Positions 1 to 64,000 of a DNA stretch of 64,000 bases are shown here, one piece after another. Positions within the stretch are counted from its first letter, which is position 1. Every line of letters starts with the position of its first letter. A program made the translations under genes and the position numbers. The notes beneath the pieces were generated by a model that saw nothing but the letters and a program-made list of their open reading frames with translations, was not told where the DNA came from and did not search any database. The stretch comes from Natrarchaeobaculum aegyptiacum (GTDB lineage Archaea; Halobacteriota; Halobacteria; Halobacteriales; Natrialbaceae), in contig NZ_CP019893.1 of NCBI RefSeq assembly GCF_002156705.1, positions 1,798,001 through 1,862,000 of the forward strand. Direction: 5' to 3'.

Positions 1-296
1 TTGGGGAACGAGACGGAGTCGCCGACCTCGAGTCGGTCTGCGTCGACGAACTCGGGATACTCCGGCGTGGCGTCGTGGACCATGTCGGGACAGAAGAAAC
101 AGCCGTCTGCGTCGGTCACCGACGCAGGAAGGTCCGGGCGCTCGTCTGCCCCGGGGAAGACCTGCTCGACGATCCGGGTCTGCTGGCCCGTCAGCGGATC
201 CTCGCGAAATTCGATCTCGACGGTGTCCTCCTCGAAGTCGACCATCGGGCTGTCGAACCGCGCTTCGTCCGTGTGTGCCGTGAACTCGAGTCCCAT
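1..296 (-). CDS. GalT-like (HIT-superfamily) nucleotidylyltransferase, N-terminal part, cut by window edge
   Basis: The reverse strand reads from ATG at 296 and stays open to position 1, giving about 98 residues. A CFFC pair followed by a TPEYP-like stretch (about residues 66-80) resembles the zinc-binding CxxC and following segment of galactose-1-phosphate uridylyltransferases; an acidic N-terminal strand region precedes it. The HIT-type catalytic part lies outside the window, so substrate and function are not shown. It is divergent from the small membrane protein at 480. The family call rests on motif similarity only. Confidence 0.5.
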   Translation of the reverse strand, partial: MGLEFTAHTDEARFDSPMVDFEEDTVEIEFREDPLTGQQTRIVEQVFPGADERPDLPASVTDADGCFFCPDMVHDATPEYPEFVDADRLEVGDSVSFP

Positions 297-452
297 GCGA
301 ATCCGATTCGTCGACCGACGCCAAAAGCGCTCGGCCCGGTTCGACGGCGAGACGCCGAGGGCGGCGTCGCTGTGTGTGGCGCGCCGTCCGGCAAACAGTC
401 ACCAGACCCTGAAAATCACCGATTACGGGGTCTGTGATACCGAGAGAGTTAT

Positions 453-470
453 TTACTCAGTAGCGAGTAA
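453..470. promoter_or_regulatory. Palindrome TTACTC-N6-GAGTAA, matches the TrmB box TACT-N7-GAGTA
   Basis: Two perfect 6-bp arms (453-458 and 465-470) lie 9 nt before the ATG at 480. Inside them is TACT-N7-GAGTA, the form reported for the sugar-sensing regulator TrmB of Halobacterium. Its position over the presumed start of a leaderless transcript would suit repression of the downstream gene, or control of both divergent genes. The match is read directly; the regulator is inferred. Confidence 0.5.
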
Positions 471-479
471 CTGATTACG

Positions 480-839
480 ATGATGTGGCAAGACCTCGTA
501 TTCATGGTTGGAAGTGGCCTCTCGATCGTGTTTCTGGCTCCAACGCTGCGCGATGCAAGTGCCCGGGTCCCGCTCGGAACGAGCCTCCCGTCGATGGGGA
601 TCGGTATCGTCTACGCGGCGACGTTCTTCACGCTCGGGATGACGTTTTCGGCCGCTGGATCGTTCGCCGCCGGCACGATGTGGGCCCTGATCGCGCTAAT
701 TCGCTCGCCCGCGACGCCTACCGTGATTCGGAACACCGACCTCTCGCTGGTGGCTCGAGACGCGCGCGTCTGGTTCTCCCGACTCGGCTCGAGTGAAGTA
801 CCAACGGAGCAGTACGTCGTCGATGGCTCGCGACGATAA
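480..839 (+). CDS. Small membrane protein, unknown function
   Basis: The protein has 119 residues with two hydrophobic segments (about 5-22 and 38-72, the latter Gly/Ala-rich and possibly a hairpin) and a polar C-terminal tail of about 40 residues. No family was recognised. Tandem ATG codons open it (480 and 483). It is divergent from the GalT-like fragment, and a TrmB-like palindrome sits just upstream, so it may respond to sugar status. A transport or sensing role cannot be assigned from sequence. Confidence 0.65.
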   Translation: MMWQDLVFMVGSGLSIVFLAPTLRDASARVPLGTSLPSMGIGIVYAATFFTLGMTFSAAGSFAAGTMWALIALIRSPATPTVIRNTDLSLVARDARVWFSRLGSSEVPTEQYVVDGSRR

Positions 840-960
840 CCGGAGTGCCGATTTCTCTTCCTCGTGAGTGACCGTCTTCAGTGGATCCCAGACTGCCGGT
901 TCGTCCCCGAAGATATCAGCTGGCAACAAGATATATAGGATCGGCTGACACTGTGCCGGC

Positions 961-1587
961 ATGGAATCGAACGACCCGTCGGAGCCGATGCCGACGGACC
1001 GCGGGGAGGGGGGCACAGCCGAAACCGGCGACAGTAACGACGCAGCCACCGTCCCGGGCGAGTCGACCGACGGTGACGAACCAGCCGACTCGATCCCCGG
1101 AGACGTGCCCGGCAGGCCAGCGGGGACGCCGGACGAGTCGTCCGCCGGTGGAGCAGACGCCGCGAGTGACGCGGCTTCGACCGACGGACCCGCTGGCGGA
1201 ACCGAGTCCCCGGTCGAGGAACACTCCGGCGAGACGACTACCGTCGCTTCGCAGTCGGACCTCGCTCCCGACGAGCAGTACTGTTACAGCTGCGGGGCAG
1301 TGATCAAGCGCGAAGCCGTCATCTGCCCGGAGTGTGGGGTCAGTCAGGAGCAATCGTCCTCGAGCGACGGGGACCCGGGCGTGGCCGCGTTGCTCTCGGC
1401 CGTCGGATTCATCTTCCCGATCGCCGCGGGAGCCGGCCAGATCTACAACGGCCAGATTGGTAAGGGCATCCTCTTCAGTCTCGTCCAGTTCGTCAACTTC
1501 TTCCTGGTCTTCCTGTTCATCGGGTTCATCACCTACCCGCTGGTTGGCATCTGGACGATCTACGACGCCTACCAGAACGCGCAGTAG
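961..1587 (+). CDS. Zinc-ribbon and TM2-domain membrane protein
   Basis: The protein has 208 residues in three parts. Residues 1-100 are acidic, Ser/Gly/Asp-rich and probably disordered. A zinc ribbon has Cys at 108, 111, 122 and 125. A TM2 domain (about 138-208) has two membrane helices joined by the typical G-IYNGQ-KG turn and an ...IYDAY end. TM2 proteins have no agreed biochemical role; the ribbon suggests a cytosolic protein- or nucleic-acid-binding head. A second TM2 protein lies at 62049-62360. Confidence 0.8.
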   Translation: MESNDPSEPMPTDRGEGGTAETGDSNDAATVPGESTDGDEPADSIPGDVPGRPAGTPDESSAGGADAASDAASTDGPAGGTESPVEEHSGETTTVASQSDLAPDEQYCYSCGAVIKREAVICPECGVSQEQSSSSDGDPGVAALLSAVGFIFPIAAGAGQIYNGQIGKGILFSLVQFVNFFLVFLFIGFITYPLVGIWTIYDAYQNAQ

Positions 1588-1616
1588 CGACTCGTTTCCT
1601 GTCCCTGTCCGGACAC

Positions 1617-2822
1617 TCAGTCCGAAAAGAGGCTGGTGTGGACGGGTGCGAACGAGGAGTGTTCCTCGTCGTCGGGTGCGGTGTCGGTGATGCTCCGCCC
1701 CTCGAGGCCCTCGCCGAGTAAGGCAGACAGCGGCGGGCCGACCTTTTCCGGTTCGACGAGGAAGGCGTCGTGGCCGTGGTCGGATTCGACGACGTGGTGG
1801 GCGACGTCGACGTCGGCCTCGCGGGCGGCCTCGGCCACCGACTCTGACTGCTCGACGGTGAAGTGCCAGTCGCCGGTAAACGAGAGCAAGAGGAGTTCAC
1901 CCTCGAACGCCGCGAGCGCGTCGGCGTCTCCCTCGTAGCCCGCCGAGAGGTCGTAGTCGTCCATCGCCCGTGTCAGGTAGAGGTAGCTGTTGGCGTCGAA
2001 CCGGTCGACGAACTTCTCGGCCTGGTAGTCGAGGTAGGACTCGACCTCCCGGTACGGGAAGAACGCGGCTGCAGGGTCCGGGGGTTCGTCCCGGACGGTC
2101 TCTCGGCCTGCCGACCGCCGACCGAATTTCCGGGTCATCGAGGCCTTCGAGAGGTACATGATGTGGCCAATCTGTCTCGCGCGTGCGAGCCCTTCGGTCG
2201 GCTCCGGGCCGCCGTAGTAGTGTCCACCGTTCCAGTTGGGATCGCTGGTGATCGCCCGGCGGGCGACGGTGTCGAGACCCAGACACTGGGGATCGAGTCG
2301 GGCGGCGGCGGCGACGACAGCGGCCCGTTCGACGTCGTCGGGATAGCGCTGGAGCCAGTCCAAGACGTTCATCCCGCCGACGCTGCCGCCGACGACGGCG
2401 TGGAGACGACCGACGCCGAGTTCGTCGAGCAACTGGCGCTGGGCGCGCGTCCAGTCCCCGACGGTCACCGGCGGGAAGTCGGTGCCGTACGGCTCGCCCG
2501 TCTCGGGGTTCTCGCTCGCGGGACCGGTCGTGCCGTAACACGACCCCGGAACGTTCGCACAGACGACGAAGTACTCGGTGGTGTCGACTGCCTTCCCGGG
2601 ACCGACGACGTCGCCCCACCACGCCCGGGCCTGTCCGGCGGTGTCGTCGCCAGCGTCCGGTCGGCGCGCGACGTGGGCGCTCCCGGTCAGGGCGTGGCAA
2701 ATGAGGACGGCGTTGTCGCCCGTAAACTCGCCGTAGGTCTCGTAGGCGACCTCGAGGTTCGGTATCGTCTCTCCACAGAGGAATTTGAACTCCCCGAGGT
2801 CGAGGGTGTCTCTGGTCGTCAT
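1617..2822 (-). CDS. metX: Homoserine O-acetyltransferase
   Basis: This cytosolic enzyme transfers acetyl from acetyl-CoA to homoserine, the first committed step of methionine synthesis by sulfhydrylation. The 401-residue alpha/beta-hydrolase protein has the nucleophile elbow GGSVGG (Ser147) and the other triad members Asp318 (GDWHF) and His351 (GHDAF). The start is ATG 2822, which shares one base with the stop of metY (TGATG); an upstream alternative would extend eight residues into metY. The two genes therefore form a translationally coupled operon in which metY is read first. The C-terminal tail (about 375-401) is acidic and probably flexible. Confidence 0.92.
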
Positions 2823-4147
2823 CAGTGGCACACCTCCTGTCGACACGCCGTTTCGATCGCCTGCGATATGTCTGCCAGGATATCTGCGGGGTCCTCGATG
2901 CCGACGGACATCCGGATCAGGTCCTCGGTGACGCCTGCCTCCTCGCGCTCTTCGGGCGTCAACTGCCCATGGGTCGTGCTCGCGGGATGGATGACGAGCG
3001 TCTTCGCGTCGCCGATGTTCGCGAGGAACGAGGCGAGATCGACGTGCTCACAAAAGCGCTTGCCGGCTTCGAACCCCTCCTCGAGTCCGAAGGCGACCAT
3101 GCCGCCGTAATCGTCGAGGTACCGCGTCGCGTTCTCGTGAGTCGGGTGGGACTCGAGGCCGGGGTGGGTGACCCAGGCGACGTGGTCGTGGTCGTCGAGG
3201 TAGTCGGCGACGATGGCGGCGTTCTCGCAGTGTTTCTCGACGCGCAGGGGGAGCGATTCGATCCCCTGGAGGGTCTGCCAGGCGTCGAACGGCGACTGCT
3301 GGTTGCCGAGGCTGCGAAGCGAGCGGTAACGAACGGCGGCGGCGAAGGGAGCCTCGGGGAAGTCACGCGAAAAGTCGGTATCTGGGTAGGCGTGGTTCTG
3401 GCCGGCGATCTCCTCGTAGCCGTGCTCGCCCCACGGGAAGTCGCCGCCGTCGACGAGGACCCCGCCGACGGTGGTCCCGGAGCCGTGGAGCCACTTCGTC
3501 GTCGACTCCCAGACGACGTCCGCGCCGTACTCGAGCGGCCGGCAAAGGGCTGGCGTCGCGAACGTATTGTCGACGACGAGGGGGACCCCGTTTTCGTGGG
3601 CGATCTCGGCGATTCGCTCGAAGTCCGGCGTGACGAGCGACGGGTTACCGATCGTCTCGACGTGGACGAACGCGGTGTCCTCGTCGATCGCCTCGCGATA
3701 CTTCTCGTACTCGAGGGTCGAGACGAACCGGGCCTCGATGTCCCGGCGGGCGGCGGTCTTCGAGAGATACGCGCTCGTCCCGCCGTAGGTGTCCGTCGAA
3801 CAGACCACGTTCTCCCCCGCTTTCGCGAGGACGAGCGTGGCCGCGTCGAGTGCGGCCAGCCCGCTCGCGGTCGCGACCGCGTCCGCGCCACCCTCGAGGT
3901 CGGCGAGGCGCTTCTCTAGCGTTCTGACCGTGGGATTGGCGATTCGAGAGTAGATGTATCCGTCGGCCTCGAGCGCGTAGCGATCGGCGGCGGTGTCGGC
4001 GTCCTCGAAGACGTAGGAGGTGGTCTGGTGGATCGGCGGGGCCATCGCGCCGGTGGCCGGATCGGGGGATTGGCCGGCGTGGACGCTGCGCGTTCCGAAC
4101 TCGTGGTCGGAACGACCGTCGGTCCCGTCGCTCGCGTCGTCGCTCAT
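2822..4147 (-). CDS. metY: O-acetylhomoserine aminocarboxypropyltransferase (sulfhydrylase)
   Basis: A PLP enzyme of the Cys/Met-metabolism family, 441 residues. It condenses O-acetylhomoserine with sulfide to homocysteine. Visible features are the phosphate-binding YSRIANPT (from Tyr66), the PLP-ring Asp193 in VVDNTF, and the Schiff-base lysine Lys218 in STTKW followed by HGSGTTVGG. The first 20 residues are an acidic halophilic extension. metX follows with a one-base overlap, so product flow inside the operon is clear. A palindrome sits between the TATA-like box and the start codon. Confidence 0.93.
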
Positions 4148-4150
4148 GTT

Positions 4151-4179
4151 TAGTACTCATACTACGCCGGGCACTTATG
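4151..4179 (-). promoter_or_regulatory. metYX promoter with operator-like palindrome
   Basis: Read on the minus strand, a TATA-like CATAAGT (4173-4179) lies about 27 nt before the presumed start of a nearly leaderless mRNA. Between it and the ATG at 4147 lies the palindrome TAGTA-N4-TACTA (4151-4164). A protein bound there would block initiation, so a repressor of the methionine operon is the simplest reading. No known haloarchaeal regulator is assigned to this box. Confidence 0.45.
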
Positions 4180-4262
4180 CGCGTCAGTAACGGCAAAAAC
4201 CGCAGGCGATCCGGCACGATCACACGGTATCGGCTGACGGCGCGTCGATACGCAGCCGCTCC

Positions 4263-4508
4263 CTAGATCGAGAGTCGGTTCCCACAGTGAGGGCAGTGGA
4301 CCATCCCGCCCGTGCCGAGCATGTACGCCTTGCTACAGCGTGGACAGGGGCCGGCGACGAGCACGCCCGCTTCGCGCGCAAGCCCCGTGAGCGTTCGCTC
4401 GAGGACGCGCTGGCTCTCCTCGAGTGCGGCGAGGCGTTCGTGGACCGTCCGCCGTGATGAGGGCTCCCTCCGGGGTGGCAGCGTCGGCCGGGGTGGCGAC
4501 GAATCCAT
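4263..4508 (-). CDS. Small coiled-coil zinc-ribbon protein
   Basis: The protein has 81 residues if translation starts at ATG 4508, chosen because the longer upstream frame is Arg-rich and unlike haloarchaeal coding sequence. A basic, Pro-rich N-terminus is followed by a short coiled coil (about 22-46) and a C-terminal zinc ribbon with CPRC (Cys55, Cys58) and CPHC (Cys72, Cys75). Such proteins usually bind nucleic acid or partner proteins; no specific function can be given. It stands alone between metY and a divergent membrane protein. Confidence 0.7.
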   Translation of the reverse strand: MDSSPPRPTLPPRREPSSRRTVHERLAALEESQRVLERTLTGLAREAGVLVAGPCPRCSKAYMLGTGGMVHCPHCGNRLSI

Positions 4509-4648
4509 GCCGAACAACAGGCCTCGAGCGAGAATAAACCCCTTTGCAGGGGATCTGGACACTCTCCGGCCCGGATACCTCTCTCGACACAGCGGACCGG
4601 CGGTCGAATCGCTACACTCACTTACCGCCGGAAGAAACCCACGCGAGC

Positions 4649-5959
4649 GTGACCAGTTCGCCACCCGCGAGAGGTGCTCGAGCCGTCCTCGCGACCGGGA
4701 TCGTCCTCGGCGTCGCGATGCTCGTGAGCATGGCTGCAACGCGCTCGCACATGCTCGCGGCCAACTTCGAGGTGTACCGCGTCGCCGCCGAAGCCGTCCT
4801 CGCGGGCGAGGACTTTTACGCCGTCGCTCCCGACCGGTTCCCCGACTTCTACTACCTCTATCCGCCGATCACGGTTCTCACGTTCCTCCCGTTCGCCGCC
4901 GTCGGCCTCTGGACCGGTTTCGCCATCCACACCCTCCTCGAGGTCGCCGTCGGCCTCGCGCTCGCGTGGGTGATCGTCCGCTGGATCGAGCGCGAGCGAT
5001 CGCTCGAGCGGCTCGATTACGCGCTGATCGCGGGCTTCGTCGTCGGTTCGATCCACACCGTCCCCTCGCTCGTCTACGGGCAGGTCAACCTCCGGATGGC
5101 CCTGCTCGTCGCGGTGGGACTGTGGCTGCTCGAGCGGTCACACACCGTCGAGTCCTCGCCGCTGTCTCACTCACACGAGCCGGGCGCGCGACTCGAGTTC
5201 CTGGCCGGGGTCGCTCTCGCGGGTGCGGCCCTGCTCAAGGTCTTCCCGGCTGCGATCGGCGTCCTGTTACTGCACCTGCGCGCCTGGCGTGCGGTCGCCG
5301 GCGCGCTCGTGACCGGGCTCGGCGGTCTCGCCCTCGGCGCTTTGCTCTTCGGTGCGGGACGCACTCGACAGTTCTTCGTCGACGTGCTCTTCCCCCGCAC
5401 CGACGACGAGGCGTTCGTCGGCGGCCTCGAGCCGTCTGCGGCCTACGTCACCGTCCGGCGGCCCATCTCCGTCCTCACGCCCGAGATCGAGCCGACGCTG
5501 TACACCGTCTTCGCCCTCGCCGTTCTCGCGCCGCCGGTCGCCTACGTCTACACCGACCTCGAGACGTCCACCGACCGGCTGGTCGCCGCCCACGCGACGC
5601 TGGTCGCGATCTTCGTCTTCTTCCCCTCCTATCCGCTCTACTACCCCATCGTCTTCGCCACGCTCGTTCCGGCTCTCTACCTCGTCGTCGACCCGCTCGC
5701 CCGGTGGTTGCTCGTCGCCGGTGCCCTGCTCGCCAACGTCGTCCTCATGGGACCGACCCTCGAGTCGGTCGTGCTCGCCGCGCCACCCGCGATCGGCGGC
5801 CCGCTCGAGACGGTCGGGTTCGCCGTCCTCACGGTCGCGTCGCCGGTCCTGCTGGGCTGTCTGGTAATGGTCGCTGGCTGCGTCGTCTACCGGTATCGTC
5901 GGTCACGAGGGATCGCTGACGGTGATCGGTCCGGTCGCTCGAGACGAACGAGTTCTTAG
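4649..5959 (+). CDS. Polytopic membrane protein, GT87/DUF2029-type glycosyltransferase family
   Basis: The protein has about 436 residues with roughly 10 membrane helices. After the first helix comes an acidic loop with FEVYRVAAEAVLAGEDFY and a Y-YPPI motif, typical of the GT87/DUF2029 (PimE-like) family that moves sugars from polyprenyl-phosphate donors on the outer face. The GTG at 4649 is preferred because the 35 residues before it look non-coding. The acceptor is unknown. The MFS gene follows after 23 nt in the same direction, so the two may be cotranscribed. Confidence 0.72.
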   Translation: MTSSPPARGARAVLATGIVLGVAMLVSMAATRSHMLAANFEVYRVAAEAVLAGEDFYAVAPDRFPDFYYLYPPITVLTFLPFAAVGLWTGFAIHTLLEVAVGLALAWVIVRWIERERSLERLDYALIAGFVVGSIHTVPSLVYGQVNLRMALLVAVGLWLLERSHTVESSPLSHSHEPGARLEFLAGVALAGAALLKVFPAAIGVLLLHLRAWRAVAGALVTGLGGLALGALLFGAGRTRQFFVDVLFPRTDDEAFVGGLEPSAAYVTVRRPISVLTPEIEPTLYTVFALAVLAPPVAYVYTDLETSTDRLVAAHATLVAIFVFFPSYPLYYPIVFATLVPALYLVVDPLARWLLVAGALLANVVLMGPTLESVVLAAPPAIGGPLETVGFAVLTVASPVLLGCLVMVAGCVVYRYRRSRGIADGDRSGRSRRTSS

Positions 5960-5982
5960 CCCCCCGGTTCCAACGACCGTTC

Positions 5983-7218
5983 GTGCACCCGACCGATCGC
6001 GACCGGATCGTGCTCGCCGCGGTCGTCTTTACCGTGCTCTTCTCCCAGCTGTTGCTCTACCCCGGCATCGCGACGCTCGTCGAGGCCCTCGGTGCAGACG
6101 CCGACGCGGGAACCTCGCCGTTCGCCGCGACCGAACTCGACGCCAGCATGTGGTTTCTCGTCGCCGAGTTCGTCGGCTACGTCACGTTCGTCGGCATCTG
6201 GGGCGTCCTGAGCGACGTCACCGGCCGGCGAACGCCGTTCGTCGTCGCTGGCGCGCTCGCCGGCGCAGTCGGTTACGCCACTCTCGCCGTCGTCCCCGCG
6301 ATCGGTTCGCTCTCGTTCGACGCCGTCCTCGTCGTCCGGTTCTTCCAGGGTGCGATGACCATCGGGGCCTTCTCGCTCACCATCACCATGCTGATGGACC
6401 TGGAGGGCGGCCACGGCCGGAACATGGGGGCTGCGGGCATCGCCATCGGCCTCGGGGCCGCCCTCGGCGCGCCGATCGGCGGCCAGCTCACCGGCCTCTC
6501 ACCCGTCGCGCCGCTGTTCGCTGCTGCTGCACTGCTCGTCGTGGTCGGCACGCTCGTCGCCACACTCGAGGACCGCGCGCCGGAGACGCGCCGGACTCCA
6601 CGCGCACTGCTCGAGGGCGTCCGTCGGCGGCCGACGCTGTCGATTCCCTACGCGTTCGGGTTCGTCGACCGGATGACTGCGGGCTTTTTCGCGCTCGTGG
6701 GGACGCTGTACTTTCAGGCGACATTCGGCGTCGACGCGGCGACGACCGGCCTGCTGCTCGCGTGTTTCTTCGCTCCGTTCGCACTCCTGCAGTATCCACT
6801 CGGGATGCTCTCCGATCGCATCGGCCGGACGATCCCCATCGTCGTCGGCTCGCTCTGTTACGGCGGCGGAATCCTCCTCGTCGGTGCCGCGCCGTCGGTC
6901 CTGACCGCCGCACTCGCGATGATCCTCGTCGGTGTCCTCGGCGCGCTCGTCTCGCCCGCGACGATGGCGCTGGTTACCGATCTGGCCGACGACCGCGAAC
7001 GTGGCGTCGCGATGGCCGGCTTCAACGTCGCCGGCAGCCTCGGTTTTCTCGGTGGCTTCCTCGTCGGCGGCGTCGTCGCCGGCCGCTACGGCTACGATCC
7101 GGCGTTTCTCGTCGTCGGCGGCCTCGAGATTGCGATCGCGGTCGTCGCCGTGCCGGCGTTTCTCAAGCTCGGCCTCGAATCGTCCGATGCAGTCGAACGC
7201 GGTGACCCAAATGCGTGA
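5983..7218 (+). CDS. MFS transporter
   Basis: The protein has 411 residues and about 12 membrane helices. It carries the loop 2-3 signature G-LSDVTGRRTP (near residues 72-84) and its second-half repeat G-LSDRIGRTIP (near 280), which define a major facilitator. The central loop (about 200-220) is Arg-rich. Substrate cannot be read from the sequence; drug/proton antiport is only a general possibility. The start is GTG, 23 nt after the preceding gene. Confidence 0.85.
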   Translation: MHPTDRDRIVLAAVVFTVLFSQLLLYPGIATLVEALGADADAGTSPFAATELDASMWFLVAEFVGYVTFVGIWGVLSDVTGRRTPFVVAGALAGAVGYATLAVVPAIGSLSFDAVLVVRFFQGAMTIGAFSLTITMLMDLEGGHGRNMGAAGIAIGLGAALGAPIGGQLTGLSPVAPLFAAAALLVVVGTLVATLEDRAPETRRTPRALLEGVRRRPTLSIPYAFGFVDRMTAGFFALVGTLYFQATFGVDAATTGLLLACFFAPFALLQYPLGMLSDRIGRTIPIVVGSLCYGGGILLVGAAPSVLTAALAMILVGVLGALVSPATMALVTDLADDRERGVAMAGFNVAGSLGFLGGFLVGGVVAGRYGYDPAFLVVGGLEIAIAVVAVPAFLKLGLESSDAVERGDPNA

Positions 7219-7279
7219 AGAACCTGTCGATATATCGTGGTATGTCCACACATGGCGATGTACGTTCGGAGGATATCCA

Positions 7280-7287
7280 TTTTTATG
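7280..7287 (+). promoter_or_regulatory. TATA-like box for the halocyanin gene
   Basis: TTTTTATG is centred about 27 nt upstream of the ATG at 7311, the distance expected for a leaderless haloarchaeal transcript. It also supports ATG 7311 over the in-frame upstream start. Confidence 0.5.
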
Positions 7288-7310
7288 TACGCACACCTAA
7301 CCGGTCGGTG

Positions 7311-7784
7311 ATGACGCGAGACAGTGCGATTTCGCGGCGAACGGCGTTGAAACTCACCGGTGGCGCGGCCGCGACAGCCCTCGTCGCTGGGTGTAATGAT
7401 AACGGGAACGGCAACGGCGAGGACGACGATGCCGATGCCGAGCCCGACGGCTTCGAGATCGAGCCCGGGACGGAGATCGAGTTCGACGCCCAGACTCCCG
7501 GCTGGGTCGGTATGGAGCCTGCCGAAATCGACGGCGAGGAGAACCCGACGCTCATCCTCGAGGAAGGCGAGGAGTACACGATGGGCTGGAACGAGGGCGA
7601 CGGTGCCGAACACAACATCGAGATCCGCGACGACGGCGGCGACGTCGTGGACGATCTCCAGACCGAGGAAGTCACCGAAGGCGGCGAGGACCAGTTCCTC
7701 ACCTTCGAGGCCAGCTCGGAGATGGCTGCCTACGTCTGTGATCCCCACGAGACGACGATGAACGGCGACCTCGTCGTCGAGTAA
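7311..7784 (+). CDS. Halocyanin-like blue copper lipoprotein
   Basis: The protein has 157 residues. A twin-arginine start (SRRTALKL) and lipobox VAGC (Cys28) predict Tat export and lipid anchoring outside the membrane. An acidic linker leads to a cupredoxin domain with the four copper ligands His101 (EHN), Cys143, His146 and Met150 (CDPHETTM). Such proteins are mobile electron carriers of the respiratory chain or of nitrogen-oxide reductases; no partner oxidase is adjacent here. The longer frame from 7215 lacks a signal at its start and is rejected. Confidence 0.87.
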   Translation: MTRDSAISRRTALKLTGGAAATALVAGCNDNGNGNGEDDDADAEPDGFEIEPGTEIEFDAQTPGWVGMEPAEIDGEENPTLILEEGEEYTMGWNEGDGAEHNIEIRDDGGDVVDDLQTEEVTEGGEDQFLTFEASSEMAAYVCDPHETTMNGDLVVE

Positions 7785-7918
7785 CTGCCTCGATCGATCT
7801 TCGATTCGTTCTCTCGACGGCCGGTAGTCGTGAGCCGCTGCTCTGGTTTTCTGCCAGTCGTCGGTCACCCCGACTGGCAGCAGCGCATCAAAAGTGCCAT
7901 ACCGTCTCCGCTCGCACA

Positions 7919-9052
7919 GTGGCCTATCAGGTGAGTTTCGTGACCGAGAAACGCGAGTACACGGGCGACTATCCCGACAAGACGCTGTACATTCCGGGCC
8001 CGACCGAGGTGCGCGAGGACGTCATCGAGGCGATGTGCGAACCAACCTTCGGCCACCGAATGGACCGAATGACCGACCTCTACACGACCATCGTCGAGGA
8101 CACGAAGACGTTCCTCGGGACCGACAACGAGGTCATCATCCTCACGGGCTCCGGAACGGAGTTCTGGGAGGCATCGACGCTGAACCTCGTCGACGAGAAC
8201 ATCCTCGTTCCGACCTGTGGCAGCTTCAGCGAGCGCCACGCCAACGTCGCCGAACGACTTGGCAAAGACGTCGACCGCCTCGAGTACGAGTGGGGACAGG
8301 CGATCAAGCCCGACGACATCCGCGAGACACTCGAGACGAGCGACAAACACTACGACGTGGTCGCGACCGTGATGAACGAGAGTTCCACGGGCGTCCGCAA
8401 TCCCATCGAGGAGATCGGCGACGTCGTCGCGGAGTACCCGGACACCTACTTCGTCGTCGACGCCGTCTCCGCACTCGGCGGTGACTACGTCGACATCGAC
8501 GAGCACGACATCGACGTCATCTTCACCTCGACCCAGAAGGCCTTCGCCATGCCGCCGGGACTCGCCGTCTGCGTCGTCAGTAACGAGGCCTACGAGCGCG
8601 AACTCGAGAAGGAATCTGCCTCGTGGTACGGCGGCTTCCAGCGCTGTCTCGACTACTACGAGCGCAAGGGCCAGACCCACTCGACGCCCGCCATTCCGAT
8701 CATGCTCGCCTACCGAAAACAGATGAAACACATGCTCGAGGAAGGCCACGACGCCCGCGACGAGCGCCACCGCGAGATGGCCGAGTACACTCGCGAGTGG
8801 GCCCGCGAGCACTTCGACATGTTCCCCGAGGAGGGCTACGAGTCCCAGACCGTCAGCTGTATCGAGAACACGCAGGAGATCGACGTCGCCGCCACCATCG
8901 ACGCCGTCAGCGAGGAGTACGACTTCGTCTTCTCGAACGGCTACGGCTCCGCACTCGGCGAGCAAACGTTCCGTATCGGCCACATGGGCGAACACGACCT
9001 CGAGTCGATTCAGGCGTTGACCGACGCGATCGAAGACGTCGCTGGACTCTGA
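7919..9052 (+). CDS. Class V aminotransferase (alanine-glyoxylate / serine-pyruvate type)
   Basis: A PLP enzyme of 377 residues starting at GTG. The N-terminal motif IPGPTEV and F-GHRM are typical of alanine-glyoxylate/serine-pyruvate aminotransferases; SALGGDYVDID gives the PLP-ring region and STQKAFAMPPG the Schiff-base lysine. It transfers amino groups between small amino acids and 2-oxo acids in the cytosol; the exact pair (Ala/Gly/Ser with glyoxylate or pyruvate) is not determined by the motifs. No pathway partner is next to it. Confidence 0.85.
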   Translation: MAYQVSFVTEKREYTGDYPDKTLYIPGPTEVREDVIEAMCEPTFGHRMDRMTDLYTTIVEDTKTFLGTDNEVIILTGSGTEFWEASTLNLVDENILVPTCGSFSERHANVAERLGKDVDRLEYEWGQAIKPDDIRETLETSDKHYDVVATVMNESSTGVRNPIEEIGDVVAEYPDTYFVVDAVSALGGDYVDIDEHDIDVIFTSTQKAFAMPPGLAVCVVSNEAYERELEKESASWYGGFQRCLDYYERKGQTHSTPAIPIMLAYRKQMKHMLEEGHDARDERHREMAEYTREWAREHFDMFPEEGYESQTVSCIENTQEIDVAATIDAVSEEYDFVFSNGYGSALGEQTFRIGHMGEHDLESIQALTDAIEDVAGL

Positions 9053-9137
9053 GTTGGCGGCGGCCCTCGTCGCGGGTCGGCCAGCAATTCGTTTCCATGG
9101 TTGCCAGCCCCGCGCTTACCCCTCCAGTTGCCGTGGA

Positions 9138-9557
9138 ATGCCCATGGTCGACACCGCGATCGGGTTCGTCCTCGGGGCAGTCATCGGTGCCATCGCCACC
9201 GCCGCCGGCTCGTACCTGCTGTACTGGAAACGCGAACGCGACGCCACCCGTCGACTCCGCCGGGCGTTCGCCGAAGAACTTCGCTCTTACGAGTACGTCG
9301 ACGACGTCGTTGCCGAGGGCGGCTACGAACGCATCACGGCGCGCGTCGAACGCCCGGTGATCTACGAGTCCGCCGCCGGCGACCTCGGCCTCCTCACGGA
9401 ACGAGAAATCGGTCGCCTCGTGGCCTTCTACAGCGCGCTCTCGTGGCTCGAGGGACTCGAGGATCCGGAGGACAAGAAAGAGCGAATCGAGAGCGTCGTC
9501 GAAAAACGACAGGCAGCGCTCGAGACACTCGAATCTGCGGACACCCGCGACCGCTAA
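9138..9557 (+). CDS. Membrane-anchored coiled-coil protein, unknown function
   Basis: About 139 residues if it starts at ATG 9138 (ATG 9144 is equally possible). One N-terminal membrane helix (about 7-28) is followed by a charged cytosolic helix (KRERDATRRLRRAF), a mixed region and a C-terminal coiled coil (about 103-130). No family was recognised. The layout, an anchor plus a charged helical domain, suits a scaffold or sensor. It follows the aminotransferase by 85 nt and may share its transcript. Confidence 0.65.
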   Translation: MPMVDTAIGFVLGAVIGAIATAAGSYLLYWKRERDATRRLRRAFAEELRSYEYVDDVVAEGGYERITARVERPVIYESAAGDLGLLTEREIGRLVAFYSALSWLEGLEDPEDKKERIESVVEKRQAALETLESADTRDR

Positions 9558-9570
9558 CGGTTCGCCCCAG

Positions 9571-9759
9571 TCACTCCCAGTTCGCTCGCTCCTGCTCGAG
9601 AAATTCGGCTGAATCGGCCGATTTTCCAGTGGACTTTGCCCGCTCTCTTGCTCGCTCGAGACGATTGCGGGGGTCCGTGGGGACGCGAACGGTGCGATAG
9701 TCCCCGTCGAGAGTCGGCCTGACGATGGTCGTCGTCGTCTCGTTCGAGTCGTCACTCAT
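9571..9759 (-). CDS. Small acidic hypothetical protein
   Basis: The protein has 62 residues: an acidic Thr-rich start, a central RTVRVP strand and a charged helix (about 32-60). It is convergent with the preceding gene and 58 nt upstream of the radA stop. Codon use and acidity fit a real haloarchaeal gene, but nothing identifies its role. Confidence 0.5.
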   Translation of the reverse strand: MSDDSNETTTTIVRPTLDGDYRTVRVPTDPRNRLERARERAKSTGKSADSAEFLEQERANWE

Positions 9760-9816
9760 CGGGTAGCAAAATGCGGGAGTGGAAAATATGCGTTTCCCAG
9801 GCGCGCGGTCGGACCG

Positions 9817-10848
9817 TTACTCGGGCTTCAGCCCGTCTTCTTCGACGCGCATAACGGCCTCGCCGTCGGCGAGGTTCGGCGCGTCGACCAGTCGGACGAT
9901 CCGCTTGTCACCCTTCGACTTCCGGAGGTAGATTCGGAACGTCGACTTGTGGCCTAAGATGTTCCCACCGATGGGTTTGGTCGGGTCGCCGAAGAACGCG
10001 TCGGGGTTCGAGGTGACCTGGTTGGTGACGATGACGGCGGCGTTGTAGAGGTTGCCGACCTTGTCGATGTCGTGGAGGTGCTTGTTCAGCTTCTGCTGGC
10101 GGTTCGCGAGTTCGCCACGGCCGACGTACTCGGCGCGGAAGTGGGCGGTCAGCGAGTCGACACAGAGCAACTTGACGGGATACTCCGAGTCCTCGTGTTC
10201 GCCCGCGAGTTCTTTGGCCTTCTCTGCGAGCAGCATCTGGTGGTTCGAGTTGAACGCCTTCGCGACGTGGATGTACTCGAGGAACGAGTCGACCAGTTCC
10301 TCGAGGGCGGCCTCGTCGTCCGGCGTGCCTTCGATCTCGCGGTCTTCCATCGCGGCGGCGATGGCGTCGTCCGGCAGTCCCCGGACCATGTCGTCGATTC
10401 GCTCGGGACGGAACGTGTCCTCGCTGTCGATGAAGATACAGGAGCCGTGGAGTCCGCCGACTTCCTGGGGAAGCTGGACGTTGACGGCCATCTGGTGGGT
10501 GACCTGCGATTTACCGGAGCCGAACTCGCCGTAAACTTCGGTGATCGACTGGGTCTCGATGCCACCACCTAGCAGGTCGTCGACTTCGTCGATGTGCCAG
10601 CTCAGCTTCCCGATCTTGTTCCGGCGCTCGAGGACGGTCGAGCCGGTCTCGAAGCCGCCGACGTCGGCGGCGTCCCGGGCCGCACGGACGATGTCGCCAG
10701 CGGTCGAGTCACCGACGTCCGCGGTGTTCGACAGCTCTGCGGGAGCGGCGACGGCCAGGCTCTCGAACGAGTCGTAGCCTGCGTCTTTGAGTTTGTCTGC
10801 GGTCGCCGGTCCGACGCCGGGGAGTTCCTCGAGATCTGCTTCGGGCAT
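9817..10848 (-). CDS. radA: DNA repair and recombination protein RadA
   Basis: The archaeal RecA/Rad51 recombinase, 343 residues, the usual length. An N-terminal helix-hairpin-helix domain (about 5-60) is followed by the ATPase core: Walker [10 protein letters not shown] (about 107-115), Walker B LLCVDSL, and the L2-side KLNKHLHD...VIVTNQV stretch. It polymerises on single-stranded DNA and drives strand exchange in homologous recombination. ATG 10848 is chosen because the upstream in-frame start adds basic, non-conserved residues and because the TATA-like box at 10873-10879 fits it. Confidence 0.97.
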
Positions 10849-10872
10849 ACTCCACCGTTGTGCCGGACCCCT

Positions 10873-10879
10873 CATAAAC
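10873..10879 (-). promoter_or_regulatory. TATA-like box of radA
   Basis: On the minus strand GTTTATG is centred about 28 nt before the radA ATG, as expected for a leaderless transcript. A short direct repeat of CACTTT (minus strand, about 10904-10916) lies further upstream. Confidence 0.45.
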
Positions 10880-11013
10880 CTCCGTTAACAGGAGAGTGAA
10901 AGTGAAAGTGCCGGACTGCGACGGGGTGATCGAGCCGCTGGCTCGTCGTGACTGGTCGTACGTCCGGTCCAGTGTGTGGGCGTATAAGGCGGTCGGGCGA
11001 CTACCCTCGAGCG

Positions 11014-12306
11014 ATGACGACGCTCTCGATCACCGGCGGGCAGGTCCTGTTGCCCGACGGGACGGTGACGCGCGCGGACGTACTGGTCGATCAGGATTCC
11101 GGCGAAATCCTCGAAACCGGGGCCGACCTGGAAGGCGACGCGACGCTCGATGCAGCCGACTCGCTCGTGACGCCCGGGTTCGTCAACGGCCACTGTCACG
11201 TCGCGATGACGCTCCTGCGTGGCGCAGCAGACGACAAGCCCCTCGACGCGTGGCTGCAGGAGGACATCTGGCCCGTCGAGGCCGAGTTGACCCCCGAGGA
11301 CGTCCGCGCCGGGGCCGAACTGGGCATCCTCGAGATGATCAAAGGCGGCGTCACGGCCTTCTCGGACATGTACTTCCACGTCCCCGAGATCGCAACCGCC
11401 GTCGAGAAAGCCGGCGTTCGTGCCGTGCTCGGCCACACCGCCATCACCATCGGCAAGGACGAGGCGGACGCGAGGGCGGATATGGAGGAGAGCCTCGCGG
11501 TGGCGACCGACCTCGACGGGGCGGCAGACGGCCGAATCTCGACCACGTTCCAGCCACACAGCCTGACCACCGTCGGCGAGGAGTACCTGCGAGAGTACGT
11601 CCCGCGGGCGCGCGAGGTGGGGCTCCCGATTCACTTCCACGCCAACGAGACGACGAACGAGGTCGACCCCATCGTCGAGGAACACGGCGTCCGACCGCTC
11701 GAGTACGCCCGCGACGTCGGCCTGCTCGAGGCCGAGGACTTCGTCGCCCACGGGGTACACGTCGACGGGACCGAGATCGACCTCCTGTCGGAGACGGGCG
11801 CGAGCGTGATCCACTGCCCTGCATCGAACATGAAACTGGCGAGCGGGATGGCCCCGGTCCAGCGACTGCGCGAAGCGGGCGTCACCGTCGGCCTTGGAAC
11901 CGACGGTGCGGCCTCGAACAACGACCTCTCGCTGCTCGACGAGGGCCGCGACGCCGCGATGATCGGCAAACTCGCCGCCGAGGACGCCAGTGCCGTCCCC
12001 GCCGATGCCGTCGTCGAGATGCTGACCCAGGGCAGTGCCGACGCCATGGGCCTTCCTGTCGGGCGACTCGAGGCCGGTGCGCCCGCGGATCTTGCCGTGA
12101 TCGACCTCGAGCGACCCCACCTCACGCCGGCTCACGACCTGGTGAGCCACCTCGTCTACGCCGCGGCCGCGTCGGACGTCCGCCACACCGTCTGTGACGG
12201 ACAGGTGCTCATGCGCGACCGCGAGGTCACCACGCTCGAGGAGGATGCGGTACTCGAGCGTGCCAGCGAGGCGGCGACGCAACTGTTCGAGCGCGCCGAA
12301 GGGTAA
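11014..12306 (+). CDS. mtaD: 5'-methylthioadenosine / S-adenosylhomocysteine deaminase
   Basis: Amidohydrolase of the MTA/SAH deaminase family, 430 residues. Metal and catalytic residues are visible: His60-x-His62 (NGHCHVAM), His207-x-His209 (HFHANET), His246 (AHGVH) and Asp297 (GTDGAAS). Members convert MTA, SAH or 5'-deoxyadenosine to the inosine analogue and ammonia. ATG 11014 is used; the in-frame start 66 nt upstream adds a basic tail. The AhcY-type hydrolase lies 1.8 kb downstream on the same strand, separated by one secreted protein gene, which suggests a SAH to S-inosylhomocysteine route. Confidence 0.87.
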   Translation: MTTLSITGGQVLLPDGTVTRADVLVDQDSGEILETGADLEGDATLDAADSLVTPGFVNGHCHVAMTLLRGAADDKPLDAWLQEDIWPVEAELTPEDVRAGAELGILEMIKGGVTAFSDMYFHVPEIATAVEKAGVRAVLGHTAITIGKDEADARADMEESLAVATDLDGAADGRISTTFQPHSLTTVGEEYLREYVPRAREVGLPIHFHANETTNEVDPIVEEHGVRPLEYARDVGLLEAEDFVAHGVHVDGTEIDLLSETGASVIHCPASNMKLASGMAPVQRLREAGVTVGLGTDGAASNNDLSLLDEGRDAAMIGKLAAEDASAVPADAVVEMLTQGSADAMGLPVGRLEAGAPADLAVIDLERPHLTPAHDLVSHLVYAAAASDVRHTVCDGQVLMRDREVTTLEEDAVLERASEAATQLFERAEG

Positions 12307-12513
12307 CTACTCGCGTGGGTGGGGACTTCGGAGCCACTATCTGCCGTTCTGATCGTTCGCTTTTCCCGTTGTGCCATCGCTGGATGGAACGCGAAACTAA
12401 ACGCTCACTGGTGCCGATAAACCCTCTGAACGACTCTCGGTTCGTTTCGAAGGGACTGAACGAGGCGGAACTGCCGGCGGGGTTTATCCACGATATCGTG
12501 AACGTCCAACTGG

Positions 12514-13869
12514 ATGATCAGGTTGAACCATCTCGCGGTGGCGCTCGCGTTCGCCATGCTCGTCGCTGCGGTCGCTCCGGTCGGGGCGGCTGCAGCCGAC
12601 CCCGACGACGACGAACTGTCGCTCGTAATCAGCGACGGCGTCGTCTCGGTACAGTCGAACGACAGCGCCGTCGAGAACGCGACGGTCGAGGTATCGCTCG
12701 TAGACGACGAAGACGACGACGCATCGTACGAAGGCACGGGAACGTACACGACCGACGCCGACGGCGAGGTCGCCCTCCCCGAACCCAACGAGTCGGTCGA
12801 GGTGACCGTCGTCGCGTCCACGAGTGCCGATAGCGTCGAGACCGACGCGACGCTCGAGCCTGCGGCTGACGAGGAAGACGACGAGGGCGATGAAGGGGAC
12901 GACAAGGAAGACGAGGCTGACGACGCTGACGACGAAGAAACCGACGATGCTGACGACCTCGTCGAGAATCTCTCCGTCGACGTCACGCAGGACGACGACG
13001 CGAACGTGACCGTCACCGTCACGGACGACGACGCAGACGAAGATAGCGAGAACGCGACCCTCGAGAACGCGTCGGTCGACGTGACCGCAAACGTCTCCTA
13101 CGACGGCACGGGCGAGTACGTGACCGACGCGAACGGCACCGTCTCGCTCGTCGCGCCGACCGACCCCGTCGAGGTGACCGTCGAGGCGAGCTACGAGAAC
13201 GGCTCGGCCGAGGCGACCGCGGTGCTCGAGCCCGCGGCAGACGACGAGGAAGACGACGCTGAGGACGAGCGACCCGACGACGACGGCCCATTCGGTGCGA
13301 TCGTCTCGTGGTTCGTCCAGACGCTCGAGACCGACGGCCCGCCGGGACAGGCCATCTCTGACTTCGTCACGAGTAACAACCCCGGTGACACGCCCGACCA
13401 CGCCGGACCGCCGGCCGACAACGAGAGCGATCAGGGGCCGCCAGCACACGCTGGCCCGGGTGCCGACAACGAGAGCAATCAGGGGCCGCCAGCACACGCT
13501 GGCCCGGGTGCCGACAACGAGAGCGATCAGGGGCCGCCAGCACACGCTGGCCCGGGTGCCGACAACGAGAGCGATCAGGGGCCGCCAGCACACGCTGGCC
13601 CGGGTGCCGATGCCGACGACGGTGAGAGCGACGATGACGCCGGTGACGACAACGATGGCGACGACGCCGACTCGAACGTCACCGCGACCGGCGCAACAGA
13701 CGATAGTCAGCAGGGACCACCGGATCACGCCGGCCCCTCGAGTGACCGGGCTGGTGGCGACGACAACGGGAACGGGAACGGGAACGGGAACGGGAACGGG
13801 AACGCTGCTGGTGGAAGTGGGAACGGGAACGGAAATGGTGGCGGACCACCCGGACACGCCGGTCCATAA
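12514..13869 (+). CDS. Secreted acidic repeat protein
   Basis: The protein has 451 residues. A Sec-type signal (about 1-27, ending AAA/AD) precedes two similar acidic beta-rich modules (about 32-115 and 145-240) with the shared pattern YEGTGTY-TDADG / YDGTGEYVTDANG, resembling carboxypeptidase-regulatory-like or Ig-like folds, each followed by an Asp/Glu stretch. Then come four perfect 16-residue repeats built on QGPPAHAGP, a Gly/Asn tract and a final GPPGHAGP. No membrane anchor or sorting signal is seen at the C-terminus, so it is probably released or bound to the surface by charge. Function unknown. Confidence 0.82.
   Translation: MIRLNHLAVALAFAMLVAAVAPVGAAAADPDDDELSLVISDGVVSVQSNDSAVENATVEVSLVDDEDDDASYEGTGTYTTDADGEVALPEPNESVEVTVVASTSADSVETDATLEPAADEEDDEGDEGDDKEDEADDADDEETDDADDLVENLSVDVTQDDDANVTVTVTDDDADEDSENATLENASVDVTANVSYDGTGEYVTDANGTVSLVAPTDPVEVTVEASYENGSAEATAVLEPAADDEEDDAEDERPDDDGPFGAIVSWFVQTLETDGPPGQAISDFVTSNNPGDTPDHAGPPADNESDQGPPAHAGPGADNESNQGPPAHAGPGADNESDQGPPAHAGPGADNESDQGPPAHAGPGADADDGESDDDAGDDNDGDDADSNVTATGATDDSQQGPPDHAGPSSDRAGGDDNGNGNGNGNGNGNAAGGSGNGNGNGGGPPGHAGP
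13414..13605 (+). repeat. Four tandem 48-bp repeats inside the secreted protein gene
   Basis: Four almost identical in-frame copies encode ADNES(D/N)QGPPAHAGPG. Only a G/A change in the second copy separates them, so the array is recent or kept uniform by recombination. Looser versions of the module flank it on both sides. Confidence 0.95.
13768..13803 (+). repeat. Hexanucleotide repeat (GGGAAC)6
   Basis: Six uninterrupted copies code for Gly-Asn repeats; three more loose copies follow at about 13817-13836. Copy changes would vary protein length by two residues and never shift the frame. Confidence 0.93.
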
Positions 13870-14114
13870 CGGCCGGCACCTGCTCATCCGGCCCTGAACC
13901 CCGACGCACACCCCTCGAGCCCACACCGACGCCCATCGACGCACGACTGCCGTCAGAGGCACACCGTCACGGCGTCGGCCGGACTCGAGGTGCACTGCGC
14001 TCGAGCGACTCGAGCGTGAGACGATCCACCCCGGCCCGGATCCTCGATCGAACTGTTCTGGCACCCCGACCATGCTTCGGTAGCGTTTTGCCTCCGGTAC
14101 CACTCTATCGAGCC

Positions 14115-15404
14115 ATGACCGAACACGCGTATCCGCCGATCAGCGACCAGCTGGACGATGTGGACGCAGCCCGCGAGGAGGGCCGTCGGAAGATGGACTG
14201 GGCCGCCCAGCACATGCCGATCATGGAGGCCGTCCGCGAGGAGTTCGTCGCCGACCAGCCCCTCGAGGGCGAGAGTATCGCGATGGCGATGCACGTCGAG
14301 GCGAAGACCGCGGTCCTCGTCGAGACGCTCGCCGAGGGTGGTGCCGACGTTGCGGTGACGGGCTGCAACCCGCTGTCGACCCACGATGACGTGAGCGCGG
14401 CCCTCGACGCCCACGAGTCGATCACCTGCTACGCAAAGCGCGGCGTCGACGACGAGGAGTACTACGACGCCATCGAGGCCGTCATCGCCCACGAACCCAC
14501 CATCACGGTCGACGACGGGATGGACCTCGTCGCCGCGATTCACGAGGACTACCCCGAACTGATCGACGGCATCGTCGGCGGTGCCGAGGAGACGACCACG
14601 GGTGTCCACCGCCTGCGCGCGATGGACGACGACGGGGCCCTCGAGTACCCGGTGTTCGCCGTCAACGACACGCCGATGAAGCGGCTGTTCGACAACGTTC
14701 ACGGCACCGGCGAGTCCTCGCTGGCCTCGATTGCCATGACCACGAACCTCTCGTGGGCCGGGAAGAACGTCGTCGTCGCCGGCTTCGGTTACTGCGGCAA
14801 GGGCGTCGCCCGCAAGGCCGCCGGCCAGAACGCGAACGTGATCGTGACGGAGGTCGAACCCCGCCGCGCGCTCGAGGCCCACATGGAAGGCTACGAGGTG
14901 TTGCCTATGTCGAAGGCTGCGGCGGTCGGCGACGTCTTCCTCACGACGACTGGCAACCGCGACGTCATCGTCGAAGAGCACTTCGAGAAAATGGGAGACG
15001 GCGTCTTGCTCGCCAACGCCGGTCACTTCGACATCGAGATCGACCTCGAGGCCCTCGAAGACCTCGCCGTCGACACCTACGAGGCCCGCGACGGCGTCGA
15101 CGCGTACGAACTCGCAGACGGTCGCCGACTCAACGTCGTCGCCGAGGGCCGCCTCGTCAACCTCGCTGCCCCCGTCTCGCTCGGTCATCCCGTCGAAGTG
15201 ATGGACCAGAGCTTCGGCATTCAGGCCGTTTGCGTGCGCGAACTGCTCGAGAACGGCGACGACTACGATGCGGGCGTCCACGACGTCCCCGACGAACTGG
15301 ACACAGAGATCGCCGAGATCAAACTCGCAGCCGAGGGCGTCGAGTTCGATTCGCTGACCGACACCCAGCGCGAGTACATGGGCTCGTGGGATCACGGGAC
15401 CTGA
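14115..15404 (+). CDS. ahcY: Adenosylhomocysteinase-family hydrolase (SAH or S-inosylhomocysteine hydrolase)
   Basis: NAD-dependent hydrolase, 429 residues. The Rossmann fingerprint GFGYCGKG is at 223-230; the substrate side includes the VND...K-LFDN stretch (about 183-194) and GCNPLSTHDD (83-92). It lacks the KPDxYRY C-terminus of eukaryotic enzymes, as usual in archaea. It releases homocysteine plus adenosine (or inosine), ending the SAM cycle. ATG 14115 matches the family N-terminus (HMPIM within the first 40 residues). With the deaminase at 11014 nearby and metXY in the window, it belongs to homocysteine recycling. Confidence 0.93.
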   Translation: MTEHAYPPISDQLDDVDAAREEGRRKMDWAAQHMPIMEAVREEFVADQPLEGESIAMAMHVEAKTAVLVETLAEGGADVAVTGCNPLSTHDDVSAALDAHESITCYAKRGVDDEEYYDAIEAVIAHEPTITVDDGMDLVAAIHEDYPELIDGIVGGAEETTTGVHRLRAMDDDGALEYPVFAVNDTPMKRLFDNVHGTGESSLASIAMTTNLSWAGKNVVVAGFGYCGKGVARKAAGQNANVIVTEVEPRRALEAHMEGYEVLPMSKAAAVGDVFLTTTGNRDVIVEEHFEKMGDGVLLANAGHFDIEIDLEALEDLAVDTYEARDGVDAYELADGRRLNVVAEGRLVNLAAPVSLGHPVEVMDQSFGIQAVCVRELLENGDDYDAGVHDVPDELDTEIAEIKLAAEGVEFDSLTDTQREYMGSWDHGT

Positions 15405-15668
15405 TCGGACGCTCGGATTTTTCGATTCGATGGTCGACTGGCCCTGTTCGGACCACCGCTCCCTCGAGTAACGTCTGATAGTCAGTTTGGGCTGGTGCTG
15501 GGACCATCGACACCCACTCGAGCGGGACGCCCCACGGTACCTAACCCCCACAGACCGCGTTCCTCCAGTGAGTGGGCGGTACTGATTGACCTGGGGAGTA
15601 CTCTCTCGAGGTGGTCTGTCTGTCTGTCGCTGTCTCCGTTTCGCGAGGACACCAGCTGCCATCGGCTC

Positions 15669-15885
15669 TTACGTCTCGTCTCCCCTCGAGTCGTCTCCCC
15701 TCGAGTCGTCTCCTGTCGTCTCACCCGGAATCTCGGCGTCGTCGGGGAGCAGGAGTCGTCGCTCGGTGTATGCGAGGCCGTTCTTCCGCCGGTTGCGTTT
15801 GCGCACTGCGACGCGGTTGTTCGAGCGCTCGAGGACGGCGTCGATCACCCTCGAGACCAGTTTCTTCGCGTCGGTGTCGCCGACG
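15669..15885 (-). pseudogene. Truncated copy of the 3' end of the coiled-coil gene at 17491-18663
   Basis: Translated on the minus strand, this stretch gives about 68 residues matching the C-terminus of the intact protein closely: DAKKLVSRVIDAVL, SNNRVAVRKRN, RKNGL-YTERRL, and an SRG-rich tail ending in ET before the stop. An in-frame TGA lies just upstream and nothing earlier in the gene is present, so it is a 5'-truncated relic. DNA downstream of the stop (about 15600-15668) is also similar to that at 17420-17490, so the copied unit included 3' flank. The rest of 15405-16022 shows no gene. Confidence 0.88.
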
Positions 15886-16022
15886 CCGCTGTTTCACTCG
15901 GCGAAATTACCCTCAGATAATCTGGTCACCGTCTTCCGGTCCGCTCTCTCCGTTCAGGATACGTTCACGTGGCGCGTCGTTGGGTGCCGTCCGGTCCTCC
16001 CAGCTCTTCCCTTCCACACGTG

Positions 16023-16074
16023 AGTGACACCAGTGACACACTAACTGTTATGACGTGGGATACAGTAGTGACAC
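16023..16074. promoter_or_regulatory. Three AGTGACAC direct repeats at the antitoxin start
   Basis: Perfect copies of AGTGACAC lie at 16023-16030, 16032-16039 and 16067-16074, on both sides of the antitoxin ATG (16050). Repeats placed like this are common operators for autoregulating toxin-antitoxin operons; binding is inferred. Confidence 0.4.
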
Positions 16075-16421
16075 CTGTGCCGATCGATATCGAGACGTTC
16101 GACGCGAGCTCCGAACACGAACTCACGGGAGAGACGAATGCAGAGCGAATCATCACGTTCCTGGCTCGAAACGATGACAAGGCGTTCACGCCCGCTGAAA
16201 TAGCCGACGGATCTGGTGTGAAGAAGGGATCGGTCAGTACTGTGTTGAGCCGACTCGAGGATAAACAACTGGTCCGGCATAAGGGTGAATACTGGGCAAT
16301 CGGAGACATGGACCGCGTTCGTGATGCATACGATTTCCACAGGACCGTTCAGCGATTGGACGACCAGTACGGTGACGAAGACCTCGAAGAGTGGCAGGAA
16401 CATGCAGCCGAGGATGCGTAG
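16050..16421 (+). CDS. Winged-helix antitoxin of an HTH/PemK-type pair
   Basis: The protein has 123 residues. The middle (about 30-82) is a MarR-like winged helix: AERIITFLARND (helix 1), TPAEIADGSGVKKGSVSTVLSRLEDK (HTH) and a short wing (VRHKGEYWAIGD). The acidic helical C-terminus (about 85-123) is the likely toxin-neutralising part. Its stop codon touches the toxin ATG without spacing, so the pair is one operon. ATG 16050 is chosen because the upstream extension is non-coding in character and holds operator-like repeats. Unlike AbrB- or RHH-type MazE, the DNA-binding part here is a winged helix. Confidence 0.72.
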   Translation: MTWDTVVTPVPIDIETFDASSEHELTGETNAERIITFLARNDDKAFTPAEIADGSGVKKGSVSTVLSRLEDKQLVRHKGEYWAIGDMDRVRDAYDFHRTVQRLDDQYGDEDLEEWQEHAAEDA

Positions 16422-16757
16422 ATGGAGTACGATCGAGGAGACGTCGTTATCGGCTACGACAAGTTCAAGGAAGAATCGGCTGGACGTCCGTTTTTGATCA
16501 TCAGCGACGAAGAGACACCATTTCACGGGGAACAGTACATCGTCCTCTCGCTCACAACACGAACGTGGTACAAGGACCGTCTCCCGATTGACGAATCCGA
16601 TTGGACCGACGGTGGCGCGCCACGATCGAGCTCGATCATGCCGTGGTCAGTGAACTCCATTAGCGCCACCGAAATCGACGTCAGACAGGGAACACTCAGG
16701 GAATCGATCGTCACGACTGCGACGGAACACCTCTCCGAGTACGTTATCGCTGATTGA
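16422..16757 (+). CDS. PemK/MazF-like toxin (putative endoribonuclease)
   Basis: The protein has 111 residues and the layout of the CcdB/PemK fold: N-terminal RGDVVIGYDKF-(x)-GRPFLIIS strand pair, a central VLSLTTRTW-K, a Ser/Pro loop (PRSSSIMPWSV) and a final helix. Family members cleave mRNA. The last sense codons and the TGA lie at the left boundary of the adjacent IS200/IS605-like element, so the original C-terminus may have been altered by that insertion. Confidence 0.68.
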   Translation: MEYDRGDVVIGYDKFKEESAGRPFLIISDEETPFHGEQYIVLSLTTRTWYKDRLPIDESDWTDGGAPRSSSIMPWSVNSISATEIDVRQGTLRESIVTTATEHLSEYVIAD

Positions 16758-17262
16758 CATCCTCCTCCGCGTAAACGCGGAGGAATCCCGAGCGGTGGGA
16801 GTTTCAGGTTTCCAGTCCAACCGGCGGACTACCACACCTTTCGGGCGCGGGTAGTCCCACAGTCTCGGTGTGGTGGACTGCTGGCCATGCCAAGTGGCCG
16901 TTACCCCTATCCTCGACCCTGTTTGGCGTCCCGGTGTTGTTTTTGCCACAGGGACGCCAGCAGGTGTCAGCAGAGTCGGGGGTATCGTCGTGCTCGCTTC
17001 GAGCAGTCGGCACGTTGGCACACCCTTCGGAGATGTGGCGTTCACGGACTGCTCTTTCGGATATTGTCTCATTACGTGGGTGGACAGGCCACCTCCGCAG
17101 GACGGTTCGGAATCCGCTCCGTTCCGACCAACTCCTACTTTCCAGAAGAACGGCCTGTGACTTAAATATCGCCGTGAGAAACTCGGCGAAGCAGCTGAAC
17201 GGTGGGTTATGACCACAAGTGACGGCGCGTATCCACGGCCTGAAGACCGTGGTATTGCGCCT
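16751..17262. mobile_element. Gutted IS200/IS605-like element (no intact tnpB)
   Basis: The left boundary has GATTGACATCCTCC followed by a perfect 8-bp stem with TAAA loop (16764-16771/16776-16783) and GGAATCC; the same signature ends the tnpB element at 31411. The other boundary has a CCACGG...CCGTGG hairpin (17233-17252) with a central TGAA, matching in layout the hairpin at 33000-33019. The roughly 460 bp between the ends holds only open frames of unusual composition and no recognisable TnpB motif, so it is a deletion derivative or a MITE-like passenger. The rest of 17263-17490 shows no gene. Confidence 0.65.
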
Positions 17263-17490
17263 GTTCAGCGTATAACCGTTGACAGCCGTCGTCTCCGGGC
17301 AGCCCCTCGAGCCCTGTCCGTCGTCTTGCCCACCGACGCCCACTCGAGTGAGATACCCACCACTAACCATCCCTCGAGCAGCCGCGGTCGCGTGCGTTGT
17401 GCGTGATCGAAGAGAGTCAGTCGACCTCTCTCGAGGCGGTTTTCATCTCAGTGTCCCCGGTCACCCGAGGACACCAGCTGTCACCGGCGC

Positions 17491-18663
17491 TTACGTCTCT
17501 TCGCCACTCGAGCCTTCTCCACTCGAGCCTTCTCCCCTCGAGCCTTCTCCCCTCGAGTCGTCTGTTGTCGTCTCGCCCGGAATCTCGACGTCGGCGGGGA
17601 GTACGAGTCTCCGTTCGGTGTACTCGAGGCCGTTCTTCCGCTGATTTCGTTTGCGGACTGCGACGCGGTTGTTCGACAGGTCGAGAACGGCGTCGATCAC
17701 CCTCGAGACGAGTTTCTTCGCGTAGGTATCGCTGATGCCGGGTTCCTGTCTGCGAATCCAGTGTTTGAGATCGCTGGCTGTGACGTACTCCGCGATGTCC
17801 TTGCAGCCGGGCTCCCACGGGTCATCACCGACGCTCGGATCGGTTCGGGCCTGCCAGAGTTTCGCGGCGAGGCGCGTCGGTAACGCGTTCGCCGCCGAGC
17901 GCAACATCTCGTCGTCCATCCGGGCCAGTTGCTGAATCGGCAGGAGGTCGCCATAGGCGAGTGTGACGGACCCTCCACGCTCGAGCGGGTCGGCCTGCTC
18001 CGGTAATCGGTAGTATTGCCGCCCGTCGTCCTTCCGGATTCGCTCGAGTCGGTTCTCGGGTACCTCGACGGTGTCCACGTCGACGGTCGCTGCGAGCAGG
18101 TGGGCTCCCTTCTCGAGTTCGCGGGACTGGAGTTCGGCGATCCGGTCTTTGTTGGCCGCGAGCTTGCGTTCGTGGGCTGTGAGGCGGGCCTCGATGGGGT
18201 CCGGGTCTGTGGGGGTGGTCTGGTCGTGGGTGGTGTGGGTCTCGTCGGGTTCGTCGGTCTGGTGGGTTTCGGTGGTCTCGTCGGGTTCGTTGGCCTCGAG
18301 CCCGTCCAGCCGGTCGACCGTGGTCGACAGCTGCGTCTCGAGCTGGGTGACGGTCTGCTCGAGGGTGGTGAGGCGGTCGTGGTCGTCGTGGTCCTGATCG
18401 GATCGTGGTGCGTCCGCTCGAGTCCCCTCACCCTCGAGTCGGTCGCGATCGGTTCGGGCTGCCTGCTGATCGGCCTCGAGTCGTTCGACTCGAACCACCA
18501 GTTCGTCGACTCGCCTCGTCAGATCGTCCAGCGCGGTCAGCAAGTGCTCGAGTGACGCCGACTGGGTGTGGTGCTCGCGTGGCTGGTGGTCATGCTCGCG
18601 CTCGGCTCTGGGTTCGGATTCAGGCGGCTGGCGTGGTGACTCCTCGTCGTCTCCGTCACTCAT
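17491..18663 (-). CDS. Acidic coiled-coil protein with predicted C-terminal winged-helix domain, unknown function
   Basis: The protein has 390 residues (ATG 18663; ATG 18669 is possible). Order: acidic, disordered N-terminus (1-35); heptad-rich coiled coils (about 38-75, 95-125 and 165-200) separated by Thr/Asp/Glu linkers; then a folded region (about 205-360) including DIAEYVTASDLKHWIRRQEP, a KKLVSRVIDAVL helix and a basic strand pair (RVAVRKRNQRKNGL...YTERRLVLP) that looks like the recognition part and wing of a winged helix; then a Gly/Ser/Glu tail. It overlaps the stop of the upstream partner by 8 nt, so they are coupled. A decayed copy of its 3' end lies at 15669. Function not recognised; DNA binding is inferred. 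Confidence 0.78.
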   Translation of the reverse strand: MSDGDDEESPRQPPESEPRAEREHDHQPREHHTQSASLEHLLTALDDLTRRVDELVVRVERLEADQQAARTDRDRLEGEGTRADAPRSDQDHDDHDRLTTLEQTVTQLETQLSTTVDRLDGLEANEPDETTETHQTDEPDETHTTHDQTTPTDPDPIEARLTAHERKLAANKDRIAELQSRELEKGAHLLAATVDVDTVEVPENRLERIRKDDGRQYYRLPEQADPLERGGSVTLAYGDLLPIQQLARMDDEMLRSAANALPTRLAAKLWQARTDPSVGDDPWEPGCKDIAEYVTASDLKHWIRRQEPGISDTYAKKLVSRVIDAVLDLSNNRVAVRKRNQRKNGLEYTERRLVLPADVEIPGETTTDDSRGEGSRGEGSSGEGSSGEET

Positions 18664-19192
18664 CGTCATCACCGCTACGGGTTGGCTCGCTCGAGTCTGT
18701 GAGTGAGTCGGCTGGGTTGGTGGGTGAGTGGTCGCTCGAGTCGGCTGGGTCAGTGGGTGAGTGGTCGCTCGAGTCGGCTGGGTCAGTGGGTGAGTGGTCG
18801 CTCGAGTCGGCTGGGTCAGTGGGTGAGTGGCCGCTCGAGTCGGCTGGGTCAGTGGGTGAGTGGCCGCTCGAGTCGCTGGTCGAATTCGCTGTCGACCCGT
18901 CACCCGGTCGGTACGAAATCGCCCCCTCCGGGCCGAGCACCGTCAACCCGACCTGACTCGCCTCCGCCCTGATCTGGAGCAGGTGTCGGCGGACTGCCTG
19001 TCGCTCCCGATCGGACAGGTCGTCGATCGCGTCGTCTTCGGGGGCCGGGGCCTCGAGCGCCGCGAGCAAGGTACTGGTCAGGGCGTCGACCTGCTCGAGG
19101 TGACTGTGAATCAGTTCGGGGGTGGGGTGGTCTCGAGTCGGTGCGTCCGGTCGGTCGGGGCTTTGATTACCCCGTGAATCGTCGTTGGACAT
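18656..19192 (-). CDS. Repeat-tailed acidic protein, partner of the coiled-coil gene, unknown function
   Basis: The protein has 178 residues, first gene of a two-gene operon. After an acidic start there is a helical core (about 22-85) with ELIHSHLEQVDALTSTLLAAL and LSDRERQAVRRHLLQIRAEA, a short strand segment (VGLTVLGPEGAISY), then five 11-residue repeats SS(G/D)HSPT(D/N)PAD and a Ser/Asp tail. The core could form a helical hairpin for oligomerisation. The stop overlaps the next start. A relic of its N-terminus lies at 20200-20275, in the same orientation. Confidence 0.75.
   Translation of the reverse strand: MSNDDSRGNQSPDRPDAPTRDHPTPELIHSHLEQVDALTSTLLAALEAPAPEDDAIDDLSDRERQAVRRHLLQIRAEASQVGLTVLGPEGAISYRPGDGSTANSTSDSSGHSPTDPADSSGHSPTDPADSSDHSPTDPADSSDHSPTDPADSSDHSPTNPADSLTDSSEPTRSGDDDE
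18707..18871 (-). repeat. Five tandem 33-bp in-frame repeats
   Basis: Five near-identical 33-bp units encode SS(G/D)HSPT(D/N)PAD at residues 108-162 of the gene at 18656-19192. They are contiguous with no unique spacers, so this is a coding minisatellite and not a CRISPR. Confidence 0.94.
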
Positions 19193-19435
19193 GGCTTCCG
19201 TAGGTGCGTTACGGGAGCTGTGGCAGGGGGTGCGCTACCACCACCCTGCTATTCTGCGGACAATCTCGAGTGATCAGTCCGAAGTATCCCGTTGGCCTGT
19301 ATTGTATTCTGCTCTACAAAAAACTATTCTATAAGCAGTTTGGAAAACCTATACAGTCGCTAAAGCAACCTTATAGCTGTTAGGATCTCTCTTCTTGCGT
19401 ACTTTCTTTGAACACTGCTTTACATAGCTAGAGAG

Positions 19436-19696
19436 ATGCGAAAGCGAGCCGACTGGATGACCCGGACGGACGACGAGATACTCGAGTACCTTGACGAGCA
19501 GGGTGCAGGCACTCCCAAGGCGATCGCCGATGCGATCGATCGAAATAACCAGTACATCGGGGTCCGGTGTCGGACGCTCGCTTCCTACGGATTGGTGGAG
19601 AAACCGTCTCGAGGATTCTACGTGATTACCGACGACGGTCGTTCCTATCTGGAAGGCGAACTCGATGCCAGCAAACTCACCGAAAGCGAGCAGTAA
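19436..19696 (+). CDS. Small winged-helix DNA-binding protein 1
   Basis: The protein has 86 residues, almost all one winged helix of the haloarchaeal phage PhiH1-repressor-like/MarR type: WMTRTDDEILEYL (helix 1), a TPKAIADAIDRNNQYIGVRCRTLASYGLV helix-turn-helix, and a FYVITDDGRSYLEGELD wing and last helix. First of four related genes in a row. It is divergent from the unknown two-gene operon, with a 243-bp AT-rich gap between the starts, so control of that operon is a reasonable guess. Confidence 0.8.
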   Translation: MRKRADWMTRTDDEILEYLDEQGAGTPKAIADAIDRNNQYIGVRCRTLASYGLVEKPSRGFYVITDDGRSYLEGELDASKLTESEQ

Positions 19697-19807
19697 CTGC
19701 TCTCTCAACGGGTGCTTGCGTAACGACCTGCAGTGGAAATCGCCGGCGAGCAGATACACTCGAGAAGTAAAACGTATCTTCTGGTCGACCGCAGCTACGG
19801 CTAACGC

Positions 19808-20116
19808 ATGCGAGCCCGTGTCTCGTGGATGAATCAGGCAGACGATGCCATCCTCGAGTACCTTCAGGAACTCGAGACGGAACCGGGCCACCGAATTTCG
19901 CTGCCACCAACTACCGTCTGGTACAACCTCGTCGAACAACTCGGCGTACTCGACCGTAGCCAGAACACGATCGCCCGTCGCATGAACATCCTCTCCGAGG
20001 CTGGCCTGCTCGAGAAAACCGACGAAAAACGCGGCTACTACCGACTCACGGATCGCGGCATCGCATATCTCGAGGGCGAACTCGAGGCTGCTGACCTCGA
20101 ACTCGAGGACGACTGA
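19808..20116 (+). CDS. Small winged-helix DNA-binding protein 2
   Basis: The protein has 102 residues with the same plan as its neighbours: VSWMNQADDAILEYLQEL, a longer insertion (about 23-42, GHRISLPPTTVWYNL), the helix-turn-helix with NTIARRMNILSEAGLLEK, and a YYRLTDRGIAYLEGELEAADLE wing and tail. The insertion before the helix-turn-helix sets it apart from the other three. The 3' flank resembles that of the third copy. Confidence 0.8.
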   Translation: MRARVSWMNQADDAILEYLQELETEPGHRISLPPTTVWYNLVEQLGVLDRSQNTIARRMNILSEAGLLEKTDEKRGYYRLTDRGIAYLEGELEAADLELEDD

Positions 20117-20199
20117 TTCTGGACGCTGTCTCGAGAGTGCGAATGGCTGCTGAGTCGGAACCCACTGACCGTGGTGTAGGCTGAAATAGACTCGAGTCA

Positions 20200-20275
20200 G
20201 CGCGTCGAACTCGAGTGCTGGCAACAGGCATGGTCTGTCGGGGGTTCCGTTCTCCCGTGAGTCGTCGCTTGACAT
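20200..20275 (-). pseudogene. Relic of the 5' end of the repeat-tailed gene (18656-19192)
   Basis: From ATG 20275 on the minus strand the reading MSSDDSRENGTPDRP resembles the first 15 residues of the intact protein (MSNDDSRGNQSPDRP), followed after a deletion by ALEFDALTRVYF against LEQVDALTSTLL. The flank before the ATG (CATGGCTTC... on the plus strand) also matches. Nothing of the core or the repeats follows. The remaining parts of 20117-20505 hold no gene apart from the duplicated upstream element. Confidence 0.7.
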
Positions 20276-20357
20276 GGCTTCTGTCGGCTGGATGCGGGAG
20301 CTACCTGCGGACTCGGGAGCTACCACCGGTCTGCGTTCTGGGGCTCGTCGCCGTGGC

Positions 20358-20422
20358 GAGTCACGGATAGCTTCCGTAGTGGCGACTATATTCTCCACTG
20401 ACATAAGTTTTGACAACGTACG
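20358..20422 (+). repeat. Duplicated upstream element, copy A
   Basis: This 65-bp stretch upstream of the third winged-helix gene matches copy B (20861-20925) at about 58 of 65 positions, including a block TTCTCCACTGACATAAG that is identical in both. It contains TATA-like and TTTTGAC segments and probably carries the promoter or an operator; weaker similarity extends about 35 bp further upstream. Confidence 0.85.
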
Positions 20423-20505
20423 ATGTTATTTTAGCGTATCGATTGGGCATATTGCTCTGCAGATAGTGCTGCTTTTTCTACTCCGATGCTGGCTATTCTC
20501 GAACG

Positions 20506-20763
20506 ATGGTCGAGCGGGTTTCGTGGATGGCACCTGTCGATTACGAGATCATGCTCTTTTTCGACGAGTATCCGATTCTGGTCTCCCCGAAGATACTCGC
20601 CGTCAATATCGACTACGATCGCCACTACGTCAGTCGACGATGCAGTGCACTTTCGGATGCTGGTCTTCTGGAACCCGTCGACACTGGCCTCTACCAGCTT
20701 ACCGACACCGGCCGCGACTATCTCGAGGGCGACCTTGACGTGTGCGAACTCGAGGACGACTGA
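20506..20763 (+). CDS. Small winged-helix DNA-binding protein 3
   Basis: The protein has 85 residues. VERVSWMAPVDYEIMLFFDEYP opens the fold; VSPKILAVNIDYDRHYVSRRCSALSDAGLL is the helix-turn-helix; LYQLTDTGRDYLEGDLDVCELEDD is the wing and acidic end. It is the closest paralogue of the gene at 21011 at both DNA and protein level, and both follow copies of the same 65-bp upstream element. Confidence 0.82.
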   Translation: MVERVSWMAPVDYEIMLFFDEYPILVSPKILAVNIDYDRHYVSRRCSALSDAGLLEPVDTGLYQLTDTGRDYLEGDLDVCELEDD

Positions 20764-20860
20764 TTCCGGTCGCCGTCTCGAGGGTGTGAGTGACCGTCGA
20801 TCCATCATCGGGAGTCATTGTTGCTACCACTGGCCCACTGCTGGAACCCATCGCCGCAGA

Positions 20861-20925
20861 GAGTCGCGTATAGCTTCCGTAGTGTCGACGATGTTCTCCA
20901 CTGACATAAGTTTTGACTACATACG
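20861..20925 (+). repeat. Duplicated upstream element, copy B
   Basis: Second copy of the 65-bp element at 20358-20422, preceding the fourth winged-helix gene. Together with the similar coding sequence it shows that gene and control region were duplicated as one unit. Confidence 0.85.
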
Positions 20926-21010
20926 TCGTTCTCACGGAACTACGAAAGTCGTCTACTACTCTCTGGATACTACTGATTTTTCCGTTCAGCTACCGGCACA
21001 TCGTGAATAG

Positions 21011-21274
21011 ATGGTCGAGCGGGTTTCGTGGATGGCTCCAGTGGACTACGAGATCATGCTGTTCTTCGACGAGCACGCCATTCAGGTCTCCCCGCGAGTC
21101 CTCGCCGCAAACATCGACTACGACCGACAGTACGTGAGCAAGCGCTGCCGGGTGCTTTCCGAGGCAGACCTTCTGGAATCTGTCCAAACTGGCCTCTACC
21201 AGCTTACCGACACCGGACACGACTATCTCGAGGGCGAGCTTGACGTGCGCGAACTCGAGGACGACGAGGACTGA
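21011..21274 (+). CDS. Small winged-helix DNA-binding protein 4
   Basis: The protein has 87 residues, nearly identical in its first 20 residues to copy 3 (VERVSWMAPVDYEIMLFFDE). The helix-turn-helix has VSPRVLAANIDYDRQYVSKRCRVLSEADLL, followed by the LYQLTDTGHDYLEGELDVREL wing and an acidic tail. Divergence is concentrated around the recognition helix and its following turn, so the copies may read different operators or form mixed dimers. Confidence 0.82.
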   Translation: MVERVSWMAPVDYEIMLFFDEHAIQVSPRVLAANIDYDRQYVSKRCRVLSEADLLESVQTGLYQLTDTGHDYLEGELDVRELEDDED

Positions 21275-21302
21275 GGGTTCTACGACTGGGAGTACAACAC
21301 TC

Positions 21303-21410
21303 TGAAAGCCCCTGCCGCGCTCGGCGGCTGCGACTCGCTGCGCTCCTCGTTTCACTGCGGTGCTTGCTTCGTCTCGCTCGCCGAGCCCGCCAGCCCCTTT
21401 CATTCCCACC
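21303..21410 (+). repeat. GC-rich dispersed intergenic repeat, copy 1
   Basis: The ends TGAAAGCCCC and CCCCTTTCATTCC enclose GC-rich sequence with short internal palindromes. Two more copies with the same end motifs occur at 24809-24913 and (inverted) 25091-25213. No reading frame of haloarchaeal character; identity unknown. Confidence 0.55.
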
Positions 21411-21496
21411 CTGGTGGTTGGCCGGGTGGCTGTTGCTCGGTGGGTAGCGCGATAAAAAATGACGCGAGTGGTGGTCGGTCGTCGTGGGTCTCCGTC

Positions 21497-21847
21497 CTAG
21501 CGGCGGACGGCGAGCACGACGGCCGAGAGCAGTGCGGCTACGGCGACGAAGGCCCCGAAGCCGGGGATTCCGTCGTCATCGTCGTCTGCGACGTCGTCAG
21601 CCGGATCGTCGGCCGGGTCGTCGTCCGCGACGGGGTCGTCATCTGCTGGGTCGTCATCCGCGACTGGGTCATCGTCTGCTGGGTCGTCGTCTGCGACCGC
21701 GGTGTCATCGGCTGGGTCGTCGTCTGCGACATCGTCGTCATCGTCGTCAGCTGGTGGTGATGCACCACCGCCACCGCCACCGGGGCTGGTGTCATCGGTC
21801 TCTTCTTCCTCTTCGAACGTTCCCGCTGGGAACTCGAGGTCTACTTC
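21497..21847 (-). pseudogene. 3' remnant of a PGF-CTERM surface protein gene
   Basis: The minus strand reads an acidic linker with ADDDPADDDPV repeats, then IPGFGAF, a hydrophobic helix and RR before the TAG. This is the PGF-CTERM tripartite signal recognised by archaeosortase ArtA, normally the last 25 residues of an S-layer-anchored secreted protein. The frame upstream of about 21848 runs antisense into the regulator gene and has no signal peptide or domain, so only about 116 C-terminal residues remain. Confidence 0.7.
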
Positions 21848-23047
21848 GTGGACGCCGGACTCGAGTACGTGAGCGACCTCAACGAGACGATCCGGTCGCT
21901 GTACACGGCGCTGATCGACGCCGACTCTCGAGCCGAGATTCACCGCTCTGTCTGTCAGGCGCTGACGACGATCGACCGTGTCGACGCTGCCTGGATCGGG
22001 ACGGTCGATCACGACCGGAACGTGGTCGAACCCGCCGCACAGGCACACCTCCCGCCGGAGTTTCTGGACGACCAGTCGTTCTCGCTCGCCGACGACCGGC
22101 CAGCGCCCGAAGCGCAGGTTGCAGACGAGCGAACGGTCGTCGACGTCGATCGGATTCCGGTCGGCGTCCACGAGGAGCCGTGGCGAAACACGGCGTTGAT
22201 CCACGGCTTCCGGTCGGTCGTCGCCGTCCCGATTCGACACGAGGAACTGTTTTACGGGACGCTTACCGTCTACAGTACCGAGACGGACGCACTCGACGAG
22301 CGAACGACGCGCCTCCTCGAGGAGTTCGGGACGCTGGTCGGGTTCGTCACGAACGCCGTCGAGCGCCGGGATGCCTTCGGTGACGACCAGATGGTCGATC
22401 TCACTGTCGACGTCGAACCCGGCGAGGAAGACGTCTGCGTGGCCCTCGCGTCCAGACTCGAGACGACCGTCGAGGTCGGGAACGTGACCCGTCGGAATCG
22501 CAACTCGCACGTGCTCCACTGTTCGATCGACGACGTCGATCCCGGGACGGTGACCGACGTGGTCGCGGAGATTCCGGGTCTCGAGTCGATCCGCCCGCTT
22601 TCTGAATCTGCCAGCACGGCCTACGAACTCGTCGTCGTCGACCAGTGTGTCGCCTCGCGGGCGGTCCCGATCAGTGCGCTCCTTCGGTCGATCCGGGTCA
22701 CGCCGACGAACTGTCAGATCGTCTTTTCGGTCCCCGAGTACAGGGACTATCAGCGATTCCTCGAGCAGGTTCGTGACGTCTTTTCGGCTGCTACGCTCGT
22801 GGCCAAGCGACAGGCGTCGGAAGCCGGCTCCGTTCCCGTTCCGGAACTGCTCGAGGCGTCTCTCTCGGAGAAGCAAGACGAAGCGCTGCGAACGGCCTAT
22901 CACAGCGGCTACTTCGACGACGATCGAAAGCGAACGGGTGCAGAGATCGCCACGTCGCTGGGGATCGCCCAGCCGACGTTCTCGAAGCGACTGCGCTCCG
23001 CCCAGCGGGATCTTCTGGCCGCTATTCTCGAATCCGACTCCCTCTAG
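21848..23047 (+). CDS. GAF / HTH_10 (bacterio-opsin-activator type) transcriptional regulator
   Basis: The protein has 399 residues. A GAF domain (about 15-175) follows a helix DLNETIRSLYTALIDADSRAEI; a middle region of the bat type (about 185-315) precedes the C-terminal HTH_10 (about 338-392) with LSEKQDEALRTAYHSGYFD and GAEIATSLGIAQPTFSKRLRSAQRDLL. Such proteins regulate redox- or light-linked genes. The GTG start sits where the PGF-CTERM remnant ends; many relatives carry a PAS or receiver domain before the GAF, so this one may be 5'-truncated. GTG 21869 is an alternative start. Confidence 0.83.
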   Translation: MDAGLEYVSDLNETIRSLYTALIDADSRAEIHRSVCQALTTIDRVDAAWIGTVDHDRNVVEPAAQAHLPPEFLDDQSFSLADDRPAPEAQVADERTVVDVDRIPVGVHEEPWRNTALIHGFRSVVAVPIRHEELFYGTLTVYSTETDALDERTTRLLEEFGTLVGFVTNAVERRDAFGDDQMVDLTVDVEPGEEDVCVALASRLETTVEVGNVTRRNRNSHVLHCSIDDVDPGTVTDVVAEIPGLESIRPLSESASTAYELVVVDQCVASRAVPISALLRSIRVTPTNCQIVFSVPEYRDYQRFLEQVRDVFSAATLVAKRQASEAGSVPVPELLEASLSEKQDEALRTAYHSGYFDDDRKRTGAEIATSLGIAQPTFSKRLRSAQRDLLAAILESDSL

Positions 23048-23100
23048 TCCCTCGTCCCGCGAGCCGGACGCTTTTGCCTACCCGGCCCCAACCGGAGTCC

Positions 23101-24147
23101 ATGCAAATCGTGACGACGCTCCCGTCGGCGACCGAGACGGTCGCCCGGCTGGGCCTCGAGCCGGTCGGTGTCTCCCACGAGTGTGACTATCCGCCGGGCG
23201 TCGAGTCCCGGCCCTCGATCACGCGCTCGCGCGTCGACGCACGTGGCTCGAGCGCCGAGATCGATCGGCAGGTACTCTCGGTTACAGGCACGGATGGGGA
23301 CGGTGACACCGACACGGGCGTCTACGACGTCGACGCCGAGACGCTCGAGGCCCTCGAGCCGGAGCTGATCGTCACGCAGGGGATGTGTGACGTCTGTGCG
23401 GTCGACGAGGTTGTCGTCGCCGACGCCGTCGATCAAATCAGTGCCGATCCGGAGGTGTTGACGACCGATCCGCACACCGTCGGGGACGTGCTGGACGACG
23501 TCGAGCGGATCGGCCGGGCAGTTGGCCGGGCGGGTCGAGCCGTGGACGTACGCCGGCGACTCGAGGAGCGAATCGATCGCGTGCGCGAGCGGACGGCCGG
23601 CCTCGAGCCGGACGAGCGCCCGCGGGTGGCCATCTTCGACTGGACCGATCCCGTGATGATCGCGGGTCACTGGACGGCGGAACTGGTCGAGTGGGCCGGT
23701 GGTGAGTACGGGCTGGCCGGCGTTGGCGACCGGTCACAACCCCGCGAGTGGGCCGACATCCGCGAGTACGACCCCGAGGTCGTGATCGTCGGCCCCTGTG
23801 GGTTCGACCTCGAGCAGGTCGCCGATAACCGGACGGACCTCACCGAACGCGAGGGCTGGGCGGACCTGACGGCCGTTCGTGAGGGTCGCGTCTGGGCGAT
23901 GGATGGCAACCACTACCTGAATCGACCGGGGCCCCGGCTGGTCGAGACGCTCGAGGCGCTCGCCCGGATCGTCCAGCCCGATCGGTTCGGCGACGCCGCG
24001 TCCGAGGCTGCAGGTGACACACTCGAGGCCGGCGATGGGGCAGTTACGGTCGACGGCGACACACTCAAGGTCGACGGCGAACCGATCGCCATGCCGTTCG
24101 CCGACCTGACGGGCCGACTCGAGGCCGGGGGCCAGCCCAGCGTCTGA
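23101..24147 (+). CDS. BtuF-like (cobalamin/siderophore) substrate-binding-family protein without signal peptide
   Basis: The protein has 348 residues and the fold signature of class III binding proteins: IVTTLPSATETVARLGL-PVGVSHECDYPPG at the N-terminus, LEPELIVTQGMCDVCAV, the long central helix (about 140-170) and GGEYGLAGVGDRS...PEVVIVGPCGFDLEQ. Known relatives capture vitamin B12 or ferric complexes for ABC import. Here the start MQIVTTLPS enters the fold directly, with no Tat/Sec signal or lipobox, so a cytosolic role is likely. The JAMM gene follows after 6 nt. Confidence 0.8.
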   Translation: MQIVTTLPSATETVARLGLEPVGVSHECDYPPGVESRPSITRSRVDARGSSAEIDRQVLSVTGTDGDGDTDTGVYDVDAETLEALEPELIVTQGMCDVCAVDEVVVADAVDQISADPEVLTTDPHTVGDVLDDVERIGRAVGRAGRAVDVRRRLEERIDRVRERTAGLEPDERPRVAIFDWTDPVMIAGHWTAELVEWAGGEYGLAGVGDRSQPREWADIREYDPEVVIVGPCGFDLEQVADNRTDLTEREGWADLTAVREGRVWAMDGNHYLNRPGPRLVETLEALARIVQPDRFGDAASEAAGDTLEAGDGAVTVDGDTLKVDGEPIAMPFADLTGRLEAGGQPSV

Positions 24148-24153
24148 TCCCCG

Positions 24154-24666
24154 ATGGCTCCTGAATCGCCACCCGAAGACGGGCCAGTGCTCCGGGTGCC
24201 AGCAGAAATCCGCGACGCGATCCTCGAGCGCGCTCGCGCGGGCGAACCCGAAGAAATATGCGGTGTCTTCGGCGGGACGTTCGACCCGGAAGAGAGCCGC
24301 GTCCAGTCCCAGTATCCGGCCGACAACGTCGCCGATACCCCCCGGACCCGCTATCGGATCGATCCCGAAGCCCAGCTCGAGATTTTCGACCGGCTCGAGG
24401 CTCGCGGCGAGTCGATCGTCGGATTCTACCACTCACACCCGGCGGGCCCGCCACACCCCAGCGAGACCGATGCCGCGGCGGCCGCCTGGCCGGATCGATC
24501 GTACCTGATCGTCTCGCTCGAGCCCCGGGTCGTTGGGTCGTGGCGCTGGCGTACGACCGACGATGGTGACGACGGTGTCGATGGTGACGATACTACCGAC
24601 GGCGACCGTGCTGCGGAGACGGGACACGACGGGACGTTCGAACGTGAACGGCTCGTCCTCGAGTGA
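24154..24666 (+). CDS. JAMM/MPN+ metalloprotease (desampylase-like)
   Basis: The protein has 170 residues with a complete JAMM motif: Glu33/34 in EPEEICGV and H-x-H-x7-S-x2-D formed by His93, His95, Ser103 and Asp106. The haloarchaeal relative HvJAMM1 removes ubiquitin-like SAMP proteins from conjugates. Residues 1-10 and the Asp-rich stretch 130-160 are flexible. It lies 6 nt after the BtuF-like gene and is probably cotranscribed. SAMPs also act in sulfur transfer for molybdopterin, and MoaE is in this window, but that link is inference. Confidence 0.85.
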   Translation: MAPESPPEDGPVLRVPAEIRDAILERARAGEPEEICGVFGGTFDPEESRVQSQYPADNVADTPRTRYRIDPEAQLEIFDRLEARGESIVGFYHSHPAGPPHPSETDAAAAAWPDRSYLIVSLEPRVVGSWRWRTTDDGDDGVDGDDTTDGDRAAETGHDGTFERERLVLE

Positions 24667-24808
24667 GCGAGTTCCCGAACGCGACGTTGATCTCGAGTGG
24701 CCGGCTTTCGAACTGTGCTGGTTCCAACACCCCAACTAGTAGTGTATCAAGTATACTCTCATCAATCCAGCCACCAGTTTGAGAAAATCACAGAGAATGA
24801 GAACACGA

Positions 24809-24913
24809 CGAAAGCCCTCAGCACGCTCACGCCCGCTCAGCCGGATATCCTCGCTCGCGCTCGGATAGAGCCGCCTGAGCGACCGCGAGCGCGCTTCGCC
24901 CTTTCAATCCACC
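24809..24913 (+). repeat. GC-rich dispersed intergenic repeat, copy 2
   Basis: CGAAAGCCC and CCCTTTCAATCC form its ends, as in copy 1. It lies in the 696-bp gene-free stretch 24667-25362, whose outer parts are AT-richer and show nothing else recognisable. Confidence 0.5.
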
Positions 24914-25090
24914 AGGGACGCAGTTGGCCTGCCCTTCCCCGAGTCACGCGCCACCGCGCGGCTTGCGCGGTGACGCGTTCCCGGCCGGCTGGCGCGCAGA
25001 CGAGCCGTCCGAGCACTGTGAGGACGGTTCGTCGAAGCGCGAGGGGCGAGCGAACGCAGTGAGCGAGTCGGATGGGGAGGGTGTGGCCTG

Positions 25091-25213
25091 GGAGGAATGA
25101 AAGGGGCCGGTGCGGTCGCGGCCGCTGGTGGCCGGTAGCACCGCAGGTGAGCGGAGCGAGGCGAGGCGCGCACGACGCCAGCGGCCGCGAGCGGGCCGGG
25201 GGCTTTCGAGGTG
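25091..25213 (-). repeat. GC-rich dispersed intergenic repeat, copy 3 (inverted)
   Basis: The same end motifs occur in opposite orientation (GGAATGAAAGGGG ... GGGGGCTTTCGAGGTG). Copies 2 and 3 face each other about 180 bp apart, so the pair could form a large inverted structure. Confidence 0.5.
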
Positions 25214-25362
25214 TTCATCACCGAACCAATATCTTATCACTGAAAGCCAATACCTCAATATCTGAACTGGGCTCGAGAGCAATGATTGACTCCTAGCCGG
25301 GGTGTTTCAGTGGGGTGTCGAACGGAATCCTCGAGCGGCCTCACGCTCCGACGCAAATCCGA

Positions 25363-25866
25363 TTACCCGTCCTGCCCGTCTGAATCCTCGAGTTCGGCGG
25401 CTTCCTGTCGTTTTTTGGCGGCCCGTTCTCGAAAGTCGTCGATCTCGTCCTGAAGTTCGCGTCCGACCTGGTACGTAAAATCGTCTGGCATGAGCCCGCG
25501 CTGGATCTCGAGGGTGACCATCGCGTCGCAGTCGTCGACGATTTCGGGTGCCCACTTGCCCTGTGCGAGTTTGGAGACGTCGGTGACGGTGGCCGTGGGC
25601 TGGGTGCTGTCGTCTTCGTCTGCATCGTCACCGGTCGTTCGGCTATCGCCGTCTTCCGCGCCCTCGACCACGATGAACGCGGTCGCGGTGTTCCAGAGGT
25701 TTGGGTTGGCGGTCGTCACCTGATCGAACAGCTCCTCGAGCCGGGAGTCTTTGACGGGGTCGTCACGGACCTCGACGAGCAGGTCCTCGAGCGCGGCGAC
25801 GATCCGGTCGTATCGCTCGGCTTCCGTCCGGAGGGACTCGGGGGTGTCGTGGTGGTCCCAGCTCAT
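25363..25866 (-). CDS. Acidic hypothetical protein
   Basis: The protein has 167 residues: N-terminal helices (TEAERYDRIVAALEDLLVEV and SRLEELFDQVTTANPNLWNTATAFIVVEGAED), an Asp/Thr linker (about 72-95), a middle segment with two acidic cysteine-containing residues (WAPEIVDDCDAMVTLEIQRGLMPDDF) and a C-terminal charged helix. No family was recognised. It lies 120 nt upstream of the sulfatase start in the same direction of travel but is probably separate. Confidence 0.62.
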   Translation of the reverse strand: MSWDHHDTPESLRTEAERYDRIVAALEDLLVEVRDDPVKDSRLEELFDQVTTANPNLWNTATAFIVVEGAEDGDSRTTGDDADEDDSTQPTATVTDVSKLAQGKWAPEIVDDCDAMVTLEIQRGLMPDDFTYQVGRELQDEIDDFRERAAKKRQEAAELEDSDGQDG

Positions 25867-25986
25867 GGTGTGGGCCTCCCTCGAGCGAGTGACTGTCGAA
25901 TCGGTATCCGGTGGGTGGGCATGGACGCACCTAGCCGCTTGATCGCTGTAAACGTACGCTTCTGTGACAGGGTCCGCTGTGTCGAC

Positions 25987-27543
25987 TCAGGGCGCTCGCT
26001 CGAGCACCGCGGGCACCCAGCCGCGATTCGGATCGTCGGTCCGCTCCATCCACGCGATCAGCCGCTCGCGCATAGTCTCCCGGACGTCGGCGTAGTCGGG
26101 GTGGTCGATCAGGTTCTGTAACTCCGCCGGGTCGGCCTCGAGGTCGTAGAGTTCGTCGATATCGGGGCCGTTGTAGACGTACTTGTAACGTCTCGTCCGG
26201 ACCATCCGCTGGGTGTAGAGGCCGAACTCGTCGCCGTGGTACTGGGCGAAGGCGGCGTCGGGCCAGTCGCCGGGGGCCGAGCCTGTTTTGCCCTCGCCTC
26301 TATCCCCATCTCCACCTCCCCCACCATTCCCACTTCCACCCTCGAGTAACCCCACGAGACTCCGGGCGTCGAAAGCGTCGGGAGTCTCACAGCCGGCCAT
26401 CTCGAGGAACGTCGGTGCGAGGTCGTGGAGGTGGACCGGGTGGTCGCAGGTCGAGTCCGGCTCTGTCACTCCCGGCCATCGCACCTGAAGTGGGATGCGG
26501 TAGGTGTCGTCGTACATCAGCGGCCCCTTGTTGAACTGGCGGTGCCCACCGGCGAAGTCGCCGTGGTCCGACGCGTGGACGACGACCGTCTCCCCCGCCA
26601 GTCCCGTCGACTCGAGCGTCTCGAGAATGCGCGCGAGCTGGTCGTCGATCATGGTGACGAATCCGCGGTACTTTGCGATCACCTCGGCCCAGATCTCCCA
26701 GTCGAAGTGCTCGACGCCCCGGTAGTGGCGGTAGTTCTCGTGGACGCCGGGTTTGCCGTCGAAGGTCTCGGCGTAGCTCCCCGGTGGGTCGATTTCGTCG
26801 GGATCGTACATCGACGCGTAGGGTTCGGGAACCACGTAGGGGTGGTGTGGGCCGTAGAAGTCAGCCCGGTGGAAGAATCGCGGGCTTGCGTCGGCACCGT
26901 TCGCGCCCTCAACTCCGTCGTCTCCACCCGCTCCGAACGTCTCGAGCGCCTCGATCGTCCGGTCGGCGAGGAAGTACGGCCGGGTGTCCTCGACGTCGAC
27001 GGACGTTTTCGCGGCGACGAACGTCCCCTCGCGCTCGTCTCGCGGATCGTCACCGGTGTAGACGACCTCCTCGAGGGTCTCCTCGCCGACTGGCGTGCCG
27101 CGCTCGCGGCGGTACTCCCGAAATGCTTCGTCGATGTCGTCGTGGTGGGTGTCGCTCCCGCCGAGGTAGGTGAAGCCGACCGATTCGGGCGTCTCGTCGT
27201 CGCCGACGTGCCACTTTCCCGTATACGTGCAGTCGTAGCCGTTCGCGTCGAGGAGTTCGGAAAACGTCGGAATCTCTGGTGGCAGGTTCCGCTGGATGGC
27301 GTCGGCCTCGTGGCTGTTGTTCAGCATGCCGTGATTGTGGGGGTACTGTCCGGTCAGCAAGGAGGCCCGCGCGCTCGAGCAGATGCTGATCGGCGTGATC
27401 GCCCGGGTAAAGCGCATCCCCGTCGCAGAGAGGTGATCCATCGCGTCGGTCTCGACCGGCGGTCCCTCGGGTGCGCTGTAGTCGTACCGCTCCTGGTCGG
27501 TCAGCAAGAGCAAGACGTTCGGCGGTGACTCGGAGTCGACCAT
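25987..27543 (-). CDS. Sulfatase-family hydrolase
   Basis: The protein has 518 residues with the alkaline-phosphatase-like fold of type I sulfatases. It shows the metal Asp pair near the N-terminus (TDQERYDY), the nucleophile segment C55-S-S-A-R59-A-S-LLTG, DQLARILETL, and the second metal site HASDHGDFAGGH. Cys55 would be converted to formylglycine. The third motif position is Ser where Pro or Ala is usual. No signal peptide, so a cytosolic enzyme on small sulfate esters is likely. A Gly/Asp linker (about 390-412) interrupts the C-terminal part. ATG 27543 fits the family start. Confidence 0.85.
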   Translation of the reverse strand: MVDSESPPNVLLLLTDQERYDYSAPEGPPVETDAMDHLSATGMRFTRAITPISICSSARASLLTGQYPHNHGMLNNSHEADAIQRNLPPEIPTFSELLDANGYDCTYTGKWHVGDDETPESVGFTYLGGSDTHHDDIDEAFREYRRERGTPVGEETLEEVVYTGDDPRDEREGTFVAAKTSVDVEDTRPYFLADRTIEALETFGAGGDDGVEGANGADASPRFFHRADFYGPHHPYVVPEPYASMYDPDEIDPPGSYAETFDGKPGVHENYRHYRGVEHFDWEIWAEVIAKYRGFVTMIDDQLARILETLESTGLAGETVVVHASDHGDFAGGHRQFNKGPLMYDDTYRIPLQVRWPGVTEPDSTCDHPVHLHDLAPTFLEMAGCETPDAFDARSLVGLLEGGSGNGGGGGDGDRGEGKTGSAPGDWPDAAFAQYHGDEFGLYTQRMVRTRRYKYVYNGPDIDELYDLEADPAELQNLIDHPDYADVRETMRERLIAWMERTDDPNRGWVPAVLERAP

Positions 27544-27658
27544 CGGCCGTCGTACACCGCTGGGACAGGTAATGGTTGCACCTGCTCGAGGGCCGTGCCA
27601 TCCGCTCGTTGCCTTGCGCTCGACCGCTGGTACCTCCGTCAGTCGTCTCGACGGCCAG

Positions 27659-28039
27659 TCAGGGCGTGAAAATCGAGAACGACCCCGTCGCCCGCGCGAC
27701 GACGCTGTCCTCGTGGCTGATCTCCGACTCGAGGAAGGCGATCGAGCCGCCCCGCCGCAGGAGGCTCGTCTCGCAGACCACGGTCCCCTCGGTGACCGGC
27801 TCGAGGTAACTGATCTTGATTTCGATCGTCGCACACCGCTCTTCGGGCTCGAGTTCCGACTGGAGGGCGACCGCCATTCCCGTGTCCGCCATCGTGTAGG
27901 TCGCCCCGCCGTGGAGCACCCCGTTCGGATTCGTCAACTCGTCGCTGACGGTCACCTCGCCGCGAGACCACCCCTCGCCCCTGTCGGTGAACTCGAGGCC
28001 GATCACCGCCGAGAACGTTTCCGGAGTCCCGTCTGTCAT
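27659..28039 (-). CDS. PaaI-type hotdog thioesterase
   Basis: The protein has 126 residues. The single hotdog domain carries NPNGVLHGGATYTMADTGM, where the Asn/Gly/His-Gly-Gly stretch and the acidic residue Asp are the usual active-site elements of PaaI-like acyl-CoA thioesterases, plus IEIKISYLEPV on the central sheet. It hydrolyses acyl- or aryl-CoA in the cytosol; substrate unknown. The SDR gene lies 98 nt away on the same strand. A second PaaI-like protein is at 55909. Confidence 0.87.
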   Translation of the reverse strand: MTDGTPETFSAVIGLEFTDRGEGWSRGEVTVSDELTNPNGVLHGGATYTMADTGMAVALQSELEPEERCATIEIKISYLEPVTEGTVVCETSLLRRGGSIAFLESEISHEDSVVARATGSFSIFTP

Positions 28040-28136
28040 CGTCTCGATACAGAGGGCACGCCCTCATAGAAGTTCGCTGTGGATCGGTAGCGTGCTGGAC
28101 TGAACTCGAAGCTACCGTCGACCTCCAACCGCCGCC

Positions 28137-28889
28137 TCAATCGACGAGCCAGCCGCCGTCGACGTCGACGGCGCTCCCGTGGACGAACGAGGCCTCGTCG
28201 CTCGCGAGAAACAGCGCGACGGCGGCGACCTCTTCTGACTGGGCGTGGCGGCCTGCGGGCGTCTCGGCGACCATCGGCTCGATCTCACCGGCGTCGATCA
28301 ACTCCTCGGTCATCCCCGTCTCGATAGCCCCCGGACAGATCGCGTTCGCCCGGATCTCGGGGCCGTAGTCGTGGGACAGTTGCTTCGTAAAGCCGATGAC
28401 GCCGTGTTTCGAGGACGTGTAGGCTGCCCCACCGCCACCGGCGACCTTCCCCGCGATCGAGGCGGTGTTGATAACGACGCCCTCTTCGTCGCCCTCGAGC
28501 AGTTTCGGCAGGGCCGCCTTCGTCAGCATGAAGACGCCGTCGAGGTTGACGCCGATAACCGCGTTCCACTGCTCGAGGGAGGTCTCACCGACCGGCGCGT
28601 AGTCGTCGAGGATGCCCGCGTTGTTGATCAGGACGTCGACCGTCCCGTACTCGTCGACCGCGCGGTCGACGACGCCCTCGACGCTGTCCGGGTCTGTGAC
28701 GTCGCCGTGGACCCCGATCGCCTCGCCACCATCGTCGTCGATCTTCGCGACGACGCGTTCGATGCCGTCGTCGTCGACGTCCACCACGACGACCGACGCA
28801 CCCTCGCCCGCGAACTCGAGTGCCATCGACCGGCCCATACCCGACGCTGCTCCGGTGACGACCACGACGCTGTCGGTAAGTTCGACCAT
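28137..28889 (-). CDS. Short-chain dehydrogenase/reductase (3-oxoacyl reductase type)
   Basis: The protein has 250 residues, classical SDR length. NAD(P) motif TGAASGMG (about 11-18), Asp of VVDVDDDG after strand 2 (favouring NAD), NNAG, catalytic Tyr-x3-Lys in YTSSKHG, and NAICPGAIETGM. Members reduce 3-oxoacyl thioesters or oxidise 3-hydroxyacyl-CoA. ATG 28889 is used because the upstream 13 residues (Cys-rich) are not family-like. The next gene downstream is the PaaI-type thioesterase, possibly related in acyl-CoA handling. Confidence 0.87.
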   Translation of the reverse strand: MVELTDSVVVVTGAASGMGRSMALEFAGEGASVVVVDVDDDGIERVVAKIDDDGGEAIGVHGDVTDPDSVEGVVDRAVDEYGTVDVLINNAGILDDYAPVGETSLEQWNAVIGVNLDGVFMLTKAALPKLLEGDEEGVVINTASIAGKVAGGGGAAYTSSKHGVIGFTKQLSHDYGPEIRANAICPGAIETGMTEELIDAGEIEPMVAETPAGRHAQSEEVAAVALFLASDEASFVHGSAVDVDGGWLVD

Positions 28890-28959
28890 ACCACATCCTG
28901 AGCACCTGTGAGAAAATAAACACGGCACCTGAATTTCGTGGGTAATGCCCTCCCAGCGA

Positions 28960-30258
28960 CTACGAGTAATCCTCGAACGTCGGCCGCGTCGCGTCGCCGG
29001 GGAACGCCTCGACCGGCACCTGCGTCTGGTCGCCCGAGGCCATGTCTTTGATCGTCACCTCGTCGTTCGCGAGGTCCTGCTCGCCGACGATGACGACCGT
29101 CTCGGCGTCGATCGAGTCCGCGTAGTTCATCTGCGCGCCGAACGAGCGACCCGCGACGTCGGTCTCGACGACGTGGCCACGGTCGCGCAACTCGCGGGTG
29201 ATTCGCGCGGCTTCCGCCCGGGTATCGCCGACTGTGAGGACGTAGTAGTCGGTCGTCACCGCCTCCTCGGGCCAGACGCCCGCGCGCTGACAGAGCAACG
29301 AGAGGGTGGCGTGACCCGGTGCGACGCCGACGGCGGGGGTCGGCTGGCCGCCGAAGGACTCGATCAGGTCGTCGTACCGGCCGCCACCGAAGATCGACCG
29401 CGAGACCTCGCCAGTGGAGTCGAAACACTCGAAGACGACGCCCGTGTAGTAATCGAGCCCGCGTGCGGTCTCGAGGGAGATCGTACAGTACTCTCGCGCC
29501 CCGAAGTCCTCGGCCGCGGCGAGGACCGCCTGCAAGTTCTCGACGGCGTCGTCGACGCGCTCGGTGTCGGCGAACGCCTTCACGTCCTCGAGATCGCCGG
29601 CGGCGATCAACTCGTCGAACTCGGCGGCCTGATCGTAGGTGAGACCGGCCTCGACCAGCAGGTCGTGGTACTCGGCCTGCGAAATCTTGTCGGACTTGTC
29701 GACGGCGCGAATCGCCTCGTCGATCTCGACGTCGGCGTCGTAGGTTTCGAGCACGCCGCCCAGAATGTCGCGGTGGGAGATGCGGAACTCGAAGTGCTCG
29801 CCCGTCAGACCGAGGCTCGTCAGTGCGTCGGCGGCCCACGCCAGAATCTCGGCGTCGGCTTCGGGTTCTGCCGAGCCGAAGATGTCGACGTTGGTCTGGT
29901 AGAACTCCCGCTGGCGACCCTGCTGGACCTGCTCGTAGCGCCAGAACGGCCGCGTCGAGAACCACTTGATCGGCTTCGACAGTTCCTGTTGCTTCGCGAC
30001 GACCATCCGCGCGACCGTCGGCGTCAGTTCGGGCGTCAGCGTGACGTGTCGCCCGCCCTGGTCTTCGAAGGCGTACAGTTCCTCGACGATGTCGTCGCCG
30101 CTCTTGTCCGTCCACAGTTCCGCGCGCTCGAGCGCCGGTGTCCCGATTTCGCGGAAGCCATACTGCCGTGCGGTGTCCTCGAGGACGTCCGTCGCCTGCC
30201 GGCGGGCGGCCATCTCGCCGGGGTAGAAGTCACGAAAGCCCTTGATCCGGTCGTACAT
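28960..30258 (-). CDS. hisS: Histidyl-tRNA synthetase
   Basis: Class II synthetase, 432 residues. Visible: GFRDFYPGEMA at the N-terminus, motif 2 region TLTPELTPTVARMV...RPFWRYEQVQQGRQREFYQ, the HisRS-specific YDLVVEAGLTYD-like and RGLDYYTGVVFE segments, GGGRYDDLI, and the C-terminal anticodon-binding domain (about 330-432). It charges tRNA-His. ATG 30258 is preferred to the start 30 nt upstream, as it begins at the conserved YDRIKGFRDF. Confidence 0.95.
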   Translation of the reverse strand: MYDRIKGFRDFYPGEMAARRQATDVLEDTARQYGFREIGTPALERAELWTDKSGDDIVEELYAFEDQGGRHVTLTPELTPTVARMVVAKQQELSKPIKWFSTRPFWRYEQVQQGRQREFYQTNVDIFGSAEPEADAEILAWAADALTSLGLTGEHFEFRISHRDILGGVLETYDADVEIDEAIRAVDKSDKISQAEYHDLLVEAGLTYDQAAEFDELIAAGDLEDVKAFADTERVDDAVENLQAVLAAAEDFGAREYCTISLETARGLDYYTGVVFECFDSTGEVSRSIFGGGRYDDLIESFGGQPTPAVGVAPGHATLSLLCQRAGVWPEEAVTTDYYVLTVGDTRAEAARITRELRDRGHVVETDVAGRSFGAQMNYADSIDAETVVIVGEQDLANDEVTIKDMASGDQTQVPVEAFPGDATRPTFEDYS

Positions 30259-30314
30259 GGCCGTCGGTTCGGGGACGGCAAACTTCACTCTGTTCGTTTG
30301 GCCACCGGGTGGTG

Positions 30315-30923
30315 TCAGATTCCGCTGTGAGGCTGCCGGACGTCCGTCACGTACGTCTGTTCGTGTGCCGGGAACAGGTCCTCGATCGCTTCTGTCCCTT
30401 CCTCGTCGGCGATAATCGCCCGCAACTCCGCCTCGTAGTCGGCCCGGCGAATCTCCTCGCTCGGCCCGACGGTCACCTCGAGGGTCGACTCGACCAGTCG
30501 ATCCACTGCAGCGCGGCCGAAGCCCGATAGCGGCGCGACGTAGTCGACGTCGTGGCGATCCTCGAGACTCTGGGCCTGCGCCCGGGAGACCGTCGGCACC
30601 CGGTCGTCACGGCGGGTGCCGTCGGCGATCGCGTCGTAGCCGTCGGCGGCCAGCCGCTCGAGGGCGTGGACGTGTACCTGCTGGATGCCGTTGCGTGGAA
30701 AGCCGTCCTCGCGGATCGTCGTGGCGGCCTCTTCGGCGACCGCACGGTCGAGCTCGAGCCGGTCGAACTCGAAGCCGATCCGGTCGGCGGTCTCGCGGGC
30801 GTGTCGCCAGTCGTCGGTGACGCCGAAGTGGCCGGTCACCAGGGTAACGTCGTAGAAGTCGTCGAGGAAGAGCGCCGCCAGCGTCGAGTCTTTCCCCCCA
30901 CTGTAGAGCAATCCGAGGTCCAT
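30315..30923 (-). CDS. PP-loop ATP pyrophosphatase-family protein
   Basis: About 202 residues. The N-terminus LGLLYSGGKDSTLAALFL is the PP-loop of N-type ATP pyrophosphatases, which adenylate a substrate (as in tRNA thiolation, queuosine or diphthamide synthesis). Further features: VTGHFGVTDDW and a central DAIADGTRRDDR. No zinc-ribbon or CxxC is present, so ordinary tRNA sulfur-transferases are unlikely. It ends 57 nt before the hisS start region; ATG 30941 would add six residues. The product is not deducible. Confidence 0.78.
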   Translation of the reverse strand: MDLGLLYSGGKDSTLAALFLDDFYDVTLVTGHFGVTDDWRHARETADRIGFEFDRLELDRAVAEEAATTIREDGFPRNGIQQVHVHALERLAADGYDAIADGTRRDDRVPTVSRAQAQSLEDRHDVDYVAPLSGFGRAAVDRLVESTLEVTVGPSEEIRRADYEAELRAIIADEEGTEAIEDLFPAHEQTYVTDVRQPHSGI

Positions 30924-30950
30924 CGGCCGTCGGGTACTCACCGCGGGTCC

Positions 30951-31304
30951 TTAGCGTCGTTGGATGTCGAAGCGTTTCGAGTCGGGTTTCAGTTCCGAGA
31001 GGAGCTGTTTCATCTTGTCGTCGTCGATCTTGCCCTGGATGCGCCCGCTCTGGGCCAGCGCGACGACCTGCCGTTCGACCTGCTCGCCGAACTGGGGCTT
31101 GCTCATCTTGACCGTGTTGAGCCGTTTTCGGGCCTCGTCGGTCAGGTGCTGCCGGAGCAACGCCTGCTTCTGGGCCTCGGCTTGCTGCTGGGCGGCCTCC
31201 TGTTCGGAACCGCCTTCTTGCTGGGCTTCGGCCTGTTCCTGTAACTGCTCCATCTTCTTCTGTCGTAGCTCCTCGAGTTTCTCCTCGTCTGGCGTTCCGC
31301 TCAT
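30951..31304 (-). CDS. PDCD5/TFAR19-family DNA-binding protein
   Basis: The protein has 117 residues. A charged Gln/Glu-rich helix (about 5-55) precedes the conserved three-helix core: [41 protein letters not shown] and [12 protein letters not shown]. Archaeal members are small, abundant proteins with reported DNA binding; the precise role is not settled. It is followed closely by the PP-loop gene (28 nt, or 10 nt with the earlier start), a common archaeal arrangement with translation genes such as hisS. Confidence 0.9.
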
Positions 31305-31410
31305 AGCTCTACCCGACGGTTACGCTCGCGCGTGGGAAAATGATTACGAAAAGCGGGGTACTCGCGGTATCGAACTCGAGTTTCGCCGTGGCCTGAGACG
31401 GCCTGCTGTG

Positions 31411-31498
31411 ATTGACATCCTCCACGCGCCTAAAGGCGCGGGAATCCTCACGTTGGGAGTCTCGGCTCATGCCGAACCACCACGCGAGCGACTTTCTC

Positions 31499-31500
<2 letters not shown>
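31411..31500 (-). ncRNA. Putative omega/reRNA end of the tnpB element
   Basis: In solo tnpB elements the guide RNA covers the end of tnpB and the right end of the element. Here the minus strand beyond the tnpB stop reads to a 6-bp stem with TTTA loop (31425-31440) and stops at the GATGTCAAT boundary. Exact RNA ends cannot be seen; the guide would be the DNA just past 31411. Confidence 0.4.
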
Positions 31501-32770
<1,270 letters not shown>

Positions 32771-32823
32771 CAACTATCTCTTGTGGCGTAAAACACATAA
32801 CTGTGTGGTTTGTGTGATTGTGT

Positions 32824-32967
32824 ATGGTTGAGATCCGAATCGAGTTCGACGACGATGAACAGTACGAGCGGTTGAAGGAACTGAAGCAACACCACGGGCT
32901 GACGTGGAAGGGGTTGCTCCTTGAAGGCGAGAAGCGCGTCCGCGAGGAGACCCCAGACGGCCAGTAG
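32824..32967 (+). CDS. Small acidic protein carried in the tnpB element
   Basis: The protein has 47 residues beginning MVEIRIEFDDDEQYERLKEL and continuing HHGLTWKGLLLEGEKRVREE. A short strand plus two helices resembles a ribbon-helix-helix DNA-binding unit. It is divergent from tnpB with 53 nt between the starts, so it could repress tnpB or the promoter region. No computed database comparison was available; the RHH reading is from pattern alone. Confidence 0.65.
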   Translation: MVEIRIEFDDDEQYERLKELKQHHGLTWKGLLLEGEKRVREETPDGQ

Positions 32968-33086
32968 TCGGCGGTTGTTCGCCAGTGCCTACCGCTCGAC
33001 CCCCGCCTGAAGGCGGGGGCATGCGCTTTATTTTCTGTCATTTGTCGACGGAACCGGGGACGGATCCCTGGTACGCCGACACTGCC

Positions 33087-33215
33087 ATGGGGAGCCAGTC
33101 TGTGTCGCTCGTGGACGACACCGTTTTCCGCCTCGAGCGAGCGCTGTCACACATGATCGACGGCTCCCTGACCGAGATGGCGGGTCGAGACGGGCCGGTG
33201 AGTAGCCGTGACTGA
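33087..33215 (+). CDS. Small hypothetical protein overlapping the next gene
   Basis: The protein has 42 residues (GSQSVSLVDDTVFRLERALSHM...). The start ATG is followed by a strand-helix pattern seen in small regulators. Its TGA lies 8 nt inside the next gene (GTG 33208), so translation could be coupled. No family recognised. The alternative is that it is only leader sequence. Confidence 0.5.
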   Translation: MGSQSVSLVDDTVFRLERALSHMIDGSLTEMAGRDGPVSSRD

Positions 33216-33756
33216 CGACGCGACTGGACCGGCCGACGCACCCGAACCCGAGTGGTCGGAACTGCTCGCCGACGCCGCGGACATCGCAGACCGGTACCGC
33301 GAGGTGGGCTGGGACGCGATCGTCTGTGATCCCGCCGACGTCGCCCCGAACACGAACGGAGAGCGGTTCGGCCTCGAGGTCGCCGTCGCCGACGAGACCA
33401 CAGAGTTGCTCGACTCGCTGCTCGAGCGCGAGGTCACCTTCGACGATGCCGAAGTGTACTACCGGCCGGGAGACGGGGCAGATCAGCGAGTCGCGCTCGC
33501 GGTCGAACGCGCGACGGGCGCGGAGACGGCCGTGTTCGTCCCGCTGACCTACTCGATCGCGGCCGCCCGACCGGTGTTCGAGACCGCACTGCTCGAGGGC
33601 GAACTGCTGATTCACCTCCGACCTGTCGATTCGGCGGCTGGCGCGCTCGCAGACGCCGACGACCCGGACACGTGGGTGACGTTCGCCCACGACGACCCGT
33701 CGCTCTTTCTCGAGGAGGCAGACCTCGAGGCGTGGCAGGCAGGCTCGAGCGACTGA
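33208..33756 (+). CDS. Haloarchaeal hypothetical protein
   Basis: The protein has 182 residues starting at GTG, with an acidic alpha/beta composition: WSELLADAADIADRYREVGWDAIVCDPADV, ERFGLEVAVADETTELLDSLL and VFVPLTYSIAAARPVFETALLEGELLIHLRPVD. No membrane segment or signal and no catalytic motif. The even strand/helix alternation suggests a single globular domain. Overlaps the 42-residue gene upstream. Confidence 0.68.
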   Translation: MTDDATGPADAPEPEWSELLADAADIADRYREVGWDAIVCDPADVAPNTNGERFGLEVAVADETTELLDSLLEREVTFDDAEVYYRPGDGADQRVALAVERATGAETAVFVPLTYSIAAARPVFETALLEGELLIHLRPVDSAAGALADADDPDTWVTFAHDDPSLFLEEADLEAWQAGSSD

Positions 33757-33841
33757 GAGGGAAGATGACAAAAGCTAGTGGACTATCCCGTTTCTATCTA
33801 CTAGCTGGAACATATGGCCTGCTGGATACACAGCGCGAACT

Positions 33842-33884
33842 TTTTGCGCGTCGGGTTCGCCGGAGGCGAACCGCTCGCGCAAAA
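33842..33884. repeat. Long GC-rich palindrome
   Basis: The arms TTTTGCGCG-GGTTCGCC and GGCGAACC-CGCGCAAAA (with short unpaired steps) flank a GGA loop, giving a stem of about 19 pairs. It sits in the gene-free stretch 33757-34086 together with a second small hairpin (about 33936-33960) and an AGCTAGT/ACTAGCT inverted repeat near 33774-33813. It could act as a bidirectional terminator between the flanking convergent genes, or be a dispersed repeat. Confidence 0.6.
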
Positions 33885-34086
33885 CCTTCGATGAAAAAGG
33901 CGGACGGCTCGGCCCACGGCCTCGCCGCCCGAGAACCGGGCTCGCTTTGCTCGCCCGGATGCTGGTGATGAACCCACTCTCTGAATCTTGCACGCCAATT
34001 TCAACGTAACTACGACCTGCTATATTGAGGCGTGCGAGGAGCGACGCAATCCCTACAGTCGGTGACGCGCTGACCGACGAACCCGC

Positions 34087-34884
34087 CTACGAGTCGGTCT
34101 CTTCGTCTCGTAACGCCTTGCTGGCTTCCCTGACCTCTCGCATGACACTCGAGATGCGCTCTTCGGCCTCGAGTTCTTCGTCGACGGTGAGGTCGACGCC
34201 TTCGACCTCGAGTAAGAATTTGGCGACCTCGGTGACCTCGTACATGACGTCGTCGAGTTCCTCCGCGGTGTAGAAGTCGCACATCGCGCCGTAGAGGAAC
34301 GTTGCGCCGGCTTTCCGGACCTTGTCGTCGAACGACGACCGGGCCTGGTTGACCGCCTGCGGGGTGTAGGTGTCGGTCATGAACGGGACCAGTTCGGGCA
34401 GGTTCTCCCCGATTTTGGTCATCTCGACGCCGGTCTCGGTCCGGAAATCGGCACAGAGGCGGGCGATGGCCCACTCGCGGGCCGTGATGTAGGTTCGATC
34501 TCGCAGGAACTCGTTGACCCGATCGTACTGCGCGCCGTCCATCTTCTTGAAGCGGGCGTACTTTCGGACGTCTTCGGGAACCTCGTCCTCCGGGTCCGGC
34601 TCTGGATCGGGGACGTTCGGCATCGGTCCTCCGTCTTCGCCGTCGACGTCGGCTGCGTCGTACTCGAGTGTGGTCTCCCCAGCGCCAGTATCACCTTCCC
34701 CGTGCGCGTCGCCCGATTCGGCCGTGGATGGGGGGCTCGTCGTCTTTGCATCCGGCTCCCGGCTCCTGTCGTCTGCGTCGCCAGCAGCGTTGGGTCGGTC
34801 GTCGTCGGTCTCGTCCTCGGACGCGTCGTCACCGTGGTCCCGGTCGTCGTCGCGGTCGACGCCGTCCAGTCCATCGTCGCTCAT
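34087..34884 (-). CDS. DUF5806-like haloarchaeal protein
   Basis: The protein has 265 residues. The first 100 are Asp/Ser-rich and disordered; the folded part (about 100-265) is helical and well ordered: VRKYARFKKMDGAQYDRVNEFLRDRTYITAREWAIARLCADF, TEMTKIGENLPELVPFM, FLYGAMCDFYTAEELDDVMYEV, and a final charged helix. I associate this core with the DUF5806 group but could not check. Function unknown; the all-helical core and TAREWAIARL could bind nucleic acid. Confidence 0.7.
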   Translation of the reverse strand: MSDDGLDGVDRDDDRDHGDDASEDETDDDRPNAAGDADDRSREPDAKTTSPPSTAESGDAHGEGDTGAGETTLEYDAADVDGEDGGPMPNVPDPEPDPEDEVPEDVRKYARFKKMDGAQYDRVNEFLRDRTYITAREWAIARLCADFRTETGVEMTKIGENLPELVPFMTDTYTPQAVNQARSSFDDKVRKAGATFLYGAMCDFYTAEELDDVMYEVTEVAKFLLEVEGVDLTVDEELEAEERISSVMREVREASKALRDEETDS

Positions 34885-35014
34885 ACGCGTTCTTTCCCAG
34901 AGATACGGGATAAGGGTTGTTCTCGTCGGTTCGATTCCAGAGGACGGTCAGCCGCCGACCGGCCGGGGCTGCCCGGCCTGGCAGCCGGTCTGGAACCCGT
35001 AAACGGCTAGCGCC

Positions 35015-35040
35015 AGAACAAACGTTCTACCGGATTTAAG
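35015..35040 (+). promoter_or_regulatory. Thiolase promoter with upstream inverted repeat
   Basis: AGAAC-AAAC-GTTCT (35015-35028) lies directly before a TATA-like GATTTAAG (35033-35040), which is about 28 nt upstream of the ATG at 35065. A protein bound at the repeat would sit over the BRE/TFB site, so it may activate or repress; the regulator is unknown. Confidence 0.45.
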
Positions 35041-35064
35041 TTCGTGAAGGATGTCTGAGTGAGT

Positions 35065-36201
35065 ATGTCACAGACGCCTGTCGTAGTGAAGGCTGTCCGG
35101 ACGCCACAGGGGAAAGAAGGCGGCGTATTCGAAGACGCCCGGAGTGAGGACCTCTCGGTCGCGCTGATCGACGAGATCCTCGCCGAGACCGGCATCGAGG
35201 CCGACGCCGTCGACGATCTGATGTGGGGGTGTGCCCAGCAGCGCGGCGAGCAGGACAACAACCTCGCCCGTATCATCGCTATGCTCTCGGAACTCGGCGA
35301 GGGGACCCCCGCGACGACGATCAACCGCTGGTGTGCCTCCTCGATGCAGGCCGTCATGTCCGCCTCCGACGCTATCGCCGCGGGCAACCGCGACGCGATC
35401 ATCGCCGGCGGCGTCGAGCACATGACCCGCGTCCCGATGGACAGCGCGGGCAGCGAGTACCACCCCGACCTCCTCGAGGAGTATAACATCATGGAACTCC
35501 AGATGGGGATGACCGCAGAAGCCGTCGCCGAAGAGTACGACATCAGCCGCGAGCAACAGGACGAGTACGCCGCCCAGAGCCAGCAAAACGCCGTCGAGGC
35601 GACCGAGGAAGGCCGCTTCGAGGACGAGATCGTCCCGATCGAGACCGACGACGGGACGGTCACCGAAGACGAGGGCATCCGCCCCGGTACCACCGCCGAG
35701 AAACTCGCCGACCTCCCGACGGTGTTCAAATCCGACGGGAGCGTCACCCCCGGCAACGCCTCTCAGATCTCCGACGGCGCGGCCGCCCTGCTCATCACGA
35801 GCAAGGAGTTCGCCGAGAACAACGACCTCGAGATCCTCGCGGAAGTCGGCATGAACAACGTCGCCGGCGTCGACCCGCGCGTGATGGGGATCGGTCCGGT
35901 GCCTGCGACCCGCGGCCTGCTCGAGCGCAACGGTCGTGACATCGACGACTACGACCTCGTCGAACTCAACGAGGCGTTCGCGAGCCAGACGGTCTACTCG
36001 CGTGACGAACTCGGCATCGACCCCGACATCTTCAACGTCAACGGCGGTGCGATCGCGATCGGTCACCCGCTTGGTGCCTCGGGTGCACGCCTGCCGGTGA
36101 GCCTGATCCACGAACTCAAAAAGCGCGGTGGCGGTCTCGGACTGGCGACGCTCTGTGTCGGCTTCGGACAGGGTGCAGCGATCGAGTTCGAGGTTAACTA
36201 A
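35065..36201 (+). CDS. Thiolase (acetyl-CoA C-acetyltransferase type)
   Basis: The protein has 378 residues. Nucleophile Cys90 in [10 protein letters not shown], His334 in [10 protein letters not shown] and Cys364 in CVGFGQGAA complete the thiolase triad. It either cleaves 3-oxoacyl-CoA in fatty-acid degradation or condenses two acetyl-CoA. The acyl-CoA synthetases at 38848 and 41084 make a degradative role attractive. ATG 35065 is used; the GTG 6 nt upstream is possible. Confidence 0.9.
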
Positions 36202-36459
36202 CGCGCGGTTCGACGGTCCATTGGACCGAGAACCGCGATCAGTGAGCGGGGAACGGAGTGACCCGCGAGCAAGCACCTGCTGGGACTTCTTGGCTCCTGG
36301 CGAACTGCACGAGTGAGTTTCCGATGTTCTCTCGAACAGAACTGAATTCGGGGGGACGGACCGGTACCCGGTTCAGTACGTTCTGGTTGGCCGTACCCAC
36401 CTGCCAGGGCCCGCCATCGAAGTGCGGCCAGTTTTGTACGCCCGGCACAAAATACGGCT

Positions 36460-36885
36460 ATGAGCAGACTCCTGCTGGGGATCATCGTGGGGATTCCGCT
36501 GGCCTGGCACCTCGGGCTCACCGCCGTGGCCTACTGGGACGCCGGCCGGGTGGGCCTCGAGCCGCCGCTGAAGTGGGCTGCGATCACGTTTTTCGTCCCG
36601 CTGTTTGGCTTTTTCATCTACCTGTTCGAACGCAGCGAACTCGACTATAATCCGGACGAAGATCCCTACAAGGGGCACAACTTCAACATTCATCCGTCGC
36701 GGGCCGACGACGCGCCGCTGCGCTCGCGGGGTGACGACCGACTCGACACGGACCTCGAAGTCGAGCGCTGGGGCGAGGACGGCGACGGCGACGCAGACGG
36801 TGCCAGTAGTGGTGGCCGTGGGGATGCACCGACAGGCGCAGGCGAGGCCGACGACGGTGAGACCAGCCACGACGACCGATCCTGA
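36460..36885 (+). CDS. Small membrane protein with acidic tail
   Basis: The protein has 141 residues. Two membrane helices (about 2-25 and 38-58) are joined by a short loop; the cytosolic tail (about 60-141) begins ERSELDYNPDEDPYKGHNFNIHPSR and becomes Asp/Gly-rich. The pattern of a two-helix hairpin followed by YxLxR-like residues recalls PLD-N/phospholipase-nuclease N-terminal domains, but this is weak. 258 bp upstream hold no gene. Confidence 0.65.
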   Translation: MSRLLLGIIVGIPLAWHLGLTAVAYWDAGRVGLEPPLKWAAITFFVPLFGFFIYLFERSELDYNPDEDPYKGHNFNIHPSRADDAPLRSRGDDRLDTDLEVERWGEDGDGDADGASSGGRGDAPTGAGEADDGETSHDDRS

Positions 36886-37041
36886 CCGGTGGTCTGGGTC
36901 CGGTCTCGAGCCGCTGGATGGGTGAGGTGACACTCGATTCGCGCGCTCTGATACTCGAGCCTCGAGTCCGAAGGCTCGAGAATCGACGTACGAACCGCAG
37001 AACCCACGTTCGAACCGCGAAACCGAATTCCGTCCTCTCGC

Positions 37042-38733
37042 TCAGTCGTCGGCCGGCGCACCGGACGGGCCGGTCTCCTCGAGCACGCTGTCTGGAACGG
37101 TACCGTCGTCGTTCCAGTCGCGCAGGTCGTAGTACTCCTCGAGTCCCTCTTCGAAGTCGGGAATCTCGTAGGGCAGCGTGTCGTCTTCGCGGTCGAAGCC
37201 GCGCTGGTTGTTGAAGTGGCGCTCGAGGGCGACGGTGCGTTCGCCGACGGCCAGCAACTCTTCGTAGTCGGCGTCGAGCAGCGTCTCGAGGCGTTCTTCG
37301 CTGATGAAGTCCCGCGAGAACTTACAGAGGACGGCGCTGTCTTTGACGACGTTCAGGTTCTCGAGTTCGACGAGTTTCGGGGGCTTGCCCTCGAGTCCGT
37401 CTTTCTCGAAGGCGTCGTCCTTGCCGACGAGGGGGTACTCGTAGGGGTAGAACTCGGCGTACATGTGGTCTGCGCCGCGGTTGGAGGTGGCGAATGCCAG
37501 CCCTTGCCCGTTCAGGGTGCGGCCGTCGTGGGCGGCGAACTCGAGGCCCTTGACGGTCCAGTTTTCGACGCCGAGGTCGTCGTGGAAGCGGTCGACGCCC
37601 TCCGCGAGCGTGTCGCCGATGCCGTCGCGGTAGGCGATCTTCTCGACGGTCTCGTGGATCAGGTCGGCGTCGCCGAAGGCGTCCTCGCTCGCGAGGTACG
37701 CGGAGACGACGTCGCCGGCGGAGATGGTGTCCATGCCGAGTTCGTCACAGAGCTTGTTCGATTGCATCACGTCGACGACGTCGTCGATGCCGGCGTTCGA
37801 GCCGAAGGCCATCACGGTCTCGTATTCCGGCCCCTCGGTCTCGAGGCCGGTCTCTTCGTCGCGGGTGGGAAGCTTGCAGGCGAATGCACAGGCCGAGCAG
37901 GTCCCTTTCTTGTACTTCTTCTCGGCGACGGCGTCGCCGCCGATGTCTGCAGCACCCTCGAACTCGAGTTCCGAGAAGTAGCGGGTCGGCAGCGCGCCGA
38001 CCATGTTCGCGTATTCGGTGACGGAGGTCGTCCCCGCTTCTTTCATCGGGTGGTCGGCCTGGGCGGCCTCGCCGTGGATCTCCATCTGCAGCGGTGGAAT
38101 CTCGACGTCGTTGGTGGAGTCGCCCTCGAAGGTGATCGCCTTGACGTTCTTCGAGCCGAGGACGGCACCGAGGCCGCCGCGACCGAAGGCACGCTCTTTC
38201 GAGGTCATGATCGAGGCGAAGCGAACCCGGTTCTCGCCGGCCGGCCCGATGGCGACCGTGTGGTCTTCTGGCAGGTCGGACTTCTCTTCGATGTACTCGC
38301 AGGTCTCGGAGACGGTGGCCTCCTCGAGTTCCGGGACGGCCTCGAATTCGACGCCGTCGTCGGTGACGTGGACGATCACGAGGTCGTCGCTCTCGCCGCT
38401 GATCTCGACGGCGCTGTAGCCGGTACCGGTGAAGTTTCGCGAGAGGAAGCCGCCGGCGTTCGAGGAGAGCAGGCCGTCGGTCAGCGGTGAGAGGCCCGTC
38501 GCCGACATTCGGCCGGTGAAGCTCATCGTCGAGTGCTGGAGCGGCCCGGTCGCGAAGAAGACGCTGTTTTCGGGCCCGAACGGATCGGCGTCGAACGGAA
38601 TCCGCTCGTGGGCCAGCGCCGTCCCGAGAGCGCGGCCGCCGATCGTCGACTCGAGGACGTCGTCGATATCCTCAGTTTCGGCTGTCTGCTCTCCGACGTC
38701 GATCGTACACAGTGGTCCCCGGACGTGTTTCAT
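37042..38733 (-). CDS. Aldehyde ferredoxin oxidoreductase
   Basis: Tungsto-/molybdo-bispterin enzyme, 563 residues. It oxidises aldehydes to carboxylic acids with ferredoxin as acceptor. N-terminal pterin domain (about 1-205) with IGGRALGTAL, NAGGFLSRNFTGTGY and RAFGRGGLGAVLGSK; 4Fe-4S ligands Cys279, Cys282, Cys286 and Cys470; second pterin loop near 405-420 (GLAFATSNRGADH). ATG 38733 matches the family start. Its acid products could feed the neighbouring acyl-CoA synthetases. MoaE at 49351 serves the same cofactor family. Confidence 0.9.
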   Translation of the reverse strand: MKHVRGPLCTIDVGEQTAETEDIDDVLESTIGGRALGTALAHERIPFDADPFGPENSVFFATGPLQHSTMSFTGRMSATGLSPLTDGLLSSNAGGFLSRNFTGTGYSAVEISGESDDLVIVHVTDDGVEFEAVPELEEATVSETCEYIEEKSDLPEDHTVAIGPAGENRVRFASIMTSKERAFGRGGLGAVLGSKNVKAITFEGDSTNDVEIPPLQMEIHGEAAQADHPMKEAGTTSVTEYANMVGALPTRYFSELEFEGAADIGGDAVAEKKYKKGTCSACAFACKLPTRDEETGLETEGPEYETVMAFGSNAGIDDVVDVMQSNKLCDELGMDTISAGDVVSAYLASEDAFGDADLIHETVEKIAYRDGIGDTLAEGVDRFHDDLGVENWTVKGLEFAAHDGRTLNGQGLAFATSNRGADHMYAEFYPYEYPLVGKDDAFEKDGLEGKPPKLVELENLNVVKDSAVLCKFSRDFISEERLETLLDADYEELLAVGERTVALERHFNNQRGFDREDDTLPYEIPDFEEGLEEYYDLRDWNDDGTVPDSVLEETGPSGAPADD

Positions 38734-38847
38734 ATGGGGTTGTGTGACGGCCCGCTGCAAAATGGTTCTGGTTGCGGTGGTCTCGGGTGAGTGTCTCGTC
38801 CCGCGGAACGTCTGGAACGTCCCTCGACGAGGTGACGTCGGGCGGAT

Positions 38848-40818
38848 TCAGGCTTCCGGCGCCTGTTCGGTTTCTGCCTCGGTATAGATCGATTCGACTT
38901 CCGCCTCGAATTCGTCTAAGATCGCCCGGCGTTTCTTCTTCATCGTGGGGGTAAGCAACTCGTTTTCTTCGGTGAACTCGATCGGAGTCAGCCGGTACTC
39001 TTTGATCGTCTCGTAGGACTCGAAGTTCTCGTTTGCCGCCGCGACTTCCTCGTCGACCTGCTCGCGGACCCACTCGTGTTCGCAGGCAGCGTCGTCGTCT
39101 GCGGGCAGGGAGACGCCAGCGTCCTCGGCGCGTCGGCGCAGTCCCTCCATGTTTGGCACGATCAGCGCGCCGATGAACTTCTCGCCGTCGCCGACGACCA
39201 TACACTGCTCGACGATCTCACTCGAGGCGAACGAGTCCTCGATGGGCGCGGGCGCGACGTTCTTGCCGGTCGAGAGCACCAGGATCTGCTTCGTCCGCTC
39301 TACGAACTCGATGTAGCCGTCGGGTCGGATGGTGACGATGTCGCCGGTCCGGAAGTAGCCGTCGTCGGTGAAGGCTCGATCGGTCTCGGCGGGCTTGTTC
39401 CAGTAGCCCTCGAAGACGTTCGGCCCCTTGACGAGCAGTTCGCCGGTCTCGCCTTCGGTACCTGCTGCTTCATCCTCGGAGACGACCGAGTCGTCGACTT
39501 TCACCTCGCAGTCGACGATTGCCGGGCCGACGCTCCCGATTTTCGGCTCTTCCGGCGGGTTCGTCGCGACGACGGGCGAGGTCTCGGTCAGGCCGTAGCC
39601 CTCGAAGATGGGCAGCCCCATGCCGTGGTAGAGGGTACAGAGATCCGACGAGAGCGTCCCGCCGCCGCTGACGAGCATCTCGACGTTGCCTCCGAGGGCC
39701 TCCTTGACCTGACTGAACACCAGCTTGTCGGCGACCGAGAGCTTGAACTCGAGTACCGGCCCGGGATCGTCGGTTCGCTGGTACTCCCTGCCGACCTCGG
39801 TCGCCCAGTTGAAGATCCGCTCTTTGACCGCCGACTCGCTGGCCTGTTCGCGGATGGCGTCGTAGATCTTCTCGTAGACCCGGGGGACGCTCGTTGCGCC
39901 GGTGGGCTGGACGAGGCCGAAGTCCTCTTGCAGGGTCTCTGAGTCTTCCGCGTAGGCGACGGTTGCCCCGGCGGCGAACAGCAAGAAGTGTCCGGCCGTT
40001 CGCTCGAAGACGTGCGCCAGCGGCAGGTAGGAGACGAGTTTACTCTCCTCGTCGATGACGGGGACGTCGTCGTCCTTGTCCGGTCGCGGCCCGTACCGCC
40101 GGTAGACCTGGTTGACGTTCGTCCGGAAGTTGCGGTGGGTGAGCTGGACGCCCTTCGGCTTGCCGGTCGTCCCGCTCGTGTAGATGATGCTCGCGAGGTC
40201 GTCGAACTCCACCGAGTCGAGCCACTCCTCGTAGGCCTCCGGATCGTAACACTCCGACCCGCGCTCGTAGACGTCCGCGAGCGTCAGAACGTCCTCGCGG
40301 TCGTCGTACCCCGAGAGCTCGTCCATCGAGACGATGAACTCGAGGTCGAGATCGTCTTCGACCGCGAGGATACGCTCTAACAGCTCCTCGTTCTCGACGA
40401 GGACGCCGGTCGCCCCCGGGTCGTCGAGCAGGTACTGTGCCTTCTCCGGCGAGGAACTCTTGTAGACGGTGGTGACGACCGCCCCGGCCGACAGCAGCGC
40501 GAAGTCGGACTGGGCCCACTCGAGTCGAGTCTGGGAGAAAATTCCCACTCTGTCGCCGGTCTCGACGCCGAGGTCTCTGAACCCGGCGGCAAGATACCGG
40601 ACGATCTCGCCCATCTCGTCGTAGGTCAGACTCGCGTAGTCACCCGACAGTGCGGGGTCGAACGCGACCCCGGCCAGACTCCGGTCGTAGATTCCTCCTT
40701 TGTACTGCTGGGCGACCCGATCGCCGTTTCGCTCGACCGTCTGTTGAAACATCCGCCCGAGTGGTTCCGTTCCCAGCACCTCGCTCTCGAACTCCCGTTC
40801 TGCGCGCTCCCAGTCCAT
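38848..40818 (-). CDS. Long-chain acyl-CoA synthetase (AMP-forming), paralogue 1
   Basis: The protein has 656 residues, ANL superfamily. ATP P-loop YTSGTTGKPKG (about 213-223), A5 motif GYGLTETSP, A7 TGDIVTIRPDGYIEFVERTKQ, and A8/A10-side LSTGKNVAPAPIEDSFASS. It activates fatty acids to acyl-AMP and then acyl-CoA. ATG 40818 is chosen because the TATA-like box fits it and not the in-frame ATG 40833. Paralogue 2 lies 265 bp upstream on the same strand. The intervening gap holds no gene. Confidence 0.9.
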   Translation of the reverse strand: MDWERAEREFESEVLGTEPLGRMFQQTVERNGDRVAQQYKGGIYDRSLAGVAFDPALSGDYASLTYDEMGEIVRYLAAGFRDLGVETGDRVGIFSQTRLEWAQSDFALLSAGAVVTTVYKSSSPEKAQYLLDDPGATGVLVENEELLERILAVEDDLDLEFIVSMDELSGYDDREDVLTLADVYERGSECYDPEAYEEWLDSVEFDDLASIIYTSGTTGKPKGVQLTHRNFRTNVNQVYRRYGPRPDKDDDVPVIDEESKLVSYLPLAHVFERTAGHFLLFAAGATVAYAEDSETLQEDFGLVQPTGATSVPRVYEKIYDAIREQASESAVKERIFNWATEVGREYQRTDDPGPVLEFKLSVADKLVFSQVKEALGGNVEMLVSGGGTLSSDLCTLYHGMGLPIFEGYGLTETSPVVATNPPEEPKIGSVGPAIVDCEVKVDDSVVSEDEAAGTEGETGELLVKGPNVFEGYWNKPAETDRAFTDDGYFRTGDIVTIRPDGYIEFVERTKQILVLSTGKNVAPAPIEDSFASSEIVEQCMVVGDGEKFIGALIVPNMEGLRRRAEDAGVSLPADDDAACEHEWVREQVDEEVAAANENFESYETIKEYRLTPIEFTEENELLTPTMKKKRRAILDEFEAEVESIYTEAETEQAPEA

Positions 40819-40846
40819 GGTGTGTCTCCCCATGGTCCCTGATACA

Positions 40847-40855
40847 CATTAAACG
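40847..40855 (-). promoter_or_regulatory. TATA-like box of acyl-CoA synthetase 1
   Basis: Minus-strand CGTTTAATG lies about 33 nt before ATG 40818, giving a leader of only a few bases. It is too close to ATG 40833, which decides the start. Confidence 0.5.
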
Positions 40856-41083
40856 TATGTATTGTTTTGCATCAATATGGGGTGATTGGAGGTGACGTGT
40901 GACACACTCGAGCCGGTGGACAGTCGTCTCGCTGCTCGCGATAGTGTCCGCTCACTCCGCTCGATGGAACGGAGCTGATGGTAATCCGTTCCTGTGCGGC
41001 GAGTTACGTCACGCGATGGCACTCGAGAGCGACTGCGAAAACGAGAGTGGAGCGGTGTTCCGGTCTCGACCTCGAGGGTGGTG

Positions 41084-43030
41084 TCAGGCGTCGGCGTAGA
41101 TCCGTTCGACGCGGTCTTCGAACTCGTCTAAGATGACCCGGCGTTTCTTCTTCATCGTGGGGGTAAGCATCTCGTTTTCCTCGGTGAACTCCTGGGGGAC
41201 GAGTTCGAACTGCTTGATCGTCTCGTGTTTCTCGAAGTGCTCGTTGACGCGGTCGACTTCGTCCTGAATGTATTCGCGGACGCGCTCGTGGTCACACATC
41301 GCGTCGGGGTCGTCGGGGAGGTCGATGCCTTCCTCGTCGGCCCAGTTCCGGATGTGGTCGGTGTTCGGGACGAGCAACGCGCCGATGAACTTCTCGTCGT
41401 TGCCGACGACCATCGCCTGCTCGACGATCTCGCTGGCAGCGAACTTGTCCTCGATCGGACCCGGGGCGACGTTCTTGCCTGTCGAGAGGACGACGAGCTG
41501 TTTGAGTCGGTCCCGGAACTCGAGGTAGCCGTCGGGGCGGATGTGGACGACGTCGCCGGTGCGGAAGAAGCCGTCCTCGGTGAACGACCGGTCGGTCGCA
41601 CTCGGCCGGTTCCAGTAGCCCTCGGTCACGTTCGGTCCCTTGACGAGCAGTTCGCCGACCTCGCCGGGGTCGTCTTCGAACGGTGCCTGATCGACGACGC
41701 TCTCGTCGACTTTCACCTCGACGTTCTCGAGTGCGGGGCCGATGGTGCCGGTCTTGGCCGCTTCCGGCGGGTTCGTCGTGACCACGGGAGAGGTCTCGGT
41801 CAGGCCGTAGCCCTCGAAGATGGGCAGTCCCATCGCGTGGTAGAGCTGACAGAGTTCCGGCGAGAGGCTGCCGCCCCCGCTGATGAGCAGTTCGATCTCT
41901 CCACCCAGCGCCTCCCGAACCGAAGAGAAGACGAGTTTGTCCGCGAGCGACCGTTTGAGTTCGAGGATCGCTCCCGGCGAGTCGGCGCGCTGGTACTCGA
42001 CGCCGACGTCGGTCGCCCACTCGAAGATCTTCCGTTTGACGCCGGATTCGCTCGCCTGTTCGCGGATGGCGTCGTAGATTTTCTCGTAGACGCGCGGGAC
42101 GCTCGTCGCCTCCGTCGGCTGGACCGTCGCGAAGTCCTCCTGAAGGGTGTCCGGACTCTCCGCGTAGCCGACGGCGACGCCGCTCGAGAACCGGACGAAG
42201 TGGCCGGCCGTCCGCTCGAAGACGTGTGCCAGCGGCAGGTACGCCACGGCGACCGACTCCTCGTCGATGACGGGGACGTCGTCGTCTTTGTCGGGGCGCG
42301 GGCCGTAGCGCTTGCGGATCGCGTTGACGTTCGACCGGAAGTTCCAGTGGGTCAGCTGGACGCCCTTCGGCTTGCCGGTCGTCCCGCTCGTGTAGATCAG
42401 GCTCGCGAGGTCGTCGAGGTCGACGGCGTCGATCCGCTCCTGGTAGGCCTCGAGGTCGAAGCACTCCCGACCGCGGTGGTAGATCTCCTCGAGGGTGTAG
42501 ATATCGTCGCGGTCGTCGTATCCCGAGAGTTCGTCCATCGAGACGATGAACTCGAGGTCGAGGTCGTCTTCGACCGCGAGGACGCGCTCGAGTAGTTCCT
42601 CGTTCTCGACGACGACGGCCGAGGCGTCTGGATCGTCGAGCAGGTACTGGACCTGTTCTGGCGAGGAACTCGTGTAGACGGTCGTGATGACCGCCCCGAG
42701 GCTCAACAGGGCGAAGTCGGTCTGGGCCCACTCCATGCGGGTGTTCGCGAAGATACCCACGCGGTCGCCCTTCTCGACGCCGAGGTCGTGGAAGCCGGCC
42801 GAGAGGTTCCGGACGATGTCGCGCATCTCGGCGTATGAGATGGGCGCGAACTCGCCGGGCGGTGCCTCAGGAACGACCGCGTCGGTCAACGACCGGTCGT
42901 AGATCCCACCTTTGTACAGCTGGGCCCGCCGATCGCCGTACCGTTCGGCGGCGTCCTCGTACATGCGGGCGAGGTTCGTCTCCCCGATCACCTCGTCGTC
43001 GTGGTTGCGTTCGGCCTCCCGCCAGTTCAT
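41084..43030 (-). CDS. Long-chain acyl-CoA synthetase (AMP-forming), paralogue 2
   Basis: The protein has 648 residues with the same domain plan and many identical stretches as paralogue 1 (start MNWREAER versus MDWERAER; YTSGTTGKPKG; GYGLTETSPVV; LSTGKNVAPGPIEDKFAAS; MLTPTMKKKRR-ILDEFE). It has its own TATA-like box and so its own promoter. Differences in the middle third (substrate tunnel) suggest different chain-length preference. Tandem duplication is the simplest origin. Confidence 0.9.
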   Translation of the reverse strand: MNWREAERNHDDEVIGETNLARMYEDAAERYGDRRAQLYKGGIYDRSLTDAVVPEAPPGEFAPISYAEMRDIVRNLSAGFHDLGVEKGDRVGIFANTRMEWAQTDFALLSLGAVITTVYTSSSPEQVQYLLDDPDASAVVVENEELLERVLAVEDDLDLEFIVSMDELSGYDDRDDIYTLEEIYHRGRECFDLEAYQERIDAVDLDDLASLIYTSGTTGKPKGVQLTHWNFRSNVNAIRKRYGPRPDKDDDVPVIDEESVAVAYLPLAHVFERTAGHFVRFSSGVAVGYAESPDTLQEDFATVQPTEATSVPRVYEKIYDAIREQASESGVKRKIFEWATDVGVEYQRADSPGAILELKRSLADKLVFSSVREALGGEIELLISGGGSLSPELCQLYHAMGLPIFEGYGLTETSPVVTTNPPEAAKTGTIGPALENVEVKVDESVVDQAPFEDDPGEVGELLVKGPNVTEGYWNRPSATDRSFTEDGFFRTGDVVHIRPDGYLEFRDRLKQLVVLSTGKNVAPGPIEDKFAASEIVEQAMVVGNDEKFIGALLVPNTDHIRNWADEEGIDLPDDPDAMCDHERVREYIQDEVDRVNEHFEKHETIKQFELVPQEFTEENEMLTPTMKKKRRVILDEFEDRVERIYADA

Positions 43031-43055
43031 ATTCTTATTCTCGGATTCTCCATGC

Positions 43056-43063
43056 GATAAAAT
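43056..43063 (-). promoter_or_regulatory. TATA-like box of acyl-CoA synthetase 2
   Basis: ATTTTATC on the minus strand is centred about 29 nt before the ATG at 43030, typical for a leaderless transcript. Confidence 0.5.
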
Positions 43064-43159
43064 GTGACGAAACTCCAGTCATCGGTCGGCTGGTTTATCA
43101 GGCGTTGCCGACGGTTCGATTCAGCTGTCTGTCTCGCTGGTCGATGTTCGGCCCCGTCG

Positions 43160-44080
43160 TCAGTCTCGCTGATCGAGGTACTCGAGTACGCCGCGCGTGT
43201 TCATCGCCGCCTCTGCGCGAATCTTGCGATCGTTCCAGGCACCCGGAAGCGAGGCCGTCTCTGCGAAGTGGTCGACGACCGCCTCGTCGTCGTCCAGTTC
43301 CACCCGTTTCTCCTCGACGGACTCGACCCACTCGGTGAGAACGGACTCGTACTCTGCGAGTGCCGCCTCGAGGTCGTCGCTCACCTCCCGGGGACCGAAG
43401 TGAGTGTAACAGAGGACGTCGGGGTCGACCTCACGGATCATTTCGAGGTCGGCCAGACAGCCCTCGAGATCGAAGTCGTTCGGCGGGGAGGTCTCTTTGA
43501 TCTCTTCGCGTTCGGGAACCCAGATACCGGCGGCATCCCCGGTGAACATCGCGTCCATGTCGGGATCGTAGAAGACGACCTGGTGGAACGCGTGGCCGGG
43601 CGCGCCGTACACCTCGAGGGTGTGGTCGCCGAGGTCGATCTCGTCGCCGTCGTCGATCTCGACGATCCGCTCGTCGTCGAGGGGTTCCGGTTCGACGTAG
43701 AACTCCCACTGGTCGCCGACGGCGGCTTTCGTCCCGTCGACGAGGCGGTCGGGTTCGACGAGCAACCCGGCGGCGACGCCCGGGACGTAGACGTCGGCGT
43801 TCGGGCACGCCTCGGCGAGAAAGCCTGCCCCGCCAGCGTGATCGAGGTGGATGTGGGTCACGGCGATCGCCGCCAGTTCGGCGCGCTCGATCCCGAGTTC
43901 ATCGAGTGCCTCGAGGACGTACTCGTGGTTGGTTCCGATGCCGCTCTCGACGACCGCTGGTCGATCGGCGTCGAGGACGTACGCGGCACCGTACCGTTCC
44001 GTGTCGTACATTCCGGTGTCGACGTAGTAACAGTCCGCACAGCCGTCGATGTCGACTTCGTGAACGTCTCCGGGAGCCAT
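43160..44080 (-). CDS. Metallo-beta-lactamase-fold hydrolase
   Basis: The protein has 306 residues. The metal motif THIHLDHAGG (His76, His78, Asp80, His81), a later His in the GAPGHAFHQ loop and Asp in FTGDAAGIW form a complete dinuclear site. The C-terminal helical region (about 225-306) is larger than in simple thioesterase/glyoxalase II types. Natural substrate unknown; thioester or lactone hydrolysis is possible given the neighbours. ATG 44080 avoids a basic upstream extension. Confidence 0.83.
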   Translation of the reverse strand: MAPGDVHEVDIDGCADCYYVDTGMYDTERYGAAYVLDADRPAVVESGIGTNHEYVLEALDELGIERAELAAIAVTHIHLDHAGGAGFLAEACPNADVYVPGVAAGLLVEPDRLVDGTKAAVGDQWEFYVEPEPLDDERIVEIDDGDEIDLGDHTLEVYGAPGHAFHQVVFYDPDMDAMFTGDAAGIWVPEREEIKETSPPNDFDLEGCLADLEMIREVDPDVLCYTHFGPREVSDDLEAALAEYESVLTEWVESVEEKRVELDDDEAVVDHFAETASLPGAWNDRKIRAEAAMNTRGVLEYLDQRD

Positions 44081-44259
44081 ACAGGACGATGTTCGCCACC
44101 CGATAAAAACGGTCCGTTCGCCCACATTCGGTCACGACGAAACGTGTCGTCTTATCGTCACTTCGCGACGGATATCACCGGTACATCCATTTTGTCTGAG
44201 TTCCTGCGCTCTGACATGGATTCGATAGTCGCTGTCACGGGACGGTCGGAGTCCCCGAC

Positions 44260-45543
44260 ATGACCGACGGCGACATCGGCCGAGGCCGCTCGGCGGTCGT
44301 TTCGAGAGGCATCTCGATTGCTGGCCTCGCGCTGTTTGCCACCGTTTTCGTCTGGTGGTGGACCTTTCGGGACGAACTCGACGCCCTCGCGATCGTCTTC
44401 GCGTTCGTCTTCAGTGCCGGCCCCGCACTCGTTCTGGTCTGGGGTGGGCACAAACTCGAGAGCTACGCCGTCCCGCCGAATCGCTGCCGGCGAGTCCTCG
44501 GCTGGACGGCCGTCGGCCTCGTCGTCATGCTCGTGCTCAACGTACCGACGATGCTCGCGTTCCCCTGGGAGAACACCGCCGGAAACGCGGCCTGGCTCCA
44601 CTTTTCGGTTAGCGTCGGTGCCGCCGGCGGCTTCGTCGTCGGCTACGTCGAACTCAGAGCCATCACTCGCGAGGTCGACTCGACAGCCACCGCACTCAGG
44701 GCCTCCCACCTCGAGGACGAACGCGCGGTGCTCGGCTACCTCAACGACCTCCTCAGACACGAAGTGTTGAACAGCATCCAGATCGTCGACGGCCACGCCT
44801 CACTGTTGCTCGCCGAGGAGGACGATCACGAAACCCGCGAACGGCTCGAGACCATTCGCAGCGAGACCCAGTCGCTCGCCGTCGTCGTCGACGACGTTCG
44901 CGCGATGCTCGAGGCCAATCAGGAACCCGACCGTTCGAGCACCGTCGATCTCGTCCCCCTCCTCGAAGACGTCGTCTCGACGGCCCGAACGACCCAACCG
45001 GAAGCGGTGATCGAGACGTCGATCCCCGGGACGATGCCGGTTCGCGGTAACGAGGGCCTCAGGTGGGTCTTCTCGAACCTGCTCGAGAACGCGATCGAAC
45101 ACAACGACGCCGAGACGCCACGCGTTTCGGTGACAGTCACGGTCGACGACGGTGCACCAGTCCACGTCGACGCCACCGGAGCGACGAACGGGAACAGGAC
45201 CACCGACGCTGCTGCCGAGACAGTCACCGTCGTCGTCGCCGACGACGGCCCCGGCATCCCGCCCGAGATCCAGGACACCCTGTTCGAGCGCCGCTCGAGC
45301 AACCACGGCCTCGGTCTCTACCTCGCACACATCCTCGCAGCACGATACGACGGGCGCGTCGACCTCGCAAAGACCGGTCCCGACGGCTCGACGTTCACCG
45401 TGACCCTCCCTCGAGTGGACGCAGACCTCGACGACTCCGGTCAGCGTACCCGCTCGAGCGCCATCTCTGTGTCCAGCGACGGCTCGTCCGACGTCGAAAC
45501 GCCTGCCAGCGAGGCGCTCGAGTCGACTCCAGAGGAACGCTGA
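44260..45543 (+). CDS. Membrane-bound sensor histidine kinase
   Basis: The protein has 427 residues. Four membrane helices (about 14-34, 43-62, 78-100 and 112-132) lead to a coiled linker, the H-box LLRHEVLNS (His167) and the ATPase domain with FSNLLENAIEHN, DDGPGIP and SSNHGLGLYLAHILA. The tail after about 385 is Ser/Thr-rich. The absence of PAS/GAF domains means the signal is read in or near the membrane. No response regulator is adjacent. Confidence 0.87.
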   Translation: MTDGDIGRGRSAVVSRGISIAGLALFATVFVWWWTFRDELDALAIVFAFVFSAGPALVLVWGGHKLESYAVPPNRCRRVLGWTAVGLVVMLVLNVPTMLAFPWENTAGNAAWLHFSVSVGAAGGFVVGYVELRAITREVDSTATALRASHLEDERAVLGYLNDLLRHEVLNSIQIVDGHASLLLAEEDDHETRERLETIRSETQSLAVVVDDVRAMLEANQEPDRSSTVDLVPLLEDVVSTARTTQPEAVIETSIPGTMPVRGNEGLRWVFSNLLENAIEHNDAETPRVSVTVTVDDGAPVHVDATGATNGNRTTDAAAETVTVVVADDGPGIPPEIQDTLFERRSSNHGLGLYLAHILAARYDGRVDLAKTGPDGSTFTVTLPRVDADLDDSGQRTRSSAISVSSDGSSDVETPASEALESTPEER

Positions 45544-45634
45544 CGGCACGACGACGCGATCGACTCCCCTCCGGCGACCCGACGCCACTCACTCGCGGAG
45601 GCTAAAAACTGCCGCTGGGACGGTTGCTGCCGTC

Positions 45635-47380
45635 TTATCGTTCCCGGCGCAATCGATCGATCACGAACTCACGGTCGACTTTCGCGAGGAACGTCCCCAG
45701 TTTCGGCCCCTGTTCTTCGTCGAAGAACAGCCGGTAGCCTGCGGAGAAGAAGTCCCCCACCGGCACGTCGTTTCGCTTGGCCGTCTCGTAGATCTCGCCC
45801 TGCAGTTCCTCGGGATCGACGTCCTCGTCGGCTGCGACGAAGTCCGCGAGTTCGTCGAGTGCGGCCTCCGTCGCCGCGTCGAACTCGTGGGCCGGTAGCT
45901 CCGAGCGCTTGAGTTCGTAGTCGAACTCGTTTTCGGTTCTGCGGGCCCAGTTTCGGGCCCGTTCGACGCGCTCGAGGGCGCTCTCGACGGCCCACTCGGG
46001 AGCGTCCTCGGGGATGTGACCCTCGCGACGGGCGATCTCCTCGCGGAGGTCGGGGTCGTCGGTCATCCCGAGCACCGCGGCGAAGGTGTACGGAAGGCGG
46101 ATTCGCTCCTCGGGTTCGTTCGCGCGCCCGTCGACGCGCTCGGTTTCGGCGTCCTCCGCCGCCCCCTCGACGACGAGCGGATAGACGCGCTCGGCGAACT
46201 GGCGTTCGTCCTCGGTTCCCTCGACCTCGCCGACGTAGATCGCCTCGAAGCGGTCGAACTCGTCGACGAGCTGGTCGAGGCGCTCGACGCTGAAATCCCG
46301 CGCTTTCGACGGGTCTTTCGCGAAGAAATACCGCAGGACTTCGGGTTCGATCAACTCGAGGACGTCCGAGACGAGGATGACGTTCCCCGCAGAGGACGAG
46401 AACGGTTCGCCGTCCAGGGTGAACCACTCGTAGACCATCGGGACGGGGGGTTCGATCTCGAGGACGTTTCGTGCGACGTCGTCGCCGCTGGGCCAGGAAC
46501 CTTCGGCGTGGTCCTTGCCGAACGGTTCGAAGTCGACACCCAGCACCTGCCACTGGCCGGGCCACTCGAACCGCCAGGGCATCTTCCCTTCACGGATCGT
46601 CGCGGTTCCCTCGTGGCCACAGCCGTCGATCGTCTGGTCCCCGGCGTCCATGTCCGTACAGCGGTAGTCGACCGTCGGTGGCTCGGCCTCGAGGTCGACC
46701 CCTGTCACCGTCTCGGTGAGCTTTCCACACTCCGAACAGATCGGGTTGAACGGGACGTAATCACCCTCGGCGTCGACTTTGTCCTGGTACTGCGAGAGCA
46801 CTTCGCGCGCGCGATCTGCGTGCTCGAGGACGTGTTCGGTCACCTCGTCGAACTCGCCGGCCTCGTAGCAGTCGGTGTTCGAGACGAGCTCGATCGGGAC
46901 GTCGACGGCGTCGGCGCTGTCGGCGATGATCTGCGAGAAGTGTTCGCCGTAGGAGTCACAGCAGCCGAACGGATCGGGGATGTCGGTGTAGGGTGCACCG
47001 AGATTGCGCCCGAGTGCGCCGGCGTCGACGTCGCCAAGGTCGACGAGGTTCCCCTCGAGGTCACAGAGCGTTCGCGGGAGCCCGCGAAGCGGGTCGCGGT
47101 CGTCGGCGGTGAACACCTGGCGGACCTCGTAGCCCCGTTCTCGGAGGACCTCGGCGACGTAGTAGCCGCGCATGATCTCGTTGACGTTCCCGAGGTGGGG
47201 GACGCCCGACGGCGAGATGCCACCTTTGACGACGATCGGTTCGTCCGGATCGCGCTCGAGGATTCGGTCTGCGACCGCGTCGGCCCAGAACGCGTGGTGG
47301 TCGTCACTCTCCTCGCGCTGGAGCGTGTACGGGCTCGTCGCCGCGTCTTCCGGATCGTCGGTGGGAGCGTCGTCGCTCAT
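45635..47380 (-). CDS. lysS: Class I lysyl-tRNA synthetase
   Basis: The protein has 581 residues. The HIGH-like motif GVPHLGN (about 59-65) and the KMSKS-equivalent PFSSSAGNVI are those of the archaeal class I LysRS; a zinc-like cluster CSECGKLTETVTG lies mid-protein. It charges tRNA-Lys. The ATG overlaps the stop of pyrH (ATGA), so pyrH is read downstream of lysS on the same message. The last residue of the KMSKS core is Ala where bacterial class I enzymes have Lys. Confidence 0.94.
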   Translation of the reverse strand: MSDDAPTDDPEDAATSPYTLQREESDDHHAFWADAVADRILERDPDEPIVVKGGISPSGVPHLGNVNEIMRGYYVAEVLRERGYEVRQVFTADDRDPLRGLPRTLCDLEGNLVDLGDVDAGALGRNLGAPYTDIPDPFGCCDSYGEHFSQIIADSADAVDVPIELVSNTDCYEAGEFDEVTEHVLEHADRAREVLSQYQDKVDAEGDYVPFNPICSECGKLTETVTGVDLEAEPPTVDYRCTDMDAGDQTIDGCGHEGTATIREGKMPWRFEWPGQWQVLGVDFEPFGKDHAEGSWPSGDDVARNVLEIEPPVPMVYEWFTLDGEPFSSSAGNVILVSDVLELIEPEVLRYFFAKDPSKARDFSVERLDQLVDEFDRFEAIYVGEVEGTEDERQFAERVYPLVVEGAAEDAETERVDGRANEPEERIRLPYTFAAVLGMTDDPDLREEIARREGHIPEDAPEWAVESALERVERARNWARRTENEFDYELKRSELPAHEFDAATEAALDELADFVAADEDVDPEELQGEIYETAKRNDVPVGDFFSAGYRLFFDEEQGPKLGTFLAKVDREFVIDRLRRER

Positions 47381-48102
47381 CGTTCGTTCTCGGCCCAGTA
47401 GGTCGGTTCCTCGCCGACGCCCTCCGGGATCACGTCCGTGCCGTCGTGGTCGCCGTGACGGACCGCGCGGGCGATCCGCTCTGGGTCGGTGCCGTCGAGG
47501 ACGATGGTGCGCATCCCCGACCGCTGGATGATCTTCGCCGCGAGCAGGTCGACCGGAGAGGACGCACCGGCGGTCATCTCGAGGCCGCCGATGACGTCGA
47601 CGAGTTCGGTCGCGGTGAGTTCGTCGTACTTCGTCGCGTCGTCGTCCTCGTTCGGATCGGCGCTGAAGACGCCGGGGACGCTCGTCGCGTAGACGAGCAG
47701 GTCGGCGTCGACGTACTCGGCGAGGGCGGCCCCGACGGCGTCGGTGGTCTGGGCTGGCGCGACCCCGCCCATGACCGAAACGTCACCCTGGCGGATGGCC
47801 TCGCCGGCTTCGTCGTAATCTCTCGCGGGCGCGGTGATCGTATCCTCGCCGAGTGCGGCGATGAGTAACCGGGCGTTGAGCCTGGTGACGTCGATCCCCA
47901 GCTGGTCGAGTTCGATCTCGTTGGCCCCCAGTTCGCGCGCCGCGGTGATGTACTCGCGGGCGACGCCGCCGCCCCCGACGACGGCACCGACGCGACAGCC
48001 GTCCGCGACGAGGTCCTCGACGACGGCCGCGTGTTCGGCCACCCGATCCCCGCCCGGCTCGGGCACGAGCACGCTCCCGCCGATAGAAACGACCACTTTC
48101 AT
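47377..48102 (-). CDS. pyrH: UMP kinase (archaeal type)
   Basis: Amino-acid-kinase fold, 241 residues. Start VVSIGGSVLVPEPGG is the phosphate loop; GGGGVAREYI, QLGIDVTRLNARLL, VMGGVAPAQTTDAVGAALAEY and SVPGVFSADPNED follow, as in archaeal PyrH. It phosphorylates UMP to UDP. The stop overlaps the lysS ATG by 4 nt (ATGA); since both run on the minus strand, pyrH is upstream and lysS follows it, coupling pyrimidine and translation genes. Confidence 0.93.
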   Translation of the reverse strand: MKVVVSIGGSVLVPEPGGDRVAEHAAVVEDLVADGCRVGAVVGGGGVAREYITAARELGANEIELDQLGIDVTRLNARLLIAALGEDTITAPARDYDEAGEAIRQGDVSVMGGVAPAQTTDAVGAALAEYVDADLLVYATSVPGVFSADPNEDDDATKYDELTATELVDVIGGLEMTAGASSPVDLLAAKIIQRSGMRTIVLDGTDPERIARAVRHGDHDGTDVIPEGVGEEPTYWAENER

Positions 48103-48229
48103 GCTAATCCGGTGTAGCCGGGTTGCTCTCTTAAGGATTGCCAACTGCCGGGGTCCCGGAGCGTGCTCGCACGTCACACGTGGCTTCGAATCTGTCTCGA
48201 GCGCGGCCGACTCGTCACGTCTCCCCCGG

Positions 48230-49225
48230 TCACCCCTCGAGCGAACAGACCAGCGCCTCGTCGTCGCGCTCGAACGTGGTCCCGAACGGTTCCGAGAGTT
48301 GTCGCATCCGGTCTCGCGCCCACTCGGCTGCGCCGGGGCTGGCCTCGTGGACCGCACAATCGTCGATCTCGGTGGGGTACAGGCGAAGGTCCTCGTGTGC
48401 ACCGTCCGCCGAGGTCGAGAGGACGAACAGGAAGCTCCGGTCGTTTCGCAACTCGGGGTCGACCCGGTAGTCGTCGACGAAGTCGCCCGCGTCGTAGACG
48501 ATCGGGACGCCGTCGTACACCTCGAGCCCATGGAAAACGTGAGCGCTGTGGCCGTGGACGAATCCCACGCCGTGGTCGACGAGGTATCGGGCGAACTCGC
48601 GAAACGACTCGGGCGGTTCGGTGACCATGTTCGGCCCCCAGTGCAGCGAAGCGACGAGCAGGTCGGGGTTCGTCTCGCGCGCCCGCTCGAGCGCGGTTTC
48701 GACCCGCTCGCGCGTCGTCTCGTCCTCGACGTCCACCGGTATCCACGCGGTGCCGGGCGAGTCCTCGTCGGCCGCGTACTCGGGCGTGTTGTCGGTCAGC
48801 GAGACGACGGCGACGTCGACGTCTCCCGCGGCGAATCGGGCGGGCTCGAGTGCCTCGTCGATCGTCTCGCCGGCTCCAGCGTGGGCGATTCCGGCCTCGT
48901 CCAGGTGTTCGAGGGTATCCCGTAGCGCCACCGTCTCGTAGTCGAGAACGTGATTGTTCGCGAGCGCGCAGACGTCGACGCCCGCGCGTTCGAGGGCGGG
49001 GACGGCCCAGTCCGGATCGGCCCTGAAGTGAAACGGTCGATACGTTCGCTGCCACGGCGTGCCCCGCGTCGAGAGGACGCACTCGAGGTTGCTCACCAGC
49101 CCGTCGAGGTGCTGTAAGCGCTCGAGAGTCGATCCCCAGACGGCGTCGACCGGTCGGCGACGCTGGCGATCGTCGACGACCCGGCCCAGCATGACGTCGC
49201 CCGTGAAGCCGATTCGTGGGGACAT
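48230..49225 (-). CDS. CapA-family (poly-gamma-glutamate synthesis type) metallophosphatase-like protein
   Basis: The protein has 331 residues. Family motifs in order: GFTGDVMLGR at the start, VSNLECVLS, VDVCALANNHVLDY, HWGPNM, and HGHSAHVFHGLEVYDGVPIVYDAGDF. The calcineurin-like fold is clear; the role in polyglutamate or capsule formation is family lore, and no capB/C is present. No signal peptide from ATG 49225. It may act on wall or nucleotide substrates in the cytosol. Confidence 0.82.
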   Translation of the reverse strand: MSPRIGFTGDVMLGRVVDDRQRRRPVDAVWGSTLERLQHLDGLVSNLECVLSTRGTPWQRTYRPFHFRADPDWAVPALERAGVDVCALANNHVLDYETVALRDTLEHLDEAGIAHAGAGETIDEALEPARFAAGDVDVAVVSLTDNTPEYAADEDSPGTAWIPVDVEDETTRERVETALERARETNPDLLVASLHWGPNMVTEPPESFREFARYLVDHGVGFVHGHSAHVFHGLEVYDGVPIVYDAGDFVDDYRVDPELRNDRSFLFVLSTSADGAHEDLRLYPTEIDDCAVHEASPGAAEWARDRMRQLSEPFGTTFERDDEALVCSLEG

Positions 49226-49350
49226 GAGCGGTCGTTCGCCGGCCACGGACAAAATCCCTCGTCGTCGACCAGACCCTGGCACATCGCGTTCGTATCGACG
49301 CCGGCCGGGGCCCCGATAGCTACAAACCGTGACCAGCGCATAGAACTGGT

Positions 49351-50217
49351 ATGTACGTACTCGGAGTGCACGATCACGGTGCCGACCGGGACCGACTCGA
49401 TCGGGTCGTCGATCGGGTCGTCGATCGGTTCTCGCGGGAGGGGCGGGTGGGCGTCGTTCGCTACGACGCGACCATCGCCGACGGCACGACGGCGGCGGAA
49501 GCGCTTACCGTCGGTGGGGACGTCACCTACGGCCTCGGGGCCGACGGCGACTGGACGGCCACCGGGACGGGGATGGACGTCGCCAGCGCGCTCGACCAGT
49601 TGACGCCGACGTGTGACTACGCCGTCGTCGTCGGTGTGCCCGGGCTGCGGTACCCGTCGGTGCTCGTCGACCCAGCGACCGCGGTGGACGACGCTGCCGA
49701 GGGACCCGACGACACGGACGCCGCTGGTGAGGTCCTCGCCACCGTCGAATCGCCGGCCGACGTAGACGAAGACGCCCTCCTCGAGTCGCTGCACGCGACC
49801 GAACCTCACGAGACCCTCGAGTCGCTCGTCACCCGCGTCAAGCGCTCTCCGAAGGCAGAACGATCGGGAGCGATCGCCACCTTCACCGGACGCGTCCGGA
49901 CGAAAGACGACCCCGACGACGACCCGACGGAGTACCTCGAGTTCGAGAAGTACGAAGGTGTCGCCGAAGAGCGGATGGCCACCATCGAGCGCGAACTCGA
50001 GGCCCGCGACGGCGTTCTCGAGGTCGAACTCTACCACCGGACCGGCGTCGTCGAACGCGGCGAGGACATCGTCTTCGTGGTCGTCCTCGCCGGGCACCGC
50101 GAGGAGGCGTTTCGAACGGTCGAAGACGGCATCAACCGCCTCAAAGACGAGGTGCCGCTGTTCAAGAAGGAAGTGACCGTCGACGACGAGTTCTGGGTGC
50201 ACGAGCGCTCGGCGTGA
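49351..50217 (+). CDS. moaE: Molybdopterin synthase large subunit MoaE with N-terminal MobB-like domain
   Basis: The protein has 288 residues. The N-terminal half (about 1-105) lacks a clear MoaE match and resembles a degraded MobB-type P-loop region without the Walker A lysine. After an acidic linker (about 108-150) comes MoaE: SGAIATFTGRVR, a glutamate loop YLEFEKYEGVAEERM, HRTGVVERGEDIVFVVVLAGHRE and the active-site VPLFKKEVTVD. MoaE with sulfurated MoaD (in archaea a SAMP-like protein) makes the dithiolene of molybdopterin, used by enzymes such as the AOR at 37042. Confidence 0.88.
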   Translation: MYVLGVHDHGADRDRLDRVVDRVVDRFSREGRVGVVRYDATIADGTTAAEALTVGGDVTYGLGADGDWTATGTGMDVASALDQLTPTCDYAVVVGVPGLRYPSVLVDPATAVDDAAEGPDDTDAAGEVLATVESPADVDEDALLESLHATEPHETLESLVTRVKRSPKAERSGAIATFTGRVRTKDDPDDDPTEYLEFEKYEGVAEERMATIERELEARDGVLEVELYHRTGVVERGEDIVFVVVLAGHREEAFRTVEDGINRLKDEVPLFKKEVTVDDEFWVHERSA

Positions 50218-50592
50218 CCGGCCAGACCTCCACGGGTCTCTGGGTGTCTCTGTTCTGTCCGTTCGGCCTGATCTTGCTCGAGTGGACGCTCTCTGTTCGG
50301 TCTCTGTCACGGTGGGATGCGAGCGCGCACACTCACCGTTCGGCCCGACTCTCCGGCGAAAACAGTCCAGATGTATCGACGGTTCTGAAAAAAAGAGTGA
50401 CATAAGTATCGATGGGTTGTTTGGAGAGATAATGAATTAGGAGCGGTTCTAAAAGGTCTGGAAGATTCTGAGGCCCTATCAAAACACGTCGTGAACGTGG
50501 ATAAAAGATTTATTACTGGTGAAATCGCTGAACACAATCGAAATTTCCCGAAGTAACCTTCCTTTATAACAGGTAGTCGCCAGAAGGGGTAG
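50218..50592. other. Gene-free stretch with promoter at its right end
   Basis: 375 bp without any reading frame of haloarchaeal character. The left half is ordinary GC-rich sequence; from about 50390 it becomes AT-richer and ends in the promoter of the next gene. No repeat or RNA gene is seen. Confidence 0.6.
50563..50569 (+). promoter_or_regulatory. TATA box of the gene at 50593
   Basis: TTTATAA is centred 27 nt before ATG 50593, the best-formed TATA box seen in the window, consistent with strong leaderless expression. Confidence 0.6.
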
Positions 50593-50838
50593 ATGTCGAT
50601 GAGCACGACAGCACAACCCTCCACGGAAAGCAAGGAACGCCGCCTGAAACGCTACCTGCGCGAACGCGCCGAAGACGGTGAACTCTACTTCAAGGGTAAG
50701 TTCATCGCAGACGACGTCGGTATGTCCCCCAAAGAGATCGGCGCGCTCATGGTCAAGCTCTCGGAGTCCGTCGAAGACCTCGAGATCGAGAAGTGGTCGT
50801 ACACGAGCGCGACCACGTGGCGCGTCGCACCCGCGTAA
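50593..50838 (+). CDS. Small conserved haloarchaeal protein (DUF7123-like)
   Basis: The protein has 81 residues: KERRLKRYLRERAEDGELYFKGKFIADDVGMSPKEIGALMVKL and a final LEIEKWSYTSATTWRVAPA strand. The helix-turn-helix-like IADDVGMSPKEIGALM and terminal wing suggest a DNA-binding role. I associate the sequence with DUF7123, common and highly conserved in haloarchaea, unchecked. ATG 50599 is an alternative start. Confidence 0.8.
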   Translation: MSMSTTAQPSTESKERRLKRYLRERAEDGELYFKGKFIADDVGMSPKEIGALMVKLSESVEDLEIEKWSYTSATTWRVAPA

Positions 50839-51238
50839 CTGTCTGCCATCGGCGACCACACCGACCCGATCCGAGATGGACCACTGGACCACCACCGGAC
50901 CACCCGCTGAACGCAACCGCACTGTCACGCACGCCACGAATCGACGCGGATTCCTGATCCGCGGTCCCCATTCCCATCCATCCCATCGACGGCCCTGACG
51001 CCGTCCCCGACTCCCATCCGACTCCCATCCACCGCCGCGCTGGCGCGTCACAGACGCCATCCGGCGCGGGTCACCATCCGTTTTCGAGCGACGGCGTCTG
51101 ACGTCGCCGTAGCGACAGTCCCGCCACGGGCTCGATCACACGAGCCCGAGCGTCACGCACTATCCTGACGAGTTCGGAGAGACGGACGAGCCTGCCGTCG
51201 GCAGTCGATTTATACGAGCCGGTGATGAACCTCGGGTG
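50839..51238. other. Gene-free stretch
   Basis: 400 bp with no supportable gene. There are several CCCATCC repeats (about 50969-51032) of unknown meaning, possibly only low-complexity DNA. TATA-like TTTATAC (51209-51215) lies about 27 nt before the next start. Confidence 0.55.
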
Positions 51239-52387
51239 ATGGACGACGGGACGCGACCCGCGGCGGAGCCGCCGTGGGTCACCCCACCGCCGGACGGACC
51301 GCCACTCGAGCGCCTCCGACCGGTATTTGCGGTGTACGAGGTAACTCGAGAGGACGACCGACTGATCTACTACGGCGTCGCTCGCGCAGACGGGACGACC
51401 GTTCTCGAGGAGCTGTGGCCGGTCTTTCGCGAGTGCGGGTACGAACTCGAACTCGAACAGCGCGCGGGCGGCCACGCGCTGGTCGCCGAGCCGAGTTCGG
51501 TCGGGATCGACGGCGTGCCGTGGACGAATCTCCTGTTGTTCGTGTTGACGGTCCTCTCGACGCTCTTTGCGGGCTCGATGTGGTATCACATCGATCCGTT
51601 CACGAACCCGACGGAGATCTGGCGCGCCTGGCCGTTCACGGCCGCGATCATCGGCGTCCTCGGGGTTCACGAGATGGGCCACTACGTGATGAGCCGCTAC
51701 CATCAGGTCGACGCCTCGCTGCCGTACTTCATCCCGGTGCCGACGCTCATCGGGACGATGGGGGCGGTGATCAAGATGAACGGCCGGATGCCCGACCGAC
51801 GGGCGCTGTTCGACATCGGTGTCGCCGGGCCGCTGGCTGGCCTCGTGGCGACGGTCGCCATCGCGATCGTCGGGCTGCACCTGCCGCCAGTGCAGGCCCC
51901 CCAGTCGGTGATCGACCACCCCGATGCGGTCCAGATCCAGCTCGGGTATCCGCCGCTACTCGAGTTGCTGGCTCTGGCGTTCGACCAGCAACTCTACTAC
52001 GAGGGTGGAGCGCACGTGAATCCGGTCGTCGTCGGTGCCTGGGTCGGTCTGTTCGTCACCTTCCTCAACTTGATTCCCGTCGGGCAACTCGACGGCGGGC
52101 ACATCCTCCGGGCGATGGCCGGCGAGTACCAGCCCCTGATCGCGGCGCTGGTCCCCGGGGCGCTGTTCGGGCTCGCGGCGTACCTCTACACCGTCGGTGA
52201 CGCCGGGATCAACGCTGTCGTCATCTGGGCGATCTGGGGCGTCTTCACCGCAGTCCTCGCGACGGCGGGGCCGGTTCGGCCGGTCCGGGACGAGTCACTC
52301 GGCCCGGGCCGATTCCTCCTTGGAATCCTCACGTTCGCACTCGGCGTGCTCTGTTTCGCGCCGGTCCCCGTCGAGGTCGTCGTCTGA
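51239..52387 (+). CDS. Site-2-protease-like membrane metalloprotease (M50)
   Basis: The protein has 382 residues. An acidic N-terminal domain (about 1-92) precedes about seven membrane helices. The zinc motif HEMGH (His144, Glu145, His148) and the partner motif LDGGHIL late in the membrane part are complete. Such proteases cut within membrane segments, often of anti-sigma or other regulators. No PDZ or CBS domain is seen. ATG 51239 follows a possible GTG at 51236. Confidence 0.88.
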   Translation: MDDGTRPAAEPPWVTPPPDGPPLERLRPVFAVYEVTREDDRLIYYGVARADGTTVLEELWPVFRECGYELELEQRAGGHALVAEPSSVGIDGVPWTNLLLFVLTVLSTLFAGSMWYHIDPFTNPTEIWRAWPFTAAIIGVLGVHEMGHYVMSRYHQVDASLPYFIPVPTLIGTMGAVIKMNGRMPDRRALFDIGVAGPLAGLVATVAIAIVGLHLPPVQAPQSVIDHPDAVQIQLGYPPLLELLALAFDQQLYYEGGAHVNPVVVGAWVGLFVTFLNLIPVGQLDGGHILRAMAGEYQPLIAALVPGALFGLAAYLYTVGDAGINAVVIWAIWGVFTAVLATAGPVRPVRDESLGPGRFLLGILTFALGVLCFAPVPVEVVV

Positions 52388-52428
52388 CGTGATCGATTCG
52401 CCGCACTTTCACGCCGGTAGCCACGCGA

Positions 52429-53364
52429 TCAGGGATCGCCGTGGGTGAACCCCCGATCCGGGAGCAGGTCGCCGTCGATCGTGACGCCTTCTTCCCGGTC
52501 GACGACTTGCCCAACTCGAGTGAGCGGGACCGGACACGCCGCCCGTGCCGATTCGAGTGCGTCTTCGGGGAGGGTGACGACCAGTTCGAAGTCCTCGCCG
52601 AACGTGAGCGCTCGCTCGAGAGTGTCCCCGGTCCTCTCGTCGCCGTCGCCGATGGCCGCGAGCGCGTCGGCGATCGGGACCCGATCTGCCTCGATCGCGA
52701 ACCCACAGCCGCTCGCCTCGCCTAACTGGTGGAGCGACCGTGAGAGGCCGTCACTCGAGTCCATCATCGCGGTCGCGTGTGAGGCGAGCGCCAGCCCGGC
52801 GTCGACGCGCGGTTCGAAGCGAAAGAGGTCGTTGGCCCGCTCGCGGATGTCGGCATCGGGTTTCTCGGTTCTGTCCGGGGTCGCTCGCTCGGCTCGCTGG
52901 AATAGCTCGAGAGCGGCGGCGCTTCGGCCGAGGTTGCCCGTGACGCAGACGACGTCGCCGGGACTGGCTCCGCTGCGCAACACCGGGTCGTCAGTGTGAC
53001 CGATGGCAGTCGTCGTCACCGTAAACTCCTGGTGGCCATCGAGGTCGCCGCCGACGTAGCGAGCCCCCACCAGTTCGCAGACGTCGCGCGCGCCGCGGAC
53101 GAACGCGAGTAGCTCGTCGGGGTCGAACTCGGGAGCCGCGTAGGCGGCGACCGCGGCCGTCGCCTCGGCACCCATCGCGGCGACGTCAGAGAGCGAGGCA
53201 CCGACGGCCCGCCAGCCGGCGGTGTAGCGGCTCGTCCCCGGTGGAAAGTCCGTCCGCTCGTGGAGCATGTCGGTCGTGACCACGAGGTCGTCGACAATCG
53301 CGGCGTCGTCGCCGACGGCCTCGAGTTCCTCGGCCAGTAGCGTCAGGGCGGCCCGCTCGTCCAT
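52429..53364 (-). CDS. thiL: Thiamine-monophosphate kinase
   Basis: The protein has 311 residues, PurM/ThiL fold. Conserved pieces: GDDAAIVDD, TTDMLHERTDFPPGTS, YVGGDLDGHQEFTVTTTAIG, CVTGNLGRSAAAL, MMDSSDGLSRSLHQLG and TFGEDFELVVTLP. It phosphorylates thiamine monophosphate to the diphosphate cofactor. The residue string GDD and the MDSSDGL motif carry the metal-binding Asp residues. Convergent with the protease gene. Confidence 0.92.
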   Translation of the reverse strand: MDERAALTLLAEELEAVGDDAAIVDDLVVTTDMLHERTDFPPGTSRYTAGWRAVGASLSDVAAMGAEATAAVAAYAAPEFDPDELLAFVRGARDVCELVGARYVGGDLDGHQEFTVTTTAIGHTDDPVLRSGASPGDVVCVTGNLGRSAAALELFQRAERATPDRTEKPDADIRERANDLFRFEPRVDAGLALASHATAMMDSSDGLSRSLHQLGEASGCGFAIEADRVPIADALAAIGDGDERTGDTLERALTFGEDFELVVTLPEDALESARAACPVPLTRVGQVVDREEGVTIDGDLLPDRGFTHGDP

Positions 53365-53463
53365 ACCCGCCGTTTCCCGTGGAGGGGCAAAAACGGTCCG
53401 GCGCGGCCGCGTCCCGTTGCATAACTGGGCTCAGCCCGACTCGCGCGTCCGGAAGACGATGGC

Positions 53464-53470
53464 CTTAAAT
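53464..53470 (+). promoter_or_regulatory. TATA-like box of rps19e
   Basis: CTTAAAT is centred about 28 nt before the ATG at 53495 and supports that start over an earlier in-frame one. Confidence 0.45.
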
Positions 53471-53494
53471 GCTGCCGACGGGAACCAGACCCCA

Positions 53495-53950
53495 ATGGCT
53501 ACGATGTACGACGTTCCGGCGGACGACCTCATCGAGGCGGTCGCCGAGGAACTCGAGGACACGCTCGAGGAACCGGAGTGGAACCAGTTCGCGAAAGCTG
53601 GCGTCGACCGTGAACTGCCTCCCGAACAGGAGAACTTCTGGGCGATCCGCGCAGCGAGTCTGCTGCGGAAGGTCGCCGACCGCGGACCGATCGGCGTCGA
53701 GCGACTCTCGACGGAATACGGTGGCTCGAAACCCGGCTCGAACCGCTACCGCGTTGCTCCCGACAAGCGCGCCGACGGCTCGCGCAACGTGATCCGAACG
53801 ATCCTCCAGCAACTCGAGGACGAAGACCTCGTCGAGACCGCCGAAGGGCAGGGCCGCCGCATCACCCCCGAGGGTCGCAGCCTGCTCGACGACACCGCTG
53901 GCTCCGTCCTCGAGGACCTCGACCGTCCGGAACTCGAGCGCTACGCCTGA
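53495..53950 (+). CDS. rps19e: 30S ribosomal protein S19e
   Basis: The protein has 151 residues, normal for archaeal S19e. MATMYDVPADDLIEAVAEELE opens the family; WNQFAKAGVDRELPP, FWAIRAASLLRKVA, GVERLSTEYGG, RYRVAPDKRADGSRNVIRTILQQLEDEDLVE and GRRITPEGRSLLD complete it. It belongs to the small subunit, archaeal/eukaryotic only. The upstream in-frame extension is antisense to thiL and is rejected. Confidence 0.95.
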   Translation: MATMYDVPADDLIEAVAEELEDTLEEPEWNQFAKAGVDRELPPEQENFWAIRAASLLRKVADRGPIGVERLSTEYGGSKPGSNRYRVAPDKRADGSRNVIRTILQQLEDEDLVETAEGQGRRITPEGRSLLDDTAGSVLEDLDRPELERYA

Positions 53951-54047
53951 TCTCGCGGGGCTCTTTTCGACGACGTGCGTGATCGCGGTTCGACCGCACC
54001 ATCGCTCACCGTTCTCGAGCGGCGGTGCTCGCTGAATCGCCGTGTGA

Positions 54048-54758
54048 TCAGGTTTCGACGAGGGTGTCGACCGACCGGATCGTCGCAGATCGGTCACCGA
54101 CGAGCGCATTCTCGAGTGCGGCTGCGACCGCGTCGGGGTCTGTGGGTCCGTCGCCGGTTGCGACGCTACCGACGGAGGCTGGATCGAACGGGACCTCGAG
54201 TGCGTCGTAGACGGCCTCGAGGGCGGTCGCCAGTTCGTCCCGGCGGTCGACGACGACGATGCCGGCGGTGAGTGCAGCGTCGTGTCGGACGCGCTGGGCG
54301 ATGCCGACGACCTTCTCGAGGCCAGCTCCACGTGTGACCGACAGCGAGTGCGCACCCGGACAGAAGGAGTTCGCCGGTTCACCCCGCTGGACGGAGTCGA
54401 GGCCGACCTCTCTGAGTGCGTTTTCGACGGCTGCCGTCACGCGCTCGTAGCGCTCGTCGGTCCCGCGGCGGAGGTCGGCGACCGGGGCCGCGCGGGCGAA
54501 CGCGAGCGTCGTCTCGCCGTCGTAGGCGACCGCCCGCCCGCCGACCTCGCGCTCGAGCGGCGGAAACCCTCGGTCGCGGGCGCGTTCGCGGGCCCGGTCG
54601 TAGCCCTCGAGTCGTCGATCTCGGCGGCCGAAAGCGAACTGTCGGTGGGGTGTCCAGACGCGAACGGCGGAGTCGCCGCCGGCCGCGTGCTCGAGCAGCC
54701 GCTCGCTGACGGACCGGTCGACTGTGACGTCGGCTGCACGACCCCGGTAGACGTACAC
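54048..54758 (-). CDS. Lipoate-protein ligase A / BPL-family protein
   Basis: The protein has 236 residues with the cofactor-transferase fold: RVWTPHRQFAFGRRD, FPPLEREVGGRAVAYDGETTLAF (lipoyl-adenylate pocket) and NSFCPGAHSLSV...KVVGIAQRVRHDAAL, where the Lys-x-x-Gly of LEKVVGIAQR is the usual carrier-binding lysine region. It would attach lipoate or octanoate to E2/GcvH, or act as a related transferase. Divergent from the M23-like gene by 58 nt. Confidence 0.8.
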   Translation of the reverse strand: MYVYRGRAADVTVDRSVSERLLEHAAGGDSAVRVWTPHRQFAFGRRDRRLEGYDRARERARDRGFPPLEREVGGRAVAYDGETTLAFARAAPVADLRRGTDERYERVTAAVENALREVGLDSVQRGEPANSFCPGAHSLSVTRGAGLEKVVGIAQRVRHDAALTAGIVVVDRRDELATALEAVYDALEVPFDPASVGSVATGDGPTDPDAVAAALENALVGDRSATIRSVDTLVET

Positions 54759-54816
54759 GACTCAGGGTTTCGGTCGACGGGGCTAAAGGGTCTCGGCTCC
54801 GAGCGCTCTCCCAGGC

Positions 54817-55788
54817 ATGGGACAGCGCGACGACGGCGCGATCGCGAGCACGACCACTGACGGGACCGAGCCAGCACGCCAGCTATCGACTTCGGACGCG
54901 GTCAGGCTCCCCGAGTCGCTGCTGGCCCGCTACCGTCGATTCTCGCTGTACAACTCTCCGTACCCCGCCCACGACGCAGGCTGTGCGATCGATTGCTATC
55001 CTGGGACGCTCCGGGACGGGCGCACCACCGCCGCACCCAGTCCCGTCGCCGGCACCGTCCTCGAGACGCGCACGGTCCGTGCGCCGCCGAAACCCTACGC
55101 GGTCGAGCACGACCACCTGATCCTGCTCGAGTGTGACGGCCCGCCGCCGCTCTCCGGGCTGGTCGCCCGTATCCTCCACGTCGAGCCCACGGTGACGGCC
55201 GGCGACCGGGTCGAACCGGGCGACTCGCTCGGCGAACTCGTTCGCGTCGGCTTCTTCGCACCGTGGGTCGACAACCACCTCCACGTCGGCTTTCGCCGGC
55301 CGGACCAGCACCTCCACCGGGCGACGGGCTCGCTTCCGCTCGAACTCGGGGTCGACGTCGAGCCCCTCGAGTGGGACGGCACGGGCCGGGTCGTCGCGAC
55401 CGGCGAGACCTACGCGGTCCTCGACGCGCCTGCCCATCCCGATCCCGGCGAGCGATTCGTCGGCATCGGAACGGACGACGACGGCGTCCTCGACGGTGGC
55501 GTTCCGCACTACGACGGTGGCGGCGTCCACGGCCGGGTCCGACAGGGGGGCGATCACTCCGCAGCAATCGGGTTGCTCGGCTCTCGACTCGGGACGCTCG
55601 CGGGCGACGGGCGAACGATCGCGTGGGACGCTCTCGAGGTGACCGTCGACGGTCATCCGATCACGGGGCTCTCGACGTTTTGCGCGCGAGACGACGGATT
55701 CGGCGCGAAGCTCATCTGTCCGGATCACGGCCTCTCGGTGGGCGAGACGGTCGCAGTCGACGTTCGATCTCCGGTGGACGACGCGTGA
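54817..55788 (+). CDS. M23/lysostaphin-like fold protein, no signal peptide
   Basis: The protein has 323 residues. The region 45-175 follows the M23 pattern: Y-AHDAGCAIDCYPG (His and Asp ligands), SPVAGTVLETR, LLECDG...RILHVEPTVTAGDRVEPGDSLGEL and WVDNHLHVGFR (His-x-His). The C-terminal half (about 175-323) is beta-rich. Haloarchaea lack peptidoglycan, and there is no export signal, so peptidase activity on a wall is unlikely; a carrier-protein or small-molecule role next to the lipoate-ligase-family gene is possible. Confidence 0.62.
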   Translation: MGQRDDGAIASTTTDGTEPARQLSTSDAVRLPESLLARYRRFSLYNSPYPAHDAGCAIDCYPGTLRDGRTTAAPSPVAGTVLETRTVRAPPKPYAVEHDHLILLECDGPPPLSGLVARILHVEPTVTAGDRVEPGDSLGELVRVGFFAPWVDNHLHVGFRRPDQHLHRATGSLPLELGVDVEPLEWDGTGRVVATGETYAVLDAPAHPDPGERFVGIGTDDDGVLDGGVPHYDGGGVHGRVRQGGDHSAAIGLLGSRLGTLAGDGRTIAWDALEVTVDGHPITGLSTFCARDDGFGAKLICPDHGLSVGETVAVDVRSPVDDA

Positions 55789-55908
55789 TCTGTTGGTTTC
55801 CGGCGTGGCGAGGGCGAGCGATTGCTATCCGTCGGCGTCGAACAACCCTCGGCAACTGACGGCACGGGAAACGGTGGGGTCAAGGCAGTCGCTGGCTGAA
55901 AGGCGTCC

Positions 55909-56391
55909 ATGACCGACGACTTCGAGTCGATGATCGCGTCGTTCGACGACATCGAGTCGATGCTCCAGTACTTCATCGAGGAGAATCACGAGTTTCTCTC
56001 GTGGATCGGCACGACCGTCGAGAACGTCGACGAGGGCACGATGACCCTCGACGTGCCCTACGACGAGAAACTGACGAACACGCGCCCGAACGCGAACGGC
56101 GAGCGGGCGGACATCCACGGCGGCATCGCCGCGACGCTGATCGACACCGCCGGCGGCCTCTCGCTGCGGACGACGCTCGAGGAACCCTTCGGTGCCCGAA
56201 TCGCGACGATCAACCTGAACGTCAACTACCTGCGTCCGGCGACAGGCGACCTGTCTGCGACCTCGAACGTGATCCGTGCGGGCGGCAGCGTTGGCGTCAG
56301 CGAGGTCACCGTCGAGAGCACGACTCCCGACGGGGAGACCAAGGAAGTGGCGACCGGGCAGGGTGCCTACCGGATCTTCAGGTCACCGTAA
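55909..56391 (+). CDS. PaaI-family thioesterase
   Basis: The protein has 160 residues. Acidic N-terminal helices (about 1-35) precede the hotdog fold with RADIHGGIAATLIDTAGGLSL (the HGG and Asp active-site pattern) and ATINLNVNYLRPATGDLSATSNVIRAGGSVGVSEVTV. Probable acyl-CoA thioesterase. Independent of the shorter PaaI protein at 27659. Confidence 0.85.
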   Translation: MTDDFESMIASFDDIESMLQYFIEENHEFLSWIGTTVENVDEGTMTLDVPYDEKLTNTRPNANGERADIHGGIAATLIDTAGGLSLRTTLEEPFGARIATINLNVNYLRPATGDLSATSNVIRAGGSVGVSEVTVESTTPDGETKEVATGQGAYRIFRSP

Positions 56392-56442
56392 GGGCGGTTT
56401 CGCGTTGGGCCCGGGCCCGCAGGGACCTGATCGGATCGGATC

Positions 56443-56598
56443 TCAGTTCGGACTGGCTCGCTCACCGCGGCGGTTTCGTCGCCACGCCTTCCAGAGTCGT
56501 ACGTGGAGGTAGCCACCGATTCCCGCGACGACGACGAAGTAGCCGTAGATCACGACCTCGAGCTGGGGCGAAATCGGGTCGATCATCGACTGATCCAT
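56443..56598 (-). CDS. Small single-span membrane protein
   Basis: A 51-residue reading from ATG 56598: a polar start, the helix VVIYGYFVVVAGIGGYL and a basic end (WKAWRRNRRGERASPN). Positive-inside charges place the C-terminus in the cytosol. It sits between two plus-strand genes, antisense to nothing. The remaining parts of 56392-56730 are empty. Composition is natural for a membrane peptide, but no family is recognised. Confidence 0.6.
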   Translation of the reverse strand: MDQSMIDPISPQLEVVIYGYFVVVAGIGGYLHVRLWKAWRRNRRGERASPN

Positions 56599-56730
56599 CG
56601 CTCCCAGACGCCGTAGCGTCGTGGCTGTACAGATACAGCCGTTATCCGTGTCCAGCCGTGGACCATCTGCCGACTCAGCGGAGTTGCCGTCGCCAACGTC
56701 TTTACCCGTGACCCGGTATCACCGCTCCGT

Positions 56731-57381
56731 ATGAGCGCAGTTCTGTTCGACATGGATGGCGTCCTCGTCGACAGCGAGGACTACTGGGTCGACTTCCAGC
56801 GCGAGGAAATCTTCCCAGCGGCCGTCCCCGACGAATCGGTCGAGGCCGCCGAGACCAGCGGCATGAACTACCGCGAAATATACGACTACCTCGAGGCCGA
56901 GTACGGCACTGCCATCTCGCGTGCGGAGTTCGAGCAGCGGTTCGCCGAGGCCGCCCACGAGATCTACACCGAGCACGTCGAAGCCCTCGACGGCCTTCCT
57001 GCCCTCCTCGCGGAACTCGAGGCCCGCGACGTTCCCACGGCGGTCGTCTCCTCGTCGCCACACGAGTGGATCGGCTGGGCACTCGAGCGCTTCGACCTCG
57101 AGGATTCTTTCGACCACGTCGTCAGCGCCGACGATATCGACGGGGCGAGCAAGCCAGAACCGGACGTCTTCACCCACGCCGCCGACGTCGTCGGCGTCCC
57201 GATCGAAGCGTGCGTCGTCGTCGAGGATTCTGAAAACGGCATCGAGGCCGGCGCTCGAGCCGACGCGACCGTCGTCGCCTACCGGATCGACGCCCACGGC
57301 GACATCGACCGCTCGCCGGCGGATGTCGTCGTCGACGCACCGGACGGACTTTGGGAGACCGTGCTGAAACTGACCGACTGA
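56731..57381 (+). CDS. HAD-superfamily phosphatase (beta-phosphoglucomutase-like)
   Basis: The protein has 216 residues. Motif I FDMDGVLVDSE (Asp7, Asp9), an alpha-helical cap (about 18-90), motif II VVSSS, motif III Lys in GASKPEPDVF and motif IV VVEDSENGIEAG. Members dephosphorylate or isomerise sugar phosphates and similar small molecules; the substrate is not readable. ATG 56731 is the family start. Confidence 0.88.
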   Translation: MSAVLFDMDGVLVDSEDYWVDFQREEIFPAAVPDESVEAAETSGMNYREIYDYLEAEYGTAISRAEFEQRFAEAAHEIYTEHVEALDGLPALLAELEARDVPTAVVSSSPHEWIGWALERFDLEDSFDHVVSADDIDGASKPEPDVFTHAADVVGVPIEACVVVEDSENGIEAGARADATVVAYRIDAHGDIDRSPADVVVDAPDGLWETVLKLTD

Positions 57382-57430
57382 GCGGGTATCAATTGTGTTG
57401 GACCGAGGTGAGCCAGTACGAGTCCACCGC

Positions 57431-57538
57431 TCACGTTCTGTACTCTCCGCTGACGTAGCTGTCCATGAGGAACAACACTTCGAAGACGCCGACCGCAAAG
57501 TCGAGCGCAACACCGCCGTTCAGGTGTGGGAAGAACGC
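57431..57538 (-). pseudogene. 3' relic of a membrane protein gene
   Basis: The minus strand reads FFPHLNGGVALDFAVGVFEV and on to LMDSYVSGEYRT before TGA, which has the look of a real membrane-protein C-terminus. An in-frame TGA lies immediately upstream, so the rest is lost. The parent family was not identified. It marks the left edge of the AT-richer island. Confidence 0.55.
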
Positions 57539-57608
57539 GCGTCAGCCGAGCTAACTAAATCCATCGCGAACCATCGAAAAGATACAAATTCAAGCGACGG
57601 CTGTGTGC

Positions 57609-58049
57609 TTACCGTTCACAAATCATTGAATCGACTATCTCGTCACATGGATGGGGTGAAAATTCGACATCTTCATTGCTCCACGAGGGTGAGGGTATGA
57701 TACGGACTGCCACACAATTTTCGTGGTCGATATGTGGGACATCAAATGACACCCATTCACCATTTTCTCGGCGGGCTTTAATCTCATATTGATTTCGGCT
57801 TGCTGACCAGTCACAATCAGGGAGACTGTAAGTGGTATCGTCTCCTTCTGGTTCTGTTAATTCATGGATGGATGAGTGTACTCTCGTACCGTTTTCGAAC
57901 ACTTCGAGTTCGATACGCTGTGGTTCATCGGTTGGGTTTTCTAGCACGATCGTCCCAAGTTCGATAGCCTTGCTAGAGGACAGCGTACACCCTGCGAACA
58001 GACTCATAAGTCCACTACAAAGAACTGATCTTCTAAAAATAGTCCTCAC
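57609..58049 (-). CDS. Lipoprotein, unknown function, AT-richer island
   Basis: The protein has 146 residues, start GTG. Basic N-region RTIFRRS and lipobox LFAGC (Cys21) predict a membrane-anchored lipoprotein. The remainder is beta-rich (TIVLENPTDEPQRIELEVFENG), typical of immunoglobulin-like extracellular domains, with three further Cys. Codon use is AT-richer than in neighbouring core genes, suggesting recent acquisition. It lies 24 nt downstream of the Tat-secreted protein and is likely in its operon. Confidence 0.7.
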   Translation of the reverse strand: MRTIFRRSVLCSGLMSLFAGCTLSSSKAIELGTIVLENPTDEPQRIELEVFENGTRVHSSIHELTEPEGDDTTYSLPDCDWSASRNQYEIKARRENGEWVSFDVPHIDHENCVAVRIIPSPSWSNEDVEFSPHPCDEIVDSMICER

Positions 58050-58073
58050 TACTTCTCATTACTTCTGAGTCAG

Positions 58074-59012
58074 CTAATAATTTTCCGATATAATTTCGCG
58101 TCTTCTTTCCTCTTTCGCTTGAGAGTCATATATCGCTCCAGTTTCGATTGAGACTTCGGCGTCCGGGCTAATATGTACCTCTCCTTCTCTTTCGATTTCC
58201 GCTTCAGCAATCGGACTCAGATTGTATTCGGCTTTGTTCTCTTCTGTTACTGTTTCCGCATCAGATGGTCTATCACCTACACCAACTGCAACCCACATAT
58301 CTGTTATCGCTACGCGCTCACTTTCCCCGAAAGCGACATTTTCCATCTCCACTGTTTCAGATGTCTGCTCAGGGATTTGTCGTCGGTATACTCTATACAC
58401 ACCGAGTTCATCCTGTGGAATGGGTGGTTGCCACTCATCACACACTCCTGAACATGATAGGTCTCCGATGTATTCTGCAAAATCTTGTGCGAGGCCTGCA
58501 GCAGTGAACGATGCTCCGATCAATGGATTAATCCTTGCGGTTGCGAGGCTAAGTACACTTGTCAGAGTATCATTATCAGACATATCATCTGAATTGGGTG
58601 AGGTTGCCCCATACCAAGCCTCATTATCTCTACTATAGAAGTCACCAACATCATCATACCCAGAAATTTCAAGGGTTTGTCTCCAAACATCACCTGATAC
58701 AACTCCACCAGTATCGGCATCTTCTGTCACCGCAACGCTGCCAAAGGCGTAGTCAACCTCCCATTTTTCAATGGATGGTGCCCATCGGGGGTCATACACT
58801 TCGAGACTGGTTGCCAGTGTGATTACATCTCCTTGAACTTCGAAATTATCATCATCGACTCGTTCTCGAATTGTCTCACCACCGCCACCGCCACCGGGGT
58901 CAAGTTGCGGATCAGCATGTCCATCGTCATTCGCAGAGACGTTCGATGCAAGTCCTGTCAGGGCTACGCTACCGGCAATGGTTGTGTTTTTCAATAATTG
59001 CCTTCTCCTCAT
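58074..59012 (-). CDS. Tat-exported protein, unknown function, AT-richer island
   Basis: The protein has 312 residues. The signal MRRRQLLKNTTIAGSVALTG...VSA is a twin-arginine leader with a likely signal-peptidase I site. A short Gly5 linker (about 42-47) is followed by a beta-rich body with a pair of Cys near the middle (CSGVC) and a charged, helical C-terminus (QAKEERRREI). No family is recognised. AT-richer codons as in its partner lipoprotein. Confidence 0.72.
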   Translation of the reverse strand: MRRRQLLKNTTIAGSVALTGLASNVSANDDGHADPQLDPGGGGGGETIRERVDDDNFEVQGDVITLATSLEVYDPRWAPSIEKWEVDYAFGSVAVTEDADTGGVVSGDVWRQTLEISGYDDVGDFYSRDNEAWYGATSPNSDDMSDNDTLTSVLSLATARINPLIGASFTAAGLAQDFAEYIGDLSCSGVCDEWQPPIPQDELGVYRVYRRQIPEQTSETVEMENVAFGESERVAITDMWVAVGVGDRPSDAETVTEENKAEYNLSPIAEAEIEREGEVHISPDAEVSIETGAIYDSQAKEERRREIISENY

Positions 59013-59145
59013 GAATTTCCAAGTAATATGCTTTGACTGAAATATAAAAATATTTCAGTTATAATCAGAAGATGAAAACTGATATTTGAATCATAAAACA
59101 AACTGGTTTGTGCTGAATCTGAAACCCTAATTCTGTCCATCGTAT

Positions 59146-59230
59146 GTCCACCACCCGATTCGCCTCGACTGGAATCTGCGGATTCTGGGGAAGGAAACGC
59201 TCACAGTGTACTTGAGTACGTCCGAATCTG
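59146..59230 (-). pseudogene. Decayed copy of the helicase gene 3' end
   Basis: About 80 bp align with the end of the helicase gene at 59548 (shared GGGGAA...ACGCT...GTGTACT-GAG). Translated, DSDVLKYTVSVSFP matches the helicase end D-DGLEYTVSVAFP. The rest of 59013-59146 is AT-rich and empty. Confidence 0.5.
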
Positions 59231-59333
59231 CCTGAGAACGCTGATCAGTACGGTAACGCTTGGACGCGCTTACAAGGCCGTCGGAGTGTGGGTAGCCCGT
59301 GTTCGCCCGCCGGACGGGCAACCCCAGCGGATC

Positions 59334-59547
59334 AGCCTTCGATCGAACGCACCAAGATGGTCGCGGATCGGGTCGATCTCGAGGATTGTCATGAAATCGG
59401 TCCGCGATATCAGCCCGACCAACGAGCCGTCCGATTCCGTGACGAGAATCCGACCGATGTCCTCGCGCTGGAGCGTGCCGAGCGCCGTCGTTGACTCGCC
59501 GGCGGAGTTGCGCGAGCGGATTCTCGAGAACACGTCGTGAGCAACGA
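59334..59547 (-). pseudogene. CBS-domain gene relic
   Basis: Minus-strand reading LQREDIGRILVTESDGSLVGLISRTDFMTIL is a single CBS half of the type found at the C-terminus of membrane proteases and channels. No other domain accompanies it and it runs into the helicase stop region without a start. Frame is intact over about 70 residues, so loss is recent or it is a residual short protein. Confidence 0.6.
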
Positions 59548-61929
59548 TTACTGGACTTCGACGGTTCGACTCCGTTCGACCGGCAACAGGGGTTCCTCGG
59601 GGAACGCCACGCTGACGGTGTACTCGAGGCCGTCTTCGTCGGCACCGAAAACGCCCACGGGAACCGTCTCCGTGTCCCGAAGGTAGGTGCTGGTCGCGGT
59701 CATCTCGACGCCGTTGACCGTCACTCGAACGCCGGCCCGCGCGGGCTCGCCGACGTTTTCGATCACGACCTCGCGAACGTCACTCTCGCCGGAGGCGACC
59801 GTCTCGGGGAACGCGCCCCAGTCGACCTCGACCGCCGGGAGTGACTGGGCCGCTTCGGAGACTCGTTCGGCGACGCCTTCCGAGAGCCCGGCCTCGACGA
59901 GCCCCGAAACTCCCGCGTCGACGACGTCACCGGGGCTCGAGATGCCCTCGGTCGCGAGTTTACTCGCTCGGCCGGGACCGACGCCGTCGATGGCGGTGAG
60001 GCCCACGGCGTCGTCGGCGACGCCGTTCTCGACGCGGGCTTCGACCCGGCGAACGAGGTTCGCCGAGTGGGGGTCGGCGAGTCGGTCGAGAAACGCACCG
60101 AGCGCCGAGAGCAGTCGGGTCGCGTTCTGGCGGATCACCCACGCGTCGCTTCGCAACTCCGCGGGAAGCCGGCCGTCGGCCCCGCTGCGCAGGATGGCGA
60201 GCACCTTCCGTTCGCCCGCATCGAGGTCGCCGGTATCGACGCCGACCAGCACCGCGCTGATGGCGTCGCGTTCGTCCTGTCTGGCCGAGACCGAGTCGAA
60301 CTCCTCGGCGGTCGCGACGGCCTCGAGGACGTCGTCGGTCTCGAGGGTCGTTCCCTCACCGCGCTGTCTCTCGCTTTCGCTCACTCGATCGGCGAGTTCT
60401 GCGAACGTCGCGGCCGTCTCGAGGCGCAGGTAGTACTTCGAGGCGAGGACCCCACGCGGGGTTGCTTCGATCGAGAGGTCACCCGACCGCCCGAGTTCGA
60501 CGAAGCCGCGGTCGACCAGGTCCTCGAGACAGTCCCGGACGCGCTCGCGCAGGTTCGGGAAGTCGTACAGGTCGGGTTTCGACTGGCCCCGGACGTAGTA
60601 GTAGGTCGTCTCGAGCCAGTCCATCACGTCGTCGAGATCGGTGATCGTCCCCATCGCGATCTCGGCGTTGAGGTGGGTCTCGAGACTCTCGGCCAGTCGC
60701 GACTCGATCTCTTTGCCCTCCGAGAGGAGGCGGCGGTACTTGTCGGCCTCGGCGGCGTCGCAGACGACCCAGCCGTAGCCGACGTCGTCGTATCCCGGCC
60801 GCCCCGCGCGCCCGAGCATCTGGAGGACGTCGAGCGGACTCATGTCCACCTCACCCTCGAGTGGATCGTGGAGTTTCGTGTCGCGGATGACGACGCAGCG
60901 GGCGGGCATGTTGACGCCCCAGGCGAGCGTCGATGTCGAGAACAGGAGTTCGACGTGGCCGGCCTTGAACCACTCCTCGACGAGGTCGCGGTCGTTCTTC
61001 GAGAGGCCCGCGTGGTGGAACGCGACGCCGTCGAGGACCGACTGGCGGAGGGTGTCGTTCTCGAGGTTCTGGGCCTCGGTGTGGAAGTCGTAGTCGCCGC
61101 GGACGCCCATCGGGACGTCGCGTTCGGCGATTTCGTCTCTGGCCTTCGTCGCCGCGCGGACGGTGTCCTGCCGGGAGGCGACGAACACGAGTGCCTGGCC
61201 GTCATCCCGGAGGTGTGGTTCGGCGAGGTCTATCGCCCGGTAGAGACGGCGGTACTTGTCCGCAAAGGAGTTCTCGCCGTGGGTGTACGTCTTGACGCCC
61301 GCGTTGAGGTCGACCGGGCGGTACTCGTCGTCGAATTCGAAGGTCGTCTCCTCGGGAGCGTCGAGCCACGCGGCCACGTCGTCGACGTTCGGCATCGTCG
61401 CCGACAGCGCCACGATGCGTGGCTCACAGAGCCGTCGCAGGCGGGAGATGGCCACCTCGAGCACCGATCCCCGGCGGTCGGCGTCGAGGAGGTGGACCTC
61501 GTCGATGACGCAGACGTCGACGTCGGTGACGAAGTCGTAGCGTCGAGAATCGTGCTTGCGCGTCGCCGAGTCGAGTTTCTCCGGGGTCATCACGAGGATG
61601 TCCGCCCGACGAGCACGCCGCGGGTTGAGGTCGCGTTCGCCCGTGACGACGTAGACCGAGTAGTCGAGTTCCTCGAAGCGGTCCCAGTCGTCTTCTTTCT
61701 CGTTGGTCAGCGCGCGCAGGGGCGCGATGAACAGGGCCGTCCCCCCGTCGGCCAGTGCCTTGCAGATCGCGAGTTCGGCCAGTGCCGTCTTGCCCGAGGC
61801 CGTCGGCGCGCTCGCGACGACGTTTTCCTCTCGCTCGAGCAGGGCTGGCAGGGCCTCGCGTTGCATCCGGTTGAACGCCTCGAAGGCGAAGGCGTCTGCG
61901 AAGTCGGGGAGAACCTCGGCAACCTCCAT
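59548..61929 (-). CDS. Ski2-type DEAD/H-box helicase with Sec63-like and HhH region
   Basis: The protein has 793 residues. Motif I APTASGKTAL (about 41-50), Ia PLRALTNEK, II DEVH (143-146), III SATMP, IV-VI FVASRQ, STSTLAWGVNMPAR and QMLGRAGRPGYD form the two RecA domains; a winged helix, a Sec63-like helical bundle (about 420-600) and a helix-hairpin-helix (about 640-690) follow, ending in a beta-rich tail. This is the Hel308/Brr2 superfamily, but the start and DEVH differ from canonical archaeal Hel308 (DEIH). Likely a DNA or RNA translocase in repair or RNA turnover. Confidence 0.88.
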   Translation of the reverse strand: MEVAEVLPDFADAFAFEAFNRMQREALPALLEREENVVASAPTASGKTALAELAICKALADGGTALFIAPLRALTNEKEDDWDRFEELDYSVYVVTGERDLNPRRARRADILVMTPEKLDSATRKHDSRRYDFVTDVDVCVIDEVHLLDADRRGSVLEVAISRLRRLCEPRIVALSATMPNVDDVAAWLDAPEETTFEFDDEYRPVDLNAGVKTYTHGENSFADKYRRLYRAIDLAEPHLRDDGQALVFVASRQDTVRAATKARDEIAERDVPMGVRGDYDFHTEAQNLENDTLRQSVLDGVAFHHAGLSKNDRDLVEEWFKAGHVELLFSTSTLAWGVNMPARCVVIRDTKLHDPLEGEVDMSPLDVLQMLGRAGRPGYDDVGYGWVVCDAAEADKYRRLLSEGKEIESRLAESLETHLNAEIAMGTITDLDDVMDWLETTYYYVRGQSKPDLYDFPNLRERVRDCLEDLVDRGFVELGRSGDLSIEATPRGVLASKYYLRLETAATFAELADRVSESERQRGEGTTLETDDVLEAVATAEEFDSVSARQDERDAISAVLVGVDTGDLDAGERKVLAILRSGADGRLPAELRSDAWVIRQNATRLLSALGAFLDRLADPHSANLVRRVEARVENGVADDAVGLTAIDGVGPGRASKLATEGISSPGDVVDAGVSGLVEAGLSEGVAERVSEAAQSLPAVEVDWGAFPETVASGESDVREVVIENVGEPARAGVRVTVNGVEMTATSTYLRDTETVPVGVFGADEDGLEYTVSVAFPEEPLLPVERSRTVEVQ

Positions 61930-62048
61930 CACTCAGAGACGGGAAGTGGCGGGTCAAAGGCGTTTCCTTCGCGGTGGCCGTGGCGTTCGGCGTCGCTGTC
62001 GCTTTCCTGCTGTGCCAAAGAAAATCGTGGATGGTCAGTGTAGGCCGC

Positions 62049-62360
62049 TCAGACCGTGATTTCGCCCGAGTTGATCTTGTTCGCCTGGTTGTAGCCGTCG
62101 TACGCTGCTGCGATGTGGACGAAGGGCCACAGGAGGTACAGCAGGAATCCGAGGCCGAGGGTCAACGTTCCGACGATTGGAACGAAGAACCACCAGAAGC
62201 CGACCCCGATGACGAGCCATGCCACGAGAACGATTGCGCCTCGCTGCATTTCACCGTTGTAGAGGTTGCCGACTCCTGGAATGAAAAACGAAAGGATCGC
62301 GGATACGATTGGATTGACTTCGTCCCCACTACCGCTTGCAGTTGGTGTTGCTTCTGCCAT
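62049..62360 (-). CDS. TM2-domain membrane protein
   Basis: The protein has 103 residues. A Ser/Gly/Thr-rich start precedes VNPIVSAILSFFIPGVGNLYNGEMQRGAIVLVAWLVI, then GWWFFVPIVGTL and a final LYLLWPFVHIAAAYDGYNQANK. The G-LYNGE turn and closing YDGY are the TM2 signature seen also at 961-1587, here without a zinc ribbon. ATG 62360 fits the conserved start better than the in-frame codon 48 nt earlier. Confidence 0.82.
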   Translation of the reverse strand: MAEATPTASGSGDEVNPIVSAILSFFIPGVGNLYNGEMQRGAIVLVAWLVIGVGFWWFFVPIVGTLTLGLGFLLYLLWPFVHIAAAYDGYNQANKINSGEITV

Positions 62361-62459
62361 AGCTGTGTTCAGCCTATCAAAGAGATTTGACTTATACCTT
62401 TCTGCCAAATTCTGTTGCTCGTTTATCGTCGGAACCGGTCGGGAAAAACGAGACGACGC

Positions 62460-63071
62460 TTACTTTCGGACGAGGACTGCGACGACGACTGCCCCTGCAG
62501 TCGCGAACACGAGCGGGTAGAGGAGTCCCCCGAGGACGACCGCGGGGACGAGTTCGGGTGCCATCGAGCCCGAGGCCTCGATTCCGAAGAACTCGGCTTC
62601 CGACGTCGTCTCCGCGACGACCGCGCCGAGGCCCATGACGATCACGTAGCCGAGCGTGACGGGTGCGCCAACGGAGACGGCGGCCCCGACGTTGGTGGCC
62701 CCCAGGTGGTACGCGAGGACCGCACCGACGAGCACCAGCACCAGTGGCGGCACGACATACAGCAGGCTCACGCGCGCGGTCTCCGACTGGGCGATCAGGT
62801 CCATCGTCCCGCCGCTGCTGACGCTCCCGAAGTCGCCGAAGTCGGCACCACCACTGACTTCGATCTCGACGAGGTGAGCGTTGTAGTAGTACCACGCGAC
62901 TGCCTTCCACGAGGCGACGTCTTCGCCGACGGCCGAACGGACGTCCGCTGGAACCAGTACGTACGTGGTGAGCACCCCGACGATGGCCGCCAGGACGCCG
63001 AGTCCGGCACTGGCTGCGACGCTCGAGCCGGTCGGGACCCCCGTCGTGGATGCGTATCGTGATCGCGCCAT
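62460..63071 (-). CDS. Polytopic membrane protein, unknown function
   Basis: The protein has 203 residues with about five membrane helices (about 20-40, 98-118, 122-142, 145-160 and 175-200). The long extracellular loop between helices 1 and 2 holds an aromatic stretch (WKAVAWYYYNAHLVEIEV) and Gly/Ser. No family recognised. It lies 87 nt before the PH-domain protein gene in the same direction. Confidence 0.7.
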   Translation of the reverse strand: MARSRYASTTGVPTGSSVAASAGLGVLAAIVGVLTTYVLVPADVRSAVGEDVASWKAVAWYYYNAHLVEIEVSGGADFGDFGSVSSGGTMDLIAQSETARVSLLYVVPPLVLVLVGAVLAYHLGATNVGAAVSVGAPVTLGYVIVMGLGAVVAETTSEAEFFGIEASGSMAPELVPAVVLGGLLYPLVFATAGAVVVAVLVRK

Positions 63072-63158
63072 TGTACCGCCGCCGATGACACTTGGTATAA
63101 TATGCTTTGTGTTCGAACGTGTGGGTGTTAGACGCTGACCCGCCTCAGATTTCCTGCG

Positions 63159-63674
63159 TCAGACCGTCACGTCTTCGTCTGCGACCGCCTCGAGCTGGTC
63201 GCTCAGCAGGCTCGAGGCGTGTTCCGGGCGCGGGACGTGCTCGAAGGTCAACTCCGGATCACCGGAGCCGGCGGTGTAGACGGTCAGGTTGCCATACCCC
63301 AGTGCGCGACCGACCATCGTCTGGTTCAGGCTGGTGTTCTGGACCCGCGAGAGCCGAAACTGGGTGACGTCCCGCGAGATCACGCCCCGTTTCTTGTACA
63401 GTTCGCTCGAGGTGATGACGTAGCGGGTGTTCGTCCAGAAGAGGTAGCGGACGAACGCGAAGCCGCCGGCGACGAGTGTGAACCCGAGGCCCAAGAGCGT
63501 GAGCGCGAGGACATTCTCGACGAGCCCCCAGGCGAGCACCCCGAGTCCGAGGACGATCACACCGACGGCGACCGGGAAGCCGGCCCCGAGTTCGATCGGG
63601 TGGGGGCGACTCTCCCAGACGAGTTCCTCGTCGTCCCCGATGTGAAACCAGTCGGGCGTGGAGCCGAGGGCCAT
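63159..63674 (-). CDS. PH-domain (bPH2/DUF304) membrane protein
   Basis: The protein has 171 residues. WESRPHPIELGAG precedes two membrane helices (about 32-50 and 55-75), then the typical YLFWTNTRYVITSSELYKKRGVISRDVTQFRLSRVQNTSLNQTMVGRALGYGNLTVYTAGS of YdbS/YdbT-like PH domains. These bind or scaffold at the membrane; precise role unknown. The neighbouring partial gene at the window edge may be a partner. Confidence 0.85.
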   Translation of the reverse strand: MALGSTPDWFHIGDDEELVWESRPHPIELGAGFPVAVGVIVLGLGVLAWGLVENVLALTLLGLGFTLVAGGFAFVRYLFWTNTRYVITSSELYKKRGVISRDVTQFRLSRVQNTSLNQTMVGRALGYGNLTVYTAGSGDPELTFEHVPRPEHASSLLSDQLEAVADEDVTV

Positions 63675-63750
63675 CGAACGCGGGTATCACGTCCTCTCGC
63701 GTAAAACTACCGCCGGTACGGACGGCTTTCCGGGTGCCAGCCGGGTGTCG

Positions 63751-64000
63751 TCACTCCTCTCCGCTCGAGCCGGAACGGGTACTCGACTCCGCGTTCAACC
63801 TCGAAGTCGGTTCTTGATCCCGTCTCGAGCGGGCGGCCGTCGACGGAGTTGTCGCCGACGTTGCCGATGTCTCTGCTGTTGCCGACGACTTCGGGCTGGA
63901 CGAACGTTCCGGGCGTCGGGACGAACTCGTCGAGCCGTGTGTGTACAGTACGTACAACAACAACCCGGCGATCACAACGTCGATTCCGTGTTCGACGAGG
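63751..64000 (-). CDS. C-terminal end of a membrane protein, cut by window edge
   Basis: The minus strand is open from 64000 to the stop at 63751 (83 residues): a hydrophobic helix (VVIAGLLLYVLYTHG) then a Ser/Arg/Thr-rich tail. A real gene is likely since the helix is natural and the frame is uninterrupted at the edge, but the tail has low complexity and the family cannot be determined. Confidence 0.5.
   Translation of the reverse strand, partial: LVEHGIDVVIAGLLLYVLYTHGSTSSSRRPERSSSPKSSATAETSATSATTPSTAARSRRDQEPTSRLNAESSTRSGSSGEE

Follow-up and report, generated by a model that had tools for sequence, protein, structure and literature searches.

The locus that we have analysed, within a 64,000-nucleotide stretch of the Natrarchaeobaculum aegyptiacum genome (here "the window"), is probably (we put it at about 68%) a mobile-element control unit whose front end is that of an SNJ2-type (betapleolipovirus) integration module and whose payload is different. 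We read it as an SNJ2-like control front end because it has both a leader RNA and a divergent repressor in common with SNJ2 integrase operons; the window's unit and dozens of related ones have no integrase, their operon being occupied instead by a helical protein (ORF1) and a coiled-coil protein (ORF2). Taken together, the repressor and the shape-shifting leader suggest a switch that controls archaeal mobile DNA, widespread and so far unrecognised.

The operon lies on the minus strand and consists of ORF1 (178 aa, 18656 to 19192) and ORF2 (392 aa, 17491 to 18669, with its ATG at 18669). The coding regions overlap by 14 nt, which bears out an earlier note on this DNA that had described them as two coupled genes. 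The first 18 or so codons of ORF1 lie within the RNA element and are followed by the stretch RLExIDxLTxxLL...RRHLREIRAE and then by a tail that the earlier note had rightly described as a 33-bp repeat (5.3 tandem copies, 97% match, 18705 to 18879). Profile searches with both proteins (Pfam, NCBIfam, PHROGs, PADLOC) returned only coiled-coil noise. No tyrosine integrase (PF00589) was matched in the window, the nearest on the contig being at 1885370, and a search of the whole 64-kb window for tRNA genes, as hosts of an SNJ2-style att site, found none. In a search for the empty site, SAHH was conserved in relatives and the adjoining DNA past it was not, so that a clean insertion boundary of the locus could not be drawn.

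The operon begins with a structured leader of about 105 nt (minus strand, 19190 to 19292, ending at the ORF1 ATG at 19190 to 19192; model R1, 64.8 bits, E 1.6e-15). It is made up of the 5' strand of P0 (19285 to 19292), the hairpins P1 (19254 to 19284) and P2 (19223 to 19249), a shared strand (19210 to 19218) and P3 (19194 to 19218); a further hairpin, P4, lies inside ORF1 codons 7 to 13 (19156 to 19174) and has undergone compensatory changes across loci. The central strand, GCUCCCGUA, has two possible partners, the 5' end of the RNA (forming P0) and the region just ahead of the start codon (forming P3). A TATA-like promoter element of the operon is found at 19314 to 19324, and across 77 leaders A/T content is highest at positions -30 to -28 relative to leader base 1. 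On this TATA spacing, from which we infer the transcription start, P0 would lie at the extreme 5' end of the transcript. The earlier note had singled out 19193 to 19435 as DNA to be checked for binding of the winged-helix proteins; that the conserved element there is an RNA leader common to SNJ2-type integrase operons, it had missed.

Covariation was computed on a covariance-model alignment of 82 distinct leader sequences, in which 89.5% of cells are paired, against 79.0% in shuffled and 27.7–41.6% in slid alignments, and 245 cells are compensatory against 75 in the shuffled set (for P0, 25 against 5.7). The side hairpins covary strongly, and P0 and P3 both covary: in all 82 rows alignment column 119 finds a partner both in column 4 (P0) and in column 137 (P3), and in 13 of these rows both partners have changed in each of the two helices. 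P1 is more stable than its shuffles (p<0.05) in 20 of 29 cases, and the P0 and P3 folds are nearly isoenergetic, with a median difference of -0.4 kcal/mol. As judged from this alignment, the leader is a pair of alternative helices that share one strand, both pairings having been conserved by evolution. P3 hardly varies outside four positions and may therefore be recognised directly by its sequence.

In its two pairings the leader resembles known two-state leader RNAs such as attenuators and translational riboswitches, which likewise have one strand with two exclusive, covarying partners, one of them covering the start-codon region. It differs from them in that it has no match among the Rfam 15 covariance models, and is thus a previously uncatalogued leader, in having no known ligand, in running into the coding region (P4) and in being haloarchaeal. 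A Shine-Dalgarno sequence is not a strict requirement of translation in haloarchaea (PMC8241225); on that account, hiding the region around the start codon may matter less here than in bacteria.

The leader was found in 154 of 391 Halobacteria genomes (about 40% of those sampled). It stands directly 5' of SNJ2-type integrase operons, including those of the viruses SNJ2 (E 2.6e-14), where it precedes orf3-orf2-integrase, and Halfgib1 (2.2e-13), as well as integrase operons of many haloarchaeal genomes; in 26 of the 75 leader loci sampled, an integrase gene follows downstream on the leader's own strand. It was absent from the examined stretches of HHPV4, Harhisp1 and BJ1, and exact leader patterns, which are a weak test for so variable an element, gave no hit in IMG/VR. 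With the SNJ2 module (Orf4 regulator / orf3-orf2-integrase, NC_074646) the window unit shares a divergent winged-helix regulator, a region of about 235 bp, a leader RNA with P0, P3 and P4 directly before the first operon gene, the 19 initial residues of that gene, a coiled-coil operon protein and compact, overlapping genes. It differs from SNJ2 in lacking the integrase and in the body of both proteins: ORF1 matches Orf3 only over residues 1–19, the stretch encoded by the RNA element, and is unrelated beyond it, while ORF2 has only a short coiled-coil match to Orf2 (E 4e-4) and a large C-terminal domain that Orf2 lacks. Neither ORF1 nor ORF2 is therefore the counterpart of the SNJ2 accessory proteins Orf3 (MarR/PadR-like) and Orf2.

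Facing the operon on the plus strand are four small winged-helix genes, WH1 (86 aa, 19436 to 19696), WH2 (102 aa, 19808 to 20116), WH3 (20506 to 20763) and WH4 (21011 to 21274), which proved to be real: each matches PHROG 2440, "transcriptional regulator," over the whole protein (E 5.7e-33, 1.8e-22, 8.7e-22 and 4.3e-25, respectively). Their phage relatives are PhiH repR and the "PhiH1-like repressors" of pleolipoviruses; as in PhiH, the repressor is divergent from an early-type operon, but the downstream operon and the leader of the window are not those of PhiH. The earlier note's suggestion of a phage-related system is well founded. Its picture of a private set of four repressors has to be given up, since two or more of these genes are parts of earlier units now in decay. 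WH3, of an older unit, is neighboured by a relic leader (minus strand, 20273 to 20377, 45.2 bits, E 2.8e-10), after which a decayed ORF1 start, MSSDDSRENGTPDRP (the first 15 or so codons), follows below 20275 within the listed open reading frame 19349 to 20416; WH4, of the oldest recognisable unit, is neighboured by a second, more decayed one (minus strand, 20803 to 20880, 18.1 bits, E 0.005). Further, a truncated 3' copy of ORF2 (residues ~308–382, 75–80% identity) from an older unit lies at about 15672 to 15896 on the minus strand, so that the decayed copies announced by the earlier note are indeed present. Because WH3 and WH4 still carry relics of the operon leader, the winged-helix array is largely a stack of remnants from earlier copies of the whole unit, one that would have arisen as new units repeatedly inserted into old ones.

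ORF2 belongs to a large multi-copy haloarchaeal family, present in 90 of 125 genomes of the host's family, Natrialbaceae, where identity over the aligned region is mostly 59–66%. Its AF2 model is confident (mean pLDDT 83.6, and for the most part >90 in the C-terminal domain), and the helix/strand order of the conserved C-terminal domain (core 17572 to 18177), H-H-H-E-H-H-E-E in the predicted structure, is what leads us to call it a predicted winged helix. The earlier note's winged helix thus stands as a confidently modelled C-terminal domain, of DNA-binding type and set on a coiled coil, and lacks a significant structural match: Foldseek against PDB and viral models returned nothing with E<=0.001, a search of PDB sequences with the ORF2 alignment gave coiled-coil matches only, and profile searches found no known domain, in agreement with the note's view that no described family explains the protein. 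Any role for ORF2 is accordingly conjectural. Phage records contained no ORF2; one related viral contig was found. Co-occurrence of operon and winged-helix genes elsewhere, which the earlier note had set beforehand as a test of its reading, was clear, with a divergent PhiH1-repressor-like gene upstream in 73 of 86 testable ORF2 loci, compared with 8 of 83 when the downstream side was taken as control. The leader was recognised in only 34 of 88 ORF2 loci, the remaining units having different middle genes and no detectable leader, and an SNJ2-like integrase in only one of the 88.

The conserved element could also work as double-stranded DNA, the three half-sites ACGGAAGC ... GCTCCCGT ... ACGGAAGC being operators of the divergent repressor and the repeats changing in step as sites read by one and the same protein. 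The P0 and P3 arms do consist of copies and inverted copies of a single short motif, almost invariant and near the promoter; but covariation is also seen in P1, in P2 and in P4, the coding hairpin, none of which copies that motif, the P1 hairpin is kept with unrelated sequences, all three motifs lie downstream of the promoter TATA, and core variants are independent of repressor type (the MRK..WMQNP type is found with cores CGG (4) and CGC (3), and MRE types with CGG, CCG and CGA), all of which makes this reading distinctly unlikely. We give still less credence to a system that organises or partitions the DNA of integrated plasmids, along the lines of one of the earlier note's suggestions: a coiled coil with a DNA-binding-type head in a two-gene operon, with ORF2 on 46 plasmids, would suit it, yet the operon holds no ParA/Walker ATPase partner, there are up to 15 ORF2 matches per genome, many of them chromosomal, and the front end belongs to an integration module. 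That these loci are non-functional debris, decayed proviruses reduced to a front end and hitch-hiking genes, is highly improbable; stacks of truncated copies are common, but the ORF2 C-terminal domain keeps roughly 50–75% identity across paralogues, with dozens of residues invariant, and the leader pairings are maintained.

The ORF1-ORF2 pair might, on the other hand, be a satellite or immunity module with borrowed provirus control signals, turned on by the induction of a resident SNJ2-like provirus or the arrival of a related virus, and then interfering with it. The repressor family and leader are identical in kind to those of integrase operons, integrase-free copies are many per genome, on chromosomes and megaplasmids, and some units carry a RuvC-type mini-TnpB in the same operon slot; PADLOC profiles of known anti-phage defence families, however, gave no credible match to ORF1 or ORF2, and copies also occur on plasmids with no provirus in view. 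We regard this as unlikely.

In the preferred reading, that of an SNJ2-like control front end with a different payload, the repressor would hold the operon promoter off while the element is quiescent, and a transcribed leader would adopt either P3, with the start codon hidden and translation low, or P0, with the start codon free. With these two locks, ORF1 and ORF2 would be made only once both had opened. ORF2 might then serve as an accessory that works on the DNA of the element independently of an integrase, taking part in recombination, in the maintenance of copies or in interfering with related elements. A bolder version, which we offer tentatively and think unlikely, is that a class-wide haloarchaeal RNA switch times the expression of integrase operons in temperate viruses, and that a large family of integrase-less units with a coiled-coil DNA-binding protein and either ORF1 or a mini-TnpB nuclease has co-opted it to respond to resident proviruses and to act against or alongside them.

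Haloarchaea have so far yielded few structured regulatory leaders, and SNJ2 is a virus with working genetics. If the leader switches translation of the integrase operon, it would add an RNA layer to archaeal lysogeny control, and one that is directly testable. The leader likewise provides a setting in which to place a coiled-coil family that is abundant but unannotated, as well as the TnpB-derived mini-nuclease of the same operon. The latter fills the ORF1 slot in other genomes and is absent from the window; it is a nuclease-like protein of 240 aa with the RuvC-like D/E/D motifs and TNB zinc ribbon (Pfam E 5e-9) of TnpB/Cas12f RuvC-zinc ribbon proteins, and it differs from TnpB in lacking the N-terminal half and in being fixed in the operon.

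The two coupled genes described in the earlier note are both real: the gene for a short helical protein (ORF1, 18656-19192) and the coiled-coil protein gene (ORF2, 17491-18669) overlap by 14 nt on the minus strand, and the tail of ORF1 is made up of 5.3 tandem copies of a 33-bp repeat (97% match). Beyond 19436, on the plus strand, lie four winged-helix genes (WH1-WH4), and the identification of their products as small winged-helix proteins holds, each matching PHROG 2440; among phage proteins, they are related to PhiH repR and the pleolipovirus “PhiH1-like repressors.” The 240-bp gap between WH1 and ORF1 contains a strongly conserved non-coding block. R1, a covariance model of a ~105-nt leader RNA that has no counterpart in Rfam 15, matches there at 19190-19292 (64.8 bits) and ends exactly at the ORF1 ATG. 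Nearly all of the named best relatives are Natrialbaceae, probably also the family of the window's haloarchaeon. R1 matches occur in 100 of 125 genomes of Natrialbaceae and in 154 of 391 genomes (50 of 86 genera) of the class Halobacteria.

Single leader sequences fold in two ways, either as helices P1-P2-P3 or with P0 enclosing P1 and P2; P0 pairs a central strand with the RNA 5′ end, P3 pairs the same strand with the start-codon region, and the energy gap between the two folds has a median of 0.4 kcal/mol. For the P3-containing structure, 89.5% of cells were paired across 82 distinct leaders (79.0% when shuffled, 27.7-41.6% in slid controls), two-sided changes occurred at 20 pairs vs. 12.1 in shuffles, and there were 245 compensatory cells vs. 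75.4, cells here being sequences rather than evolutionary events. P0 alone had 25 compensatory cells vs. 5.7, in an alignment fitted to P1-P3 and not to P0. Alignment column 119 is the key position for the two alternative pairings: in 82/82 rows its partner is column 4 in P0 and column 137 in P3, and in 13 rows both sides have changed in both helices (11 from G-C to C-G, two to A-U). Both pairings have been maintained. In 77 leaders, A/T content peaks at -30 to -28 relative to the first base of the leader, which marks the promoter; the start site inferred from this spacing would put P0 at the head of the transcript.

The P0 and P3 arms are all copies of one motif, so their joint change could also come from a DNA operator of the repressor. 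We consider this unlikely, since P1, P2, and P4 covary although none of them are motif copies, and since the motif core is independent of repressor type; an element acting as RNA is favored. Of 29 P1 sequences with unrelated letters, 20 retain a hairpin more strongly than their shuffles do (p < 0.05). The P4 hairpin lies within codons 7-13, and two of its pairs covary (observed count reached by 0 and 6 of 2000 shuffles); this hairpin accounts for the start MSNDDSRGNESPDR that unrelated proteins have in common, and for the separate 35-codon reading frame that mini-TnpB units carry over the same stretch.

The same leader directly precedes orf3-orf2-integrase of pleolipovirus SNJ2 (R1, E 2.6e-14) and, in Halfgib1, the integrase operon (E 2.2e-13). 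Of 75 sampled leader loci, 26 have, downstream and on the same strand, a relative of the SNJ2, Harhisp1, HHPV4, or Halfgib1 integrase; the loci were chosen from high-scoring matches and so give no unbiased rate. Four loci (L139, L149, L155, and L156) have, after the leader, a short frame (MIDNTHAGYKLPVR... or similar) and then a Harhisp1-like integrase; the P4-coded peptide is unlike the SNJ2 type, and the P4 hairpin is retained. The window's own genome has a fourth leader copy (L150:5273-5382; C1:1924272-1924381), with a CGCG core. After it come a 36-codon frame and a stretch resembling SNJ2 Orf3, and a tyrosine integrase lies on the opposite strand ~1.9 kb beyond.

In SNJ2, the coiled-coil Orf2 and MarR-like Orf3 are integrase helper proteins (PMC8371274); the provirus transcribes orf1-3 together (PMC13107129). 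The window unit has the same front end (repressor and leader) as SNJ2-type modules, whereas the integrase and helper proteins are missing; ORF1 matches SNJ2 Orf3 only over the RNA-encoded first 19 residues. The integrase has been lost: none lies within the window, and none of the related type was found at 87 of 88 ORF2 loci. The unit would work like an SNJ2-type control module, yet is not a member, because the integrase and helpers are missing. The repressor would be a first lock and the leader a second, on translation of the first gene; a protein, the ribosome on P4, salt, or a metabolite might flip the leader. ORF2 may be a DNA-acting accessory of the element. PMC13107129 cites SNJ2 orf4-orf10 as a validated lysogeny/lysis regulatory region. 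The novelty lies in the family of leader RNAs and in its link with an abundant operon that has no integrase, though the SNJ2 literature may already mention the leader.

Relic leaders adjoin WH3 (20273-20377; R1, 45.2 bits) and WH4 (20803-20880; 18.1 bits). The winged-helix array is therefore mainly a stack of successive, older units, and not the private set of repressors that had been proposed. As newer units landed, older ones would have lost their operons; what stayed behind was a repressor with its leader relic and, at the opposite end, the 3′ part of ORF2. The decayed ORF2 copy reported nearby was indeed found, truncated, at ~15672-15896; comparable stacks of ORF2 3′ fragments are present in other genomes. 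At eight loci (L035, L043, L058, L064, L075, L078, L086, and L095), additional or truncated ORF2 copies lie in tandem downstream from the intact gene, sharing its orientation and separated by other genes; older units seem to be repeated landing sites for new ones.

ORF2 matches were found in 90 of 125 Natrialbaceae genomes, with as many as 15 in a single genome, in 92 of 391 Halobacteria genomes, and on 46 plasmids, where the annotation, if given, is always “hypothetical protein.” Conservation is confined to residues ~160-380, and the coiled coil is variable. AlphaFold2 confidently predicts the C-terminal domain (pLDDT mostly >90), and its helix/strand order fits the winged helix that had been suggested, which is how we read the model; a Foldseek search returned no significant match. 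In the neighborhoods of full-length ORF2 homologues, a PHROG-2440-like gene does co-occur: within 4.5 kb upstream it is divergent at 73/86 loci and same-strand at 3/86, vs. 8/83 and 5/83 within 4.5 kb downstream.

The ORF1 position is variable, holding the short helical ORF1, other small genes or, at 21 loci, a gene for a TnpB-derived protein of 240 aa that combines RuvC-like D/E/D motifs with a TNB zinc ribbon (Pfam E 5e-9). This C-terminal-half protein, fixed in the ORF1 position and without the N-terminal half (e.g., L112:6739-7458 on pNMAG01), is a candidate domesticated mini-TnpB. In the window, a minus-strand remnant at 16763-16942, also situated between the truncated ORF2 copy and ORF2, resembles the sot RNA (RF02656) of haloarchaeal tnpB elements (48.3 bits, under the curated cut-off of 88) and has no accompanying tnpB gene; an apparently intact TnpB-family gene lies elsewhere (31499-32773, minus). 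Between the truncated and intact ORF2, genes for an HTH protein and a PemK/MazF-like protein (16041-16757, plus) are likely a toxin-antitoxin pair, and similar pairs occur near ORF2 at L074, L075, L091, and L107.

Follow-up and report, generated by a model that had tools for sequence, protein, structure and literature searches.

A tandem array of PhiH1-repressor-like genes beside a leader-bearing operon and its remnants in Natrarchaeobaculum aegyptiacum: a probable accretion of virus and plasmid repressor switches

The window, that is, the whole analysed stretch of 64,000 nucleotides from the 3.93 Mb chromosome of Natrarchaeobaculum aegyptiacum, contains four tandem genes encoding small winged-helix proteins (wHTH1 to wHTH4), situated next to a divergent two-gene operon, X-Y, and to remnants of X and Y. 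We consider it probable, at roughly three chances in four, that repressor switches of temperate viruses and plasmids, of the type described for phiH and SNJ2, have accreted into an array at this locus.

The four repressor genes

The four genes are intact open reading frames on the plus strand in the ORF list of the window: wHTH1 at 19436-19696, wHTH2 at 19808-20116, starting 111 bp after wHTH1, wHTH3 at 20506-20763, and wHTH4 at 21011-21274. All four proteins match PHROG 2440, with E-values from 5.7e-33 (wHTH1) to 8.7e-22 (1.8e-22 for wHTH2), and hence belong to a sequence family of haloarchaeal virus repressors; thus the sequence-only reading was right to describe four tandem winged-helix paralogues. 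The fold was modelled with AF2 for wHTH4 only (pLDDT 92), and the best PDB match of the model is 3b73_A, a PhiH1 repressor-like protein (E 8.1e-6, TM 0.82, 32% identity).

As had been claimed, genes 3 and 4 share coding sequence, the proteins being 80% identical and the DNA 82% identical over 256 nt, and genes 1 and 2 are more distant, with 40–43% identity to the other array members in the protein alignment of the four. Comparison with other genomes indicates that genes 1, 2 and 3/4 represent three repressor subtypes, each of which faces the same kind of operon elsewhere: the PhiH1-repressor-like wHTH1 is of subtype 1, wHTH2 of subtype 2, and both wHTH3 and wHTH4 of subtype 3. Including the window, the subtypes are represented by 10, 12 and 35 distinct loci, respectively (one MVERVSWF protein, that of locus L189, is not counted in subtype 3). 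Outside the window, a Y gene is faced within the fetched stretch at 5 of 9 loci for subtype 1, 9 of 11 for subtype 2 and 23 of 33 for subtype 3, the remaining 10 of the 33 having no Y in the stretch; these fractions are not unbiased rates, since Y or wHTH matches largely determined which stretches were fetched. Tandem wHTH genes are also seen at three other loci (L050, L076, L098), and repeated leaders of the kind described below accompany one or more wHTH genes at loci L223-L228.

The identity between wHTH3 and wHTH4 varies along the protein. It is 100% in residues 1–21, 60% in residues 22–36, 68% in residues 37–58 and 85% in residues 59–85. In the wHTH4 model helix 2 spans residues 28–35 and the recognition helix residues 39–51; the divergence spans both, and hence the recognition helix is not alone in differing. 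The claim that the recognition helices differ most therefore stands in so far as their region has diverged, but the region of helix 2 is involved as well. The dN/dS of the two genes is about 0.1 (the means exclude pairs with undefined dS or dS above 2), and this low value mostly dates from before the loss of X-Y.

The X-Y operon and its remnants

The intact operon lies on the minus strand. The X gene (18656-19192, 178 aa, with the conserved N-terminus MSNDDSRGNQSPDRP) overlaps the Y gene (17491-18663), which encodes an intact 390-aa coiled-coil protein. X has no Pfam match, and the Y model yielded no PDB match at E 0.001 in the fold search. The X-Y operon is faced by wHTH1, so that the layout is divergent, and control of X-Y by wHTH1 is putative.

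Before wHTH3 there is X' (20221-20383, minus strand; repeat D4), which consists of a decayed X leader and a stub of about 14 X codons. The stub runs into unrelated sequence, which stays open opposite gene 2. A 3' fragment of a second Y is found at 15708-15890, also on the minus strand (102 bits, positions 227–287 of the 289 of the Y model). Between the two Y copies, at 16053-16757 on the plus strand, lie a MarR-like gene (MarR_2, E 2.3e-9) and a PemK/MazF-like toxin gene (PemK_toxin, E 1.9e-4, just below the cutoff). Relatives of this pair, 44% and 49% identical, are present at locus L224, where the PemK-like relative has no Pfam match at 0.001. An annotated PemK/MazF–HTH pair also occurs near Y at locus L025.

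Matches to Y are found in 87 of the 125 family genomes, as many as 12 in a single genome when fragments are counted, and in 46 PLSDB plasmid records. The homologues from two plasmids (L018 and L019) are 57–63% identical to Y, and there X and Y follow in the same order as in the window, with a wHTH gene facing them across 235 bp. Among the viral contigs searched X is absent, while Y occurs in three viral contigs and in no phage records. The best 80 of 137 relatives correspond to 79 Y loci from named genomes, one of which was dropped as having no Y match above 300 bits. At 63 of the remaining 78 loci, all with a full Y match, a divergent wHTH gene is situated within 2.6 kb; out of the 15 others, two are near a contig end and five have a wHTH gene further off.

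The upstream block common to genes 3 and 4

The regions upstream of wHTH3 and wHTH4 are 82% identical over 90 nt, and TTCTCCACTGACATAAGTTTTGAC is identical in both. This common DNA includes a 24-nt block on the minus strand, present at 20391-20414, where its position and conservation point to the core promoter-like region of X', and again at 20894-20917, before wHTH4. The 65-bp element reported as nearly identical in the two copies is thus shared, but over its length it is only similar; moreover, it accompanies two of the four genes (wHTH3 and wHTH4) and not all of them.

Read on the minus strand, the block corresponds to the 5' leader of X, the divergent gene, together with its promoter-like region, as identified both by nhmmer and by a covariance model. 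The nhmmer leader profile matches the window at 19262-19134 (intact X), 20422-20222 (before wHTH3) and 20925-20813 (a partial match before wHTH4). Hence what the sequence-only reading took for co-duplicated promoters are mainly relics of a divergent operon, and not promoters of the wHTH genes alone: regulatory DNA has been duplicated, but it is mainly that of the X operon on the opposite strand.

A 17-mer of the block has two copies in the window against 0.06 expected. In the genome-wide search that had been proposed, at most two mismatches being allowed, it yielded the two array copies and only one further site, with one mismatch, and the reversed control yielded one site. As the additional site is isolated and lies near a transposase-like ORF, the 17-mer was rejected as a genome-wide wHTH operator. 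The dyad adjoining the common block differs between the wHTH3 and wHTH4 copies.

Recognition helices and candidate operators

In subtype 3, a dyad directly follows the X-promoter block (35 loci compared), and its class tracks that of the recognition helix. The SR helix (VSRRC) occurs with the CAAyG dyad at 8 of 8 loci, the GK helix (VGKRC) with CTACA at 7 of 7, and the SK helix (VSKRC) with CyACG at 18 of 20. The exceptions in the SK class are the first site of wHTH4, CTACA, which is one base off the class, and locus L163, which has no site and different upstream DNA.

The two array members belong to different classes, wHTH3 being SR and wHTH4 SK, and so the recognition helices are not constant. 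The candidate operator of wHTH3, ACAACGTACGATGT, at 20413-20426, is of the CAAyG class and has one mismatch to ACAACGNNCGTTGT. Two candidate operators precede wHTH4: ACTACATACGTCGT at 20916-20929, which is the CTACA site, with two mismatches to ACTACGNNCGTAGT, and ACTACGAAAGTCGT at 20939-20952, with one mismatch to ACTACGWWCGTNGT; all three dyads are given without strand. These comparisons support a difference between wHTH3 and wHTH4 in predicted operator specificity. The suggestion that the copies acquired new specificity agrees with the helix classes tracking the dyad, but simpler readings exist than evolution in place.

Few independent changes underlie the covariation of helix and dyad, since on the protein tree SR and GK arise by one change each. 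On this tree wHTH3 falls within SR with moderate support (92/81, below the starred level of the tool), whereas on the DNA tree it is placed outside SR, its nearest row being wHTH4.

The candidate operator of wHTH1 (19412-19428, plus strand), situated just before the start codon, is weak, with four mismatches to the subtype-1 consensus; the latter is itself weakly defined, the median among the nine other members being four mismatches as well. The subtype-2 dyad is missing before wHTH2, where the best site has 10 mismatches, against a median of four and a minimum of zero at 11 other subtype-2 loci. The 130 bp before wHTH1 contain no good subtype-3 dyad (the best have four mismatches to the SK and six to the SR class), and hence wHTH3 and wHTH4 would not be expected to regulate the resident X-Y operon.

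Two scans were discarded. The wHTH4 dyad was uninformative for finding targets in the same genome, with 19 matches at up to one mismatch against three when the pattern was reversed as a control; apart from the two sites beside wHTH4, no separate places lie close to each other. The exact-dyad scan of subtypes 1–4 returned leader hairpins and not operators.

Mosaic structure of genes 3 and 4

Codons 59–85 of wHTH3 and wHTH4 are 92.6% identical, the highest value among 595 subtype-3 pairs, with dN 0.083 against dS 0.059. Codons 22–58 are 70% identical with dS 1.65, which is ordinary for the family. The sliding comparison, from which L163 was omitted, features two regions of raised similarity: upstream, at 20366-20411, only one or two of 560 pairs are higher, and at 20681-20726 none of the 560. 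From the dyad to helix 3 identity is at the background level. Operator and recognition helix thus differ jointly within like flanks, as cassette exchange or conversion of the flanks would give.

The candidate structured leader of X

The intact X leader, including the AUG, lies at 19138-19298 on the minus strand and scores 124 bits with the covariance model R1, partly by construction, as it is mostly among the model rows. The X' leader, within 20221-20383 on the same strand, has broken pairs and scores 93.2 bits, being also a model row. The partial leader before wHTH4 (20784-20886, minus strand), which is not a model row, scores 21.2 bits (E 3.8e-5) and covers positions 1–115 of about 214 of the nhmmer model. 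The segment 19138-19270 of the intact leader folds better than all 200 shuffled sequences (z −3.1), and z-scores for three other leaders are −3.1, −1.5 and −1.6. The X' leader (20221-20350) has no excess folding, with z +0.86 and 167 of 200 shuffles as good.

Four helices are proposed: P1 near the 5' end, the long hairpin P2, P3 extending to just before the AUG, and P4 within the first dozen codons. They were assessed in an alignment of 59 leaders, six of the 65 extracted being kept out; the structure was derived from the rows of this same alignment, with P1–P3 drawn by hand and counted afterwards. In this set 88.9% of the cells pair, compared with 31–38% when the alignment is slid, and 75 cells are changed on both sides, compared with 33.8 in shuffles (none of 500 as high). 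Four of the five covariation measures exceed all 500 shuffles; the count of further pair types (38 versus 34.7, with 39 of 500 shuffles as high) is less telling. No covariation is seen for P3 in the 59-row set, and RNAalifold applied to the same alignment retrieves only P4 and a 2-bp pair, seven pairs in all. In 24 hits from 16 loci without model rows, 90.6% of the cells pair, 18 pairs are changed on both sides, P3 shows double-sided changes at four pairs, and all five measures exceed 500 shuffles; this test leans towards the structure, as its rows are hits of the model and were aligned to it.

The leader is present in 103 of the 125 family genomes (covariance model, E 1e-6, the E-values being rough) and in three viruses, SNJ2 (E 8.3e-32), Humcor2 (7.4e-18) and HRPV9 (1.4e-15), out of which SNJ2 and HRPV9 are not in the model. 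In phiCh1 no significant leader was found, the best E being 0.39. Two of three weak hits in the genome under study (L231 and L232) were set aside as chance matches, with no wHTH among the selected ORFs and no nhmmer leader hit. Rfam yields no leader match at E 1 in the region 15000–22000 of the window. The X leader appears to be a conserved structured RNA, a candidate without an Rfam match. In many leaders the P3 3' arm is repeated at the 5' end as TACGGAAGC, which could pair with AGCTCCCGTA; it is our guess that this may constitute a switch.

Proposed mechanism and alternative explanations

Each unit of the array would consist of a small winged-helix protein of the PhiH1-repressor kind and, opposite it, a divergent transcript of leader and X. 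Comparison shows that the leader-X part is common to the units, and that the repressor subtype and upstream DNA are variable. By analogy with phiH and SNJ2, the repressor would bind its own dyad, shut off the X promoter and tune its own, and folding of the leader around the start codon may provide a second, RNA-level control. The mosaic of genes 3 and 4 suggests that recombination between like flanks could bring in operator and helix as one specificity cassette. Of the units, only that of wHTH1 would still drive an intact leader-X-Y; those of wHTH3 and wHTH4 seem to have lost X-Y and kept the repressor and dyads, and so they would at most autoregulate and silence incoming elements with matching dyads. 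Perhaps the kept repressors serve in immunity or incompatibility, which is the boldest reading; the plain one is slow decay. A broader scheme, in which leader-X is a constant riboregulator combined with exchangeable repressor–operator cassettes, new specificities arise by recombination between like flanks, and chromosomal arrays, once the operons have decayed, form an inherited bank of repressors from earlier haloarchaeal mobile elements that act in immunity or incompatibility, is offered tentatively, as a possibility that we would not bet on.

The explanation closest to the sequence-only reading is duplication in place, in which genes 3 and 4 were copied in tandem together with their upstream DNA and then diverged towards new operator specificity. 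It would account for the shared 24-nt block and for the two genes being mutually nearest in DNA (81%), with wHTH3 outside SR on the DNA tree. However, the divergence is confined to the interval from operator to helix, at background dS, between unusually like flanks; the two proteins group with different classes present in other genomes, and genes 1 and 2 are of subtypes that occur separately elsewhere. We regard this explanation as distinctly unlikely. Alternatively, the locus could be functionless debris, the decaying remains of plasmid or virus modules in which repressors are the last to go. The X' stub, the broken X' leader with its z of +0.86, the Y 3' fragment and an in-frame stop in another wHTH gene of the same genome all fit such decay, but four intact ORFs with dN/dS about 0.1, the dyads kept beside wHTH3 and wHTH4, and an intact X-Y with an intact leader do not, and hence we consider this explanation unlikely.

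Two further alternatives concern the nature of the parts. The leader might be a DNA element, with hairpins acting in replication, recombination or protein binding, and not an RNA structure. The wobble counts are mixed and do not decide between RNA and DNA: G.U pairs against A.C are 57 versus 23 in P1 and 33 versus 17 in P4, but 21 versus 34 in P2 and 0 versus 12 in P3. The position of the helices relative to the gene argues against a DNA element, as P3 stops immediately upstream of the AUG, P4 is within the initial codons of X, and HRPV9 ORF4 and SNJ2 gp3 are annotated as starting at the AUG of the model; we judge such an element improbable. Finally, the wHTH proteins could be partition or chromatin proteins of a plasmid module, comparable to the AspA-like or Sso10a-like proteins, instead of promoter repressors. 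Y is indeed a plasmid-linked coiled-coil protein, and weak matches to the Sso10a model exist, but these reach only 13–17 bits against a cutoff of 60, in fold the closest match is to a PhiH1 repressor-like protein, and there are one or two dyads by the divergent promoter, not long centromere-like arrays. This makes a partition or chromatin role very improbable.

Under the preferred reading, an array of temperate-element repressor switches, what looked like a small duplication becomes a testable system. It offers predictions of the operator classes of one subtype within a large archaeal repressor family, and a candidate structured RNA absent from Rfam that recurs in SNJ2, HRPV9, Humcor2 and most genomes of a single haloarchaeal family. 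Such a system would shed light on the way in which temperate viruses and plasmids of archaea control their integration and immunity, and on the question of whether foreign repressors are stored in chromosomes.

Comparison with known systems

The RepR switch of phiH and phiCh1 (rep versus T4/ORF49 and repH), which belongs to temperate haloarchaeal elements, likewise has a small winged-helix repressor divergent from an operon of small ORFs; unlike the array, it has one repressor at the place compared. In the cited passages, phiH rep is described as lying back-to-back with T4 and repressing the T4 promoter (PMC4284463), and the L-region as conferring immunity (PMC4284463, PMC6210493, PMC6471424). 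The RepR protein of phiCh1 is 37.5% identical to wHTH4 over 72 residues.

In SNJ2 (Betapleolipovirus), gp4, 37% identical to wHTH4, faces gp3, gp2 and the integrase in the same divergent layout, gp3 has the N-terminus of X, and P3 of the leader contains one compensatory change and one broken pair. The differences are a PadR domain in gp3, whereas X has no Pfam match, an integrase in the place of Y, and a single regulator in the stretch compared. The X operon of the window contains Y after X and no integrase, so that it differs from an SNJ2-type integration module; integrase-like genes downstream of leaders are seen at locus L222 and, as a SAM-like domain only, at L221. According to the cited passages, SNJ2 Orf2 and Orf3 raise integrase activity in vivo (PMC8371274), which we do not assume for X, and the SNJ2 repressor is suggested to act like phiH rep (PMC7547991). 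HRPV9 is similar in that ORF5 faces ORF4 and the leader is present. In Humcor2, the gene opposite the leader is annotated as a hypothetical protein, and no repressor is annotated.

The closest parallel to several repressors lying together in a virus is HHPV4, for which the cited parts of the literature describe a module that combines an SNJ2-type integrase with two PhiH1-like repressors of about 28% identity (PMC5867852, PMC7547991). Thus the repressor switch, and the presence of two such repressors in one module (PMC5867852), are already known from these sources, and, as far as seen in open-licence papers, the helix–operator classes, the mosaic formed by genes 3 and 4, and the conserved, apparently structured leader are new.

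Recurrent dyads of other repressor subtypes

The winged-helix repressors of two other subtypes (sequence groups, whose loci include L022, L029, L059 and L062) each have their own recurrent exact upstream dyad. The dyad of subtype 5, ACGTG-N6, was found in all seven loci, and that of subtype 7, GCAAT-N4, in seven loci out of ten, the shuffled maximum being 2 in both cases.

On the chromosome carrying the window, two diverged winged-helix genes lie in tandem at G000:C1:1574361-1574920, and another, with an in-frame TAG, adjoins a leader, the conserved, putatively structured 5' region of X (G000:C1:3716824-3717072). The 17-mer identical upstream of wHTH3 and wHTH4 has a copy with one mismatch in locus L003 (1501-1517), and the match extends further on one side. 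A small ORF resembling a membrane protein begins at this copy, and a transposase-like ORF is close by.

Leader modules in other loci

Genomes of the family contain up to 13 leader copies each. Loci L221, L222, L229 and L230 have leader modules lacking Y. Integrase-like genes lie downstream of the leader in L221 and L222, the one in L221 comprising a SAM-like domain only; L221 also contains a Cdc6-like ATPase. In L223-L228 the leaders occur in repeat copies, with at least one winged-helix gene. The plasmid modules L017, L018 and L019 adjoin glycosyltransferase, aglM/aglF or sulfatase genes.

The X and Y genes of the window

The Ser/Asp/Pro-rich C-terminal part of X is encoded by a 33-nt tandem repeat (window 18705-18875). 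A second Y gene is present as a 3' fragment about 1.6 kb past the end of the intact Y (window 15380-17520), and a MarR-like/PemK-like pair sits between the two. The layout of window 15380-17520 looks as if cargo had entered beside a duplicated Y end. The minus-strand stretch at window 16763-16942 resembles the Rfam family sot0042 with 48.3 bits, below the cutoff of 88, and may be what is left of one end of an insertion element.
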